From: a virus
Virus record (IMG/VR): IMGVR_UViG_3300042384_000415
Span: 1 to 49,248 of that record
Strand: one strand, 5' to 3'
Length of the DNA: 49,248 nt
This document shows positions 1 through 49,248 of the stretch, piece after piece (positions within the stretch are counted from its first letter, which is position 1; every line of letters starts with the position of its first letter). Position numbers and translations under genes: made by a program. A model generated the notes under the pieces. That model had not been told where the DNA came from. It saw nothing but the letters and a program-made list of their open reading frames with translations, and ran no database searches.

Positions 1-585
1 GAAGGCGTGTATGTGCCCCAGAAGGACGGCAAGGACTACTACAATGCTGGCGTGCGTTACACCAAGCGTTTTGCTGAGGGCGGGGAAGCAACGAACGAGA
101 ACGTCCGAACCCTTCGTTCTATTGACGTCACCCCTGAAGACAAACTTCCTATGAGAAAAAAGGAAGTAGGCCACCCCAACGAGTACGTTGACACTGTAGC
201 GCGTTGGGGCCGTAAGGGCCAAGAAGGCTTTGCTACAATGATAGGGCTAGGTGACGAGGTTAAGTTTGCCAATGCCATACCTGAGTACTATTTTCCTAAG
301 GACGAACAGTTAGATGGTCGTGGCGACGCGATGCGTCATATGTTGTTACAGGCACAGATAACGAAGAAGCTAGGTAGGACACCTGCGGAGATTGCAAGCT
401 ACATCCACGAGAACTGGCTCACTGGCGGTCAGTCGAAGGAAGAAAAAGCAATGGACGAGGCCAATGATGCGTTAGGCATGGACATTGGATCACGGGCCAC
501 GGACAAGGCAGACATGGCCTACCAAGCGTTACAGGCAATCAAGGCCGGGCAAGCAAAAACTATTGCAAAGAAAACAAAGAAGTAA
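1..585 (+). CDS. Partial C-terminal part of a virion-associated or hypothetical protein, DUF6973-like
   Basis: The reading frame is open from the first base, so the gene very likely begins outside the window; the first internal start-like codon is GTG at 7. The visible 194 residues start with a Tyr/Lys-rich segment and then carry a motif with DAMRHMLLQAQ, HENWLTGG and KAMDEANDALGMDIG. That arrangement of RH, HE and MD-N-G resembles DUF6973-like domains, where His, Glu and Asp may form a polar cluster; I infer this from memory of the pattern. The tail is Lys-rich. It lies just upstream of the portal gene, where terminase or small head genes usually sit, but shows no ATPase or nuclease motif. 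Function unknown. Confidence 0.6.
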   Translation, partial: EGVYVPQKDGKDYYNAGVRYTKRFAEGGEATNENVRTLRSIDVTPEDKLPMRKKEVGHPNEYVDTVARWGRKGQEGFATMIGLGDEVKFANAIPEYYFPKDEQLDGRGDAMRHMLLQAQITKKLGRTPAEIASYIHENWLTGGQSKEEKAMDEANDALGMDIGSRATDKADMAYQALQAIKAGQAKTIAKKTKK

Positions 586-588
586 CAC

Positions 589-618
589 TTGCGTAAGATA
601 GTATATTCCAAGTACACT
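589..618 (+). promoter_or_regulatory. Candidate sigma70-type promoter upstream of the portal gene
   Basis: The 80-base gap between the first gene and portal holds TTGCGT at 589-594 and TACACT at 613-618, 18 bases apart. An alternative pair, TTCCAA at 606-611 and TATACT at 630-635, also has an 18-base spacer. The TTGC/TACACT layout recurs at two other gene-module boundaries in this window, which supports it. It would give a transcript for the head module starting near 625. Confidence 0.4.
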
Positions 619-665
619 ACGGGAAATGATATACTGTACTGCTAAAAATACTCGGACAATATCCT

Positions 666-3056
666 ATGCCAATTGACAAAGTAGTTAACCAAGCCCCTGA
701 AACATCCATTGAGATTGAACAAGAGGGCTTGCCTGAGATTGAAATCGTCCTTGAAGACGACGGCGGGGCTACGATTGAGATGGGCGAAGACGAAGCGGGC
801 GACGTAGAATTCCACGCCAACCTGGCAGAAGTCATTGACGAAGACGATTTAAACCGTATGTCAATAGACTTATTGGCATTATTTGAGGCCGACAAGGCGT
901 CTCGTGCTGATTGGGAACAGGTTTATGCCAAGGGCCTTGAGCTGTTAGGCTTGAAAGTCGAAGAACGCACCAAGCCATTCCGTGGCGCAGCCGGTGCAGT
1001 GCATCCAATGTTGACAGAAGCGGTAGTCCAGTTCCAATCGCAAGCGATGAAGGAGCTAATGCCAGCAGACGGACCTGTTAGAACTCAGGTTTTGGGCAAG
1101 GAAACGATAGAAAAACTACAGCAAGCGTCACGTGTTCAAGATTTCATGAACTACGAACTGACCACAGTGATGGAAGAGTACACTCCAGAGATGGACCAAG
1201 CACTTTTCTACCTAGGTTACGGTGGTTCTGTGTTCAAAAAAGTGTATTTTAATGCACAATTAGACAGAATGGTGAGCAAGTTAGTGCTTGCTGACGACTT
1301 ATACATCCCTTACACCGGCTCAAGCGTCATGAGCCAATGCCCACGGATCACGCACCGCGTGCCAATGGACGCAAACGAGTTCAGAAAACGCGTTATAGCG
1401 GGCGAATACTTGGATTTAGACATCCAACCAGAGACTACTGACCCCAATCAAGACCAAATCCAAGAAGGCGTGGACCGTCAAACAGGTTTAAACCCTTCTG
1501 ACCAAGCTGAAGAAGTGTTTTTACTTGAATTCCAAGTGGATTATGACATTCCAGGCTTTGAAGACACCGACGAAGACGGTGAACCGACAGGAATTAAGCT
1601 TCCATACGTCGTAACGCTTGACGAAGTGAGCGGTAAAGTGCTTGGCGTGCGTCGTAACTGGAAAGAAGGCGACGAATTGAAACGTCGTTGCAATTATTTT
1701 GTGCATTATGTGTTGATCGAGGGCCTTGGTGCGTATGGCTTGGGCTTTGTTCACTTAATCGGCAGCCTTTCTAAGACAGCAACCGCTGCATTACGTCAAT
1801 TAATTGATGCAGGTACGTTCTCTAACCTACCAGCAGGGTTCAAGGCCAAAGGCGCACGGATCGCGGACAGTGATACACCAATCCAACCAGGCGAATGGCG
1901 TGACATGGACGCTGGTGGCGCTGAATTGCAGGGTTCTTTATTACCATTACCGTATAAAGAGCCTAGCCAAACACTGTTCCAGTTATTAGGCTTCACTGTA
2001 GACGCGGGTAAACGCCTTGCAAGCATCGCGGACATGCAAGTTGGTGACGGCAATCAGAATGCAGCGGTCGGAACAACGATTGCATTGCTAGAGCGGGGCT
2101 CAATGGTGATGTCTGCCATCCATAAACGCTTACATTACGCACAAAAACTAGAATTCCAATTGCTTGCCAAAGGTTTTGGCGAGTACTTACCCAAAGAGTA
2201 CCCATATGACGTACCGGGTGCCAGCCGTAAGATCAAAAAAGCAGACTTCGACAACATGGTTGCAGTACTTCCTGTTGCCGACCCTAACATATTCTCTACA
2301 GCACAGCGTATAACCCTTGCACAAACACAGCTACAGCTTGCGCAGGCGGCCCCACAGATGCATAACATGTACGAGGCATACTACCGGGTCTACACAGCCC
2401 TGAACGTGCGTGATATCGACGGCATATTGCGTCCACAGAGCTCACAAATGCCTAAGGACCCAGCGACAGAGAATGCTGACGTATTGGATACGATGGAATT
2501 GAAAGCATTTGCTGGTCAACAGCATGATGCACACATTGAAGCGCACTTACGCATGGGCATGTCGCCAATGTTGCAGGCGAATCCTATGTCTGCCTCTATC
2601 CTGCAGAAACATATCCTACAACACATCCGAATCAAAGCGGAAGAGGACGTGGAAGCAGAATTGTTCCAGGCTTACGGTACGGACCCAGACGGAATGGTGT
2701 CAATAATTCAAAAAGAAGGCATGATTGCATTGAAGGTAGCGCAATCCATGGCTGACGTTAAAACATTGCAGGATCAAATCGCTGGTGCAGGTGCGCCTCC
2801 TGTTGACCCAGTAGTTGAACTTAAGAAACAAGAGTTGGATCAACGTGCTAAGGCTGACGCGGCGGATGCAGAGAATAACCAGCAGAAATTGGAACTCCAA
2901 CAGCAGAAACTGAAACAAGAAGCGCAAGATGACCAAGCCAGCATTGCATCTCAGGATGCAATTGCAGAGGAACGTGCTGCTATTGCCCGTGAGCGCTTGG
3001 CCATTATGGAACAACAGATGTTAGGTCAACAGCAAGGAGATAACAATGCCGCTTAA
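666..3056 (+). CDS. Portal protein (P22-like head-tail connector)
   Basis: A protein of 796 residues, slightly longer than P22 gp1 (725). It forms the dodecameric ring at the capsid vertex through which DNA is packaged and ejected. The N-terminal 60 residues are very acidic. The core contains the segment RGAAGAVHPMLTEAVVQFQSQ followed by KELMPADGPVRTQV, DQALFYLGYGGSVFKKVY and a DDLYIPY motif, which is typical of portal proteins from P22-like and marine podoviruses. The last ~100 residues are a Gln/Lys/Glu-rich coiled coil. The ATG at 666 has only a weak Shine-Dalgarno sequence. The 3' end overlaps the next small gene by 11 bases. Confidence 0.9.
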   Translation: MPIDKVVNQAPETSIEIEQEGLPEIEIVLEDDGGATIEMGEDEAGDVEFHANLAEVIDEDDLNRMSIDLLALFEADKASRADWEQVYAKGLELLGLKVEERTKPFRGAAGAVHPMLTEAVVQFQSQAMKELMPADGPVRTQVLGKETIEKLQQASRVQDFMNYELTTVMEEYTPEMDQALFYLGYGGSVFKKVYFNAQLDRMVSKLVLADDLYIPYTGSSVMSQCPRITHRVPMDANEFRKRVIAGEYLDLDIQPETTDPNQDQIQEGVDRQTGLNPSDQAEEVFLLEFQVDYDIPGFEDTDEDGEPTGIKLPYVVTLDEVSGKVLGVRRNWKEGDELKRRCNYFVHYVLIEGLGAYGLGFVHLIGSLSKTATAALRQLIDAGTFSNLPAGFKAKGARIADSDTPIQPGEWRDMDAGGAELQGSLLPLPYKEPSQTLFQLLGFTVDAGKRLASIADMQVGDGNQNAAVGTTIALLERGSMVMSAIHKRLHYAQKLEFQLLAKGFGEYLPKEYPYDVPGASRKIKKADFDNMVAVLPVADPNIFSTAQRITLAQTQLQLAQAAPQMHNMYEAYYRVYTALNVRDIDGILRPQSSQMPKDPATENADVLDTMELKAFAGQQHDAHIEAHLRMGMSPMLQANPMSASILQKHILQHIRIKAEEDVEAELFQAYGTDPDGMVSIIQKEGMIALKVAQSMADVKTLQDQIAGAGAPPVDPVVELKKQELDQRAKADAADAENNQQKLELQQQKLKQEAQDDQASIASQDAIAEERAAIARERLAIMEQQMLGQQQGDNNAA

Positions 3057-3306
3057 AAAAGGTACTAGCAAGAAAACCATATCTAGCAACATCGGTACGT
3101 TGGTAGGGGACTTTAAAGAGTCTGGCAAGATTGGTACCAGCAAACCAGCGTCAAAGGCTAAGGCCGTAAAGCAGGCCGTTGCGATTGCGTATAGCAAAGC
3201 TGGCAAGGCTAAGCCTACTAAGATGAAAAAAGGTGGCGATGCTATGACCAGCACTGTGACCTATGTTAAGAAAAAAGATGGTAATAAACCAGTAAAGATT
3301 TGTTAA
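3046..3306 (+). CDS. Small Lys-rich basic protein (DUF6496-like)
   Basis: The protein has 86 residues and about a quarter are Lys. The ATG is preceded by AAGGAG with good spacing inside the end of the portal gene. The segment KAVKQAVAIAYSKAGKAK resembles the DUF6496-type small phage/bacterial proteins (pattern K-Q-A-x-A-I-A-x-S-x-A-G), known only as uncharacterised. The motif KMKKGGDAM recurs in altered form at the C-terminus of the 68-residue protein at 8515. Its location beside portal and its basic charge would suit a nucleic-acid or virion-associated role, but that is inference. Confidence 0.7.
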   Translation: MPLKKGTSKKTISSNIGTLVGDFKESGKIGTSKPASKAKAVKQAVAIAYSKAGKAKPTKMKKGGDAMTSTVTYVKKKDGNKPVKIC

Positions 3307-3321
3307 ATAGTTTTAAGCCTA

Positions 3322-3350
3322 CAGACGAGGGCTCTTGATCGTCTGCCTTT
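3322..3350 (+). terminator. Possible weak intrinsic terminator
   Basis: A 7-bp perfect stem (CAGACGA at 3322-3328 with TCGTCTG at 3339-3345), a 10-base loop, then CCTTTTA. The T run is short and starts two bases after the stem, so termination would be partial at best; it may instead be an RNA-processing or attenuation hairpin between two head genes. Confidence 0.35.
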
Positions 3351-3368
3351 TACATGGAAGATTGAACC

Positions 3369-3563
3369 ATGCTTGAATATGCAGAAAGACTTCTTAAGGA
3401 AGTTAGAAAGTTACAGTCGGACTCCGAAGCCATTGTGCTGAACGGAACCATTGCCAACATGGAGCGTTATCGCTTTATGATGGGGCGTCTAGAAGGCTTA
3501 AAACTCATAGAGGACATGATCAAGGAATCCTTGAACGCAAGTCCTGATGACTTAGATTTTTAA
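3369..3563 (+). CDS. Small helical protein of unknown function in the head module
   Basis: A 64-residue protein predicted by eye to be nearly all helix, with Leu/Ile/Met heptad-like spacing (MLEYAERLLKEV, then YRFMMGRLEGLKLIEDMIKES). The ATG follows GGAAG by eight bases. It lies between portal and the co-chaperonin gene on the same strand, so it is probably co-transcribed with head genes. The motif RYRFMMGRLEGL resembles small conserved phage proteins found next to portal genes, but I cannot assign a function. Confidence 0.65.
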   Translation: MLEYAERLLKEVRKLQSDSEAIVLNGTIANMERYRFMMGRLEGLKLIEDMIKESLNASPDDLDF

Positions 3564-3577
3564 CCGTGGAGACCCTT

Positions 3578-4048
3578 ATGGCAGAAGAAGAAACAAAGAA
3601 CCTAACAGCGCTAGAAAAGAAGTGGCTAGAGAATGAGCAGAATAAACAGCCGTCTATTGACGATGCTTACAATGCTGACGGTCAGTTCGACCCATCCCTG
3701 ATACCAGAGGAGGCCATAAGCCGTATTCCTCGTCCTACAGGATGGCGTGTAGCAATATTGCCTTATCGTGGCGCAGAACGCACGAAAAGCGGTATTGTGA
3801 TAGCAGAAGAAACTCAGAAACGTACGCAGCTGGCTACCAATTGTGGCTACGTATTAAGCTTGGGTGATTTAGCCTACAAAGACGAATCCAAATTCCCATT
3901 CGGCGCATGGTGCAAAGAAGGCGATTGGATTATTTTTGGCAGGTACGCAGGTTCACGTATTTCTATCGATGGTGGTGAAATCCGTTTTTTAAACGATGAT
4001 GAAATCTTGGGCATTGTAAATTCCCCAGAAGACATCTTGCATATGTAA
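3578..4048 (+). CDS. GroES-like co-chaperonin
   Basis: The reading frame extends up to a GTG at 3566, but ATG at 3578 has GGAG six bases upstream and gives MAEEETKNL, so I choose it (156 residues). After a ~45-residue acidic N-terminal extension comes a Cpn10 fold signature: PRPTGWRVAILPYRGAERT, KSGIVIAEETQ, a GYVLSLGDLAYKD strand, GDWIIFGRYAGSRI and a C-terminal DDEILGIV. In the GroES family the segment after the first strand is the mobile loop that binds GroEL; here it is ERTKSGIVIAEE. Phage versions (T4 gp31, CocO-like proteins) help host GroEL fold the capsid protein. No GroEL is present here, so it must pair with host GroEL. It sits just before scaffold and capsid genes, as expected. Confidence 0.82.
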   Translation: MAEEETKNLTALEKKWLENEQNKQPSIDDAYNADGQFDPSLIPEEAISRIPRPTGWRVAILPYRGAERTKSGIVIAEETQKRTQLATNCGYVLSLGDLAYKDESKFPFGAWCKEGDWIIFGRYAGSRISIDGGEIRFLNDDEILGIVNSPEDILHM

Positions 4049-4061
4049 GGAGTAGAAAGAT

Positions 4062-4967
4062 ATGGCTGAAGAATTAGATTTTAAGGTAGGAGAGGAAGAC
4101 GAAAGTTCAGCGACTGTCGAGATTGATAAAGACGGTGGCTCTGAACTCGTTGAGAATGAAGCGTCGGCAGCGCCTATTGTAGAGACGGAAACGGCTCAAG
4201 CACAAGGCGAAGAGCTAGACGTATACAGCGAAAAGGTAAAGAAACGTATTGACAAGCTTACAGCGCGTCTGCGTGAGACCGAACGTCGCGAACAAGCCGC
4301 TTTGGAATACGCGAAAAGCGTACAAGAAAAGGCCCAGGCTTACGAACAACAAGCGTATCAATCTGACAATGCCCGTCTAGGCGAAGCAAAGAGCCGTATT
4401 GAAACGCAATCTGTAGCGCTAAAACAGATTATCCGTAAGGCACGTGAAGAAGGCGATTACGATACTGAAATCGAAGCGCAAGAACGCTTGATGGAAATTC
4501 AACTGGAACAACGCAGCTTGTCTGACATTGCTTCTCGTCGTCAAGTGGCTCAAGAGCAGGCACAACAGCCCGTTCAACAGCAAGCGCAGCAACCTGTTCA
4601 GCAACAACGCCCTGCCTACGACCCTAAAGCAGAAGCGTGGGCCGAGGAGAACGAATGGTATGGCAAGAACGTTGCAATGACACACGCGGCTCAAGGCATA
4701 CATAAACAGCTAGTTTTAGCAGAAAGATTTGACCCAAACTCAGATGAGTATTATGATGAGCTAAATAATAGATTGCGCGAGGCATTCCCTACGCAATTTA
4801 ATACGAAAACCAGGACCAACCGACCCGTGCAAACGGTTGCGCCTGCATCCAGGTCTTCTGGAGTAAATAACGCACGCCGCACTGTCCGGTTATCACCGAG
4901 TCAAGTTGCGATTGCTAAAAAATTGGGTGTTCCGTTAGAAGAATACGCCAAATACGTTAAGGAGTAA
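4062..4967 (+). CDS. Putative scaffolding / capsid assembly protein
   Basis: A 301-residue highly charged protein with no hydrophobic segments. The first ~50 residues are acidic, residues ~55-170 form a long coiled coil (KVKKRIDKLTARLRETERRE and onward), residues ~170-195 are a Gln/Pro/Val repeat (QAQQPVQQQAQQPVQQQ), and the C-terminus is basic (RRTVRLSPSQVAIAKKLG). Acidic start, coiled coil and basic capsid-binding tail are the usual architecture of phage scaffolds. It lies two genes upstream of the capsid gene. The ATG has an AAGGAG 12 bases upstream. The function is inferred from architecture and position. Confidence 0.72.
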   Translation: MAEELDFKVGEEDESSATVEIDKDGGSELVENEASAAPIVETETAQAQGEELDVYSEKVKKRIDKLTARLRETERREQAALEYAKSVQEKAQAYEQQAYQSDNARLGEAKSRIETQSVALKQIIRKAREEGDYDTEIEAQERLMEIQLEQRSLSDIASRRQVAQEQAQQPVQQQAQQPVQQQRPAYDPKAEAWAEENEWYGKNVAMTHAAQGIHKQLVLAERFDPNSDEYYDELNNRLREAFPTQFNTKTRTNRPVQTVAPASRSSGVNNARRTVRLSPSQVAIAKKLGVPLEEYAKYVKE

Positions 4968-4971
4968 TAAA

Positions 4972-5457
4972 ATGAGTCAAGATACCAATGTGCCAAAACT
5001 TAATCGCAGTGCCCGTGAGACCGATTCTCGCGAAACTACTGCGCGTCGCAAATCTTGGGCCCCTCCTTCACGATTGGATGCGCCTCCTGCGCCTCCTGGA
5101 TACAAGCACCGTTGGATACGTGCAGAGTCTGGTGGACAAGAAGACCGTATTAACGTCACGGGTAAATTACGTGAAGGTTATGAATTAGTACGTTCTGATG
5201 AGTACCCAGAGTTCAGCAGTCCTTCAGTAGACGATGGCCGACATGCTGGTGTTATCAGCGTGGGAGGTCTTATGCTTGCACGAATCCCAGAGGAGACAGC
5301 AGCAGAACGCCGTGCGTATTATGAATCACGCACCCATGATCAATTATTGGCTGTCGATAACGATTTAAGTAAATCAAATGGACATTCGTCCATGCGAATT
5401 CAAAATCCTACTCGTCAGACCCGTGTATCGTTCGGCGGACCTAAATCCTCCGAATAA
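4972..5457 (+). CDS. Conserved hypothetical head-module protein
   Basis: The protein has 161 residues with a disordered, Arg/Pro-rich N-terminus (RRKSWAPPSRLDAPPAPPG) followed by a compact part with YKHRWIRAES and VISVGGLMLARIPEE. The pattern 'P-P-G-x-x-H-R-W-I-R' and 'L-x-R-I-P-E-E' occurs in uncharacterised proteins next to capsid genes in marine podo- and myoviruses, as I recall them. An AAGGAG lies close before the ATG. It probably belongs to capsid assembly, possibly as an accessory scaffold or minor head protein; no enzymatic motif is visible. Confidence 0.65.
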   Translation: MSQDTNVPKLNRSARETDSRETTARRKSWAPPSRLDAPPAPPGYKHRWIRAESGGQEDRINVTGKLREGYELVRSDEYPEFSSPSVDDGRHAGVISVGGLMLARIPEETAAERRAYYESRTHDQLLAVDNDLSKSNGHSSMRIQNPTRQTRVSFGGPKSSE

Positions 5458-5479
5458 CTTAATTTAAGGAAATGACAAA

Positions 5480-6061
5480 ATGGCAAACGTAGATAAAGCC
5501 TTTGGTCTTCGTGCAATGGGGAACCTTTCAGCTACTGGTGCGCAAGCTCAGTACGGTTTCACAATCGCAGACAACCAAGCAGGCGCAATTTTCCAAGGCG
5601 ACTTGGTAACAGTTTATGATGGTTATTTAGTAGCATTCAACCCAGCGTCACACACTGCAGCAGTAGGCGTGTTCAACGGTTGTAACTACATTGACCCAAC
5701 AACAGGTAAACCTATCTGGAAGAACTACTATCCAGGCAGCGTTAACATCACTCAAGGTACTATCCAAGCTGATGTTATCGATGATCCAGCACAACTATTC
5801 ATCATTCAATGCGACGAAGGCTTAACACAAGCTCAAATCGGTATGAACGCTGATGTAGCTGTAGGCTCAGGCAACACAACAACAGGTCAATCTGCATACG
5901 AATTGGATTCATCAACAATTGGTAAAGATGCAGCTTTGAACTTGAAAATCGTTGGTTTATACAACGTTCCAGGCAACGAATTCGGCACTAACGCCGTTGC
6001 TGTTGTAAAAATCAATGAACATCTATTCGGCAGCGCTGGCGTTGCTGGTCAAGGAGCTTAA
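5480..6061 (+). CDS. Putative capsid decoration or head accessory protein
   Basis: A 193-residue beta-rich protein of low charge beginning MANVDKAFGLRAMGNLSATG. It has many Gly, Ala, Asn and Val residues and a central GVFNGCNYIDPTTGKP segment. Proteins of this type sit directly upstream of gpT-like capsid genes in many aquatic phages and are usually annotated as virion structural proteins. The codon choice is strongly polarised toward a subset (for example many CAA, ACA and GTT codons), as in the capsid gene that follows, which fits high expression. The capsid gene starts two bases after its stop codon. Confidence 0.7.
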   Translation: MANVDKAFGLRAMGNLSATGAQAQYGFTIADNQAGAIFQGDLVTVYDGYLVAFNPASHTAAVGVFNGCNYIDPTTGKPIWKNYYPGSVNITQGTIQADVIDDPAQLFIIQCDEGLTQAQIGMNADVAVGSGNTTTGQSAYELDSSTIGKDAALNLKIVGLYNVPGNEFGTNAVAVVKINEHLFGSAGVAGQGA

Positions 6062-6063
6062 TC

Positions 6064-6972
6064 ATGGCAATTTCACGTTCCCAACTAGTAAAAGAACTTG
6101 AGCCAGGCCTGAACGCATTGTTCGGTATGGAATACAAGGGTTACGAAAAAGAGCACGAGCAAATCTACGACATCGAAACTTCTGACCGTGCGTTTGAAGA
6201 AGAGGTAATGTTGTCTGGCTTCGGTGAAGCTCCTGTTAAAACTGAGGGTGCTGGCGTTTCATACGACAATGCTCAAGAAGTTTACACAGCTCGCTACACA
6301 CACGAAACTATTGCTTTGGCTTATTCATTAACTGAAGAAGCTGTTGAAGATAACTTGTATGCATCACTTGCTGCTCGTTACACCAAAGCATTAGCTCGTT
6401 CAATGGCAACAACAAAACAAATCAAAGCAGCAGCCGTGTTAAACGGTGCGTTCACCACAGCAATCGGTGGCGACGGCAAACCTTTGTGTGCAACTGACCA
6501 CCCAACATTGTCTGGTCCAGATCTACGCAACGAGTTGTCAACTCCAGCTGACTTAAGCGAAACATCACTTGAGCAAGCTTTGATTGACATCGCAGCATTC
6601 ACTGATGAGCGTGGTTTGAAAATCGCTGTTCGTGGTTTAAAATTGATTGTTCCTAAAGAACTACAATTTACCTCAGACCGCATCTTGAAATCTACTCTAC
6701 GTGTTGGTACTGCTGATAACGATATCAACGCTATCAAAAACATGGGTATGGTTCCACAAGGCTACACAGTAAACCATTACTTAACAGACCCAGACGCTTG
6801 GTTCATCAAAACTGATGCTCCTAACGGCATGAAAATGTTTGAACGTGTTGCGTTCAAAACTGGTTTTGAAGGTGATTTTGATACTGGTAACGTACGTTAC
6901 AAAGCACGTGAGCGTTATAGCTTCGGTTACAGCGATCCACGCGGCATCTTCGGTTCACCAGGTACACCTTAA
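6064..6972 (+). CDS. Major capsid protein, Mu gpT-like HK97 fold
   Basis: A 302-residue protein, close to Mu gpT (about 305). It starts MAISRSQLVKELEPGLNALFG, with the motifs YDIETSDRAFEEEVMLSGFG, YTHETIALAYSLTEEAVEDN, LCATDHPTLSG and a C-terminal RYKARERYSFGYSDPRGIFGS, all characteristic of the Mu gpT-like major head subunit family. It forms the icosahedral shell. AAGGAG precedes the ATG and the gene is immediately followed by the strongest intrinsic terminator in the window, consistent with a highly expressed gene at the end of the head transcript. Confidence 0.92.
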   Translation: MAISRSQLVKELEPGLNALFGMEYKGYEKEHEQIYDIETSDRAFEEEVMLSGFGEAPVKTEGAGVSYDNAQEVYTARYTHETIALAYSLTEEAVEDNLYASLAARYTKALARSMATTKQIKAAAVLNGAFTTAIGGDGKPLCATDHPTLSGPDLRNELSTPADLSETSLEQALIDIAAFTDERGLKIAVRGLKLIVPKELQFTSDRILKSTLRVGTADNDINAIKNMGMVPQGYTVNHYLTDPDAWFIKTDAPNGMKMFERVAFKTGFEGDFDTGNVRYKARERYSFGYSDPRGIFGSPGTP

Positions 6973-6995
6973 TTCAACGGTAATACGTAGAATGG

Positions 6996-7020
6996 AAAGC
7001 CACCTTCGGGTGGCTTTTTT
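6996..7020 (+). terminator. Intrinsic terminator after the capsid gene
   Basis: A 9-bp perfect stem AAAGCCACC / GGTGGCTTT closes on the very stable C(TTCG)G tetraloop at 7005-7008 and runs into a T tract ending at 7020. This is a textbook rho-independent terminator and the clearest one in the window. It separates the head module from the neck/tail module. Confidence 0.92.
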
Positions 7021-7021
7021 A

Positions 7022-7062
7022 TTGCAAAAAGACCTTTTATTTTTATGTAGATAGTGTATATT
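7022..7062 (+). promoter_or_regulatory. Possible promoter for the neck/tail module
   Basis: The 132 bases between the terminator and the next ATG hold TTGCAA at 7022 and a TATATT at 7057-7062, but the spacing between them is too long for one sigma70 promoter; TAGATA at 7048 gives a 20-base spacer. A short hairpin (CCGG at 7072 with CCGG at 7083) lies further down. A promoter is expected here because of the terminator, but I cannot fix its elements. Confidence 0.2.
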
Positions 7063-7152
7063 GTGAGTATTCCGGGATTTATCCGGCTTATTAGACTGTC
7101 CCGGCAGACGCATACAAGACTAATAAGCTTAACTTTGTATGGAGAAATTCAA

Positions 7153-7470
7153 ATGGCATCAACCACCTTCACAGGCCCGGTCACCAGTTTAAATGGTTTC
7201 GTGGGCGAAATCACTGGCGCAGTTACAGGTAACGTAACTGGTAACGTAACTGGTAACGTAACAGGCAATCTTACAGGTAAAGTATCATCTACAACTGCAA
7301 CATCAGTAACATTGGGCGCAATTGCCAATGCTGTTAATACAACAGGCAAAGTTTTAGGCACAACACTTTACAACACAACAACTAAAACATTCTATGTAGC
7401 TCAAGGTCCAGCAACAGCAGCTGTATGGATTGATTCTTCTGATGGTACAACTACTATCTCACCAGCTTAA
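7153..7470 (+). CDS. Small virion protein with GNVT tandem repeats
   Basis: The frame extends upstream to 7054 but ATG at 7153 has GGAG seven bases before it and starts a sensible protein, MASTTFTGPVTSLNGFVGEI, of 105 residues. Residues ~22-40 consist of TGNV/TGNL repeats encoded by a 12-base tandem repeat. The rest is Thr/Val/Ala-rich beta sequence ending WIDSSDGTTTISPA. Similar 'TGxVTGNVTGN' segments occur in fibre- or head-decoration-like phage proteins. It is probably surface exposed; function unknown. Confidence 0.7.
   Translation: MASTTFTGPVTSLNGFVGEITGAVTGNVTGNVTGNVTGNLTGKVSSTTATSVTLGAIANAVNTTGKVLGTTLYNTTTKTFYVAQGPATAAVWIDSSDGTTTISPA
7216..7287 (+). repeat. 12-base tandem repeat coding for TGNV units
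   Basis: Six 12-base units lie in frame inside the small virion gene. Units at 7228-7239, 7240-7251 and 7252-7263 are nearly identical (GGTAACGTAACT/A); the flanking units are diverged copies. Copy number could change by slippage without breaking the frame. Confidence 0.85.
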
Positions 7471-7501
7471 TTTTAACTTCTAACTTTAAAGGAGTTAAAT
7501 T

Positions 7502-8254
7502 ATGTCTACGGTATCATCAATCACCCGTGTCGGAGTATACGAGCCATTTGACCTACAAGTTGCACGTGGTCAAATATCATGGCATAGCACAGTTAACATT
7601 TACGGTTATGGTGCTGCAATAACTACTTCAACTATTCCAGCGTGGGAAAATGCAACAGCATACACATTTCCTGTTTCCGCTGCGGTAATGAACTTAGTGA
7701 GCACTATTAATACAGGGGCAGATAAAACCGGTTCAACTATTTTAATTCAGGGCCTAGATGCAAGTTACGCACTGCAATCAGAGACACTGACATTAAATGG
7801 TACAACCGTTGTTCCTACAACTAAATCGTATTTACGTATTAATAGCATTTCAACAACAGCAGGGGCTCCTACAGGGGTAATAACATTAAAAGACCTGACT
7901 AATACCACGACCTATGCGCAAATAACAGCGGGTTTTGGTCGTAGTCAAATGTCTATTTACACGGTTCCAGCGGGATATACGTTTCTATTAAGTCGTATTG
8001 ACTCTTATACTTCTGCAAATGGAAGTTCTGCTGATTTTATTACCTACAGCAATACAACGTATGCATCAAATGGCGTTATTCAGTATACACAACAAGCTCC
8101 ATTTGTAAATAATTACCATGCACAACGAGTAATGCCGCGTCCTTTCCTTGAGAAAACTGATGTTGTATTGCGCTTTAAGTCAAGTGCAAATACCTATGTT
8201 GTTGCGATCGCAGCTGAAGGATATTTAATTAAGAACGATGGTAGTGCTGCATAA
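7502..8254 (+). CDS. Beta-rich virion structural protein
   Basis: A 250-residue protein rich in Thr, Ser, Tyr and Ala with few charged residues, starting MSTVSSITRVGVYEPFDLQV. Segments such as GRSQMSIYTVPAGYTFLLSR and the repeated alternating polar/hydrophobic pattern suggest a beta-sandwich. 'Y-T-V-P-A-G-Y-T-x-x-L-x-R' recurs in aquatic phage structural proteins of unknown detail. AAGGAG precedes the ATG. It is the first large gene of the neck/tail module and could be a head fibre or decoration protein. Confidence 0.65.
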   Translation: MSTVSSITRVGVYEPFDLQVARGQISWHSTVNIYGYGAAITTSTIPAWENATAYTFPVSAAVMNLVSTINTGADKTGSTILIQGLDASYALQSETLTLNGTTVVPTTKSYLRINSISTTAGAPTGVITLKDLTNTTTYAQITAGFGRSQMSIYTVPAGYTFLLSRIDSYTSANGSSADFITYSNTTYASNGVIQYTQQAPFVNNYHAQRVMPRPFLEKTDVVLRFKSSANTYVVAIAAEGYLIKNDGSAA

Positions 8255-8499
8255 TGGAAATGATGGTATGGAATATCGTGCTGTCTTTTATGGTAGCTAT
8301 TATGGGTTTTTTACTTAAAGCTAAATTTGAAGATTTAGATAGGCTTAGTATTTTACTTAATCGAACGAGAGAGGAGATAGCGCGTGACCACATCACTCGT
8401 GCAGAAGTTAGAGCTGACATTGAAAAGATTATGGAACGGTTTGATGACGGGTTTAAACGCCTTGAAGAAAAAATTGATAAACTTGCTGAAAAGCAATAA
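8254..8499 (+). CDS. Small membrane-anchored coiled-coil protein
   Basis: The protein has 81 residues: one N-terminal membrane segment (VWNIVLSFMVAIMGFLL), then a charged coiled coil to the end (REEIARDHITRAEVRADIEKI, KRLEEKIDKLAEKQ). The start overlaps the previous stop as TAATG, so translation is coupled. The topology resembles XhlA-like phage accessory lysis proteins or T7 gp17.5-type small holin partners, but no signature is decisive and the holin/endolysin block lies 18 kb away. Confidence 0.7.
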   Translation: MEMMVWNIVLSFMVAIMGFLLKAKFEDLDRLSILLNRTREEIARDHITRAEVRADIEKIMERFDDGFKRLEEKIDKLAEKQ

Positions 8500-8514
8500 C
8501 TAAGGAGATATATC

Positions 8515-8721
8515 ATGGCAGGAAGAGGAATGGGTGCAGCAACTGGCGGTGGCGGTTGTGTTGAAAAAGGTCCTAAAAACAAGATGGTAAAGGGCACTAG
8601 CAAAACAACAGGTCCAGTGTTTTTGGCTAAAGGTGGCGATGTAAGTCCACGCAAACGTATGGCCATGGGCATGGAAGATGGTGGTAGTGCTAAAAAAATG
8701 AAAAAAGGTGGCAGCTGCTAA
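8515..8721 (+). CDS. Small Gly/Lys/Met-rich protein
   Basis: A 68-residue protein of low complexity: MAGRGMGAATGGGGCVEKGP at the start, then VFLAKGGDVSPRKRMAMG and the end AKKMKKGGSC. AAGGAG lies well placed before the ATG. The AKKMKKGG ending parallels PTKMKKGGDAM in the small basic protein at 3046, suggesting a shared motif. Such small phage proteins recur in marine podoviruses without known role. Confidence 0.65.
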   Translation: MAGRGMGAATGGGGCVEKGPKNKMVKGTSKTTGPVFLAKGGDVSPRKRMAMGMEDGGSAKKMKKGGSC

Positions 8722-9396
8722 ATGGCTACTTCAGGCACCACGGTATTTGATTTACAGATTGACGAGCTCGTAGAAGAGGCTTTTGAACGTTGCGGCATGC
8801 AAATGACCAACGGTAATCAGCTTAAGACAGCTCGCCGATCTCTCAATCTAATGTTTTTAGAATGGGCAAACCGTGGCCTGAACCTTTGGACAATTGAACT
8901 AGCCACAGCTAATTTATCCGTTGGTCAAACAGAAGTGGTTTTAGATACTGATACAGTTAACGTTTTATCGGCGGTAATTAGAGATAACTCTCAAAGTCCT
9001 CCAGTAGACATTGTTATTGACCGTATTAGCCGTGCTGAATACCTGCACATACCTGACAAAACAACGCAGTCACGTCCTGCTCAGTTATATGTAGAGCGTA
9101 CAAATGTGCCTAAGGTATACCTATACCCCGCACCTAATGCCACTAATTTGTATCAACTTAGATACTATAGAATTAAACGGATGGACGATGCAGGCGCGTA
9201 CTCTAATACTGCTGACGTTAACTTTCGCTTCCTGCCTTGTTTAGCGGCAGGATTAGCCTATTACCTATCGCTTAAATTTACTCCGGAACGCACACAAGCC
9301 TTGAAAAGCTTGTATGAAGAAGAGTTTGCAAGAGCAGCGGCAGAAGATAGGGATACAGCAAGCGTTTACTTTGTTCCAGCCGTAATGGGATATTAA
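8722..9396 (+). CDS. Head-tail adaptor, P22 gp4-like
   Basis: A 224-residue protein with FDLQIDELVEEAFERCGMQ, TARRSLNLMFLEWANRGLNLWT and a C-terminal LAAGLAYYLSLKFTPERTQAL. This is the signature of the P22 gp4-like packaged-DNA stabilisation (tail accessory) family, whose members bind beneath the portal and start tail assembly. P22 gp4 itself is 166 residues. The ATG follows the previous stop with no gap. Followed by another small neck gene and the DUF6682-like adaptor. Confidence 0.82.
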   Translation: MATSGTTVFDLQIDELVEEAFERCGMQMTNGNQLKTARRSLNLMFLEWANRGLNLWTIELATANLSVGQTEVVLDTDTVNVLSAVIRDNSQSPPVDIVIDRISRAEYLHIPDKTTQSRPAQLYVERTNVPKVYLYPAPNATNLYQLRYYRIKRMDDAGAYSNTADVNFRFLPCLAAGLAYYLSLKFTPERTQALKSLYEEEFARAAAEDRDTASVYFVPAVMGY

Positions 9397-9397
9397 T

Positions 9398-9748
9398 GTG
9401 GCATATGCATCCGGTAAATACGCGTTTGGGTTATGCGATTACTGCGGTCAGCGTTATCCCTTTAACGTACTGCGTAAAAACTGGCGTGGATTTAAAGTCT
9501 GCCCAGACGACTACGAGCCTAAAGAGCCTCAACTAGAGCCTCTACAGTTTGTAGCAGATGCAATAACCCTAGAGCAGCCTCGCCCTGATCGTGTAGAACC
9601 AATGGTTGTGTATGTAGGCGCTCCAGGGGATACGGCCTTTCAAAGCAGAGGAAGTGCAACAAATACAAACGACATGCGGCCCTCTGTTTTAGATAGTATA
9701 ATCATAGCTAGAGGGTCTGTGGGAACAGTTACGGTGGAAATAGCATGA
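9398..9748 (+). CDS. Small neck-module protein with a Cys cluster
   Basis: The 116-residue frame begins at GTG 9398, one base after the upstream stop. The N-terminus carries Cys13-x2-Cys16 and Cys35 (LCDYCGQRYPF, then FKVCPDDYEPKEP), a partial zinc-ribbon-like arrangement lacking a clear fourth ligand. The C-terminal half is Pro-rich and then beta-like. Homologues with CxxCG(Q/R) and CPDDYE are common between gp4-like and adaptor genes in aquatic phages, as I recall, with unknown function. Confidence 0.65.
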   Translation: MAYASGKYAFGLCDYCGQRYPFNVLRKNWRGFKVCPDDYEPKEPQLEPLQFVADAITLEQPRPDRVEPMVVYVGAPGDTAFQSRGSATNTNDMRPSVLDSIIIARGSVGTVTVEIA

Positions 9749-10398
9749 CATATGATGAATTAGTCACAAATATCAGGAATTACACGGAAGTAGATGCTAA
9801 CGTATTTACGACCCCCGTAATTAACACCTTCATTACAATGGCCGAGAACAGGATGCTTCGGGACATTGACTTGGACGTGTACAAGCTAGAGGTTACGGGT
9901 AACATGACCTCTGGCAATAAGTTCTTGACGGCTCCTTCAGACCTGTTGACACACCGTTACATGATGATTACTAAAGACGGAGAGCAGATATTCCTAGAAT
10001 TCCGTGACACGTCTTTTATGAAAGAATATTGGCCTGATGGCGCTGTCACAGGCACTCCTCGTTTCTACTCCGTGTGGGACCAGAACTCTTTTTACATTGC
10101 CCCTACTCCAGATGAAGCTTATGTGGTTGAAATGGGCTACATCCGCAAGCCTGCTACGCTATCTCCATTGACACCTGAAACATGGATTAGCCAAAAAGCT
10201 CCTGAAGCCCTATTGTATGCCTGCTTGATACAAGCATATAGCTATACTAAAGGCCCAGGCGAGATGACTGCTTACTTTGAGAACAGTTATAAACAAGCTA
10301 TTCAAGGTCTTGGTGTTGAACAACAAGGTCGTCGTCGTCGTGATGAGTACCGCGATGGTATGGCAAGACTTGTGGTGTCGTCACCTTCACCTAATTAA
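9745..10398 (+). CDS. Head-tail connector / adaptor protein (DUF6682-like)
   Basis: A 217-residue protein overlapping the upstream gene as ATGA. It begins MTYDELVTNIRNYTEVDANVF and contains ITMAENRMLRDIDLDVYK, FLTAPSDLLTHRYM, GTPRFYSVWDQNSFYIAPTP and PEALLYACLIQAY. This pattern (ENR-M-R-D-D, P-D-L, P-x-x-Y, APTP, PEALLYACL-A) is the DUF6682 / phage adaptor family associated with the neck. It probably forms or joins the ring between portal and tail hub. Confidence 0.8.
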   Translation: MTYDELVTNIRNYTEVDANVFTTPVINTFITMAENRMLRDIDLDVYKLEVTGNMTSGNKFLTAPSDLLTHRYMMITKDGEQIFLEFRDTSFMKEYWPDGAVTGTPRFYSVWDQNSFYIAPTPDEAYVVEMGYIRKPATLSPLTPETWISQKAPEALLYACLIQAYSYTKGPGEMTAYFENSYKQAIQGLGVEQQGRRRRDEYRDGMARLVVSSPSPN

Positions 10399-10407
10399 GG
10401 ATTATAA

Positions 10408-10839
10408 ATGGCTATTATTCAAGCAATGTGCAATTCCTTTAAAAAGGAAGCCTTACAAGGGCTGCATAACTTTGATGTGGTTGGAGGAGATACGTTTAAG
10501 CTTGCTCTGTATACCAATGCAGCTGATTTATCCGCAGCTACTACGGTATACACTGCATCGGGTGAAGTGGCAGCCAGTGGCAGCTACGTAGCAGGCGGAG
10601 GCGCGCTTGTCAATGGCGGCGTAACCTACACAGGAACGACAGCGTTTGTTAATTTCGAAGACCTATCTTTTACAGGAACCACTATTACGGCGTTTGGCGC
10701 TTTGATATACAACTTCTCTAAAGGCAATAGGGCAGTGGCCGTTCTCAATTTTGGTGCAAATAAAACTTCAATAAGTAGCACATTTACTGTAAGATTTCCA
10801 CCTGACAACGCAACTAGCGCAATTATTAGGTTTGATTAA
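10408..10839 (+). CDS. Small virion protein, paralog A
   Basis: A 143-residue, mostly beta protein with a helical N-terminus, MAIIQAMCNSFKKEALQGLH. It contains FKLALYTNAADLSAATTVY and ends in FTVRFPPDNATSAIIRFD. It is about half identical by eye to the protein encoded at 11129, which lies two genes downstream. This family (MA-x-x-Q-A-x-C-x-S-F-K-x-E, then LALYT) is widespread in aquatic phages and usually annotated as a structural protein. Probably tail or fibre associated. Confidence 0.75.
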   Translation: MAIIQAMCNSFKKEALQGLHNFDVVGGDTFKLALYTNAADLSAATTVYTASGEVAASGSYVAGGGALVNGGVTYTGTTAFVNFEDLSFTGTTITAFGALIYNFSKGNRAVAVLNFGANKTSISSTFTVRFPPDNATSAIIRFD

Positions 10840-10842
10840 TTA

Positions 10843-11127
10843 ATGCAGATATCCGCACACACAGGATTAGGGCAACTAGAAGTACGTACGACGAGCAGGC
10901 GTGGTTTTACTCCGGCTGAAATAGCGGATAAAGCCGTGCAAAAAATATTGTTTGTAGGCGAAAACCTTCATCCTGCAATTAAAGAACAAGCTATTGCTTA
11001 TCAAGACCAGATAAGGGTTATTCTGGAGTACTACATTAAAGAAGCAATTAAATCGGATAGAACAACCTTAATCAATTTACTTAATTCCTCCGGCCATCCG
11101 GAACTAATACCATTATTGGAGATATAA
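10843..11127 (+). CDS. Conserved 94-residue phage protein
   Basis: Starts MQISAHTGLGQLEVRTTSRRGF, followed by TPAEIADKAVQKILFVG, a helix with PAIKEQAIAYQDQIRVIL and the segment EAIKSDRTTLINLLNSSGHP. I recognise this as a small conserved protein common in T4-like cyanophages and in marine podoviruses, near neck and fibre genes; its function is unknown. It sits between two paralogous genes (10408 and 11129), so the three form a repeated-unit-like cluster. Confidence 0.75.
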   Translation: MQISAHTGLGQLEVRTTSRRGFTPAEIADKAVQKILFVGENLHPAIKEQAIAYQDQIRVILEYYIKEAIKSDRTTLINLLNSSGHPELIPLLEI

Positions 11128-11128
11128 C

Positions 11129-11563
11129 ATGGCTATTTCTCAGGCTATTTGCGACAGTTTCAAACAAGAGTTGTTTGAGGCCGTGCATAACTTTTCTGCC
11201 CCAGGTGGCAACACTTTCTTTTTAGCGTTGTACACGTCTGCTGCAGACATTGGCGCAGCTACAACAGCTTACACATCCGCAGGCGAAGTATCGTCTACAG
11301 GCACTAATTATCCTGCAGCAGGTAGTGCATTGACCAGTTTGGGCGTAGGCCTTGCTAGTTCAACAGCATTCTTGGATTTCGCTGACCTTACATTCCCTAA
11401 CGTTACATTAACAGCCCGTGGCTGCTTAATCTATAACAACACGGAAGCAGGCAAGTCAGTTGCAGCGTTTGACTTTGGCTCTGATAAAACAGCTACAGAC
11501 GGTGACTTTACGGTCATCTTCCCAGCGGCTACTGCCACTACTGCGGTTATCCGTTTAGTATAG
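11129..11563 (+). CDS. Small virion protein, paralog B
   Basis: A 144-residue protein matching the one at 10408 along its whole length: MAISQAICDSFKQELFEAVH, FLALYTSAADIGAATTAYTS, AGEVSSTG, LIYNNTEAGKSVAAFDFGSD and FPAATATTAVIRLV. The shared ending and similar length point to tandem gene duplication followed by divergence. Virion surface or tail location is likely by family context. Confidence 0.75.
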   Translation: MAISQAICDSFKQELFEAVHNFSAPGGNTFFLALYTSAADIGAATTAYTSAGEVSSTGTNYPAAGSALTSLGVGLASSTAFLDFADLTFPNVTLTARGCLIYNNTEAGKSVAAFDFGSDKTATDGDFTVIFPAATATTAVIRLV

Positions 11564-11564
11564 T

Positions 11565-11942
11565 ATGCCTTTAGTAGTCTCGGATAGAGTCAGGGAAGTA
11601 ACAGTGGTGTCGGGCACAGGCCCGGCCACTCCTACTGGCGCCTTCTCTGGATACGTATCGTTTGCTGATGCCATCGGTGACGGCAATACTACTTACTACA
11701 CGATTACAGACAACGTCAACTTTGAATGGGAAGTGGGCGTAGGCACACTAGTAGGCGGTTCTCTTGACCGTCAAATCATTCTTAAAAGCTCCAATAACAA
11801 TCTTATTGTGGACTTTGCCCCAGGTTCTAAGGAAATGTTTTGTACCCTTCCTGCAGAACGGGCTGTAATGAACAATCCCGACGGCTCCCTTATTTATGAC
11901 CCTGCTGGGTCAGCCATTTTATACGCAATTGCATTGGGCTAA
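11565..11942 (+). CDS. Small structural protein, fibre-module type
   Basis: A 125-residue beta-rich protein: MPLVVSDRVREVTVVSGTGP, then GYVSFADAIGDGNTTYYTI, EWEVGVGTLVGGSLDRQIIL and SSNNNLIVDFAPGSKEMFCTLPA. This is a well-known repeat unit in cyanophage and prophage fibre modules ('R-x-x-I-L-x-S-S-N-x-x-x-x-V-x-F-x-x-G-x-K-x-V-F'), often preceding long fibres. Here it stands alone as one domain. Confidence 0.78.
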   Translation: MPLVVSDRVREVTVVSGTGPATPTGAFSGYVSFADAIGDGNTTYYTITDNVNFEWEVGVGTLVGGSLDRQIILKSSNNNLIVDFAPGSKEMFCTLPAERAVMNNPDGSLIYDPAGSAILYAIALG

Positions 11943-11944
11943 TC

Positions 11945-12259
11945 ATGTCGACTTTTAAAAGTAATGCGACCAGGAATTTAGGAGCTACTCCTACCACTTT
12001 ATACACGGCTATAAGTGGTACAGTAGTGATCGGTCTAAACGCCGCAAACGTTTACGCCACCGAATTACCTATTGACGTCTGGCATAAAAGAGGTTCTAAT
12101 AACACCTATATCCTTAAGCAGTTCCGGGTAGGTCCAGGTCAAACTGAAGAGCTCATGAAAGGCAATAAGATAGTGTTAGAAACAGGGGATGAATTAGTTG
12201 CGTCCACTGCCATCAGTAATGGGTTTGATATCCTAGTTTCAGTGCTGGAAGGGGTCTAG
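11945..12259 (+). CDS. Small fibre-module protein
   Basis: A 104-residue protein starting MSTFKSNATRNLGATPTTLY. It has alternating hydrophobic strands (VVIGLNAANVYATELPIDVW, NTYILKQFRVGPGQTEELMK, KIVLETGDELVA). The pattern resembles small conserved virion proteins found beside the 125-residue type in cyanophage fibre clusters. Starts two bases after the upstream stop. Function unknown. Confidence 0.68.
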   Translation: MSTFKSNATRNLGATPTTLYTAISGTVVIGLNAANVYATELPIDVWHKRGSNNTYILKQFRVGPGQTEELMKGNKIVLETGDELVASTAISNGFDILVSVLEGV

Positions 12260-12260
12260 T

Positions 12261-12494
12261 ATGAGTGGCTTTTACGAAGGTACAGATCTAGCAAATAAAA
12301 CCTTTTATGGTTTTAGGTTATTTCAAAATACCGGTGATTTAAACGTAGATGTTATTAGCGGTAATGGCGTAGTTTCACTCCCTGAGCCAGGATATATCAT
12401 TGGACCTAATGAGTATCAGGCATGGGTTTGGTCAACAGGTACCTATCAGTTCCAATGGGGAGCTAAGGGTCATTTAGAGATGGTGTTCATATGA
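12261..12494 (+). CDS. Small hypothetical fibre-module protein
   Basis: A 77-residue protein rich in Gly, Tyr and Phe (MSGFYEGTDLANKTFYGFRL; ending FQWGAKGHLEMVFI). It overlaps the long fibre gene by four bases (ATGA), so the two are probably made together. No family recognised; a small fibre chaperone or attachment protein is possible but unproven. Confidence 0.6.
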   Translation: MSGFYEGTDLANKTFYGFRLFQNTGDLNVDVISGNGVVSLPEPGYIIGPNEYQAWVWSTGTYQFQWGAKGHLEMVFI

Positions 12495-15400
12495 CGACAA
12501 TTGTAGATTTAGGTAAGTTAAGATTTTATTGGGCAGGCAACTATGATGAAGCTACCCAATATGAATTAAACGACGTAGTTCGATACGGCGGTAACGTTTA
12601 TGCGTATATTAACGTAGTACGGACTATCGGTACTATTCCTACGGATGTTACGTACTGGGCCCTCATGGTTGAGGGCATTAACTTTATTGGTGAATGGACT
12701 GACGCAACGCAGTACTTCATTGGCGATGCAGTTGCCTACGGTTCTACCGTATATGTAGCTCTAGTCGATAACATCGATGTTCAACCTGATACTAACCCGT
12801 CTACTTGGTCACAATTCGTTGAAGCTATTCAATGGGAAGGTGATTATGTAGCTACTACAACATACCAACCAAACGACGTAGTTAAATACGGCGGTAGCGC
12901 ATTTATTGCAATTCAAACAACGAACAACAACGACCCAACAAACACTACATACTGGCAACAGTTTGTAACTGGTATTTCACCAGAAGGTGTCTATAACAAT
13001 ACAACAGCCTATGTGCCAAATGATATTGTTGCTTATGGCGCAAATCTATACATAGCTACCGCAAACACGACAGGTAATCTACCTATCAATACCGGTTTCT
13101 GGCAACCGTTCATCTCCGCATTTGAAAATCGCGGTGCATGGGCAACAAGTACCTTATATTATGAAAATGATTTAGTTCAGTACGGTGCATATACCTATGC
13201 ATGTCAGATACAAAACACATCAGGTGTATTCGCAACTGACCTAGCTGCAGGCAAGTGGTCAGTATTTGTAACCGGTCTACGTCAACGCGGTGAATGGGTT
13301 ACAGGTACACAGTATCTACCCTATGATATCGTTACTTATGGCGGCAATACATATTCATGCCTGATATTAAACAACTCAGGTACCTTCGCGACTGACTTAG
13401 CCGCTGGTAAATGGGAAATCTTTAACGGCGGTATTCGTTGGAGAGGCGCATGGACACCTACAACACAGTATTTAGTTAACGATTTAGTGCGAAACGTAGG
13501 CTCAACCTACATTGCAACGGAAGACTTTACTTCAGGATCTAACTTTAGCGTTGAATACGATGCAGGTAAGTGGGTGTTCTTTGCTCAAGGTGGCGCGGAT
13601 ATTCTTCCGGTAATTACACCAGGCTTAGAAGGCTACTCTTTATCAGTAGCTTCTAACGGTATTGATATTGAGTGGATAAATGCCTCTGGTTCAGATAACG
13701 TCTACTATGTATCTGTAGATGGCGACGATGCCAACCCAGGTACAAGCTTGGCCTTACCTTTCGCAACTATTCAAGCTGCCGTTGCGGCCGCTTCAGCAGG
13801 TAATGCCACAATCTTTGTTAAAACGGGTACATACAGTGAAGCATTGCTTCCGATTGTAGTTCCTCCAAACACAGCGATTGTAGGGGATAATCAACGTACA
13901 GTTAACGTTCAACCTGCTGCTGGTTTGGCTGCAGATGGCATAACACCTAATGCTCAGTCAACAATGTGGGCAATGTCAAACGGTTCTATATTGAACAAAA
14001 TGACATTTAAAGGTATGACGGGTTGGGTTCCAGGATCTGTCCCTGCGGATATTACAACCTCTGTAATTAAGGGTGTTGTAGTAGGTTTCAATCCAGCTTC
14101 TCCAGTCACATCTAAATCACCATATGTTCTAGAATGTGCTGCTATATGTACAGGTGCTGTTGGCGCATACGTAGATGGTGACGTACATGCAACAGGCTTT
14201 AAGTCCATGTTGTTCCACGGGTACACCATAATCAGTGATAACGGTATAGGTTACTATGTTAGAGACCAAGGTAAAGCTGAGATTGTTTCTTGCTTTACTT
14301 ACTATTGCTATTTTGGCTATGCCACAACTGGCGGTGGTTTTATCCGCGCATTGAATGGTAATAACAGCTACGGTACATGGGGCGTACAGTCCTCTGGTTA
14401 TGACGTAGATGAAGTTCCCGTAACAGGTACGTTATATGGTATTCAACTTCAAACTACTACAGACCCTATTAATATAGGCTTTGCACCGGGCAGTACGGTA
14501 ACAGGTGAAACGTCAGGTGCGGTTGCTACTGTAACTAACTTACAGGCTTCAGCCGGTAAGGTATACGTTAATTATGGTTCAGGATCTGTTCCTTTTGTTA
14601 ATGGTGAAACTATCAATGATGGAGTAGGCAACACTTTAGTTATAGCAGGCGGAGGCGTAACCGGTCAAAAAGGCATGTTATTAGTTGTAGATAACCTTAC
14701 TGCAGAGCCTTTGCAAGGTGCAAGTATTCAATTAACAGGTGATCCATACTCTTACGTTATTCAGTCTGTATCAGGTACGTATGTGGATACGTCAAGCGTG
14801 ATGTTTATTGCATTGGCCCAAGAAAAACCAGATCCATCTCCGGATAACACAGGCATATCGATCCGCTATCTATATTCACAAATTCGCTTAACAGGGCATG
14901 ACTTTTTGGATATTGGTACTGGTGGTGTTGTCACTACTAACTACCCAAATAATCCACTACAGCCTCCTGCACAAGGCAATGAAGTTGACGAGATATTCCC
15001 AGGCCGTGTTTACTATGTGTCTACTGACCAAAACGGTAATTTCCGTGTAGGTGAGTATTTCACTGTAGACCAAGGTACGGGTACTGCAACCTTAAATGCC
15101 AACGCGTTTAACTTGTCTGGTTTGACATCATTACGTTTAGGATCTATTGGTGCGCAATTAGGTGAGCAGATTAATGAGTTCTCATCTGATGCTACTTTAG
15201 GCGGAGATAATCCAACTAACGTAGCTGTTCCAACTGAGTATGCGGTTAAAACGTATGTTGATACACGTGTACCACAGGCTCTACCTACCTCTGTAGGAAA
15301 CGAAGGGGAGGTACTTACAAGTAATGGTTCGACAGTTTCATGGGCTTTAGCGATTGCTGATCAAACAGATAATTCCGGTAAATACTTAACCACTAACGGT

Positions 15401-15718
15401 ACTACAACCTCATGGAATACAATATCAGTTACACCACAGTGGACTACTAAATCAGCAAACTACACTGCGGTGGCTGGAGATAACTTGTTCTGTAATACAT
15501 CATCAGGTATATTTACAATAACTTTGCCTGCCACACCAGCAGTCAACAGCAGCGTTAGAATTGTAGATTTAGCAGGTACGTTTAACTCCAGGCCCTTAAA
15601 CGTTGCTAGAAATGGGGAATTACTGATGGGTTTAACTCAAGATATGAGTCTAAACGTGGTTAATGCGTCTATTACTTTAGTATACTCTGGCTCTACATAC
15701 GGCTGGCGCTTGGTCTAA
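12491..15718 (+). CDS. Large tail fibre/spike: seven CBM-like repeats plus beta-helix
   Basis: A 1075-residue protein. Residues ~13-372 hold seven repeats of about 50 residues with the consensus G-x-W-x-x-x-T-x-Y-x-x-x-D-x-V-x-Y-G-x-x-Y-x-A, for example EWTDATQYFIGDAVAYGSTVY and AWATSTLYYENDLVQYGAYT. This pattern matches chitinase-type carbohydrate-binding modules (ChtBD3/CBM5-12-like). From ~410 a beta-helix begins with YYVSVDGDDANPGTS and PFATIQAAVAAA, typical of pectin-lyase-fold fibres. Near the C-terminus NVAVPTEYAVKTYVDTRV resembles fibre tip segments. Likely binds, and perhaps shapes or degrades, host surface glycans; no catalytic residues could be assigned. Confidence 0.85.
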   Translation: MTTIVDLGKLRFYWAGNYDEATQYELNDVVRYGGNVYAYINVVRTIGTIPTDVTYWALMVEGINFIGEWTDATQYFIGDAVAYGSTVYVALVDNIDVQPDTNPSTWSQFVEAIQWEGDYVATTTYQPNDVVKYGGSAFIAIQTTNNNDPTNTTYWQQFVTGISPEGVYNNTTAYVPNDIVAYGANLYIATANTTGNLPINTGFWQPFISAFENRGAWATSTLYYENDLVQYGAYTYACQIQNTSGVFATDLAAGKWSVFVTGLRQRGEWVTGTQYLPYDIVTYGGNTYSCLILNNSGTFATDLAAGKWEIFNGGIRWRGAWTPTTQYLVNDLVRNVGSTYIATEDFTSGSNFSVEYDAGKWVFFAQGGADILPVITPGLEGYSLSVASNGIDIEWINASGSDNVYYVSVDGDDANPGTSLALPFATIQAAVAAASAGNATIFVKTGTYSEALLPIVVPPNTAIVGDNQRTVNVQPAAGLAADGITPNAQSTMWAMSNGSILNKMTFKGMTGWVPGSVPADITTSVIKGVVVGFNPASPVTSKSPYVLECAAICTGAVGAYVDGDVHATGFKSMLFHGYTIISDNGIGYYVRDQGKAEIVSCFTYYCYFGYATTGGGFIRALNGNNSYGTWGVQSSGYDVDEVPVTGTLYGIQLQTTTDPINIGFAPGSTVTGETSGAVATVTNLQASAGKVYVNYGSGSVPFVNGETINDGVGNTLVIAGGGVTGQKGMLLVVDNLTAEPLQGASIQLTGDPYSYVIQSVSGTYVDTSSVMFIALAQEKPDPSPDNTGISIRYLYSQIRLTGHDFLDIGTGGVVTTNYPNNPLQPPAQGNEVDEIFPGRVYYVSTDQNGNFRVGEYFTVDQGTGTATLNANAFNLSGLTSLRLGSIGAQLGEQINEFSSDATLGGDNPTNVAVPTEYAVKTYVDTRVPQALPTSVGNEGEVLTSNGSTVSWALAIADQTDNSGKYLTTNGTTTSWNTISVTPQWTTKSANYTAVAGDNLFCNTSSGIFTITLPATPAVNSSVRIVDLAGTFNSRPLNVARNGELLMGLTQDMSLNVVNASITLVYSGSTYGWRLV

Positions 15719-15735
15719 TATAAAGGTAAGTAAAT

Positions 15736-17112
15736 ATGTCAAACTTAGCACAATTCGTAGGGTATAGAGAAATACCGTTAGTACCAACATACAGCGAGCC
15801 AGCGTTTTGTACTTCTGGGTACGGACAACAGGCAGTTATGACGTACAACCAGGCATCGCAAATGATGTCCTTTCCTCAGTGGCCTGGCGGAGAAATGGAA
15901 ACTTCTTCTTATTTCAATCAAAACTGGAATAGCCAACCCTCTTCAAACAATGGTTGGCAATATGCAGGCACTACTTTAACCGGTATGCACGGGCATATGT
16001 TTACAAATGCTACAATTAGTTCAGAAACTTTGACAGCCTCTTCTATGTCTATAACTGGGGTGAATCAACCTAGCGGATCCATATATGGTTGTTTAAATAG
16101 TCAATCAACTGGAATTTGGGTTAATAAAACAAAGCGGGATAATTTATGTATCCAGCGGGCTAATAACGCTTCGGACTACAGTTCATATATAAGCACAACC
16201 CAGATTTCAACTGTTGGATATGGAGCTTTTTTTACGCCAATATCGTCTACCAGAGATTTTAGTGGGTACGGAAATGGCCCTACAAATGGATATAACACCA
16301 CAAGATCTTATGGTTGTGTGGGGTACAACGAAACTACAAAAATGTGGGTTATTGCGGCAAATGCTGCAAACGGGGCGGGGGCAACTATAAATGTTTATAA
16401 AAACATTAACCCACCTACTTTAGCTAATACAAACGACCAGACATTTTGGAATCAATTTAATCACAGCTCTAAAATTACTATCACGTTTACAACGCCAAGT
16501 GTTACAGCAACACATGATTACCAGCATTATAAATTAATTCCTTTGGATAACGGGGATATTGCCCTGGTATGGAAGCAAGAAGGAACTTCTATCCGTTATT
16601 TTATGTTTGTAGGCAATGCTGGAGTTAACTCTACGTCATGGACATTTTCTGGAACGGCCTTACTTACTATAAACACAACCACTTCATATCATGACAGTGA
16701 CTGGGTTAACCACGATTTCATGCCAGCAATGATGTCTCCAGACGGTAAATACGTATTTGTTTGGACTCAATATTATTATTATCAAACTGGTATATGCGGT
16801 ATGGCAATAAGAGTATCTGATGGTGCTGTCAGGTATATTAACTTTGCAGATTCTAGCGATTCTTACGCCCCTGTTTTTTTACGAAAAAATACTTTGTGCC
16901 TTGGGTATAGCGTTAATGCGGACAGTGGACGTGGTCAATCTTTGTATCATTATGATCTTGATAATATGTTTGTACGAGTTGCTACAAACTACGGAAACAT
17001 AACTAACTATAAAGTAGAAGCTAACATTGAGTCGCAATACACATCTACATGCTACCCAATGATTTGGCAACAAACAAACTATCTACCTAACTTTATCCGT
17101 GGCGTTTTTTAA
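15736..17112 (+). CDS. Putative adhesin / receptor-binding protein, paralog 1
   Basis: A 458-residue Asn/Ser/Thr/Tyr/Trp-rich protein of low charge. It shares a full-length framework with the next gene: GIWVNKTKRDNLCIQR, VGYNETTKMWV, a PLDNG strand, GVNSTSWT, DGKYVFVWTQYYYY and a final STCYPMIWQQ before a short tail ending RGVF. The repeated beta-strand-like blocks could form a beta-propeller or similar, but this is inference. Position directly after the long fibre suggests an adhesin or receptor-binding tip. Family not recognised. Confidence 0.7.
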   Translation: MSNLAQFVGYREIPLVPTYSEPAFCTSGYGQQAVMTYNQASQMMSFPQWPGGEMETSSYFNQNWNSQPSSNNGWQYAGTTLTGMHGHMFTNATISSETLTASSMSITGVNQPSGSIYGCLNSQSTGIWVNKTKRDNLCIQRANNASDYSSYISTTQISTVGYGAFFTPISSTRDFSGYGNGPTNGYNTTRSYGCVGYNETTKMWVIAANAANGAGATINVYKNINPPTLANTNDQTFWNQFNHSSKITITFTTPSVTATHDYQHYKLIPLDNGDIALVWKQEGTSIRYFMFVGNAGVNSTSWTFSGTALLTINTTTSYHDSDWVNHDFMPAMMSPDGKYVFVWTQYYYYQTGICGMAIRVSDGAVRYINFADSSDSYAPVFLRKNTLCLGYSVNADSGRGQSLYHYDLDNMFVRVATNYGNITNYKVEANIESQYTSTCYPMIWQQTNYLPNFIRGVF

Positions 17113-17120
17113 GGAAAATT

Positions 17121-18470
17121 ATGTCTAATTTAATTACTTTTGCGGGTGCAAACTATAACCCACCGCTTATCCCTGCCGCCTGCGAAGCAGCTTTTTGTAC
17201 AGCCTCTACATCGTCAAATATATTTATCTGGAACCATAGCAAACAACTTATGGGTAGGGTTTCTGCAGCAAGCGGGGAAATGGCATCCTCAGGAGTATGG
17301 AATAGCAGTTGGGCTAGTACACCCTCTTCAAGCAGTGGTTGGCAATATGCAGGTACTTCTCAAGCAGGCCCACATGGCCACCATTATCTAAACATGAGTG
17401 TTTCTGCTGATACGGCATTTAAAGCTACCTCATACTATACTCAAAACTACCAATATTCCACAAACTATTTAATGGGTGCAATTAATAGCCGCGCCACTGG
17501 AATCTGGGTTAATAAAACTAAACGAGATAATCTATGCTTACAGCGTGTTAATAACCAAAACACTTATCTGTACCGTACTCAAATTTCTTCTTTAGGGTCG
17601 GGAGCTTTATTAGCCCCTTTTACGTCTACGGGGGATATGACTGGTGACACCACTGCAGGAACTGCAAATGGGTACAACACATTACAGACTCAAGGTCTAG
17701 TAGGGTACAACGAAACTACAAAAATGTGGGTGGTAGGTCAACAAGTATCTGGTGCTTCGGTACAGGTATTTGTATATAAAAATATTTCTGCGCCATCTCT
17801 TACATCCGATTCAACATACTGGAGCCAGTTTAACCACAGTGCAAAAATAACAGTTAACTTTAGTCTGCAATCCCCTAGTGACTCTTATGACTATTCTTCG
17901 TGGAAAATTATTCCGTTAGACAACGGTAATATTGTTATCATTTCAAAATCTGCAGGTAGTTTTATAAACTATACACTTTTAACTGGTAACGATGGGGTTA
18001 ATTCGACATCATGGACTGCATCTTCCGTTCAAAATCTTGGTATTACAACTTCATACAACAACACGGCTTGGCAAGATAACTTACCAGCTTTCGTAACGTA
18101 TGACGGGAAATATGTAGTCGTTTATACTCAATATTACTATTATTTCTCCGGCTGGGTGGGCTATATTATTAGAGTGTCAGATGGGAAACGTTTAACCATT
18201 GCACATAATGATACGACATACTCCTATAACTCGGTTATGATAGGAGATAATAAGATGATGATAAGTTACGGAACAAACTCTGATGGTGGATCAGGTCAAT
18301 CTATTTTTGAGTACGATATTGGCTATTTAATGGACAGATACGCTACTGGAACATCTGTTGTATCTTTCTATACCCAGACACAAATTGATAACCCATCTTC
18401 AAGTACTTGTTACCCCATGATCTGGACTATGCCGTCACCCGTACCAACATATAATAGAGGAGTATTTTAA
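17121..18470 (+). CDS. Putative adhesin / receptor-binding protein, paralog 2
   Basis: A 449-residue tandem copy of the gene at 15736, with the same start (MSN-L-x-x-F), the same motif order (GIWVNKTKRDNLCLQR, VGYNETTKMWVVG, GVNSTSWTASS, DGKYVVVYTQYYYY, STCYPMIW) and the same RGVF ending. Two DNA blocks remain nearly identical between copies (around 15940/17325 and 16321/17703) while flanks are diverged. This fits duplication plus selection on variable loops, as in receptor-binding proteins. The stop overlaps the next start. Confidence 0.7.
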   Translation: MSNLITFAGANYNPPLIPAACEAAFCTASTSSNIFIWNHSKQLMGRVSAASGEMASSGVWNSSWASTPSSSSGWQYAGTSQAGPHGHHYLNMSVSADTAFKATSYYTQNYQYSTNYLMGAINSRATGIWVNKTKRDNLCLQRVNNQNTYLYRTQISSLGSGALLAPFTSTGDMTGDTTAGTANGYNTLQTQGLVGYNETTKMWVVGQQVSGASVQVFVYKNISAPSLTSDSTYWSQFNHSAKITVNFSLQSPSDSYDYSSWKIIPLDNGNIVIISKSAGSFINYTLLTGNDGVNSTSWTASSVQNLGITTSYNNTAWQDNLPAFVTYDGKYVVVYTQYYYYFSGWVGYIIRVSDGKRLTIAHNDTTYSYNSVMIGDNKMMISYGTNSDGGSGQSIFEYDIGYLMDRYATGTSVVSFYTQTQIDNPSSSTCYPMIWTMPSPVPTYNRGVF

Positions 18471-18700
18471 TGGCTACAAAACTTAACTTTACATTTAACG
18501 GTTTAGCAGAAATTGTTGAAGACGGTGAATACAGCGTAAAAATTACGTCTAAAATTCCACATAGATTTTCTTTAGTGGATGGAAAAGTTGTTGACAAATA
18601 TGATGGAATTTCAGACGCAGATGTAGTTAAAGCGGATTACGCTGCTGCAGTTGCTTTGGCTACAGAACAAAACGTAGAACCTCCACCACAGCCTTTCTAA
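18470..18700 (+). CDS. Small protein coupled to the adhesin genes
   Basis: The protein has 76 residues: MATKLNFTFNGLAEIVEDGE at the start, then YSVKITSKIPHRFSLVDGKV, an acidic/Ala helix (DADVVKADYAAAVALATEQN) and a Pro-rich end. GAGGAG lies upstream and the ATG overlaps the previous stop; its own stop overlaps the heme oxygenase start. It could be a fibre chaperone or small structural protein, based on position only. Confidence 0.6.
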   Translation: MATKLNFTFNGLAEIVEDGEYSVKITSKIPHRFSLVDGKVVDKYDGISDADVVKADYAAAVALATEQNVEPPPQPF

Positions 18701-19233
18701 TGGCACTAAGAGACTTAATTAAAGCAAACCACGACAAAGCGGAATCCCACCGCTTTGTTCGTATTCTATTGTCTGGCGACATAACAAAAGAAGTTTATGT
18801 TGAGTTGCTGTTCAATCAATTGCTTTGCTACTCAAAATTAGAGTCATTAGCTAAGCACTTTGGATTGCTAGAAGGCTTTGAGGAAATTTGTCGTGCTGAA
18901 CATATCGAAACGGATCTCATAGAACTAGGTGGTACCTCAAAAGTTTACCCATCGACTATGGCTTATTTAGAGTATTTAAACTCAGTAGGCCCTAAGATAT
19001 TGCTAGCACACATATACATTCGTCACTTCGGTGACTTATACGGCGGTCAAATAATTAAGAAAGCTGTGCCAGGTAGTGGTAAAATGTACGAGTTTGAAGA
19101 CCGCAATGGATTGATTGCTAAAGTACGTGAACGTCTATCAGATGAATTAGGCGAAGAAGCTAATAGAGCTATCGAATTTAACTTGCAACTTTTTGAAGAG
19201 ATTGCAAATGAGCACAATATTCCAACAACTTGA
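18700..19233 (+). CDS. ho1: Heme oxygenase (biliverdin-forming, HO-1 type)
   Basis: A 177-residue helical protein that would oxidatively open heme to biliverdin IX-alpha, Fe2+ and CO, using reduced ferredoxin or a similar donor. The proximal heme ligand is His11 in NHDKAESHRF (HO-1: H-x-x-A-E). The distal helix is LLAHIYIRHFGDLYGGQIIKK, matching the family signature G-D-L-x-G-G-Q with the catalytic Asp and the Gly residues that kink over heme. The C-terminal FNLQLFEEI also fits. It is slightly shorter than bacterial HOs (~200-240) but core-complete. The start overlaps the previous stop; the end overlaps the bilin reductase by 26 bases. Known as an auxiliary metabolic gene in cyanophages. Confidence 0.93.
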   Translation: MALRDLIKANHDKAESHRFVRILLSGDITKEVYVELLFNQLLCYSKLESLAKHFGLLEGFEEICRAEHIETDLIELGGTSKVYPSTMAYLEYLNSVGPKILLAHIYIRHFGDLYGGQIIKKAVPGSGKMYEFEDRNGLIAKVRERLSDELGEEANRAIEFNLQLFEEIANEHNIPTT

Positions 19234-19912
19234 TGGCCTTGCAGATAAACTAAAAGCAGTCCTATCACAGTATGATGCAGTAGACGAAGGCCACAACTTT
19301 GAGTGGCCTAATTACGTTTATAAGAGCGCAAAATTCCGCAGGGCACATTTAGACATCATTGATGTAAGGGAGTCTAAAAAGCTCTACATGATGCACCTAT
19401 GTGTATTTCCTCACATCAACGATCCATCTCCAATATACGGCTTTGACATTGTAGCTGGCCCTAACAAGGTGACAGGTGCGTTCCACGACTTTAGCCCCGT
19501 ATCAGAAGGTCATCCTATGGGTGAATGGTTCAAGAAGCGTGTAGCATTATACAAGTGGAAACGCGAACGCGAACTGCCAGAGTGGGCCAGAAAGATATTT
19601 AGTCCAAGCATTATTACAGCTACGAACATCCAAACACAAGACGAACTAGAGCGCATGTGTGATTTAGTGTTTGCCAACTTGATTTACTATTTGAATAACA
19701 TTGGCGAAACAACGGCTAACGATTATACTAGTGCCCATAACTGGTACTGTTTCAATCAAAAACAAAACCCACACACTCCTCGTGTTATGGAAGCATTAGG
19801 GCTAGATGTAGAGAACGTTAAGATGTTTATTAAAGACTGCTTATTCCCTGAACTAAAAGGTGCTAAGTCCATTTGGACCGAGGTAATGGCCGCTTACGGA
19901 GCGGGTAAATAG
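19208..19912 (+). CDS. pcyX: Ferredoxin-dependent bilin reductase, PcyX/PebS-like
   Basis: The frame extends to a TTG at 19193, but ATG 19208 has GAAGAG seven bases before it; this gives 234 residues. The core MMHLCVFPHINDPSPIYGFD and IVAGPNKVTGAFHDFSPVSE is the bilin reductase signature. His63 and Asp80 are 17 residues apart, as are His88 and Asp105 of PcyA. Ungapped counting puts Ile51 at the PcyA Glu76 position, so that Glu seems absent, as in PcyX. The C-terminal part NWYCFNQKQNPHTPRVMEALG is also typical. The enzyme would reduce biliverdin from the overlapping heme oxygenase, probably to phycoerythrobilin, using reduced ferredoxin. Subfamily (PcyX versus PebS/PcyA) is my inference; family membership is clear. 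Confidence 0.9.
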   Translation: MSTIFQQLDGLADKLKAVLSQYDAVDEGHNFEWPNYVYKSAKFRRAHLDIIDVRESKKLYMMHLCVFPHINDPSPIYGFDIVAGPNKVTGAFHDFSPVSEGHPMGEWFKKRVALYKWKRERELPEWARKIFSPSIITATNIQTQDELERMCDLVFANLIYYLNNIGETTANDYTSAHNWYCFNQKQNPHTPRVMEALGLDVENVKMFIKDCLFPELKGAKSIWTEVMAAYGAGK

Positions 19913-20862
19913 TGTTTGGATTCGCGTCCTTTGCTCAGTTACCTTTTGCCTCATTACCGGCAACGGGTATTCCTGCCCAAGCGGCTTTAACTGGGCAACA
20001 GCTAAATGCGTTTGTTTCTTCTCTTGCTATCAGAGGCGAAGGATTCACTAATTTAACGGGTCAACAGCTAAATGCCTACACAGGCAATATGCGTGCCAAG
20101 TTTGGCTACTTCTTGACCAGTCAGGTCTTATCTGGGACCGTTTCAAATCTATCGGTTAAGGGTAAGGCCTCAACCGTCCTTTTAAATCAAGTCCTACAGA
20201 GCTATTTAGAAGACCTTGACACTGTGGCTGGCGCCTACGCCGTCGTACTGGCTCAAGTTCTTAATATTTCGGTAGAAGATGTTGCAACAATCGCAAAAGC
20301 AACTACTACGGTCTCTGGACAAGAATTAAATTCATTTATAAATGATGTTGCTGCTTCTGCTCAGGCTACTGGAACTATTTCAGGTATTGCGGCTGAGTTT
20401 ACGCAGGAAGATTTAAAAATTGTCATCGGTTATTTATTGACTGGCATTACAATGTCGTCTGCGGTACAATCTCTAAACGTCTCTGGTAAAGCCACTACAC
20501 AAGTTACAGGCTCTGTACTTACCAGCACGCTCAATAGTGTATTTGGTAAGGCCAATGCAAGAGGCTTCACCACATCTCAACTATTAAATATTTACGAAGG
20601 TAATATTAGTGCGTCAGGTAAAGCATCTGTTCGCTTAGACAGCCTAGAAGCTGTTATTATCATCGATAACGTATTAGTATGGGGCGTAGTGCCCGATGAC
20701 CAAAACCCAGATTGGGAAGTGGTCGATGACAGTCAAACCGAGGTTTGGGCTTCTGTAAATTCTGAGCAAACGACTACATGGATTGTTCCTGTAGTAGATC
20801 CTACTGATTGGGTTATAGTAGACGATTCAGAGGATGAGGACTGGACAGAAGTAATACATTAA
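19912..20862 (+). CDS. Repeat-containing virion protein with acidic Trp-rich tail
   Basis: GTG start at 19912 overlapping the bilin reductase stop by one base; 316 residues. Residues ~25-245 consist of about nine to ten 21-22-residue repeats with a core such as LTGQQLNAFVSSLAIRGEG, LTGQQLNAYTGNM, LTSQVLSGTVSNLSVKGKA and VSGQELNSFINDV. The C-terminal 60 residues are acidic with regularly spaced Trp (DWEVVDDSQTEVW, DWVIVDDSEDEDWTEV). Both features are typical of cyanophage and pelagiphage structural proteins of unknown detail. Likely a fibre or baseplate-associated protein. Confidence 0.75.
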   Translation: MFGFASFAQLPFASLPATGIPAQAALTGQQLNAFVSSLAIRGEGFTNLTGQQLNAYTGNMRAKFGYFLTSQVLSGTVSNLSVKGKASTVLLNQVLQSYLEDLDTVAGAYAVVLAQVLNISVEDVATIAKATTTVSGQELNSFINDVAASAQATGTISGIAAEFTQEDLKIVIGYLLTGITMSSAVQSLNVSGKATTQVTGSVLTSTLNSVFGKANARGFTTSQLLNIYEGNISASGKASVRLDSLEAVIIIDNVLVWGVVPDDQNPDWEVVDDSQTEVWASVNSEQTTTWIVPVVDPTDWVIVDDSEDEDWTEVIH

Positions 20863-20881
20863 GTTTTTAAGGGAGTAAGGC

Positions 20882-21754
20882 ATGCCTTCAAATTATAGTC
20901 AGTTGAAGATTCAGTTAATGGCCACAGGGGAAAACTCTGGTACGTGGGGTGATGTCACCAACACGAACCTGGGTACCGCCATTGAGGACGCCATTGCAGG
21001 CTATGGCACCGCTGAATTTGCGGCAAATGCTGAGTTAGAACTCCCTTGGTTAGATACCAACGGCTATCAAGTAGCCCGTAATCTGGTGCTAAACGTAACG
21101 TCTTCTGTTACTCTAGTAGGTACTCAAAACCTTGTTGTGCCTACGTTTGAGAAGCAATATCTTATCTACAATAACACTACTGGCGGACAAAGCATAACGG
21201 TTAAAACCGCTGCTGGCACAGGTGTTGTAGTACCAAATGGCAGTAAAGTGTCTTTGTATGTGGATGGCACTGACGTCATCCCTGCAATAAATTCACTGCC
21301 TTTATCTGCTACTACCACGGTAAAACTACCTACTACAGACGGTAGTAACGGGTCCTTATTGTCTACAAACGGAACGGGTGTGCTGAGCTGGGTCCAAGTT
21401 GCCCCAGGCGTTAACAACATTGGCTACCAATCAATTCCACAGAACATCAGAAATGACAACTACACGTTGCAGCTTTCTGACTCTGGCAAACACATATTCC
21501 ACCCTGCTGCGGATACAACAGCTAGAACCTGGACAATCCCCGCCAATTCAAGCGTAGCCTTTCCAATAGGCACCGCCATTGGCTTTATAACGGATGCAGG
21601 TGCAGGCGCTATTACTATTGCTATTAACTCCGATACGTTAATTGCGGCAGGCACAGGCTTGACAGGTAGCCGGACTTTAGCTACAAATAGCATTGCAACA
21701 GCAATCAAGATTACCAGCACTAGCTGGATTATCAGTGGGGTTCTATTAACATGA
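20882..21754 (+). CDS. Putative tail fibre / structural protein
   Basis: A 290-residue protein starting MPSNYSQLKIQLMATGENSG, followed by TWGDVTNTNLGTAIEDAIAG, the common N-terminal attachment domain of aquatic phage fibre proteins. The middle has LLSTNGTGVLSW, as in fibre stalks, and the end is a beta domain (TARTWTIPANSSVAFPIGTA, GFITDAGAGAITIAINSDT) seen in many phage fibre C-termini. AGGGAG precedes the ATG. It likely anchors or extends a side fibre. Confidence 0.8.
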   Translation: MPSNYSQLKIQLMATGENSGTWGDVTNTNLGTAIEDAIAGYGTAEFAANAELELPWLDTNGYQVARNLVLNVTSSVTLVGTQNLVVPTFEKQYLIYNNTTGGQSITVKTAAGTGVVVPNGSKVSLYVDGTDVIPAINSLPLSATTTVKLPTTDGSNGSLLSTNGTGVLSWVQVAPGVNNIGYQSIPQNIRNDNYTLQLSDSGKHIFHPAADTTARTWTIPANSSVAFPIGTAIGFITDAGAGAITIAINSDTLIAAGTGLTGSRTLATNSIATAIKITSTSWIISGVLLT

Positions 21755-23709
21755 GTGGCATTCTGCAAATGGTTTTTGCAGCTACATCGGGTTCTGGCCC
21801 GATTAATACCGTTGCGCCTGTTGTAACAGGCACGGCACAGGTACGTCAGACTCTTTCATGTACTCAAGGCACATGGGTAAGTCCTACTCCTATTTCAGGT
21901 TATGCCTATCAATGGCAACACGGAACTACTAATATTCCAGGGGCCACGTCCAGTACATATACGATTAGCTATCTGTATTCAGGTGAAACCATACGTTGTA
22001 TTGTTACGGCAACCAGTTCAAGTGGCTCTACAGGCTTTCCAAGTAATGCCTCTGCTGCTGTTGCGGCAACTACACCATTGGCTCCTACTATCGGTACCGC
22101 AACTTCTCCGACCAATACGTCGGGCTTAGTTCAGTTTGTACCTAATTCGGACAACGGCGGTTCAGTGGTCACGTCCTACACGGCTACATCTTCTCCAGGC
22201 GGTATAACTGGAACAGCGGCGGGCACGCCTATTACCGTTAATGGTTTGACTACTGGAACCTACTATAACTTCACTGTATACGCTACCAACTCTGCAGGTA
22301 ACAGCCCCTCAAGTGGCGTAAGTAATGATATCTTACCGGGCGCAAGTGCACCTGCTAATACCGTTGCACCAAGCATATCAGGTACGGCTCAGGCTCACCA
22401 GTATCTGTCTTCTTCCACAGGTAGCTGGACAGGTATTCCTACTCCTACGTATTCTTACCAATGGCAGGAAGCTGGAGGCACTAACATTCCGGGAGAAACA
22501 GGAAGCAGCATATACCTTATGGGATATAACGTAGGCACTGTCGTTAGATGCAGAGTAACCGCAACTAACGTAGGAGGGTCTGCCATAGCCTATACTGCGT
22601 ATAGCTCTACTATTACCGCAAATACTCCATTAGCACCCTATGGAGTATCCGCATCTTATACCGAGACACCTACCCCAAGAGTTGGGGTAACTTTTTACCC
22701 AAGTGACAATGGCGGCTCCGCGGTAACGCAATATACGATAAAAGGACGTGACGCAGGTGGATTCGTATTTACTACGCAAACAACTACTTCAACTAATGAC
22801 GTGAGCGTTCCATTTCAATATGGTGCCGATATATATTACACCGTAACTGCTACTAATAGTATTGGAACCAGTACCGACAGCTCCCCAAGCAATACCTTAT
22901 ATATAACTCGCCCAGTGGTATACAACTTATTATTTATGGTGGCGGGTGGCGGCGCTGGCGGGTCCAATAGGGCCGGTGGTGGTGGAGGCGGTCGAGTATG
23001 GGACTATGATTCCTCTATGTACGTAGGTCAAGTATATACGGTTAGTGTAGGTGCAGGAGGAACTTCCGTTGCAAATGCTAATGGAGGTAATGGTGGATCC
23101 ACCACCTTTACAGGCATGGGAGTAAGTATAAGCATAGCAGGCGGTGGCGGTGGCGGTAAGATAGCTGTAGGAGGTAACTCTGGAGGGTCAGGAGGCGGAG
23201 CAGGATTCCCTAGCACCGTAGGACTATCAGGAGGCGCTGCTAGTGGCAGTTATGGCGCTGGGTTTGCTGGAGCAGATGCCTATGTCACTACCGGAGGCGG
23301 AGGCGGGGCATCTGAGACACCTTACTCCCCTACAGGAAGTGGTGCAAGCGGTACGGGGGGAAGCGGAGGCCAAGGAATAACCTTTGATAATGTCATAATT
23401 AGTATGCCTGTATGTGGATCAGGGGGTGGAGGCGGAGGCGGCACTACTGCAGGAGGCCCAGGTGGATCCAATGCCGGAGCAGGGGGTAAAAGTGGTGTTG
23501 CAGGGGGTAGCGCTGGTCCATACTATGGTGGCGGTGGTGGGGGCGGCGGTGCCAGCACCTCTATTAAAGGGGGGAATGGAGGAAGCGGTGTATTCATTTT
23601 AATGGTACCTACTGCAGATTATACGGGCGTCGTTACAGGAGCAGTTGTCTCTACTAATGCGGGCTACACCATTATGGAATTCTATACTTCAGGGACCTAT
23701 ACAGCATGA
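21751..23709 (+). CDS. Adhesin-like fibre with Ig/FN3 domains and a Gly-rich tip
   Basis: A 652-residue protein overlapping the upstream gene as ATGA. By motif it holds an Ig-like domain (~15-105: CTQGTWVSP, YAYQWQ), an FN3-like domain (~110-195: PLAPTIG, YYNFTVYATNSAG), a second Ig-like domain (~200-290: YSYQWQEAGGTNIPG), a second FN3-like domain (~295-385), then ~200 residues very rich in Gly (repeated GGGGGG and GGSGG blocks). The Gly-rich part resembles the polyglycine adhesin tips of T-even phages (gp38). The short end (YTIMEFYTSGTYTA) also recurs in such proteins. Likely receptor recognition. Confidence 0.82.
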   Translation: MSGILQMVFAATSGSGPINTVAPVVTGTAQVRQTLSCTQGTWVSPTPISGYAYQWQHGTTNIPGATSSTYTISYLYSGETIRCIVTATSSSGSTGFPSNASAAVAATTPLAPTIGTATSPTNTSGLVQFVPNSDNGGSVVTSYTATSSPGGITGTAAGTPITVNGLTTGTYYNFTVYATNSAGNSPSSGVSNDILPGASAPANTVAPSISGTAQAHQYLSSSTGSWTGIPTPTYSYQWQEAGGTNIPGETGSSIYLMGYNVGTVVRCRVTATNVGGSAIAYTAYSSTITANTPLAPYGVSASYTETPTPRVGVTFYPSDNGGSAVTQYTIKGRDAGGFVFTTQTTTSTNDVSVPFQYGADIYYTVTATNSIGTSTDSSPSNTLYITRPVVYNLLFMVAGGGAGGSNRAGGGGGGRVWDYDSSMYVGQVYTVSVGAGGTSVANANGGNGGSTTFTGMGVSISIAGGGGGGKIAVGGNSGGSGGGAGFPSTVGLSGGAASGSYGAGFAGADAYVTTGGGGGASETPYSPTGSGASGTGGSGGQGITFDNVIISMPVCGSGGGGGGGTTAGGPGGSNAGAGGKSGVAGGSAGPYYGGGGGGGGASTSIKGGNGGSGVFILMVPTADYTGVVTGAVVSTNAGYTIMEFYTSGTYTA

Positions 23710-24083
23710 GTCACTTCGCACAAGTAGAAAATGGTATTGTTATTAATGTCCTTGTAATTGAGCAAGAAGTCATAGACACGGGTCTTTTTGGCGATCCGTC
23801 GTCCTGGGTCCAAACATCTTATAACACGTCTGGTAATGTGCATTACGGTCAAGATGGCTTGCCTGATGGGGGCGTTGCACTTCGAGCTAATTATGCTGGC
23901 GTGGGCTTTACCTACGATGCAGATAACGATGTGTTTTATCCACCCAAGCCGGAATACGCTTCATGGACCTTGAACCACGAAACATGGACCTGGGAAGCCC
24001 CTGTACCAATGCCTGTAGACGAAACAGGGGAAAAGGTATATTACTGGGATGAAGAGTCATTATCTTGGAGGGAGTATGTATGA
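23706..24083 (+). CDS. Conserved fibre-cluster protein, possible adhesin companion
   Basis: A 125-residue protein overlapping the adhesin by four bases (ATGA). Its start (MSHFAQVENGIVINVLVIEQ) and core (NYAGVGFTYDADNDVFYPPK, then SWTLNHETWTWEAPVP) match a family very common in cyanophages and other aquatic phages, next to fibre genes. The two Trp-rich strands may form a small glycan- or fibre-binding domain. Exact role unknown; a chaperone or tip protein is plausible. Confidence 0.8.
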   Translation: MSHFAQVENGIVINVLVIEQEVIDTGLFGDPSSWVQTSYNTSGNVHYGQDGLPDGGVALRANYAGVGFTYDADNDVFYPPKPEYASWTLNHETWTWEAPVPMPVDETGEKVYYWDEESLSWREYV

Positions 24084-24550
24084 ACTGGCTTAAGCGATTA
24101 GCAGTTATAATTTTATTCATACCTCTGTTTTCACAGGCAGATCAGACAACCATTAACTACAAAGGCCAGCCAGTAGGTTCGGCCATGGCACCCAGCATGT
24201 CTGCGTTTAGTCAGGATGTCTGTGGTATTGGCGTCAGTGGTGCTGTCAATGGCGGTGTAATTTCTATTGCTGGCGGCACGATGATTACTGACAACAATTG
24301 CGTACGATTACGCTGGGCTAAGTTCTTAAGTGACAGTGGCCTAAAGGTTGCGGCAGTTTCATTAGCTTGTGCAGCTACCCATGAAAACTGGGTGGCAATG
24401 GAAATGTCGGGTTCGCCTTGTCCTATAGGCGGTGCTATTGGTGATGCAGCTAGAAAGGCTTGGTATGATTTACATCCACAATGGTTTGAGGAAATATACG
24501 GTAAAGATTTCGTTCTTATCACTCCTCTGCCTGATTCTTCTAAGGAGTAG
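24080..24550 (+). CDS. Exported hypothetical protein
   Basis: ATG 24080 (overlapping the upstream TGA) follows GGAGGGAG; an alternative TTG at 24065 is less likely. The 156-residue product has a Sec signal peptide, MNWLKRLAVIILFIPLFSQA, with cleavage probably before DQ. The mature part holds four Cys (SQDVCGIGVSG, TDNNCVRLRWA, VSLACAATH, GSPCPIGGA), suggesting disulfides in the periplasm. It ends with a helix-rich part (AARKAWYDLHPQWFEEIYG). No family is known to me. Location before the holin/endolysin block suggests a role in the envelope during lysis or superinfection exclusion; this is inference. Confidence 0.75.
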   Translation: MNWLKRLAVIILFIPLFSQADQTTINYKGQPVGSAMAPSMSAFSQDVCGIGVSGAVNGGVISIAGGTMITDNNCVRLRWAKFLSDSGLKVAAVSLACAATHENWVAMEMSGSPCPIGGAIGDAARKAWYDLHPQWFEEIYGKDFVLITPLPDSSKE

Positions 24551-25880
24551 TTATGTTTATGCGTATTGTGCAGCAAGTCAATGGTCTAATTACGGGCCTG
24601 TTTACAACAGTTTATTCGTCGGTGAAGGCACAACTCTTGCTGCTTGTCAGCAAATTGCGTGTCAGTATTACCCAGGCATACCTGAATGTGGTCAACCAGT
24701 TACGCCGACTCCTCCAGCTTGTTCTGACAGCGTTGAGTTCCAATCCCTTAGCTGTGGCCCTAATCAAAGCGGTTCAGTCAATCAAAGCCGCACTTATCTC
24801 TGTCAAAGCCAGTCTTACACAGGTTGGGTCACTACTTCAAACAATTGTACGGACAACCCCCCAACCTGCACCTACAGCGCCGTCACCGAAGAAAGGCAAG
24901 CCTGTGGGAATAACCAAGTCGGCTCGGTCACGTACAAAAGGGAGCAAAACTGCCCCGACCCCTACGGCTCCCCAGTCGACTCCGGCTGGTTTGAAATTGC
25001 AAGATCGTGTGAACCAGCTCCTGCAACGTGCCAAAGCTCTGCTGAAAATAGGGGCGTAAGTTGTCCCGTAAACTTTTCTGGCTCAATTACAGAGACCAAT
25101 ACCTACACTTGTCCAGATCCCTACGGGAATCCTGTGGCAAGTGGCTGGGTTACGTCAAGCAATTCCTGTACGCCAGATCCAGCAACCTGCATAACTTCAA
25201 CGCAAGTGCAGACACTAGCTTGTCAAGAGGGATTCGTAGGGTCAATAACACAAAACAGAACGTCATCTTGTGCGACACCGTACAGCGAGCCTATGTGGTC
25301 GGACTGGGCAACAACACAAGATACTTGCGTAATGAGCGCGACCAATCCAACAAATATGAGCAGTCCGGTCAATCCAGCGAGCCCATTAAGTTTGCCACCA
25401 CCGCCCCCACCGGAACCACCGCCACCGCCCCCAGAACCACCTCCGGCAGAGGCAGCTCCTCCTCCAGAGGCACCGCCAGCAGAAGCAGCACCGCCTCCGG
25501 CAGCGGCTCCAGCATCATCTTCAACGTCAGTGCCAACGTCACAGCCCACCGTGAATACGACTCCGTTGCCGACCACCTCTGGTGGCAGTACGCAGAGTAC
25601 ACCGCAGCAAATACCGAAAGGCAAGGAACTAGTCCCAGGGTTTGGACTAGTAATGAGCCTAGATATTTTAAACAAGCCGATGCAGAATCAAGAGATGCAG
25701 TTGAACGACGCACTGGCATACCAGCAGGAGTTACCATATGAGCTTAGAGGAAATCAAGGAGCCCTTCTCCAACTTATCACCGAAAGCAATATTTCTGACG
25801 CTTTCAATAATCTTGCCAATGATAGGTGGGACAGCCTACGTAGGAATAACGACTTACAACCGAGTTATAGCGGCGACTGA
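24465..25880 (+). CDS. Exported Cys-repeat, Pro-rich protein
   Basis: I place the start at ATG 24465 (AAAGG upstream), giving 471 residues; TTG 24486 would give a neater signal peptide. Residues ~13-33 (KISFLSLLCLILLRSSYVYA) form a signal peptide or anchor. Next come four Cys-rich repeats of about 52 residues with motifs such as CPDPYG-x-P-V and SGW, in a thrombospondin-like spacing. A long Pro/Ala/Glu linker follows (PPPPPPEPPPPPPEPPP and similar) and a polar C-terminus. The gene overlaps the preceding one by 86 bases and the following one by 143 bases. Regular Cys spacing strongly supports this frame over two other open frames. Function unknown; a periplasm-spanning or surface protein is plausible. 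Confidence 0.72.
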   Translation: MIYIHNGLRKYTVKISFLSLLCLILLRSSYVYAYCAASQWSNYGPVYNSLFVGEGTTLAACQQIACQYYPGIPECGQPVTPTPPACSDSVEFQSLSCGPNQSGSVNQSRTYLCQSQSYTGWVTTSNNCTDNPPTCTYSAVTEERQACGNNQVGSVTYKREQNCPDPYGSPVDSGWFEIARSCEPAPATCQSSAENRGVSCPVNFSGSITETNTYTCPDPYGNPVASGWVTSSNSCTPDPATCITSTQVQTLACQEGFVGSITQNRTSSCATPYSEPMWSDWATTQDTCVMSATNPTNMSSPVNPASPLSLPPPPPPEPPPPPPEPPPAEAAPPPEAPPAEAAPPPAAAPASSSTSVPTSQPTVNTTPLPTTSGGSTQSTPQQIPKGKELVPGFGLVMSLDILNKPMQNQEMQLNDALAYQQELPYELRGNQGALLQLITESNISDAFNNLANDRWDSLRRNNDLQPSYSGD

Positions 25881-26208
25881 AGCTATTGAGGCTGCCAAGC
25901 CTTATGATGATGCTGAATTACGTGCAGAAGTAAACGCGTTAAAAGTGCAGCTTGCCGCACAACAACAGTCTGTAAACACTGTTAAAGATGGCATGGTTAC
26001 AACGTCTAACCAACTTGTGTCTATGCAAGAAAAAGTGTCTAACGCTTTAGGTACTGCTAACGAAGCCAAGGCCATTACAAACGGCAATGTTCGTGAGACT
26101 GCAGCGTCTTTACTCGGTGTGCGTGAGGAAATGAAAGCCACCCGTGAAGGCATTGAATCACAACTTAAAGCTCTTAAACGGGCGACCAGCAACCCACTAG
26201 GAAATTAA
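25738..26208 (+). CDS. Membrane-anchored coiled-coil protein (spanin-like topology)
   Basis: The 156-residue protein has a short cytoplasmic start (MSLEEIKEPFSNLSPK), one membrane segment (AIFLTLSIILPMIGGTAYVG), then a long coiled coil rich in Ala/Gln/Glu up to the end. This N-in, single TM, periplasmic helical layout is like inner-membrane spanins (Rz), though sequence identity to any spanin family is not seen. AGGAG lies before the ATG inside the upstream gene. It directly precedes the holin. It could also be a virion membrane protein. Confidence 0.7.
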   Translation: MSLEEIKEPFSNLSPKAIFLTLSIILPMIGGTAYVGITTYNRVIAATEAIEAAKPYDDAELRAEVNALKVQLAAQQQSVNTVKDGMVTTSNQLVSMQEKVSNALGTANEAKAITNGNVRETAASLLGVREEMKATREGIESQLKALKRATSNPLGN

Positions 26209-26210
26209 TT

Positions 26211-26708
26211 ATGTTATCTATTATCTCAGGTTTATTAGGTATTGGATCTTCTGCCCTACCAAGTATCTTAGGTTTCTTTCAACAGAAAGGCGACCAAAAA
26301 CATGAAATGGCTATGGCTCGTTTGCAGACAGAACGTGAAGCTGCTATGGCTGCCGCTGGCTATGCCTCACAAGAAAAGATTGAGGCCATCAAGTTAGATG
26401 AGATTGAGGTTCAAACTTACGCGCAAGAACGCGAGGCTTTGTATACCCACGACATGAAAATGATGGACAAGGCTTCTCAAGGTGTTGTAGACTTGAACGC
26501 TAAAGTTCGCCCATACATTGCATTCACCTTTGTTGGTTTGCTAGTACTAGTTGATTTGGTAGGCCTTGGCTGGGCTATCTATACTGGTGTAGAATTTACT
26601 ACTGCAATGGGCTTAGTGTTTTCCGATGACGAAATGGCGATTGTAAGCTCAATTATTGGCTTCTACTTTGGTTCACGTCAATGGGAAAAGCATCGTGAAG
26701 GCAAGTAA
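26211..26708 (+). CDS. Holin, 3-TM superfamily (GTA holin-like)
   Basis: A 165-residue protein with an N-terminal hydrophobic stretch (MLSIISGLLGIGSSALPSIL), a charged middle helix (QTEREAAMAAAGYASQEKI), then KVRPYIAFTFVGLLVLVDLV with a second membrane helix and a third one in DEMAIVSSIIGFYFGSRQ. The 'V-R-P-x-x-A' followed by a TM and ending 'G-x-x-F-G-S-R' is the signature of the holin_3TMs family. It would form the membrane lesion that lets endolysin reach the peptidoglycan. The endolysin start lies within its last codons. Confidence 0.85.
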   Translation: MLSIISGLLGIGSSALPSILGFFQQKGDQKHEMAMARLQTEREAAMAAAGYASQEKIEAIKLDEIEVQTYAQEREALYTHDMKMMDKASQGVVDLNAKVRPYIAFTFVGLLVLVDLVGLGWAIYTGVEFTTAMGLVFSDDEMAIVSSIIGFYFGSRQWEKHREGK

Positions 26709-27189
26709 AGAACTACTTAAAATGCTGAAGCACCATGAGGGCGTTAGGTATAAACCATACCAATGTCCGGCTAAACTCTGGACTATAGGCGTCGGGAGTG
26801 TAATGTATCCTGAGCAAGCAAAGATACCGTCAAGTGTAGAGGGCATGGCCAGACGTAAAGCATGGCCATTAAAGCCTGAAGACAATCGCAGATGGAGTGA
26901 GGAAGAAGTTGACAAGTTACTGGCTAAGGATGTCGCCCGATTTGAACGAGGGCTTGAACGTTATTTACCTATACGACTTTCACAGAATGAATACGATGCT
27001 ATTCTTAGCTTTTGCTTTAATCTTGGTCTTGGTACATTTCAGCGGTCAACCCTCCGTCAGGCGCTTTTGCGTGGGGATAAAGCAGGTGCTATTCAAAGCC
27101 TTCTCAAGTATAATAAAGCCGGTGGTAAAGTCCTCAAAGGGCTAGACAATCGCCGCAAAGACGAAGCAGCTTTATTTAGGAAAGAATAA
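26695..27189 (+). CDS. Endolysin, GH24 lysozyme (E-C-T catalytic triad)
   Basis: The frame is open from 26656, but GTG 26695 with GGGAAAAG just before it gives MKASKELLKMLKHHEG, 164 residues, which matches the family length. Cleaves peptidoglycan glycan strands. Catalytic pattern: Glu15, eight residues, Cys24, five residues, Thr30 (HHEGVRYKPYQCPAKLWTIG), the known E-8-D/C-5-T motif, with Cys in place of the T4 lysozyme Asp. C-terminal NLGLGTFQRSTLRQALLRGD and GLDNRRKDEAALF are typical GH24. No signal or SAR domain, so release must rely on the holin. An ATG 27 bases downstream is an alternative start. Confidence 0.88.
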   Translation: MKASKELLKMLKHHEGVRYKPYQCPAKLWTIGVGSVMYPEQAKIPSSVEGMARRKAWPLKPEDNRRWSEEEVDKLLAKDVARFERGLERYLPIRLSQNEYDAILSFCFNLGLGTFQRSTLRQALLRGDKAGAIQSLLKYNKAGGKVLKGLDNRRKDEAALFRKE

Positions 27190-27190
27190 C

Positions 27191-29050
27191 ATGCCATTAT
27201 TACGTTTAGCTTTAAAGCCTGGTATTGACAAACAAAACACCGAATACGGTGCCGAAGGCGGCTGGACGGATTGTGACTACGTGCGTTTCCAATATGGCCT
27301 GCCAGAGAAGACTGGTGGCTGGATTCATTTTAATGATGAGGCCCAATACCTAATTGGTATGCCTAGTGAAGTATTTACATGGAACGCCTTGAACGGTGTT
27401 CCTTACTCAATTATAGGCACTGACAGGAAGCTATACGCTTTTATTAATAGTAGCTGGGTGGATGTCACCCCTATTCGTTATGTAGATACTTCTGCTTCTT
27501 TTGATACCGTAGACACAAGCAATGTAGTGACTGTAAACAGCATCGTCCATGGCGCAAGTCCCGGCGACTTTGTTACGTTTACAGGTGTTACAGGTAATCC
27601 AGGCGGTATCCCAAATGCCAGTCTTGCTCAAGAATTTGAAATACAAAACGTACTAGGCGATAACGCCTATACTATATTGTCTCCTGTTCCAGCAACTGCT
27701 ACGGTATTGGACGCAGGAAATGCAACAGCCACATATCAAATCAGCGTTGGTTCTGACCTTAGCTACTTTAACTACGGCTGGGGCACAGCAACCTGGGGTC
27801 TTTCTACATGGGGCACGCCCCGCGAATCAGGGACCACTAAAGGCAAGTCTCTCCTATCTCGCGTATGGCAGTTTGACTCGTACGGTGAAAATGTTATCTG
27901 TCAATTAGTAGGTGGCGGAACATACATTTGGGAGATAGCTGGAGGAATCGTATCTAGGGCCCACCAAATTGTAGGCGCACCTACTACTAGTACTTATGCT
28001 TTGATTTCTACTCCTGATCGCCACTTAGTCTGCTTTGGTACAGAGACCGTAATTGGTGACGATACAACACAAGACCCTATGTATGTAAGGTTTTCTAACC
28101 AGGAAGACATCGGCTCTTTTGAGGCTTCTGCCACTAACACGGCAGGGGGTCAACGTCTTAACGATGGTAGTCGGATTATTTCCTCTATTCGTTCACGTGG
28201 TCAAATGCTCATATTCACAGATACTGCCTTACACGGGATGCAGTACATTGGCCCTCCATACACGTTTGGTTTCTCTCAATTAGGTTCTAATTGTGGTTGT
28301 ATCGGACCTCATGCAGCGGTGGACGTAAACGGCGTAGCCATGTGGATGGGCGTTGAGGCATTCTATGTGTTTGATGGTACGGTTAAAAAAATCGCATGTA
28401 CTGTTCAAGACTACATATTTAATGACATTAATCTAATTCAGGCTCAAAAAGTAACGGCAGGCGTAAACTCCCAGTTTAATGAGGTTACATGGTGGTATTG
28501 CTCATTTACTTCTGATTACATTGACAGATACGTATCCTTTAACTATCTTGAAAATACATGGGCTATTGGCACTATGCCTAGAACAGCTTGGGTAGACGTA
28601 GGTACTTACTCAAGGCCCGTGGCCACAGAGTACTTCTACGATAGCGATGCAACGCCTGTTGACCCTATACAAGGGCTAACGGCAGGTAGGTCACTTGTCT
28701 ATACCCAAGAAACAGGTAAAAATGCCATTGAAGAACCTATCCGTTCATACCTCCGTTCAGGTTATTTTGACATTGGCGATGGCGACAACATGATATTCAT
28801 GAAACGCTTTATACCTGACTACAAGAACTTTGTCGGAAATTTAACTATCCACCTATTGCTACGCGCCTTCCCATCTGCCGCAGCAAGCACAAGTTCTTTA
28901 GACCCTTACATTATTACGCCAACCACACAAAAAGTAGATACCCGTGCGCGCGGCAGACAAATAGCCGTCAGTATGGAAAATGAGACTCACGACGGGAACT
29001 GGCGCTTTGGTACGTTGCGCGTGGATATCCAACCGGATGGCCTACGATGA
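27191..29050 (+). CDS. Tail hub / packaged-DNA stabilisation protein, P22 gp10-like
   Basis: A 619-residue protein starting MPLLRLALKPGIDKQNTEYG, then TDCDYVRFQYGLPEKTGGWI, DRKLYAF, TWGLSTWG, a region with WQFDSYGENVICQ, and LHGMQYIGPPYTFGFSQLGS and DVNGVAMWMG. This is the pattern of P22 gp10-like hub proteins, which close the podovirus neck below the gp4 ring; they are beta-propeller-like. It lies after the lysis genes and before the ejection genes. The stop overlaps the next ATG. Confidence 0.82.
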   Translation: MPLLRLALKPGIDKQNTEYGAEGGWTDCDYVRFQYGLPEKTGGWIHFNDEAQYLIGMPSEVFTWNALNGVPYSIIGTDRKLYAFINSSWVDVTPIRYVDTSASFDTVDTSNVVTVNSIVHGASPGDFVTFTGVTGNPGGIPNASLAQEFEIQNVLGDNAYTILSPVPATATVLDAGNATATYQISVGSDLSYFNYGWGTATWGLSTWGTPRESGTTKGKSLLSRVWQFDSYGENVICQLVGGGTYIWEIAGGIVSRAHQIVGAPTTSTYALISTPDRHLVCFGTETVIGDDTTQDPMYVRFSNQEDIGSFEASATNTAGGQRLNDGSRIISSIRSRGQMLIFTDTALHGMQYIGPPYTFGFSQLGSNCGCIGPHAAVDVNGVAMWMGVEAFYVFDGTVKKIACTVQDYIFNDINLIQAQKVTAGVNSQFNEVTWWYCSFTSDYIDRYVSFNYLENTWAIGTMPRTAWVDVGTYSRPVATEYFYDSDATPVDPIQGLTAGRSLVYTQETGKNAIEEPIRSYLRSGYFDIGDGDNMIFMKRFIPDYKNFVGNLTIHLLLRAFPSAAASTSSLDPYIITPTTQKVDTRARGRQIAVSMENETHDGNWRFGTLRVDIQPDGLR

Positions 29051-29223
29051 GTAAAATCAATAACGTACGTTTGCCCAACGCGGTGGCTACTTCCTACAGC
29101 CCAGAGCAGTTCAACCAGCTTGTTCGGTCCTTGGAGCAAGTCGTATTGCAACTTAACAGTAATTACACCCCTAACGTATCGGAGAATAAGAACGAGGCTT
29201 TAACCTGGTTCTTTAGCAGCTAA
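29047..29223 (+). CDS. Small hypothetical protein between hub and structural genes
   Basis: ATG 29047 overlaps the hub stop (ATGA) and the frame runs 58 residues to TAA at 29221-29223, which itself overlaps the next ATG. The sequence begins MSKINNVRLPNAVATSYSPE, continues with a short helix QFNQLVRSLEQVVLQLNSN and ends ALTWFFSS. The double overlap and the helix-then-NY pattern, common in small aquatic phage proteins before fibre-like genes, support it as real. Function unknown. Confidence 0.7.
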   Translation: MSKINNVRLPNAVATSYSPEQFNQLVRSLEQVVLQLNSNYTPNVSENKNEALTWFFSS

Positions 29224-29561
29224 TGGCAAACCTATATAAACGGTATTATAAAGATTTTAGTGGAGCAACTACAGAAAACATATTGACTGTACCGGACGCC
29301 ACTACGGCTATTGTCAAGTCCATTATTGTGGCAAATCCAACTGCTGCGGCTATCAGCGTGACGGCTGTTTATGCTCCTTTAGGAGCAGGTACATTAACTG
29401 TTGCGCCTACTCTGGCTGTTGCCGCTAACTCATATTTGGACCTACTGTCGGGGAAAGTCGCAGGACCTTTGATATTAGAATCAACGGACATATTAAAAAT
29501 TACATCTACCGCAGCTGATTTAAACGTAACTGTTTCTGCATTACTTGTAGACAGAAACTAG
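29223..29561 (+). CDS. Small structural protein
   Basis: A 112-residue Ala/Thr/Val-rich beta protein: MANLYKRYYKDFSGATTENI, then ATTAIVKSIIVANPTAAAIS, a strand-rich middle and ESTDILKITSTAADLNVTVS at the end. The pattern 'I-V-x-S-I-x-V-x-N' followed by 'L-x-S-x-D-x-L' occurs in small virion proteins next to ejection and hub genes. TAATG coupling with the preceding 58-residue gene. Function unknown. Confidence 0.7.
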   Translation: MANLYKRYYKDFSGATTENILTVPDATTAIVKSIIVANPTAAAISVTAVYAPLGAGTLTVAPTLAVAANSYLDLLSGKVAGPLILESTDILKITSTAADLNVTVSALLVDRN

Positions 29562-29589
29562 TAAAATAGCTCATAATTACAACATCTTC

Positions 29590-29622
29590 GCCTCCCTTAC
29601 CGAGGTGCGGCCCTGTGAGGCC
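29590..29622 (+). other. Short intergenic region with competing inverted repeats
   Basis: The 87-base gap before the first ejection gene holds CCTC (29591-29594) facing GAGG (29602-29605), and GGCC (29609-29612) facing GGCC (29619-29622); GCCTC at 29590-29594 can also pair with GAGGC at 29617-29621. The alternative pairings could form a leader fold. No T tract follows, so it is not an intrinsic terminator. No promoter is evident. Confidence 0.25.
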
Positions 29623-29648
29623 ATTTATGTATTTGGGAAAGGTTAAAC

Positions 29649-31580
29649 ATGGCAGAAGAAATGCAAGGAATCATGGCATTGCCCGAAGGGCAACCTCAAG
29701 AACCGCAAGGTCAAATTGATCCGACTAAGTTTAGTCCGGTCATTGAAAGCTATGCTAAAAATAGCCCTCGTGAGTTTAATAAAGACATCTTAGGTGGCAT
29801 TGCAGAAGTAGACCCTGCACTAGCTGACCAATTCATCCGTGAACTAGCTTCAATGGATTTACCGCCTGACGCAATTGATGCGTTACAGGAAATGGTGGAC
29901 GGTATCCTTGCTGCTCCTCAAGACTATGCAGAAGACCGTATGGGTCTTTTAGCTGAAGGCGTGCCAGAGGATTTGCTTCCAGAACAATTTGACCCTGCAT
30001 TCTTTGCAGCGCTTAACTTAGCCCTTGACCAATTAGAACTTCACAGAGCACCGGAACCGGCTGTTCCAGCATTTGCTGATGGCGGCATTATTAATGCCAA
30101 AACCATCTCACAAGAACTTTCAAAAATGGGTCGTAATGGCGATACCATGTTGGCCCATATTACTCCTGGTGAAGCAGCTCTTTTACGTAGCCGTGGGGGT
30201 AGTGGCACAATTAACCCTGTAACAGGTCTTCCAGAATACTTCCTTAAGAAAGCGTTTAAGAAGATAGGTAAAGCAGTTAAAGGCGTTGCAAAAGGTATTG
30301 GCAAGGTAGTTAAAGGTATTGCAAGTAGTACGATTGGCAAGATTGTTCTTACCATGGCCGCTGTGTACTTTATGGGTCCAGCAGGTTTTAACTTAGCCAC
30401 TAACATGGGTATTACCAATGCAGCTCTTGCTACGGGTGTAAACACATTTGCCGGCAGTACCCTTGTTAACCTTGCTTCAGGTCAAAAACTAGGACAGGCT
30501 ATCAAAGGTGGTATTGTTGCAGGTGCCATGGCAGGGGCTACTACAGGTATAATGAAGTCCTTTGGCCCAGCTACTCCTGCTCCTATTACAGAGGGCAGCT
30601 TTACTCCTGTTAATGCTCCTGCTGCTCCAGATTTAAGCACCTTATCCGCACCTCCTGCTGCTCCTATTCCTGACGTAACTACATATGATGTTTCTCAGGG
30701 AATACAGGGGCTTCCAGTAGAGAATGTGTACAACAATGCGGCTCCTGACTTTAATGTGGCTCCAGTGGCTCCAGCACCAATGCCCACGGCCCCAGTGACA
30801 GCGGCGCCTGCAATAAATGCGCCTACCCCTACTTCAATCACTACACCAGCTCCTATTACAGAAGGCGGCTTTACTCCAAATGCTGCTTACAAACCCCCTA
30901 CTCCAGGTGTAATGGACTTAGTAAAAGATGGTAAATACGGCGATGCGGCTTCTGCAGCGTGGAAAAACATTTCTCCTTCTGGCATTCAAGCCGAAGGCAC
31001 TGCCGCTGCTCAACAGGCAGGACTAGATGCAGTTAAAGCACTTCCTGCAGGTACTCCTAATGCTGTTATTAGTAGTGTGTATGAAAAAGCCTACAGTGCA
31101 GCAATGCCTGGCTTATTGTCTACTTACGGTCCAGTAGCCGCTCTAGGTCTTGGCGCTGCTTATTTAGGTGGCGCATTTAAACCTATTCCAGCCGAGCCTC
31201 CTGCTAATGCAGACATGTTCAAGACTACAGGTCAAGACCTACTTGATAGATACCCTGAAAAATACGGCGCCACTTTTGGTGGAGTGCGTAGTACGTATTC
31301 CGCAAACCCTTATGAAAGCATGTATTCTGCCTATAAAACAGTACCTGCTCCAGTTGGTTTAGCCAAAGGTGGTATTGCATCACTTGAGGACTTCCCTCGT
31401 AAGACAGGTCCAATAGATGGTCCAGGTACCGGTACTTCTGATTCTGTTCCAGCGATGTTATCCGATGGTGAATTTGTGTTTACGGCTAAGGCAGTACGTG
31501 CCATGGGCCAAGGATCACGTAGAAAGGGCGCTAAACGTATGTACGCCTTAATGAAACAACTCGAAAAGAGAGGAAAATAA
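29649..31580 (+). CDS. Internal virion / ejection protein with membrane-active segment
   Basis: A 643-residue protein. The N-terminal ~140 residues are acidic and helical. Then FADGGIINAKTISQELSKMG and MLAHITPGEAALLRSRGGSG lead into a Lys/Gly amphipathic region (KAFKKIGKAVKGVAKGIGK), hydrophobic helices (IVLTMAAVYFMGP, GGIVAGAMAGATTGIM), a Pro/Ala/Thr-rich linker and a C-terminus with SDSVPAMLSDGEFVFTAKAV. The 'aDGEFVf.a.avrg.G' end and the Gly/Lys amphipathic helix are typical of podovirus ejection proteins that cross the host envelope with the DNA. First of four such genes in a row. Confidence 0.72.
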   Translation: MAEEMQGIMALPEGQPQEPQGQIDPTKFSPVIESYAKNSPREFNKDILGGIAEVDPALADQFIRELASMDLPPDAIDALQEMVDGILAAPQDYAEDRMGLLAEGVPEDLLPEQFDPAFFAALNLALDQLELHRAPEPAVPAFADGGIINAKTISQELSKMGRNGDTMLAHITPGEAALLRSRGGSGTINPVTGLPEYFLKKAFKKIGKAVKGVAKGIGKVVKGIASSTIGKIVLTMAAVYFMGPAGFNLATNMGITNAALATGVNTFAGSTLVNLASGQKLGQAIKGGIVAGAMAGATTGIMKSFGPATPAPITEGSFTPVNAPAAPDLSTLSAPPAAPIPDVTTYDVSQGIQGLPVENVYNNAAPDFNVAPVAPAPMPTAPVTAAPAINAPTPTSITTPAPITEGGFTPNAAYKPPTPGVMDLVKDGKYGDAASAAWKNISPSGIQAEGTAAAQQAGLDAVKALPAGTPNAVISSVYEKAYSAAMPGLLSTYGPVAALGLGAAYLGGAFKPIPAEPPANADMFKTTGQDLLDRYPEKYGATFGGVRSTYSANPYESMYSAYKTVPAPVGLAKGGIASLEDFPRKTGPIDGPGTGTSDSVPAMLSDGEFVFTAKAVRAMGQGSRRKGAKRMYALMKQLEKRGK

Positions 31581-32816
31581 ATGGCTGTCGATACCAGTAC
31601 CCAGATAGTACGTGAATCGCCTGAAATTGAGGCACGTAAATTAGCCTTAATGGATGAGGCTAAACGCCTATACGAAACTAAACTAAATCTCCCTGCCCAA
31701 GAGGCAGCAGGCTTATCCGCTACTACTCTTCGAGCCTCTGATTTGGCTACACAAGGCGTAGGCGCATGGCAACCTTACCTAGATGCTGGTTCTCAAGGCA
31801 TCACGCAAGGACAAAACCTTGTACAACAAGGTGCGGATGTGGCAACAGGTATTAACGCTGCCCCAGGCTTTGCTACAGCGCAGGGTACCATGGGCCAAGC
31901 TTCTAATTTAGCTGGAGGCATTGTAGGTGCAGGTACTCCTGGCCAAACAGCTGCAATGACTTCTTTAGGTCAAGGCATTCAAGGTTATAATGCGGCTACT
32001 GGGGGCTACGATACGGCCACTACTCAGCGCTTCATGAACCCGTACCAAGAAATGGTGACACAAAATGCATTGAAAGAGATGCGTCGTCAAGGTGACATAG
32101 CCAGCCAAGGTACTGCGGCTCAAGCAGTAAGAGCGGGTGCGTTTGGCGGTACTCGTGAAGGCGTGCAACGTGCTGAGCAAGAACGCAACTTACAAGACTT
32201 GATGTCACAACGTATTTTCCAAGACTTATCTGCTAATTATGGCCAAGCTCAAACAGCAGGCATGACCGCGTATGAACAAGAGCAGCAACGTCAATTGGCA
32301 GCAGCAAGTGGCCTTACTAATGCAGGTATTGCACAAAGTAACGTAGGCAGTGCTTTGGCTAACATCTACACCAATGCAGCAGGTCAAACAGCTAACATTG
32401 GCCAAGGCATTGGCTCCTTAACTTCTCAAGAAGCTAACATTGACTTGAATAAAGCCAATACTTTAGGTACTCTTGGTTCTAACATAGGTGCGTTAGGCAC
32501 GCAACAAGCAGCTATCGGAGAGGCCACTCAACGTGCAGGTATGAATGACGTTAATTTATTATCAGGCATAGGTTCTATTGAGCAACAAAATGCTCAGAAT
32601 CAACTGGATGCAATTCGTAATACGAAGTTACAAGAAGCAATGGCGCCGTATCAACAACTAGGTTATATGTCCGACATCTATAAAGGTGCTCCTACTTCTC
32701 AGATGTCTATGACCTCTACTAGTGCGCCAAGCCCTTCTACCTTTCAAACAGTAGCAGGTACGGTGATAGGTGGCGTTACAACAGCAGCTGCAGCAAATAA
32801 AGCCGGTTTATTCTAA
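31581..32816 (+). CDS. Internal virion / ejection protein, Gln-Ala-rich
   Basis: A 411-residue protein starting directly after the preceding stop. It is rich in Gln, Ala, Gly and Asn: DAGSQGITQGQNLVQQGADV, then RFMNPYQEMVTQNALKEMRR, AVRAGAFGGTREGVQRAEQE and RIFQDLSANYGQAQTAGMTA. The 'F-M-N-P-Y-x-x-x-V' and 'G-A-F-G-G-x-R-x-x-x-x-x-A-E' patterns identify a family of marine phage internal/ejection proteins. The C-terminus ends in a short hydrophobic stretch. It probably enters the cell with DNA. Confidence 0.72.
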   Translation: MAVDTSTQIVRESPEIEARKLALMDEAKRLYETKLNLPAQEAAGLSATTLRASDLATQGVGAWQPYLDAGSQGITQGQNLVQQGADVATGINAAPGFATAQGTMGQASNLAGGIVGAGTPGQTAAMTSLGQGIQGYNAATGGYDTATTQRFMNPYQEMVTQNALKEMRRQGDIASQGTAAQAVRAGAFGGTREGVQRAEQERNLQDLMSQRIFQDLSANYGQAQTAGMTAYEQEQQRQLAAASGLTNAGIAQSNVGSALANIYTNAAGQTANIGQGIGSLTSQEANIDLNKANTLGTLGSNIGALGTQQAAIGEATQRAGMNDVNLLSGIGSIEQQNAQNQLDAIRNTKLQEAMAPYQQLGYMSDIYKGAPTSQMSMTSTSAPSPSTFQTVAGTVIGGVTTAAAANKAGLF

Positions 32817-32825
32817 GGAAATACC

Positions 32826-34886
32826 ATGAAATCTAAGATATCAGATCGACCCATGTTTAAAAAACCAACCGATGAAACTGACGTAGAAAATGTCGGTATC
32901 ATGCAAGGCTTCATGGATGCCATGGAAGAGGATGACAGCGAAGACGAATACGAGATGGACGATAACGAGGCAGCGAAAGTAGCTGACCGTCGTCCTAACT
33001 CTCCTGAAATCTTAATGAATAACCTTCGTGGTGACATGCGCTCTATCGATGCGCGGGTCGAGGAACTTGCTGACTTAGTCGGTTACAACGCTGCAGCAGA
33101 CACCCCAGAAGACGTTCTTGCCTTATTACAACCTGTGTTGGCTCAACAACAAGCAGCGCCTATGCCTCCACAAGGCGGTATTCCTGCTGCTATGCCACAA
33201 GGTATGCCAGGCATGACACCAGAAGCCATGCCTGCTGAAGCGGGTATGGGTGGCATCGGTGCGTTGCCCACGGACCAAGGAGCAATGCCTCAAGAACCGG
33301 TGGCCATGGCTATGGGTGGCTATGTTCAAAATTTTAGAGACGGGACCGACGAGGATGGCGTAACCCCTTTTGAAGATACATCCTCATTTGCTCCAGGCAT
33401 GTTTGATGCCGATACAGTTGCAAAGGCTCGCGAGAGAGTACTAGCAACTATGAGGGCACAGCCTATGGCGGAACCGGGCCTAGAGACAGGGGTTAATTCT
33501 CGTACCGCTATGTATGAACGTCTATTAGGTTCAGATAAAAACCTGACTCAAGCACAGATGTTAGCAGAGCTAGGTAGTCGTGCTTTTAATTATGCTGCAA
33601 ACGTGGATGATCAGGGTAATCAGATGAGAGGTGGCTCTGCTGCGTCTCGTTTTGCCGGTGCAATGCGTACGTTACCTACTGCAGTTGGTGGAATTCTTGC
33701 AGAAGATGCAAAACAAAAACGTGCAATTCGTGCTATGGCTATATCTTCGTCTGAGAAAAACATTGAAAACGTACGGGACTACAATGCTAAACTTGCTGCA
33801 ACTCAGCAAAAATACGATGCATCCGTTCTTAAGGCCGGTAGTAGCTCTGCTTTACCAAAAAGCGAGTGGGCCAATTCTATAATAAGCACTCCGGGTTTAT
33901 TGGAAAGATACGGACAGGGTAATACTTCAGTCGATGAAAATAGAGCGGTTATGATGGCTGCATTGGAGTTGTTTAAACCTACTATCAGTAGATATACGGA
34001 TGACAAAGGTCGAGTTGTTGAAACAGTTGTTCCTGGAACAGAACACCCTGAGGTGGTTGATGCCTTTATGACTAGGGGTACTATGGATCAATTGCGCCAA
34101 TCACTCGCTGGAAAATATAGTGGCACAGGCAAAGCACCTGCTCCAAGCGGTACTCCAGGGGAGGCTCCTGCTGAGCCTACTGGCACAGTAGAATGGACAG
34201 GTGGTATAATACCTGAGGAGAAATTAAAAGGTCTTAGATTAAAAGCACAAAATGGTGATGAAATCGCTTCACGTGCGCTACTTCAGTATGAAAGGTTTTT
34301 GAAAAAAAATACACCTAAAATAGCGTATGAACCATATGAGGGCCCTACCTATTATGGCGCTATCGAAGGTGCGTTTGGTTTAGGTAGTTATTTAGGCGAT
34401 GCGATTGCTCAAAATATTCCATTTGATAAGGCCGGTGAGGTTGCAGTTAGAGCGCAACAAGACACGGCCATTGTAGAAAATTTAGCTCCTAGAATTAAAA
34501 ATGCATTGCGTGAGACATCAAAACTGACTCAAACCGAACTAAATGCAATTGATAAGTACACCGATCTAGATATTTCAATTCTTAGAAATAAAAATGCAGC
34601 TAAAAATAACGTTATTGGACTTGCCCGTACGTTATATAATATCCGTAAAGATGCAGAAAAAACCGCGCTAGATAAAAACCTAGATGTTACTGTGGCTAAT
34701 GAAGCGGCTGCAAAAGCAGCAGAAGTAGACAAGGTCATTAAAATGCTTGGAGCACCTCCTCCTGTCTCTACCCAACAAGAGTATGCGGACCTTCCTATGG
34801 GTGCGGAGTATTTAATATATAGTGCTAAAGACGGTACGTGGACTCCAAAGGTTAAAACGATTAAGTGGTCTCCTCAAAAACGATAA
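32826..34886 (+). CDS. Internal virion / ejection protein
   Basis: A 686-residue protein. The N-terminus is very acidic (EEDDSEDEYEMDDNEAAK), then a helical segment, a Met/Pro/Gly-rich part around residues 110-165 (QGGIPAAMPQGMPGMTPEAM), and long helical regions beyond residue 200 (ATMRAQPM, KRAIRAMAISSSEKNIENV). A helical domain near the end has LRETSKLTQTELNAIDKYTD. Position between two other ejection-type genes and composition support this role; no enzymatic motif seen. ATG has AAGGAAA upstream. Confidence 0.65.
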   Translation: MKSKISDRPMFKKPTDETDVENVGIMQGFMDAMEEDDSEDEYEMDDNEAAKVADRRPNSPEILMNNLRGDMRSIDARVEELADLVGYNAAADTPEDVLALLQPVLAQQQAAPMPPQGGIPAAMPQGMPGMTPEAMPAEAGMGGIGALPTDQGAMPQEPVAMAMGGYVQNFRDGTDEDGVTPFEDTSSFAPGMFDADTVAKARERVLATMRAQPMAEPGLETGVNSRTAMYERLLGSDKNLTQAQMLAELGSRAFNYAANVDDQGNQMRGGSAASRFAGAMRTLPTAVGGILAEDAKQKRAIRAMAISSSEKNIENVRDYNAKLAATQQKYDASVLKAGSSSALPKSEWANSIISTPGLLERYGQGNTSVDENRAVMMAALELFKPTISRYTDDKGRVVETVVPGTEHPEVVDAFMTRGTMDQLRQSLAGKYSGTGKAPAPSGTPGEAPAEPTGTVEWTGGIIPEEKLKGLRLKAQNGDEIASRALLQYERFLKKNTPKIAYEPYEGPTYYGAIEGAFGLGSYLGDAIAQNIPFDKAGEVAVRAQQDTAIVENLAPRIKNALRETSKLTQTELNAIDKYTDLDISILRNKNAAKNNVIGLARTLYNIRKDAEKTALDKNLDVTVANEAAAKAAEVDKVIKMLGAPPPVSTQQEYADLPMGAEYLIYSAKDGTWTPKVKTIKWSPQKR

Positions 34887-34895
34887 GGAAGTAAC

Positions 34896-37800
34896 ATGGC
34901 AGAAAAAGACCCTTCATGGACCCCTGGTCAGGTAGTAAGTGTAGAGTTTGGATCATCTGAGGATGCGCCAGAGGATGCAGTGCCGGCGGCCCCCAGTGAT
35001 GCCCCTTTTACCCTAGAAAACCTTAACGCACTTGAGAAAGATGCTCCTCCAGGCCTTTCTACAAGTGCCCTTCCTATTCCAGAATGGTCAGGCGATCCTG
35101 CTAAAAAACCCTTTACTCTAGAAAACCTAAGAGCTTTAGGTTTAGAGTCTGATCCTAATCCTTCTGGTACTGACTATGCTATTGCAACTGGAACAGGTAC
35201 TGCCAAAGGAGCAGTAGAAGGTGCTGGTGCTTACGCGGGCATGAAAGCAGGGCTTATGGTTGGAGAGGCATTAGCTCCTACGCTAAGTAAACTTCCTCCT
35301 AGAGTAGCGCCTTATGCTGTAGGTGCTGGATACGTAGGTGGAATTGGAGCTGGATTAGCGGGCGGTTCTGCTTTTGCCGATGCTTTGATGCAGTACATTC
35401 CAGAACCTCCTAAAGGGACCAAGGCCCACGAAGCATGGTTTGAGACTTTTGTCTCAGGCATGGTAGCTGCACCTTCTGCTCGTTTGTTCCCAGAAGCAGG
35501 GGAAAATGCGGGATGGTTAAAACGTTCTATATCATCTATTGGCATGTTTGCCAGAGCCAATCCAAAACCATTTTTTAAAAAAGAAGCCTTGGCAAATGCA
35601 TATGCCGCTTCAGCTGGGGCACTTGCTGTAGATGCTGATCCAGATAGCCCTTGGCTACGTACTGGGGCAGAAGTAATAGCTGGAACGTTAGGTCCTGGCA
35701 AATTTGCCTTTGACGCTAAAGATTTGGTAAATGATTTAAAAGGCATGGGTGTAAAGGCGTCTGCCGAATCAGATCGACGTGTGGCAAATTATTACGCTAA
35801 TTTGATGGAGATATCAGGCCTTGATTCAGCAACCATTATTAAAAGATTAAATGCCCCTGATGCTTTAGACATAAACGGAAAACCGATTAAGGTTACGGCT
35901 GCCCAAAAGTTAGGCATTTCTCCTTTTACCAAGTTAGAGCGCTCTTTAATTAGTAATAGTGTTGATTTTGCTGATGTATCAAGTAAAAAAGCAACTGAGG
36001 CAATGGAAGCCTATAAAACGCTTATTTCAAGACTACAAGCCGAAGGTACTCCCTCGGCCATGACCGCAGCGGCTAATCTTAGAGATAAATACTATGATGA
36101 CCTACTCACTTCCGCCATTACGGGCGCTGAAGTTCGTGCGGCAAATGCAGCGGCAACTCTAGGTAAATCTGGTTCAGCCTCAAGAGAAGAGATTGGTTCT
36201 ATTCTTCGTAAGTCAGTGGATAGTGCTTTATCTAACAGCCGTGAAATGGAAGGTTCCTTATGGGGCGCTGGAGTGCGTGCAGAAGGATTTACAAAGAATG
36301 CTAAAGGGGTTATTGTTCCCGTTAAATTGGCACCTCAAAATACCAAAGAAGCCTTTTTAGAAATTGCGCATGACCTTACCCCTGAAGACTTAAGTGGAAA
36401 CTTTAGTGCCGTAAATTCCGCATTAAAACGGTTTGGGGTTAGTGCAGATTCGTTGAAAATATACAGACAAGGCATGCAAACGCAGGAGTTTATAGACACT
36501 GGTCGTATCCCTGCTGAATACCTTGCTAAGATAAAAATAAAACAAGTTCCTGCCTATGACCTAATTGCGTTCCGAAGCTCGCTACTAGATGCCGCCCGTA
36601 AAGCAGATGCGGCAGGAGAAGCCGGTGCTGCGCAAAAATACAGCCACTTAGCGTCGAGTGTATTAGATGATTTAAATACACTTCCTGGAACAGCATACGC
36701 TAACGCCCGTGCGTTCTCTAAAAAACTAAATGACGCGTTTACCCGTACTTTTGGTGGCGAACTCAATGCCTCTAATAAGAGAGGCGGAGCTAGATATCAA
36801 CCTGAAATCCTTGTAAGCAAAGCATTTGCACGGGCAGGCGATGTCACAGCCCTACGGATGAGAGAAATAGAAGATGCGGTGAGTTTCATGGGCACTCAGT
36901 ATGATGATGCTGTGGCTAGGTTTGGGATAGATAGTCCTCAAGCTAATACTCTTCGCCCATATAAAGAGATTTCTACTGAGCAATTTAAATCTGTTCGAGA
37001 TGCGCAGTCTCGTGTTATAAAACTAGCCGTTGCGGAAATGGCAGACCCTAATACAGGCATAATTGATCCTAATAGGTTTGCTAGATACGTTGCTAAAAAT
37101 GCGGACTTAATTGAAAGATTAGGCCTAAAAGATGAACTTTCTAGCGTAGCGGCCGCACAACATGCATATTTTTCCGTAAAAGATACTCAAAGTGCTTTAA
37201 ATGAATCCTTAAGAAAAGAAGAATCTTTCGCTAATCTTTTAAAATACACGGATGACCCAACTCGTGCATTAACAGACGCGCTTAACAGTGACAACCCTGT
37301 TAGTGCTATGCGCAGCATGGTTAAGATTGCTAAAGAAGCAGACCCTACGGTTCGCGCAGATGCAGAAAAAGGCTTGGTTTCAATGGTATTCCAGCATGCA
37401 TATGAAAAAGCAGTGGATGCAACTGGGAAATTTGACGTTCAAGTATACGAAGATGCGTTGTTTAAGCCTATTAGAAGTGGCCAGCCTTCCGTAGTAAATA
37501 TAATGCGTGCAAATGGCCTTATGTCTCTTACTCAACTTAAGAACATGAAACGCCTATTAGAACCAATGCGCAGAATAAGTAATGCGATTAATGAAAAGGG
37601 CAAAATAGAAGACATTGTTCCTGGTGGAAATGCCAGTGCAGTAGAGGCTCTTGCTATTTCTCAAGCAGGTTTAAGGGTAGCTTCTTTGACTAGACCGGGA
37701 GGGCCGGGCAGCATGCAGTGGGCCTCCAAGATATCCGCAGCTACTACTAACTTCTTTAGTAAGACTCCAAGCCATCAGGCCATGAAGCTACTTGAACAGG

Positions 37801-38204
37801 CTGCTTTAGATGACCAAACTACAGCTGCCTTTTTAAAAGCAGGAAAGACCGATGCGGAAAGAAAAGCTATCAACCTTTCCTTACTTCGCCGCATGTATTC
37901 TCCAGGTGTAACTACTTCAGCTACTTTTAGGCAATTAATGGCGGATGATGACAAGGCCCTAGAAGAAATTAAGGCTCAAGAGCCTGCTCAGGTAAGAGCT
38001 ACCGAATTACCTGCTCAACAGCAGCTACGTAGAATGCCTCCTGCTCCTAATACACGTGGCACAAACAAACCTGCAGCGCCTGCCCAGGCAGCACCGGGTC
38101 CTGTATCAATGGCCACGCCTCAAGGACCAGAAGGTGAGCAGTCTGCTAGTCGTAGAATGCTTCAGTCGCTTTTCCCAATGGACACAATCTCGTCTATAGC
38201 GTAA
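34896..38204 (+). CDS. Very large internal virion / ejection protein
   Basis: A 1102-residue protein, the last of the structural transcript. It starts with repeated FTLENLNALEKDAPPG and FTLENLRALGLESDP motifs, then a Gly/Ala-rich hydrophobic hairpin (residues ~110-160, YAVGAGYVGGIGAGLAGGSA) that could insert in membranes, then mostly long helices (for example EFIDTGRIPAEYLAKIKIKQ, DAARKADAAGEAGAAQKYSH). No lytic transglycosylase or protease motif was found. Size and position parallel T7 gp16 or P22-type ejection proteins. The C-terminal end overlaps the convergent nuclease gene by 43 bases. Confidence 0.68.
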   Translation: MAEKDPSWTPGQVVSVEFGSSEDAPEDAVPAAPSDAPFTLENLNALEKDAPPGLSTSALPIPEWSGDPAKKPFTLENLRALGLESDPNPSGTDYAIATGTGTAKGAVEGAGAYAGMKAGLMVGEALAPTLSKLPPRVAPYAVGAGYVGGIGAGLAGGSAFADALMQYIPEPPKGTKAHEAWFETFVSGMVAAPSARLFPEAGENAGWLKRSISSIGMFARANPKPFFKKEALANAYAASAGALAVDADPDSPWLRTGAEVIAGTLGPGKFAFDAKDLVNDLKGMGVKASAESDRRVANYYANLMEISGLDSATIIKRLNAPDALDINGKPIKVTAAQKLGISPFTKLERSLISNSVDFADVSSKKATEAMEAYKTLISRLQAEGTPSAMTAAANLRDKYYDDLLTSAITGAEVRAANAAATLGKSGSASREEIGSILRKSVDSALSNSREMEGSLWGAGVRAEGFTKNAKGVIVPVKLAPQNTKEAFLEIAHDLTPEDLSGNFSAVNSALKRFGVSADSLKIYRQGMQTQEFIDTGRIPAEYLAKIKIKQVPAYDLIAFRSSLLDAARKADAAGEAGAAQKYSHLASSVLDDLNTLPGTAYANARAFSKKLNDAFTRTFGGELNASNKRGGARYQPEILVSKAFARAGDVTALRMREIEDAVSFMGTQYDDAVARFGIDSPQANTLRPYKEISTEQFKSVRDAQSRVIKLAVAEMADPNTGIIDPNRFARYVAKNADLIERLGLKDELSSVAAAQHAYFSVKDTQSALNESLRKEESFANLLKYTDDPTRALTDALNSDNPVSAMRSMVKIAKEADPTVRADAEKGLVSMVFQHAYEKAVDATGKFDVQVYEDALFKPIRSGQPSVVNIMRANGLMSLTQLKNMKRLLEPMRRISNAINEKGKIEDIVPGGNASAVEALAISQAGLRVASLTRPGGPGSMQWASKISAATTNFFSKTPSHQAMKLLEQAALDDQTTAAFLKAGKTDAERKAINLSLLRRMYSPGVTTSATFRQLMADDDKALEEIKAQEPAQVRATELPAQQQLRRMPPAPNTRGTNKPAAPAQAAPGPVSMATPQGPEGEQSASRRMLQSLFPMDTISSIA

Positions 38205-38869
38205 TACTTCTCGACGCGTCTTAACCAATCTTCTTTATAACGTACAAACTCCTGGCCGGCCGTGGAATATTCCATGGTCGTGCCGTCTTGTACTGCCATC
38301 AACACCACACCGTATTCAATGTTAGTGCCGTGAACAATGTCATGTGCTAAGGCATACGCTGCCAATTGATGAAAGTAATCGTCAATCCATTCGCGCTTCT
38401 TAGGCTTAACGCTTTGCTTAAAGTCCACAATGGCAGGCTTTCCGCGATACACGCCCACTAAATCCGTGGTCCCTGCATATTTCTCCGGGTAATACAATGC
38501 AACCTCAGAGCCCCATATCTCGTCTATGTTCTTGAAGTAAGTATTGATTAATTTATATCCCATCTCGTAGCCCTTGCACATCAGCCAGTTCGTTGGCCTA
38601 GGCAAGCTGCGATACGCTATCATGCGCTCCATCACGTTGTGCATGTGCGTGCCTACTGTAGCGGCCTCGTTCTTTATACGCTCCGCTTCTGACGCACCAA
38701 CCCTCGCGGCCCACGCGTCAAGATGAGACTGGTCTTTAGTCTTGGACAGGACAGTCGTTACGCTTGGCAGCTTGTGTTCTCCGTATACGTAGCGTCGCCC
38801 TTCCGGTGCGTCGACACGCTGCAAGGATTCATACTTATATATCTTCTTGATAGGAATTAAATCAACCAT
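38162..38869 (-). CDS. PD-(D/E)XK nuclease, RecB/Cas4-like exonuclease
   Basis: A 235-residue protein. Motifs in order: GTHMHNVMER (residues ~73-82, the G-T-x-x-H helix), Asp136 in YAGTTDLVGVYRGK, Asp149-x-Lys151 in AIVDFKQS, and Gln168-x3-Tyr172 in FHQLAAYALA. This is the RecB/Cas4 family active site (H, D, D/E-x-K, Q-x3-Y). No four-Cys FeS cluster was seen, so it is closer to phage exonucleases than to Cas4. Probably acts in recombination, DNA degradation or end processing. It overlaps the SNF2-type gene by 13 bases and is transcribed opposite to its neighbours. Confidence 0.82.
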   Translation of the reverse strand: MVDLIPIKKIYKYESLQRVDAPEGRRYVYGEHKLPSVTTVLSKTKDQSHLDAWAARVGASEAERIKNEAATVGTHMHNVMERMIAYRSLPRPTNWLMCKGYEMGYKLINTYFKNIDEIWGSEVALYYPEKYAGTTDLVGVYRGKPAIVDFKQSVKPKKREWIDDYFHQLAAYALAHDIVHGTNIEYGVVLMAVQDGTTMEYSTAGQEFVRYKEDWLRRVEKYYAIDEIVSIGKSD

Positions 38870-40311
38870 TCTTTTAGCTCCTCGCCCATTACTTGGTTTG
38901 CGATGTCAATCTTAGCGCGTAGGGCCTGCACAATCTTCTCGTCCACTGTCTTAGGTGATATCAGGTCAATGTATGTCACGTTCTTTGTCTGGCCAATACG
39001 GTGCGCACGGTCTTCTGACTGCAGGCGTACCTCTAAGTCAAAGCTATTGCTAAAGTACACGACCACGCTGGCAGCCGTCAGGGTCAAGCCATAGCCGCCT
39101 GTCCTAGGGTTGCCAACAAAGAAGCGAAGCTCCGATTCAGGGTCTTGGAAGTCAATGACAATCTTCTGCCTGTCTTCGGACACCGTGTCACCGTAGTACG
39201 TGGCGACGGAGTTCATGCCGTATTCCTTCTGTAGCGCAATCTTAATTGCCTCGATGTCATGGCGGTAGTTCGCCCAGATGATAATCTTGCCGCTGGTCTC
39301 TTCGACAATGCTAAGTAGTTCTTTCACCCTGTTGTTAGGCAATTCCTTTACCGTGCCGTCGTCAAGCTTTAAGTGACCGCACACTATCTGATGCAAGCGC
39401 ATAATCTGCGTCAGCGCATTGACCGTAGACGCCATGCCCTCTTTGAACATAGCCAGTGCCATGGTCTTCATTTCGTTGTACGCTTTAATCTGCTCGTCGG
39501 TTAAGTCCACTTCACGCTTTGTGTACATCTTGTCTGGCAAGTCCAGGCATTCCTCTTTAGTAACGCGGAAAGCAAAGCGATTGATTTTATCCTGCAGCTC
39601 GTCCAGGTGACGGTATCCAACGACCTGTTTAAACGAATGAGTAGCAAGGCTTCGTTCTACAGTGACCGCGTACCGCGCTTGGAAAGCATAGAAGCTACGA
39701 GCGTCTAGACAATCCTCAGACAAGAAGGCGCACTGCTGGTATAAGTCCATGGGACTCTTTGTAACAGGCGAGCCAGTCATAATGCGGCGATACTTAGCAA
39801 GCTTGCCTACCTTCACAGCGTTCTTGGCCCGCGCAGCAGTAGGCGTCTTGATTGTAGTGCTCTCGTCGATGGCCATATAGGCTTCATGCGACATGAGGAA
39901 ACGGCTCGCGAACTTAACACCTTTTTCCGTGGACAACGCCTCAATGTTCATGATTAAGACCTTTAAGTCTTCGGTCACATCAAACAGTCTATCCATCGCA
40001 TCTTTCTCTGCCTTCTTGGGCGACGGGTTCCATATTGCCATTCTAAATATTACATGTAACGGTAAATGCTTAGGTATTTCAGTATCGAGCCAGTTGCGGT
40101 ATACACCCTTGGGCGCGACAATTAATACAGCATTTATATTGCCCTGGTCGTATAGCATGGCTATATTATTGATGACCATGAAGCTCTTTCCGGTACCCAT
40201 GTCAGCAAATAACGCTGCCACACGATGGTTCCAAAAGCGCTCTAGATAAGCTTGTTGATGTAAAAATGGTTTATTCTTAAACGGGTAGTTGTGTAAAAAT
40301 TCAGTTGTCAT
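38857..40311 (-). CDS. SNF2-family DNA helicase/translocase
   Basis: A 484-residue protein. Motif I is ADMGTGKSFMV (Gly39-Thr-Gly-Lys42-Ser43); motif II is AIDESTTIK (Asp149-Glu-Ser-Thr); motif III is MTGSPVTKSP (~179-186); C-terminal motifs include GYGLTLTAASVVVYFSNSFD and EDRAHRIGQTKNVTYIDLIS, the classic SNF2 motif V/VI pair. It would translocate on or remodel DNA using ATP. Paired with the nuclease gene downstream, the two may form a helicase-nuclease unit. Starts at the divergent promoter region with the replication operon on the other strand. Confidence 0.88.
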   Translation of the reverse strand: MTTEFLHNYPFKNKPFLHQQAYLERFWNHRVAALFADMGTGKSFMVINNIAMLYDQGNINAVLIVAPKGVYRNWLDTEIPKHLPLHVIFRMAIWNPSPKKAEKDAMDRLFDVTEDLKVLIMNIEALSTEKGVKFASRFLMSHEAYMAIDESTTIKTPTAARAKNAVKVGKLAKYRRIMTGSPVTKSPMDLYQQCAFLSEDCLDARSFYAFQARYAVTVERSLATHSFKQVVGYRHLDELQDKINRFAFRVTKEECLDLPDKMYTKREVDLTDEQIKAYNEMKTMALAMFKEGMASTVNALTQIMRLHQIVCGHLKLDDGTVKELPNNRVKELLSIVEETSGKIIIWANYRHDIEAIKIALQKEYGMNSVATYYGDTVSEDRQKIVIDFQDPESELRFFVGNPRTGGYGLTLTAASVVVYFSNSFDLEVRLQSEDRAHRIGQTKNVTYIDLISPKTVDEKIVQALRAKIDIANQVMGEELKEWLI

Positions 40312-40333
40312 AATCTTTCTTTCTAGTTAAGGG

Positions 40334-40362
40334 TTGCAATCCCATAAATGTGAGTGTACACT
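40334..40362 (+). promoter_or_regulatory. Sigma70-type promoter at the divergent replication switch
   Basis: TTGCAA (40334-40339), 17 bases, TACACT (40357-40362), then the GTG-started gene 32 bases further. The -10 element is inside a perfect 10-base palindrome AGTGTACACT (40353-40362), so the same site can offer TACACT on the minus strand toward the SNF2 gene; the matching minus-strand -35 (TTTCTA, 17 bases away) is weak. The 82-base divergent gap contains nothing else. Confidence 0.55.
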
Positions 40363-40393
40363 GTCTTTTCGAATTTAGAAAGGGAGAAATATA

Positions 40394-40741
40394 GTGCCAA
40401 CAGTTTTTGTCGTCTCTGAGACGGGTTCACATAACATTACGTCTGCTTTAAACTACGGGGACATAGAAACAATTTTGCCACCTAATGCGCAAATTGCTTT
40501 TTCAGTGTATCCTACTGTTCGTAGAATACAGCGTAAGTTAGAGAAGTTTACAGATGAGGATTATCTCCTCTTTATAGGTGATCCTACTGCCATTGGAATC
40601 ATCAGCGCTATTGCAGCGAGTAAAAATAATGGTAGATTTAAGTGCTTGAAGTGGGATAAACTAGAAAAACGTTACATTCCAATTCAGGTTGATTTGTTCC
40701 CCAAGAAAGGAGAAATAGATGAGTTTGACGAATATATTTGA
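40394..40741 (+). CDS. Conserved hypothetical protein, first gene of the replication operon
   Basis: GTG start at 40394 with GGGAG upstream; 115 residues: MPTVFVVSETGSHNITSALN, then QIAFSVYPTVRRIQRKLEKF, DEDYLLFIGDPTAIGIISAI and an ending FPKKGEIDEFDEYI. The 'Y-L-L-F-I-G-D-P-x-A-I-G' motif occurs in small proteins of unknown role early in the replication modules of related phages. It overlaps the next gene by 23 bases. Confidence 0.68.
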   Translation: MPTVFVVSETGSHNITSALNYGDIETILPPNAQIAFSVYPTVRRIQRKLEKFTDEDYLLFIGDPTAIGIISAIAASKNNGRFKCLKWDKLEKRYIPIQVDLFPKKGEIDEFDEYI

Positions 40742-41273
40742 GGAAGACGCAGGTGCGCTTCAGGTTAAAGATGACGACATTCAAGGCATCGCTAATCTAG
40801 CTAAACGTGCTAAGCATCTAGAAAAAGAAATACTAGACTTAGAGACGGTATTTAAAGAACGTAAAGAGCAGTACCGTAAATTGACTGAGGAATCTATCCC
40901 TGAGGCATTGTCCGGTATGGGCATGAAAGCGTTCCGTATGGAAGACGGGTCATCCATTGAAATTAAAGCCTTCTACAGTGCATCGATTTCAGAAGCACGT
41001 AGAGCTGAAGCCTACCAATGGCTCAGGGACCACGGCTTTGATGACATTATTAAGAACACAGTCAGTGTCCGCTTTGGACGTGGCGAAGACGAGCTTTGTG
41101 CACGTCTATTGAATCTACTTGGTGAGACAGGCTATCCAGCTGATCAAGCCGAGAAGATAGAACCTATGACCTTAAAAGCATGGGTTAAAGAGCAGGTTGA
41201 ACGCGGTAACGAGTTCCCCAGCGAATTGTTCGGCGCATACATTGGCCAAAAAGCAGTTATTAAATCAGCATAA
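40719..41273 (+). CDS. Coiled-coil hypothetical protein of the replication module
   Basis: A 184-residue protein. The N-terminus is acidic, followed by a coiled coil (LAKRAKHLEKEILDLETVFK, ERKEQYRKL) and a compact domain containing GMKAFRMEDGSSIEIKAFYS and EAYQWLRDHGFDDIIKNTVS. AAGGAG precedes the ATG inside the upstream gene. This family recurs next to SSB and polymerase genes in marine and freshwater podoviruses; function unknown, possibly a replication or recombination accessory. Confidence 0.7.
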   Translation: MSLTNIFEEDAGALQVKDDDIQGIANLAKRAKHLEKEILDLETVFKERKEQYRKLTEESIPEALSGMGMKAFRMEDGSSIEIKAFYSASISEARRAEAYQWLRDHGFDDIIKNTVSVRFGRGEDELCARLLNLLGETGYPADQAEKIEPMTLKAWVKEQVERGNEFPSELFGAYIGQKAVIKSA

Positions 41274-41293
41274 CGAAAAAAGGATCAAGCATC

Positions 41294-42064
41294 ATGGCTA
41301 CTAAATCAGAACTAGCAGAAGTAACAGGTACTACCGCAGTTGCATTAGGTTCATCATTTGAAGACGACGCACTAAGCGGCTTTGACACGATGAATCAGGA
41401 AGACTTTGCGCTTCCATTCTTACGTCTATTAACAAACACTTCACCTGAAGTGGGCGATGTAGATGGCGCATTACCAGGCATGATTTACAACAGCGTTACA
41501 GGCGAGTTGTATGATGGTAAGAAAGGCATCCTCGTAATCCCTACAGCTTATGTCCGTCAGTACATAGAGTGGGCACCACGTGGCAGCGGCTCAGGCGCAC
41601 CTATTAATATCTATCCAAGCACTAGCGACATCTTGTCTAAGACACATCGTGAGACAGGTGAGAACCGTGACTATTTAGATAACGGCAATTACATTGAAAA
41701 CACTGCCAACCATTACGTAATGGTATTGGATGCTAACGGCGTACCAAGCCCAGCATTGATTGTGATGAAATCAACACAATTGAAGAAATCACGCAAGTGG
41801 AATTCAATGATGATGTCAGTTAAATTGAATGGTAAAAACGGTTTATACACGCCTCCTATGTATAGCCAAGTCTATCGTCTAAGCACTGTTGGTGAGTCTA
41901 ACGATAAAGGTAAGTGGTTCGGTTGGGAAGTTGAACGTGTTGGTTCAGTTGAAGACACCGGCGTTTACCAAACTGCTAAATTATTTGCACAGTCCATCAG
42001 TACAGGTGATGTAAAAGTTAAACATCAAGACGAAGCAGCAAGAGAAGAAAACTTACCCTTCTAA
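41294..42064 (+). CDS. Putative single-stranded DNA-binding protein
   Basis: A 256-residue protein with an N-terminal DFALPFLRLLTNTSPEVG, middle strands (KKGILVIPTAYVRQYIEWAP, NHYVMVLDANGVPSPALIVM) and a basic turn STQLKKSRKWNSMMMSVKL. The last residues, EEAREENLPF in composition (acidic run then L-P-F), mimic the SSB acidic tip (DDDIPF in E. coli) that recruits partner proteins. The role as phage SSB is inferred from this tail, from the size and from the location before primase and polymerase genes. Codon use resembles highly expressed genes such as the capsid gene. Confidence 0.6.
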   Translation: MATKSELAEVTGTTAVALGSSFEDDALSGFDTMNQEDFALPFLRLLTNTSPEVGDVDGALPGMIYNSVTGELYDGKKGILVIPTAYVRQYIEWAPRGSGSGAPINIYPSTSDILSKTHRETGENRDYLDNGNYIENTANHYVMVLDANGVPSPALIVMKSTQLKKSRKWNSMMMSVKLNGKNGLYTPPMYSQVYRLSTVGESNDKGKWFGWEVERVGSVEDTGVYQTAKLFAQSISTGDVKVKHQDEAAREENLPF

Positions 42065-42082
42065 GCGTTTGGGGGAAAGCGG

Positions 42083-42145
42083 ATGCCATGCAGTTACGTA
42101 GACAGCCGTAATCGTGGACGCAGCGAGTACCCCATCTTTAACTGA
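42083..42145 (+). CDS. Possible 20-residue leader ORF before the primase
   Basis: ATG 42083 lies shortly after a purine-rich GGGGGAAAG and opens a 20-residue frame (MPCSYVDSRNRGRSEYPIFN) ending in TGA at 42143, ten bases before the primase ATG. It could couple translation to the primase. No conservation evidence is available, so this is tentative. Confidence 0.25.
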   Translation: MPCSYVDSRNRGRSEYPIFN

Positions 42146-42155
42146 GAAAGATAGA

Positions 42156-43685
42156 ATGACTGACATCACAAGATTCAAGGCAATATTTACTGGATTAGAT
42201 ATTGCATATGGCACATACAAGATTGAAAAATCTAAAGACAACGGCAAACAGGCAGGCAAGGCTATGGTTATTCGTAAGCCGCCTACTGATAAGCTATGGA
42301 CTGACCACCTTAATGGCGTAGAACCCAGCTTAGGTATCATTCCTATTCGAGCAGACAACAGTTGTATCTGGGGATGTATTGACATCGACCAATATCCACT
42401 TGACCACCTAGGCCTTGTAACGAAAGTGCGCAAACTTAATTTGCCTCTTGTCATTTGCCGTAGTAAGTCAGGGGGTGCTCACGTATTCCTATTCACAAAA
42501 GATCCTATCCCTGCAGGGGAAATGCAGCGCTACCTTAAAGCATGCGCTGGATTACTCGGAGAATCGGGTCGGGAGATATTTCCTAAGCAATCTGAGATAC
42601 TTGTAGAGCGTGGAGACACAGGTAATTTCCTAAACCTGCCCTATTTCGCAGGTAATGAGGGCTTCCGCTACGCAATTAAGGACGATGGTACTGCGGCCTC
42701 ACTTGAGGAGTTTTATGAGCTCTATGACCGCTTTGTGCAAGCCGATAAATTGGAATTTCCTGAAGAACCGAAGGAAGCAGAGAATCCTATCAAAGATGGC
42801 CCTCCTTGCATGCAAGCTTTATGTGCTCAAGGCTTTCCTGAAGGAACTCGCAACAATGGCCTGTTCAACATTGGCATTTACCTAAAGCGCGTCCATCCTG
42901 TTGGCTGGGAAGACAAGATAATGGAATACAACCAAAAGTATTTTGGTCCTCCACTAGGCATGAGCGAGCTGCAGATTATCGTCAAGCAATTGCAAAAGAA
43001 AGACTACAAGTATAAGTGCAAGGATGCGCCTATCAATTCATTCTGCAACTCCGGTATCTGCCGCACTCGTAAGTTCGGTATCGGTGGTGACGGACCTGAT
43101 GCACCAGAAATGGGCTCGCTATCCAAGTACAACTCCGAGCCGCCATTGTGGTTCCTGGACGTGAACAGCAAACGCATTGAGCTTGAGACAGAGAGCTTGT
43201 TCAATCAAATGGCTTTCCAAAAGGCGTGTATCGACAAGATTAATCTACTGCCTCCTACCTTGCGTAAGCAAGACTGGGAAGGCGTGCTCAACGGCCTACT
43301 CAAAGAAATGGTGGAGCTAGAGCAGATTACTGAGGCGTCTGACGATACAAGCATTACTGGCCGCTTCGTGGACCTTGTAGAAGAGTTCACTACTCACTTA
43401 CAACAGGCCATGGACCGCGACGAGATTCTACTGGGCCGTCCGTGGACCAGTGATGAAGAAGGCAAAGTATATTTCCGAATCAAGGATTTGGAGGCTCACT
43501 TGAAGCGTAACAACTTCACTGGACTTTCTGCTCCGAAGATGGCGCAACGTATGCGCGAACTAGGCGGAGACCCTGTAAGTCTTTCCTTGAAAGGCAGAGC
43601 CACACGCGTGTGGTGCCTACCTCGATTTGACAGACAGGACTCTCCTTTTGTAACTCCTGAAATGAAGAAAGTGAGTCCATTCTAA
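42156..43685 (+). CDS. Archaeo-eukaryotic-type primase (AEP, TOTE-primase-like)
   Basis: I choose ATG 42156 (GAGAAAG upstream; 509 residues) over GTG 42114. Synthesises primers on single-stranded DNA, possibly also DNA chains. Motif I is CIWGCIDIDQY with Asp76 and Asp78 (hhhDhD); motif II is SKSGGAHVFLF with His109; motif III region is EILVERGDTGNFLNLPYF. Then PPCMQALCAQGFPEGTRNNG and a Cys pair in INSFCNSGICRTR, as in the primases of TOTE systems and phage AEPs, where Cys residues probably bind zinc. C-terminal ~200 residues are helical. Between SSB-like and helicase/polymerase genes, so it is likely the replication primase. Confidence 0.8.
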   Translation: MTDITRFKAIFTGLDIAYGTYKIEKSKDNGKQAGKAMVIRKPPTDKLWTDHLNGVEPSLGIIPIRADNSCIWGCIDIDQYPLDHLGLVTKVRKLNLPLVICRSKSGGAHVFLFTKDPIPAGEMQRYLKACAGLLGESGREIFPKQSEILVERGDTGNFLNLPYFAGNEGFRYAIKDDGTAASLEEFYELYDRFVQADKLEFPEEPKEAENPIKDGPPCMQALCAQGFPEGTRNNGLFNIGIYLKRVHPVGWEDKIMEYNQKYFGPPLGMSELQIIVKQLQKKDYKYKCKDAPINSFCNSGICRTRKFGIGGDGPDAPEMGSLSKYNSEPPLWFLDVNSKRIELETESLFNQMAFQKACIDKINLLPPTLRKQDWEGVLNGLLKEMVELEQITEASDDTSITGRFVDLVEEFTTHLQQAMDRDEILLGRPWTSDEEGKVYFRIKDLEAHLKRNNFTGLSAPKMAQRMRELGGDPVSLSLKGRATRVWCLPRFDRQDSPFVTPEMKKVSPF

Positions 43686-43936
43686 TGAACAACGATACCT
43701 TATTGATTGATAACCATGACTTTGCCTTAATCGGCATGTGCATGACTTGGCATGGCAACATGCTTGTTGAACGTGCTATCTACGACGGCCCTATGATTGT
43801 AGAGGCCATGGTAGAGCAAGACGGCATGACTGAAGAAGAAGCGATCGAGTACATCGACGTTAATATAGTAGGCGCATTCGTAGGTGAATCAACGCCTATC
43901 ATCATGTGGCCTATTCTAGAAGACCTTGACGCCTAA
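43685..43936 (+). CDS. Small acidic protein between primase and helicase
   Basis: An 83-residue acidic protein (MNNDTLLIDNHDFALIGMCM, then GMTEEEAIEYIDVNIVGAFV and ending IIMWPILEDLDA). The start overlaps the primase stop (TAATG). The pattern 'D-G-M-T-x-E-E-A-x-E-Y-I-D-x-N' followed by 'T-P-I-I-M' is seen in small phage proteins in replication modules. Function unknown. Confidence 0.7.
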   Translation: MNNDTLLIDNHDFALIGMCMTWHGNMLVERAIYDGPMIVEAMVEQDGMTEEEAIEYIDVNIVGAFVGESTPIIMWPILEDLDA

Positions 43937-43938
43937 TC

Positions 43939-45438
43939 ATGTCAATAAGAAAGGTATTCGGGCCTCCTGGTTCCGGTAAAACAACCTTTCTGTTGAATAT
44001 GGTTCAACAGGAATTAGACAGCGGCGTTCATCCTTCGCAGATGGGCTACTTTGCGTTTACTCGCAAGGCGGCTACTGAAGCAAAGGATAGGGCGGTAGAG
44101 AAGTTCCCGCAGCTAAATCCTGAGATAGATTTTCCTTGGTTCAGAACACTTCACAGTCTGGCTTACCGCTGCCTAGGTATCGGCAACAAGGACATGATGA
44201 AGCCTGAGAACTACAGGGAGTTCGCTAAAGAGGCAGGCATTGAGCTTGGCATAGAGAACGGCGAGGAAGACTTCATGGTGCGGGTAGACAATCCCATACT
44301 TAATGAAATCAACATCGCACGTATTCGAGGTGAGGACTTACGCACCCACTACAACCGTAGTGAGATGAAAATCGAGTGGTATCACTTTGAATACGTAGAG
44401 CGTGCTTACCGTCAATACAAAGAGGCCAATGCCCTGCTAGACTTTACCGACCTACTAGAACGCATAGTAGAAGAAGCACATCGCCTCCCTAGTTTAGAGG
44501 TGCTCATTGTGGACGAGGCGCAAGACTTGTCTCGGCTGCAGTGGCGTCTGGTCTCGGAGCTCGCCTCACGGGCCAAGCGTTCGTTCCTTGCTGGTGACGA
44601 TGACCAAGCCGTGTATAACTGGGCCGGAGCAGACGTGAACAGCTTTCTAGGCTTTAACGGTGATATCACCGTCCTTGCTCAATCCTATCGCGTTCCAGCC
44701 AAGGTGCATGCCTTGGCTAACATCGTGGTCAATCGTATTCGTACGAGACAGCCTAAGGAATGGAACCCTCGTGAGTTTGACGGTGACGTGAAGTATTACA
44801 ACGACTTTGAGCACGTAGACATATCCCAAGGCGAATGGCTCATCCTTGCGTCTACTAATTACTTATTAAATGACATGCACAATTGGATTAAGTCGCAAGG
44901 CTTATTGTTCGAGCGCCAAGGACATCGGAGCATTAATGAAGCCGTAATGACTGCGGTGATGGGGTGGGAAACACTTCGTCGGGGTAAAGAAGTCCCTTTC
45001 CCTGTTGTCAAACAGATCTATAAGCACCTCGATTCCAATTATATCAAACGCGGACACAAAATGCTAAAGGACCTTGATCCAGAAGGCATGTTTACCATGG
45101 ACTACCTCATCAAGAACCACGGCCTTGATACCAATTTAATTTGGCATGAGGCATTAACAAAGATAGGCGAAGAGAAGCGCGACTACATCGTGGCGCTTTT
45201 ACGACGCGGCACGAAGCTTATGGGCAAGGTCAACATCAAACTGTCCACGATCCACGGAGCAAAAGGCGGTGAGGCGGACAATGTCTTACTGCTCACGGAC
45301 CTTTCCTCTAAATTTGCAAACGAGTACGAGAAAAACGCTGACGATGTAAATCGCTTACTGTACGTGGGAATCACACGTGCCCGTCAAGCCCTGCATATTG
45401 TCTTACCTAAAAACGAACGTAAAGGCTTTAGACTGTGA
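43939..45438 (+). CDS. SF1 DNA helicase, UvrD/Rep-like
   Basis: A 499-residue ATP-dependent helicase. Walker A: GPPGSGKTTFLL (Lys14); TRKAATEAKDRA (motif Ia); VDEAQDLSRLQWRL (191-204, motif II); AGDDDQAVYNWAGA (218-231, motif III); Arg251 in QSYRVPAKVH (motif IV); STIHGAKGGEADNVLLLTD (motif V) and RLLYVGITRARQAL (motif VI). Compact compared with UvrD (720), missing much of the accessory subdomains. No DnaB-type helicase seen in the window, so it may act at the fork. Overlaps polA as GTGA. Confidence 0.9.
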   Translation: MSIRKVFGPPGSGKTTFLLNMVQQELDSGVHPSQMGYFAFTRKAATEAKDRAVEKFPQLNPEIDFPWFRTLHSLAYRCLGIGNKDMMKPENYREFAKEAGIELGIENGEEDFMVRVDNPILNEINIARIRGEDLRTHYNRSEMKIEWYHFEYVERAYRQYKEANALLDFTDLLERIVEEAHRLPSLEVLIVDEAQDLSRLQWRLVSELASRAKRSFLAGDDDQAVYNWAGADVNSFLGFNGDITVLAQSYRVPAKVHALANIVVNRIRTRQPKEWNPREFDGDVKYYNDFEHVDISQGEWLILASTNYLLNDMHNWIKSQGLLFERQGHRSINEAVMTAVMGWETLRRGKEVPFPVVKQIYKHLDSNYIKRGHKMLKDLDPEGMFTMDYLIKNHGLDTNLIWHEALTKIGEEKRDYIVALLRRGTKLMGKVNIKLSTIHGAKGGEADNVLLLTDLSSKFANEYEKNADDVNRLLYVGITRARQALHIVLPKNERKGFRL

Positions 45439-47300
45439 AACCTAGATCATTATTCCCTACTTCTTCTGAGTGGCTACCACCAAACAGCTTTCCTGACCTG
45501 TCCCAGGCGACTGAAATCGCAATCGACTTGGAGACATGCGACCCTAACATGGAGAAGTTCGGTCCAGGCTGGCCTCGTAAAGACGGCTACATCGTCGGTT
45601 ACGCGTTTGCAGTGGACGGATGGAAGGGCTACTTCCCCGTGGCTCACCACGGCGGCGGCAATCTAGATAAGGGCATCGTAGAGCGCTGGGTCAAGAAGAC
45701 CTTAGCACTGCCTTGCGACAAGATTATGCACAACGCGGCATACGATACTGGCTGGCTTAAAGCACAAGGCTTCGAGGTCAATGGCCGTATTATCGATACC
45801 ATGCTCGCAGCTGCGCTTGTGGACGAGAACCGTTTCTCATTCTCCTTGAACAGCCTAGGCTTTGACATGCTTAAAGAGATTAAATCAGAGCAAGGTCTTA
45901 AGGATGCGGCCGCTGACTTCGGTGTGCACCCTAAGAAAGAACTATGGAAGCTTCCTGCCATGTACGTGGGCGATTACGCTGAGCAGGACGCGGCACTGAC
46001 ATTGAAGCTTTGGCACCATCTACAGACGCTACTACGCAAGGAAGAAGTGGAATCCATCTTTGGCCTTGAGACAGAGATGCTGCCTATCCTTATCGACCTG
46101 ACATTCAAAGGCATTCGCTTTGACAGAGAGAAGGCAGAGAAGCTTATTAAGGACATGAAGCGCCAAGAACAGCAGTTCCTTATGAACATTAAGAAAGAAG
46201 TGGGCACTCACGTCGATATATGGGCAGCAGCTAGTGTTGCTACAGCCTTTGATAAGCTTAATATCAAGTACCCAAGGACCGAGGCCGGCGCACCAAGCTT
46301 CACTAAGTCCTTCCTCGACGGCAATCCACACCCTATCGCTAAGATGATTGTAGAAGCACGCGAGCTAAACAAGACCCACGGAACGTTTTTACAGCCTTAC
46401 CTGGACTTCTCCGCCGCCGATGGACGCATACATCCACACGTCAATCAACTACGCTCTGACGATGGCGGCACGGTCACTGGCAGGCTTTCTATGTCTCAGC
46501 CTAACCTACAGCAGGTCCCGGCTCGACACGAGGTCATAGGCCCCTTAGTGCGCTCCCTATTCCTACCTGAAGAGGGCGAGCTGTGGGCGGCGAACGACTT
46601 CTCCTCCCAAGAGCCCCGTTTGCTAGTGCATTACGCTACTTTGATTGGTTTAGACGGCGCAGAGAAGATGGCCGAAGCCTATCGAGAGGATCCAAATACG
46701 GATTTCCATCAGATGGTAGCAGACATGGCAGGCATTGAGCGTAAACAAGCCAAGACCATCGGCTTAGGCTTGATGTATGGCATGGGTAAGAACAAATTAG
46801 CAGGGCAGTTGGACCTTCCTGTTGACGAAGCGAGTGAATTGATGGCTACTTTCCACAACAAAGTGCCTTTCCTACGTGGCACAGTCGATGCTGTCATGCG
46901 CAGAATTGAAAAACCCGCGTCCAACGGCGCTATTCGAACCTTATTAGGGCGTAAATGCCGCTTTCCTCTGTGGGAACCCATCGCGTGGGGTGTCAATAAA
47001 GCCCTTCCTTACGAACAAGCCGTCTCGGAATACGGACCACGGATCAAGCGAGCTGGTACATACAAGGGTTTGAACCGTTTAATCCAAGGTTCTGCCGCTG
47101 ACCAGACCAAGGCTGCCATGATTGCGCTACATAAAGCAGGCTTCCGTCTACTTTTACAGGTGCACGATGAGGTTGCCGTGTCCGTTAAGAACCGTGACGA
47201 GGCATTACAGGCCGCAGAAATCATGCGAAACGCTGTGGAACTCGAAGTTCCCAGCAAAGTGGACGTAGAAATCGGTAATTCTTGGGGCGAAGCACGATAA
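45435..47300 (+). CDS. polA: DNA polymerase I (family A) with 3'-5' exonuclease
   Basis: GTG start, 621 residues, overlapping the helicase gene by four bases. Exonuclease: Asp31-x-Glu33 (AIDLETCDP), Asp104 (HNAAYDTGW), Tyr181-x3-Asp185 (YAEQDAALT), so proofreading should be active. Polymerase: motif A Asp388 (NDFSSQEPR), motif B Arg436/Lys440/Tyr448 (RKQAKTIGLGLMYGMG), motif C His577-Asp578-Glu579 (VHDEVAVS). The residue at E. coli Phe762 is Leu444 here, a change known in viral PolA to alter fidelity and processivity. No 5'-3' nuclease domain. Replicates the phage genome. Confidence 0.95.
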   Translation: MKPRSLFPTSSEWLPPNSFPDLSQATEIAIDLETCDPNMEKFGPGWPRKDGYIVGYAFAVDGWKGYFPVAHHGGGNLDKGIVERWVKKTLALPCDKIMHNAAYDTGWLKAQGFEVNGRIIDTMLAAALVDENRFSFSLNSLGFDMLKEIKSEQGLKDAAADFGVHPKKELWKLPAMYVGDYAEQDAALTLKLWHHLQTLLRKEEVESIFGLETEMLPILIDLTFKGIRFDREKAEKLIKDMKRQEQQFLMNIKKEVGTHVDIWAAASVATAFDKLNIKYPRTEAGAPSFTKSFLDGNPHPIAKMIVEARELNKTHGTFLQPYLDFSAADGRIHPHVNQLRSDDGGTVTGRLSMSQPNLQQVPARHEVIGPLVRSLFLPEEGELWAANDFSSQEPRLLVHYATLIGLDGAEKMAEAYREDPNTDFHQMVADMAGIERKQAKTIGLGLMYGMGKNKLAGQLDLPVDEASELMATFHNKVPFLRGTVDAVMRRIEKPASNGAIRTLLGRKCRFPLWEPIAWGVNKALPYEQAVSEYGPRIKRAGTYKGLNRLIQGSAADQTKAAMIALHKAGFRLLLQVHDEVAVSVKNRDEALQAAEIMRNAVELEVPSKVDVEIGNSWGEAR

Positions 47301-47308
47301 AAAAGTGC

Positions 47309-47338
47309 TTGCACATTCTTAAAAGCTTATGATACAGT
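47309..47338 (+). promoter_or_regulatory. Candidate promoter before the small early-type genes
   Basis: Right after the polymerase stop lie TTGCAC (47309-47314), an 18-base spacer and TACAGT (47333-47338), then AAAGGAG eight bases before the ATG at 47366. Same layout as at 589 and 40334. No terminator hairpin is evident after the polymerase gene. Confidence 0.5.
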
Positions 47339-47365
47339 GTCTGCTCAATAGAAAGGAGAGCGTAT

Positions 47366-47548
47366 ATGGCAAAATCGCCGTCACAAAGAGACACTGCATG
47401 GGCTACTTTGATCATTCGATCAAAATCTTATGCAATGCTCAAAGAATTAGCTGATTATTACGAAGTTTCCATCGGGCAAGCCGCTATGGACCTTATTGAA
47501 CGCGAGTTTAATAAGCTTTTAGAGGAGCAGACTAATGGGCGCCGTTAA
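47366..47548 (+). CDS. Ribbon-helix-helix-like small protein
   Basis: A 60-residue protein with AAAGGAG upstream. It has a basic start (MAKSPSQRDTAWATLIIRSK), then a strand followed by two helices (YAMLKELADYYEVSIGQAAM and DLIEREFNKLL), the layout of CopG/Arc-type ribbon-helix-helix DNA-binding proteins. It could regulate its own operon or other phage promoters; DNA binding is inferred from layout only. Overlaps the next gene by 14 bases. Confidence 0.6.
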   Translation: MAKSPSQRDTAWATLIIRSKSYAMLKELADYYEVSIGQAAMDLIEREFNKLLEEQTNGRR

Positions 47549-47822
47549 ATCAGAGATATTGCAAGACGTTTTACTTAACTACAGCGTCCTTCCGGAGATG
47601 TATGGGTCCATTGACGATGATTTTGAGTACATTCCAGAGCAAATCGAAATCGAAGAGGTCTGGTTTGAGCTTAAAAACTTAAAGACAGGAAAAATCCGAC
47701 GTATTAACATCACGGATACGCTTAATCACGATCAAATAATAAAATTTGAAGACGATGTGTTGGCTGCACGAGCTGCGGTTAAACAAAAATTCTTAAATAA
47801 AAAGGCAAAGGACTTACTATGA
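47535..47822 (+). CDS. Small hypothetical protein
   Basis: A 95-residue protein rich in Glu/Asp in the N-terminal half (MGAVKSEILQDVLLNYSVLP, DDDFEYIPEQIEIEEVWFEL) and Lys-rich at the end (QKFLNKKAKDLL). No recognised domain. GAGGAG precedes the ATG inside the upstream gene; the end overlaps the next gene as ATGA, which supports both being translated. Confidence 0.65.
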   Translation: MGAVKSEILQDVLLNYSVLPEMYGSIDDDFEYIPEQIEIEEVWFELKNLKTGKIRRINITDTLNHDQIIKFEDDVLAARAAVKQKFLNKKAKDLL

Positions 47823-48049
47823 CTTGGAATCACCGTGTAGTACGCTTCAACGACGAAGAAATGGGCGAATACTTTGAGATAAAAGAAGTATTTTACGATA
47901 AAAATGGCATTCCTAATGGGTTTTCAGAGGCTTCTATCATGTCGGACTCGTTTGAAGGCCTGCATGAGCAGCTAGAAATGTTTAAATCCGCTACGGCTAA
48001 GCCAATTATAGACGAAGCAGAGTTTTTTAAGCCTAAGGACCCATCATGA
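47819..48049 (+). CDS. Small hypothetical protein
   Basis: A 76-residue protein: MTWNHRVVRFNDEEMGEYFE, then IKEVFYDKNGIPNGFSEASI and a helix SFEGLHEQLEMFKSATAKPI. The pattern 'T-W-N-H-R-V-V' plus 'I-x-E-V-x-Y-D' plus 'L-x-x-x-L-x-x-M' is a small protein family that also occurs in bacteria and other phages, with unknown role. ATGA overlaps at both ends. Confidence 0.7.
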   Translation: MTWNHRVVRFNDEEMGEYFEIKEVFYDKNGIPNGFSEASIMSDSFEGLHEQLEMFKSATAKPIIDEAEFFKPKDPS

Positions 48050-48168
48050 GCTATGCAATTTCAGCTTTAATAGGTATTATTATCGGAGTAGCGTCGTATT
48101 GCACTACTCCAGACCCTCAACCAACCATACAGGAAGAAAGCCATGTCGCTAAAGACGCCAAAGGATGA
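48046..48168 (+). CDS. 40-residue small membrane protein
   Basis: ATG 48046 overlaps the previous stop (ATGA). The 40-residue product has one hydrophobic helix, MSYAISALIGIIIGVASYC, and a polar tail rich in Pro/Thr/Glu. A Cys after the helix lies in a poor lipobox context. Its end overlaps the next gene by 26 bases. Small early membrane peptides in phages often target host functions; here that is inference. Confidence 0.55.
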   Translation: MSYAISALIGIIIGVASYCTTPDPQPTIQEESHVAKDAKG

Positions 48169-48331
48169 TGTAGATGATTTAAACTATCGTGACCTGTTCG
48201 CGATAGGCGCAATGATAGGATTGATGTTCCAAGAAAACTACAGCGCGAGCACGTGTGCTGAACTTGCTTACATTCAAGCGGATGCAATGCTCAAGGAAAG
48301 GAAAACATATGGTCACAAAGTCCCGTACTGA
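48143..48331 (+). CDS. Small hypothetical protein
   Basis: A 62-residue protein with AAGAAAG upstream: MSLKTPKDDVDDLNYRDLFA, then IGAMIGLMFQENYSASTCAE and a terminal helix with AYIQADAMLKER. The 'A-x-x-x-A-Y-x-x-A-D-A-M-L-x-x-R' motif is a common ending of small phage proteins near replication modules. Function unknown. Overlaps the next gene by 23 bases. Confidence 0.68.
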   Translation: MSLKTPKDDVDDLNYRDLFAIGAMIGLMFQENYSASTCAELAYIQADAMLKERKTYGHKVPY

Positions 48332-48851
48332 TGTCTTCATTGAATCAGAATTGAATAAAGTGAAGATAATAGGCGCTCTTAGGAAGAAGGCCATGACCCG
48401 TAATGAGCTAATCCATGCCTTAGATATCTCTAAAATGCAGATGCATAACCTGCTTAAAGGTCTTGTGGAGCAGGAGTACATAAAGATAGCGAACGAGCAT
48501 GCTATGTGTAGCATCGCCAAGCGATCCATGTGCAGTTTTACAATAGGAAAGAGGACTTACGTAGGTAAGGATATCTCTAAAATACAGGCTAAAGCAGATA
48601 AGAACAAGAAGCTACGTGAACGTCGCGCGGCTCAAGGACCACGGCCCAAGGGAAGCAGGACCACTGTTGAGTCATTACTGCCGAAAGCGGCTAGAGAAGA
48701 GCCGGTTGTGGTTAAAGTAGACGAGCACACGACCATCTACTACAACAGCCGCCGCCCTACAAAAGACTTTGCCATGAAGAAGGAAGAAAAAAGCCGCCGC
48801 AATTCGGGCGTAGCCATGGGCAGTAGTATGATTATGTTTGGAAATTGGTAA
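48309..48851 (+). CDS. Winged-helix-like regulator candidate
   Basis: ATG 48309 with AAGGAAAGG upstream gives 180 residues; the frame also opens at 48255 but without a good ribosome site. Residues ~18-60 look like a winged helix-turn-helix (NKVKIIGALRKKAMTRNELI, HALDISKMQMHNLLKGLVEQ, EYIKI). Then comes a Lys/Arg-rich linker (KNKKLRERRAAQGPRPKGSR) and a basic tail ending SMIMFGNW. Could be a phage transcription regulator. The wHTH assignment is by eye. Confidence 0.62.
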   Translation: MVTKSRTDVFIESELNKVKIIGALRKKAMTRNELIHALDISKMQMHNLLKGLVEQEYIKIANEHAMCSIAKRSMCSFTIGKRTYVGKDISKIQAKADKNKKLRERRAAQGPRPKGSRTTVESLLPKAAREEPVVVKVDEHTTIYYNSRRPTKDFAMKKEEKSRRNSGVAMGSSMIMFGNW

Positions 48852-49030
48852 TGGATAAGCTAGATGAAAAAAACGCCGAGGCATTCGGGCAGGCAGTGGC
48901 AGGCATTTTTAAAAATATGCCGAATATTACCAATCTATCTGCTGGAGTGCTTATTGAGAATATATACATACGGTTTCAAAAAGAAGCCGAACGCGATGCC
49001 CGCGACGCGGCAAACGGAAAGAGAGACTAA
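48851..49030 (+). CDS. Small hypothetical protein
   Basis: ATG 48851 overlaps the previous TAA; 59 residues: MDKLDEKNAEAFGQAVAGIF, then NITNLSAGVLIENIYIRFQK and a charged tail EAERDARDAANGKRD. A second frame in the same stretch (48864-49046) has unlikely composition and is rejected. Function unknown. Confidence 0.62.
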   Translation: MDKLDEKNAEAFGQAVAGIFKNMPNITNLSAGVLIENIYIRFQKEAERDARDAANGKRD

Positions 49031-49032
49031 TT

Positions 49033-49206
49033 ATGCAGATAAATAAAATGAATCACTTGTATCAATGGATGTGGTGGACAAAAGGCGAATGCGTCGTGGA
49101 AGTTATTAGCACAGGGCACTTTCCTACCACGGCCATGGTAAAACTACCTAACGACAAGCTTACCGAGATAGACATCGTCGAGCTTGAAATAGCCAATGAT
49201 CTTTAA
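49033..49206 (+). CDS. Small hypothetical protein
   Basis: A 57-residue frame starting MQINKMNHLYQWMWWTKGEC and ending TEIDIVELEIANDL. The ATG is two bases after the preceding stop; the following gene has AAGGAG that overlaps this stop, consistent with continuous translation. Trp/Met-rich start, acidic end. No family recognised. Confidence 0.55.
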   Translation: MQINKMNHLYQWMWWTKGECVVEVISTGHFPTTAMVKLPNDKLTEIDIVELEIANDL

Positions 49207-49216
49207 GGAGAAGTAC

Positions 49217-49248
49217 ATGGGTGTATATACAAAGATGGAAGAAAGCAT
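49217..49248 (+). CDS. Start of a further gene, cut by the window end
   Basis: ATG 49217 has AAGGAG centred about ten bases upstream (49205-49210). Only ten codons are visible, beginning MGVYTKMEES. No function can be given. Confidence 0.5.
   Translation, partial: MGVYTKMEES

Follow-up and report, generated by a model that had tools for sequence, protein, structure and literature searches.

The virus record IMGVR_UViG_3300042384_000415 of IMG/VR is a linear stretch of 49,248 nt with 45% GC, the whole of which we refer to as the window. A first-pass annotation made from the letters alone had proposed a heme oxygenase (HO) gene and a bilin reductase gene at 18700-19912, overlapping by 26 bases and lying in the tail-fibre region of a phage with no visible photosynthesis gene. 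Both ORFs are present on the plus strand, as are all the genes of this region described below, and their products score far above the curated cut-offs of the corresponding Pfam families. The HO gene (18700-19233, ATG start) encodes 177 residues and the reductase gene (19208-19912) 234 residues from the ATG at 19208, the start with which the 26-base overlap is obtained; an in-frame TTG at 19193 offers an alternative start that would add five residues. The neighboring junctions are equally tight: the HO start codon overlaps the stop codon of the preceding gene (TAATG), and the gene 3' of the reductase starts within the reductase stop codon (TAGTG).

The proposed placement was likewise borne out, the pair being part of an operon of tail genes. 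Directly 5' of HO lies a small gene of 76 codons (18470-18700), whose homologues directly precede HO at two other loci (L063 and L098). Upstream of it are a tail fibre of 1075 residues with CBM5/12-like repeats (12491-15718; phrog_9851, E 2.7e-217) and two tail-region proteins that are tandem paralogues of each other (15736-17112 and 17121-18470). On the 3' side, tail-region proteins continue from 19912 onward, and the first of these (19912-20862) is found in the same place in most relatives of the HTVC023P type and at the empty site of the lake phage DSL-LC04. No photosynthesis gene was recognized among the window ORFs scanned. Each of the two paralogues carries a single HGH at residue 85, in the contexts GMHGHM and GPHGHH, and HxH motifs bind iron in the trimers of T4 gp37. 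We keep the idea of tail-borne iron (the Ferrojan idea) as no more than a side note for these proteins, homologues of which were found only in the window and its near-identical contig.

By sequence and predicted fold the product of 18700-19233 is a heme oxygenase, for which heme cleavage is predicted. It matches the Heme_oxygenase profile (PF01126) with E 3.1e-18 and 66.8 bits against a cut-off of 23, recovers HO-1 and HO-2 structures from the PDB at E about 1e-12 and aligns with human HO-2 as well as with cyanobacterial and human HO-1. The proximal histidine and the GDLxGGQ distal helix that the first reading had pointed out correspond to a proximal-type His11 and to the run G111-D112-L-Y-G115-G116-Q117, whose GDLYGGQ matches the GDLSGGQ of HO-1 and HO-2. 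G111, D112, G115 and G116, the counterparts of human HO-1 G139, D140, G143 and G144, are together with His11 invariant or almost so in the phage homologues; D112, G115, G116 and Q117 are invariant in 22 of these. An AF2 model built from a 22-row alignment reached a pLDDT of 94.6, and Foldseek placed HO-1 structures with the HO-1 fold on top (TM 0.85 to 1WE1). Heme cleavage has been demonstrated for one phage HO, the vHemO of CB_2 (PMC11480375).

The same lines of evidence indicate that the second product is a ferredoxin-dependent bilin reductase (FDBR) of the PcyX family rather than PebS or PcyA, its activity being predicted. It matches Fe_bilin_red (PF05996) above the curated cut-off (E 2.6e-19), and the closest solved structure is the PcyX 5OWG (E 1.2e-59), PcyA 2D1E being reached only with E 1.7e-15. 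His63 and Asp80 lie 17 residues apart, as do H88 and D105 of PcyA and as had been noted at the outset, and both are invariant in all 115 PcyX sequences. The AF2 model (22-row alignment) has a pLDDT of 89.2 and recovers PcyA and PcyX structures in Foldseek. In a quick maximum-likelihood tree of 132 sequences, for which SH-aLRT was the only support measure, long branches were flagged and alphaproteobacterial PcyA was left out, the window falls among 114 PcyX rows that include 5OWG (support 81). It groups there with 5OWG and the SAR11 phage Mosig, apart from PebS and from the PcyA of cyanobacteria and cyanophages, while one divergent phage row (L169) lies outside the PcyX group. A phylogeny of both proteins had been suggested as a check, and no grouping of the reductase outside the FDBRs was seen. 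The AX clade is unplaced in the tree, since a scan for PcyA motifs brought up cyanobacteria, one Nonlabens contig and a few contigs whose titles are doubtful, but no PcyA from alphaproteobacteria. The Nonlabens contig (Nonlabens xiamenensis, L235:6001-6393) encodes an FDBR resembling PcyA, which the tree places with the PcyA of cyanophages.

The enzyme assignments of the first-pass annotation thus hold at the level of sequence, tree and predicted fold, with one refinement: its designation "PcyX/PebS-like" stands for PcyX, given the 5OWG match, the tree and Asp49, and falls for PebS, which lies far outside the PcyX/PcyA branch, has Asn in the His63 column and gives a lower score. The nearest other family is PcyA. 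In the column of PcyA Glu76 the window has Asp (D49), as do 111 of 115 PcyX, against Glu in 16 of 16 PcyA; the PcyX of L165 (a 372-kb contig), L169, L153 and L173 carry N, C or E there. To our knowledge no single residue is established as fixing FDBR regiospecificity, which leaves some room for a PcyA making PCB in place of a PcyX making phycoerythrobilin (PEB), all the more as the reductase of the phage relative CB_2 is a true PcyA (PMC11480375). Given the gap between the two structure matches, the tree position with PcyX and the Asp in the Glu76 column, we regard this as improbable, and PEB is, judging from the family, the most likely product. The roles of the Asp-His pair and of the Glu76 position in FDBRs have been described (PMC11480375, PMC10151467).

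PcyX relatives are encoded in at least 583 IMG/VR stretches. HO lies 5' of PcyX on the same strand in each of 117 unique cassettes, and the ORFs, called mechanically for this count, overlap in 109; conversely, of the 76 HO-query loci that extend 300 bases or more downstream, 75 have PcyX. At the one exception (L148:6001-6546) HO has room downstream, no PcyX follows and an antisense gene comes immediately after HO. The fixed order, the overlap and the near-constant pairing suggest that the two steps are used as a unit. In 7 unique cassettes a gene stands between HO and PcyX, and in five of them it encodes a 2OG-Fe(II) oxygenase, from two Pfam families. In a pair of related phages the intervening position holds a 286-residue protein with no Pfam match (L015:9141-10001 and L018:8835-9695). 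PcyX-motif scans of 84,980 bacterial and archaeal species genomes, which have limited sensitivity, and of plasmids found no PcyX, and hence point to no cellular source or host.

The roles of PcyX residues are reportedly also treated in a 2018 FEBS J paper. HO with PcyX has already been published as a phage cassette, the carriers being T4-like (Mosig-type) phages, and is widespread in uncultured phages; the first reading had mentioned uncultured marine phages with PcyX next to a heme oxygenase. For both Mosig EXVC030M (MT647606) and the PcyX EBK42635 (PDB 5OWG), HO and PcyX have an order and overlap like those of the window, and in Mosig they lie near tail and neck genes, much as the window's pair sits among tail genes. 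Mosig is, however, a T4-like myovirus of SAR11 with about 33% GC at the cassette, as against a podovirus type with 45% GC; its PcyX and HO are 46.6% and 38.4% identical to those of the window, and its cassette is accompanied by 2OG oxygenases and a ferrochelatase, none of which was recognized in the window. The three-gene hemO-pcyA/X-valaS cassette, found in phages of the sea and of fresh water, CB_2 among them, resembles the window in combining hemO with an FDBR in aquatic phages that probably infect heterotrophs. A possible difference is its AlaS gene, which was recognized neither among the annotated ORFs of the window nor, by profile, in 47 of the 50 long records of relatives; its contigs were placed with myoviruses by gp13 (PMC11480375). 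Cyanophage ho1, pebS and pcyA encode members of the same enzyme superfamilies with an identity of only 25-32%, and the cyanophage HO that we inspected has psbA and psbD as neighbors and no adjacent FDBR.

One new point is the carrier, a podovirus of the HTVC023P/DSL-LC04 type, along with five more such records that have the pair; the others are how often PcyX occurs and is paired with HO, the clustering of 2OG-Fe(II) oxygenases at the cassette and the slot shared with one fibre family. By sequence the backbone of the window is of this type, in its lake form: the portal (666-3056, plus strand; phrog_1216), the stabilisation protein and DNA polymerase A (45435-47300, plus strand; PF00476, E 1.4e-59) are homologous and collinear with those of the metagenome-assembled lake phage DSL-LC04 (OR003939) and of the HTVC023P-type pelagiphages. 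All three are nearest to DSL-LC04 (61-79%) and then to HTVC023P/027P (40-53%), the portal reaching 75.8% and 47-49% and the polymerase 78.7% and, for HTVC023P, 53%. As DSL-LC04 measures 61.5 kb, the window with its 49 kb is probably an incomplete genome. The hosts are probably non-photosynthetic bacteria. The pair is a point of difference, DSL-LC04, HTVC023P and HTVC027P having no HO or PcyX match; HTVC023P-type phages are described with partner genes for a 2OG-Fe(II) oxygenase and a ferrochelatase, and the main text of that paper contains no bilin gene that we found (PMC9599517). Among 50 PcyX- or HO-bearing records, 5 have a portal of the HTVC023P type (40-72% identity) and 8 have T4 gp23, including a 267-kb and the 372-kb contig and Mosig, the sets of 50 used for the two markers being only partly the same. 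The cassette therefore occurs in at least two unrelated phage backbones, and the window shows that it has passed to a podovirus type with no relation to the T4-like one. The relatives range from 40 to 55% GC, and GC content gave no host assignment; the backbone relative L038 was sampled from Lake Tanganyika. The window also encodes a phage GroES co-chaperonin (3566-4048), as do DSL-LC04 and the podovirus relatives. Three deposited records of 65,014 bases each (OQ594354, OL906435 and PP438419) bear different host names and gave identical match scores, and are possibly one phage deposited several times.

Taken together, HO and PcyX very probably form a working two-enzyme cassette for heme degradation that is expressed with the tail genes. 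HO would open heme to biliverdin, Fe(II) and CO with electrons from the host, and PcyX, read from the overlapping frame, would take over the biliverdin and carry out a four-electron reduction with ferredoxin of the host, the most likely product being PEB, a pink bilin. In vitro activity has been shown for HO and FDBRs of related phages (PMC11480375). A phage ferredoxin as the electron donor was considered and dropped, Mosig alone having a Fer2 ferredoxin (1 of 50 related records).

What the cassette is for is a separate matter. The first-pass annotation had asked what the bilin is used for, naming a bacteriophytochrome chromophore, iron release from heme and a redox sink, and the question is a real one: the earlier study, too, calls it enigmatic why phages whose hosts do not photosynthesize have bilin genes (PMC11480375). 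Tentatively, we prefer a role in freeing iron from heme during infection, to supply iron-dependent processes such as those of phage 2OG-Fe(II) oxygenases, combined with the disposal of biliverdin. In mammals, product inhibition of HO is relieved by biliverdin reductase, which reduces the biliverdin; by analogy, PcyX might play this role, removing biliverdin from HO and getting rid of it. The neighbors of the cassette support the iron reading. In 49 whole records (3.53 Mb), picked mostly for length and hence non-random, 22 of the 49 genes for PF13640/PF13759 2OG-Fe(II) oxygenases, spread over 16 records, are no more than 1 kb away from the cassette, while random placement of the cassette gave a mean of 3.0 and a maximum of 15 (20,000 trials, relatedness being partly handled in this statistic). 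Mapped on the PcyX tree, adjacency to a 2OG gene requires 21 changes, and the oxygenases between HO and PcyX in five cassettes, the ferrochelatase at the Mosig cassette and the lack of a recognized bilin acceptor in the window point the same way. Against this, the window itself has no PF13640 match and no 2OG gene detectable by a local homologue search, and about three quarters of the unique cassettes have none within 1 kb. Moreover, in the tail region of DSL-LC04 a 2OG gene stands without HO and PcyX, so that a shared hot spot is an alternative and the enrichment could stem from a common slot for insertions close to the fibre gene and not from a common function.

AlaS and Fer2 ferredoxin genes are rarer than the 2OG genes. 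No AlaS-like gene was recognized among the annotated ORFs of the window, a record that is probably incomplete; AlaS was seen in none of 28 related records and in 3 of 50 by profile search of the long ones, and the ferredoxin in the one record mentioned above. Genes lying within 6 kb of HO-PcyX also encode the adaptor ClpS in 18 loci (e.g. L100:7044-7346), Hsp20 (17), a probable DnaK (16) and a NodU-type carbamoyltransferase (28).

The main rival to iron release is that the bilin itself is wanted, as HO alone would free the iron and yet PcyX accompanies nearly every HO with a strictly conserved active site. PEB or another phytobilin would then serve as the chromophore of a bilin-binding protein of host or phage, such as a bacteriophytochrome or a BBAG-type globin, and alter light signaling. 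There are precedents: the PcyA of phage CB_2 makes PCB that assembles phytochrome, the hemO-pcyA-alaS genes of Bradyrhizobium ORS278 adjoin a phytochrome gene (PMC11480375), and heterotrophs have bilin-binding globins (PMC10151467). We consider such a chromophore supply unlikely though worth keeping in view: no phytochrome, globin, bilin lyase or other bilin-binding protein was recognized in the window ORFs scanned, none was found among the ten neighbor genes of relatives run against Pfam, and the products of HO-adjacent phage FDBRs vary (PEB for PcyX, PCB for the CB_2 PcyA; PMC11480375), which fits one fixed need poorly. Rather unlikely, too, is a role in which heme is destroyed for its own sake, or in which CO, an antioxidant bilin or a drain on ferredoxin reshapes respiration or eases oxidative stress. 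Every variant of this follows from the enzyme chemistry, and genes for chaperones and stress proteins (ClpS, Hsp20, DnaK) lie nearby in some relatives, but nothing in the data singles it out; further, a redox drain would not need HO, nor heme removal PcyX.

The position of the pair is itself recurrent. The window and DSL-LC04 are collinear to the left and right of a block (11565-19912) that DSL-LC04 lacks and that comprises two small genes, the fibre, the two paralogues, the small gene, HO and PcyX. The order fibre-HO-PcyX is found within the available sequence in 4 of the 5 podovirus relatives, L033 having no fibre match upstream, and the fibre family of the window precedes HO-PcyX in many unrelated phages: it lies within 5 kb upstream in 42 of the 84 unique cassettes for which 5 kb or more is available on that side. 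When a blind search was run with the fibre protein and the best 80 loci were kept, HO or PcyX was found downstream at 30 of the 35 loci with at least 5 kb of sequence on that side. The 267-kb T4-like contig (L075, the same contig as L250) has a fibre 70% identical to that of the window over the best segment, whereas its PcyX belongs to another clade. These differing histories suggest either that fibres were exchanged among phages in which the pair was already present or that fibre and pair came together several times in one slot. The missing block, the 30 loci and the presence in T4-like and podovirus backbones alike could also be read as mere cargo of a swapped module, riding a fibre-adjacent hot spot with no selected function, a reading made very improbable by catalytic residues that are invariant across divergent HO and PcyX (44-75% identity of PcyX to the window) and by the near-obligate, overlapping pairing. 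Both genes look maintained by selection, judging from their sequences.

Returning to iron release, we put forward as a possibility, rather less than an even bet, that HO-PcyX in phages of heterotrophs is generally an iron-release device with built-in biliverdin disposal, and not a pigment pathway, serving 2OG oxygenases that phages repeatedly brought into its operon, beside a shared fibre module. If true, this would explain why reductases of both the PcyX and the PcyA type stand beside HO and why photosynthesis genes are missing. HO-PcyX keeps company with a tail-fibre family and with oxygenases that depend on iron(II), not with photosynthesis or photoreceptor genes; this company, the podovirus backbone and the wide spread of the pairing had not been foreseen in the first reading. 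The survey makes the question of purpose testable, as Mosig with HTCC1062 is a cultured phage-host pair with the same arrangement.

Outside the phages of heterotrophs, we observed one further neighbor of this kind: in the Synechococcus phage Sf-CH3 (L187:1-849) a cyanophage PcyA gene is directly preceded and overlapped by a gene for a 2OG-Fe(II) oxygenase.
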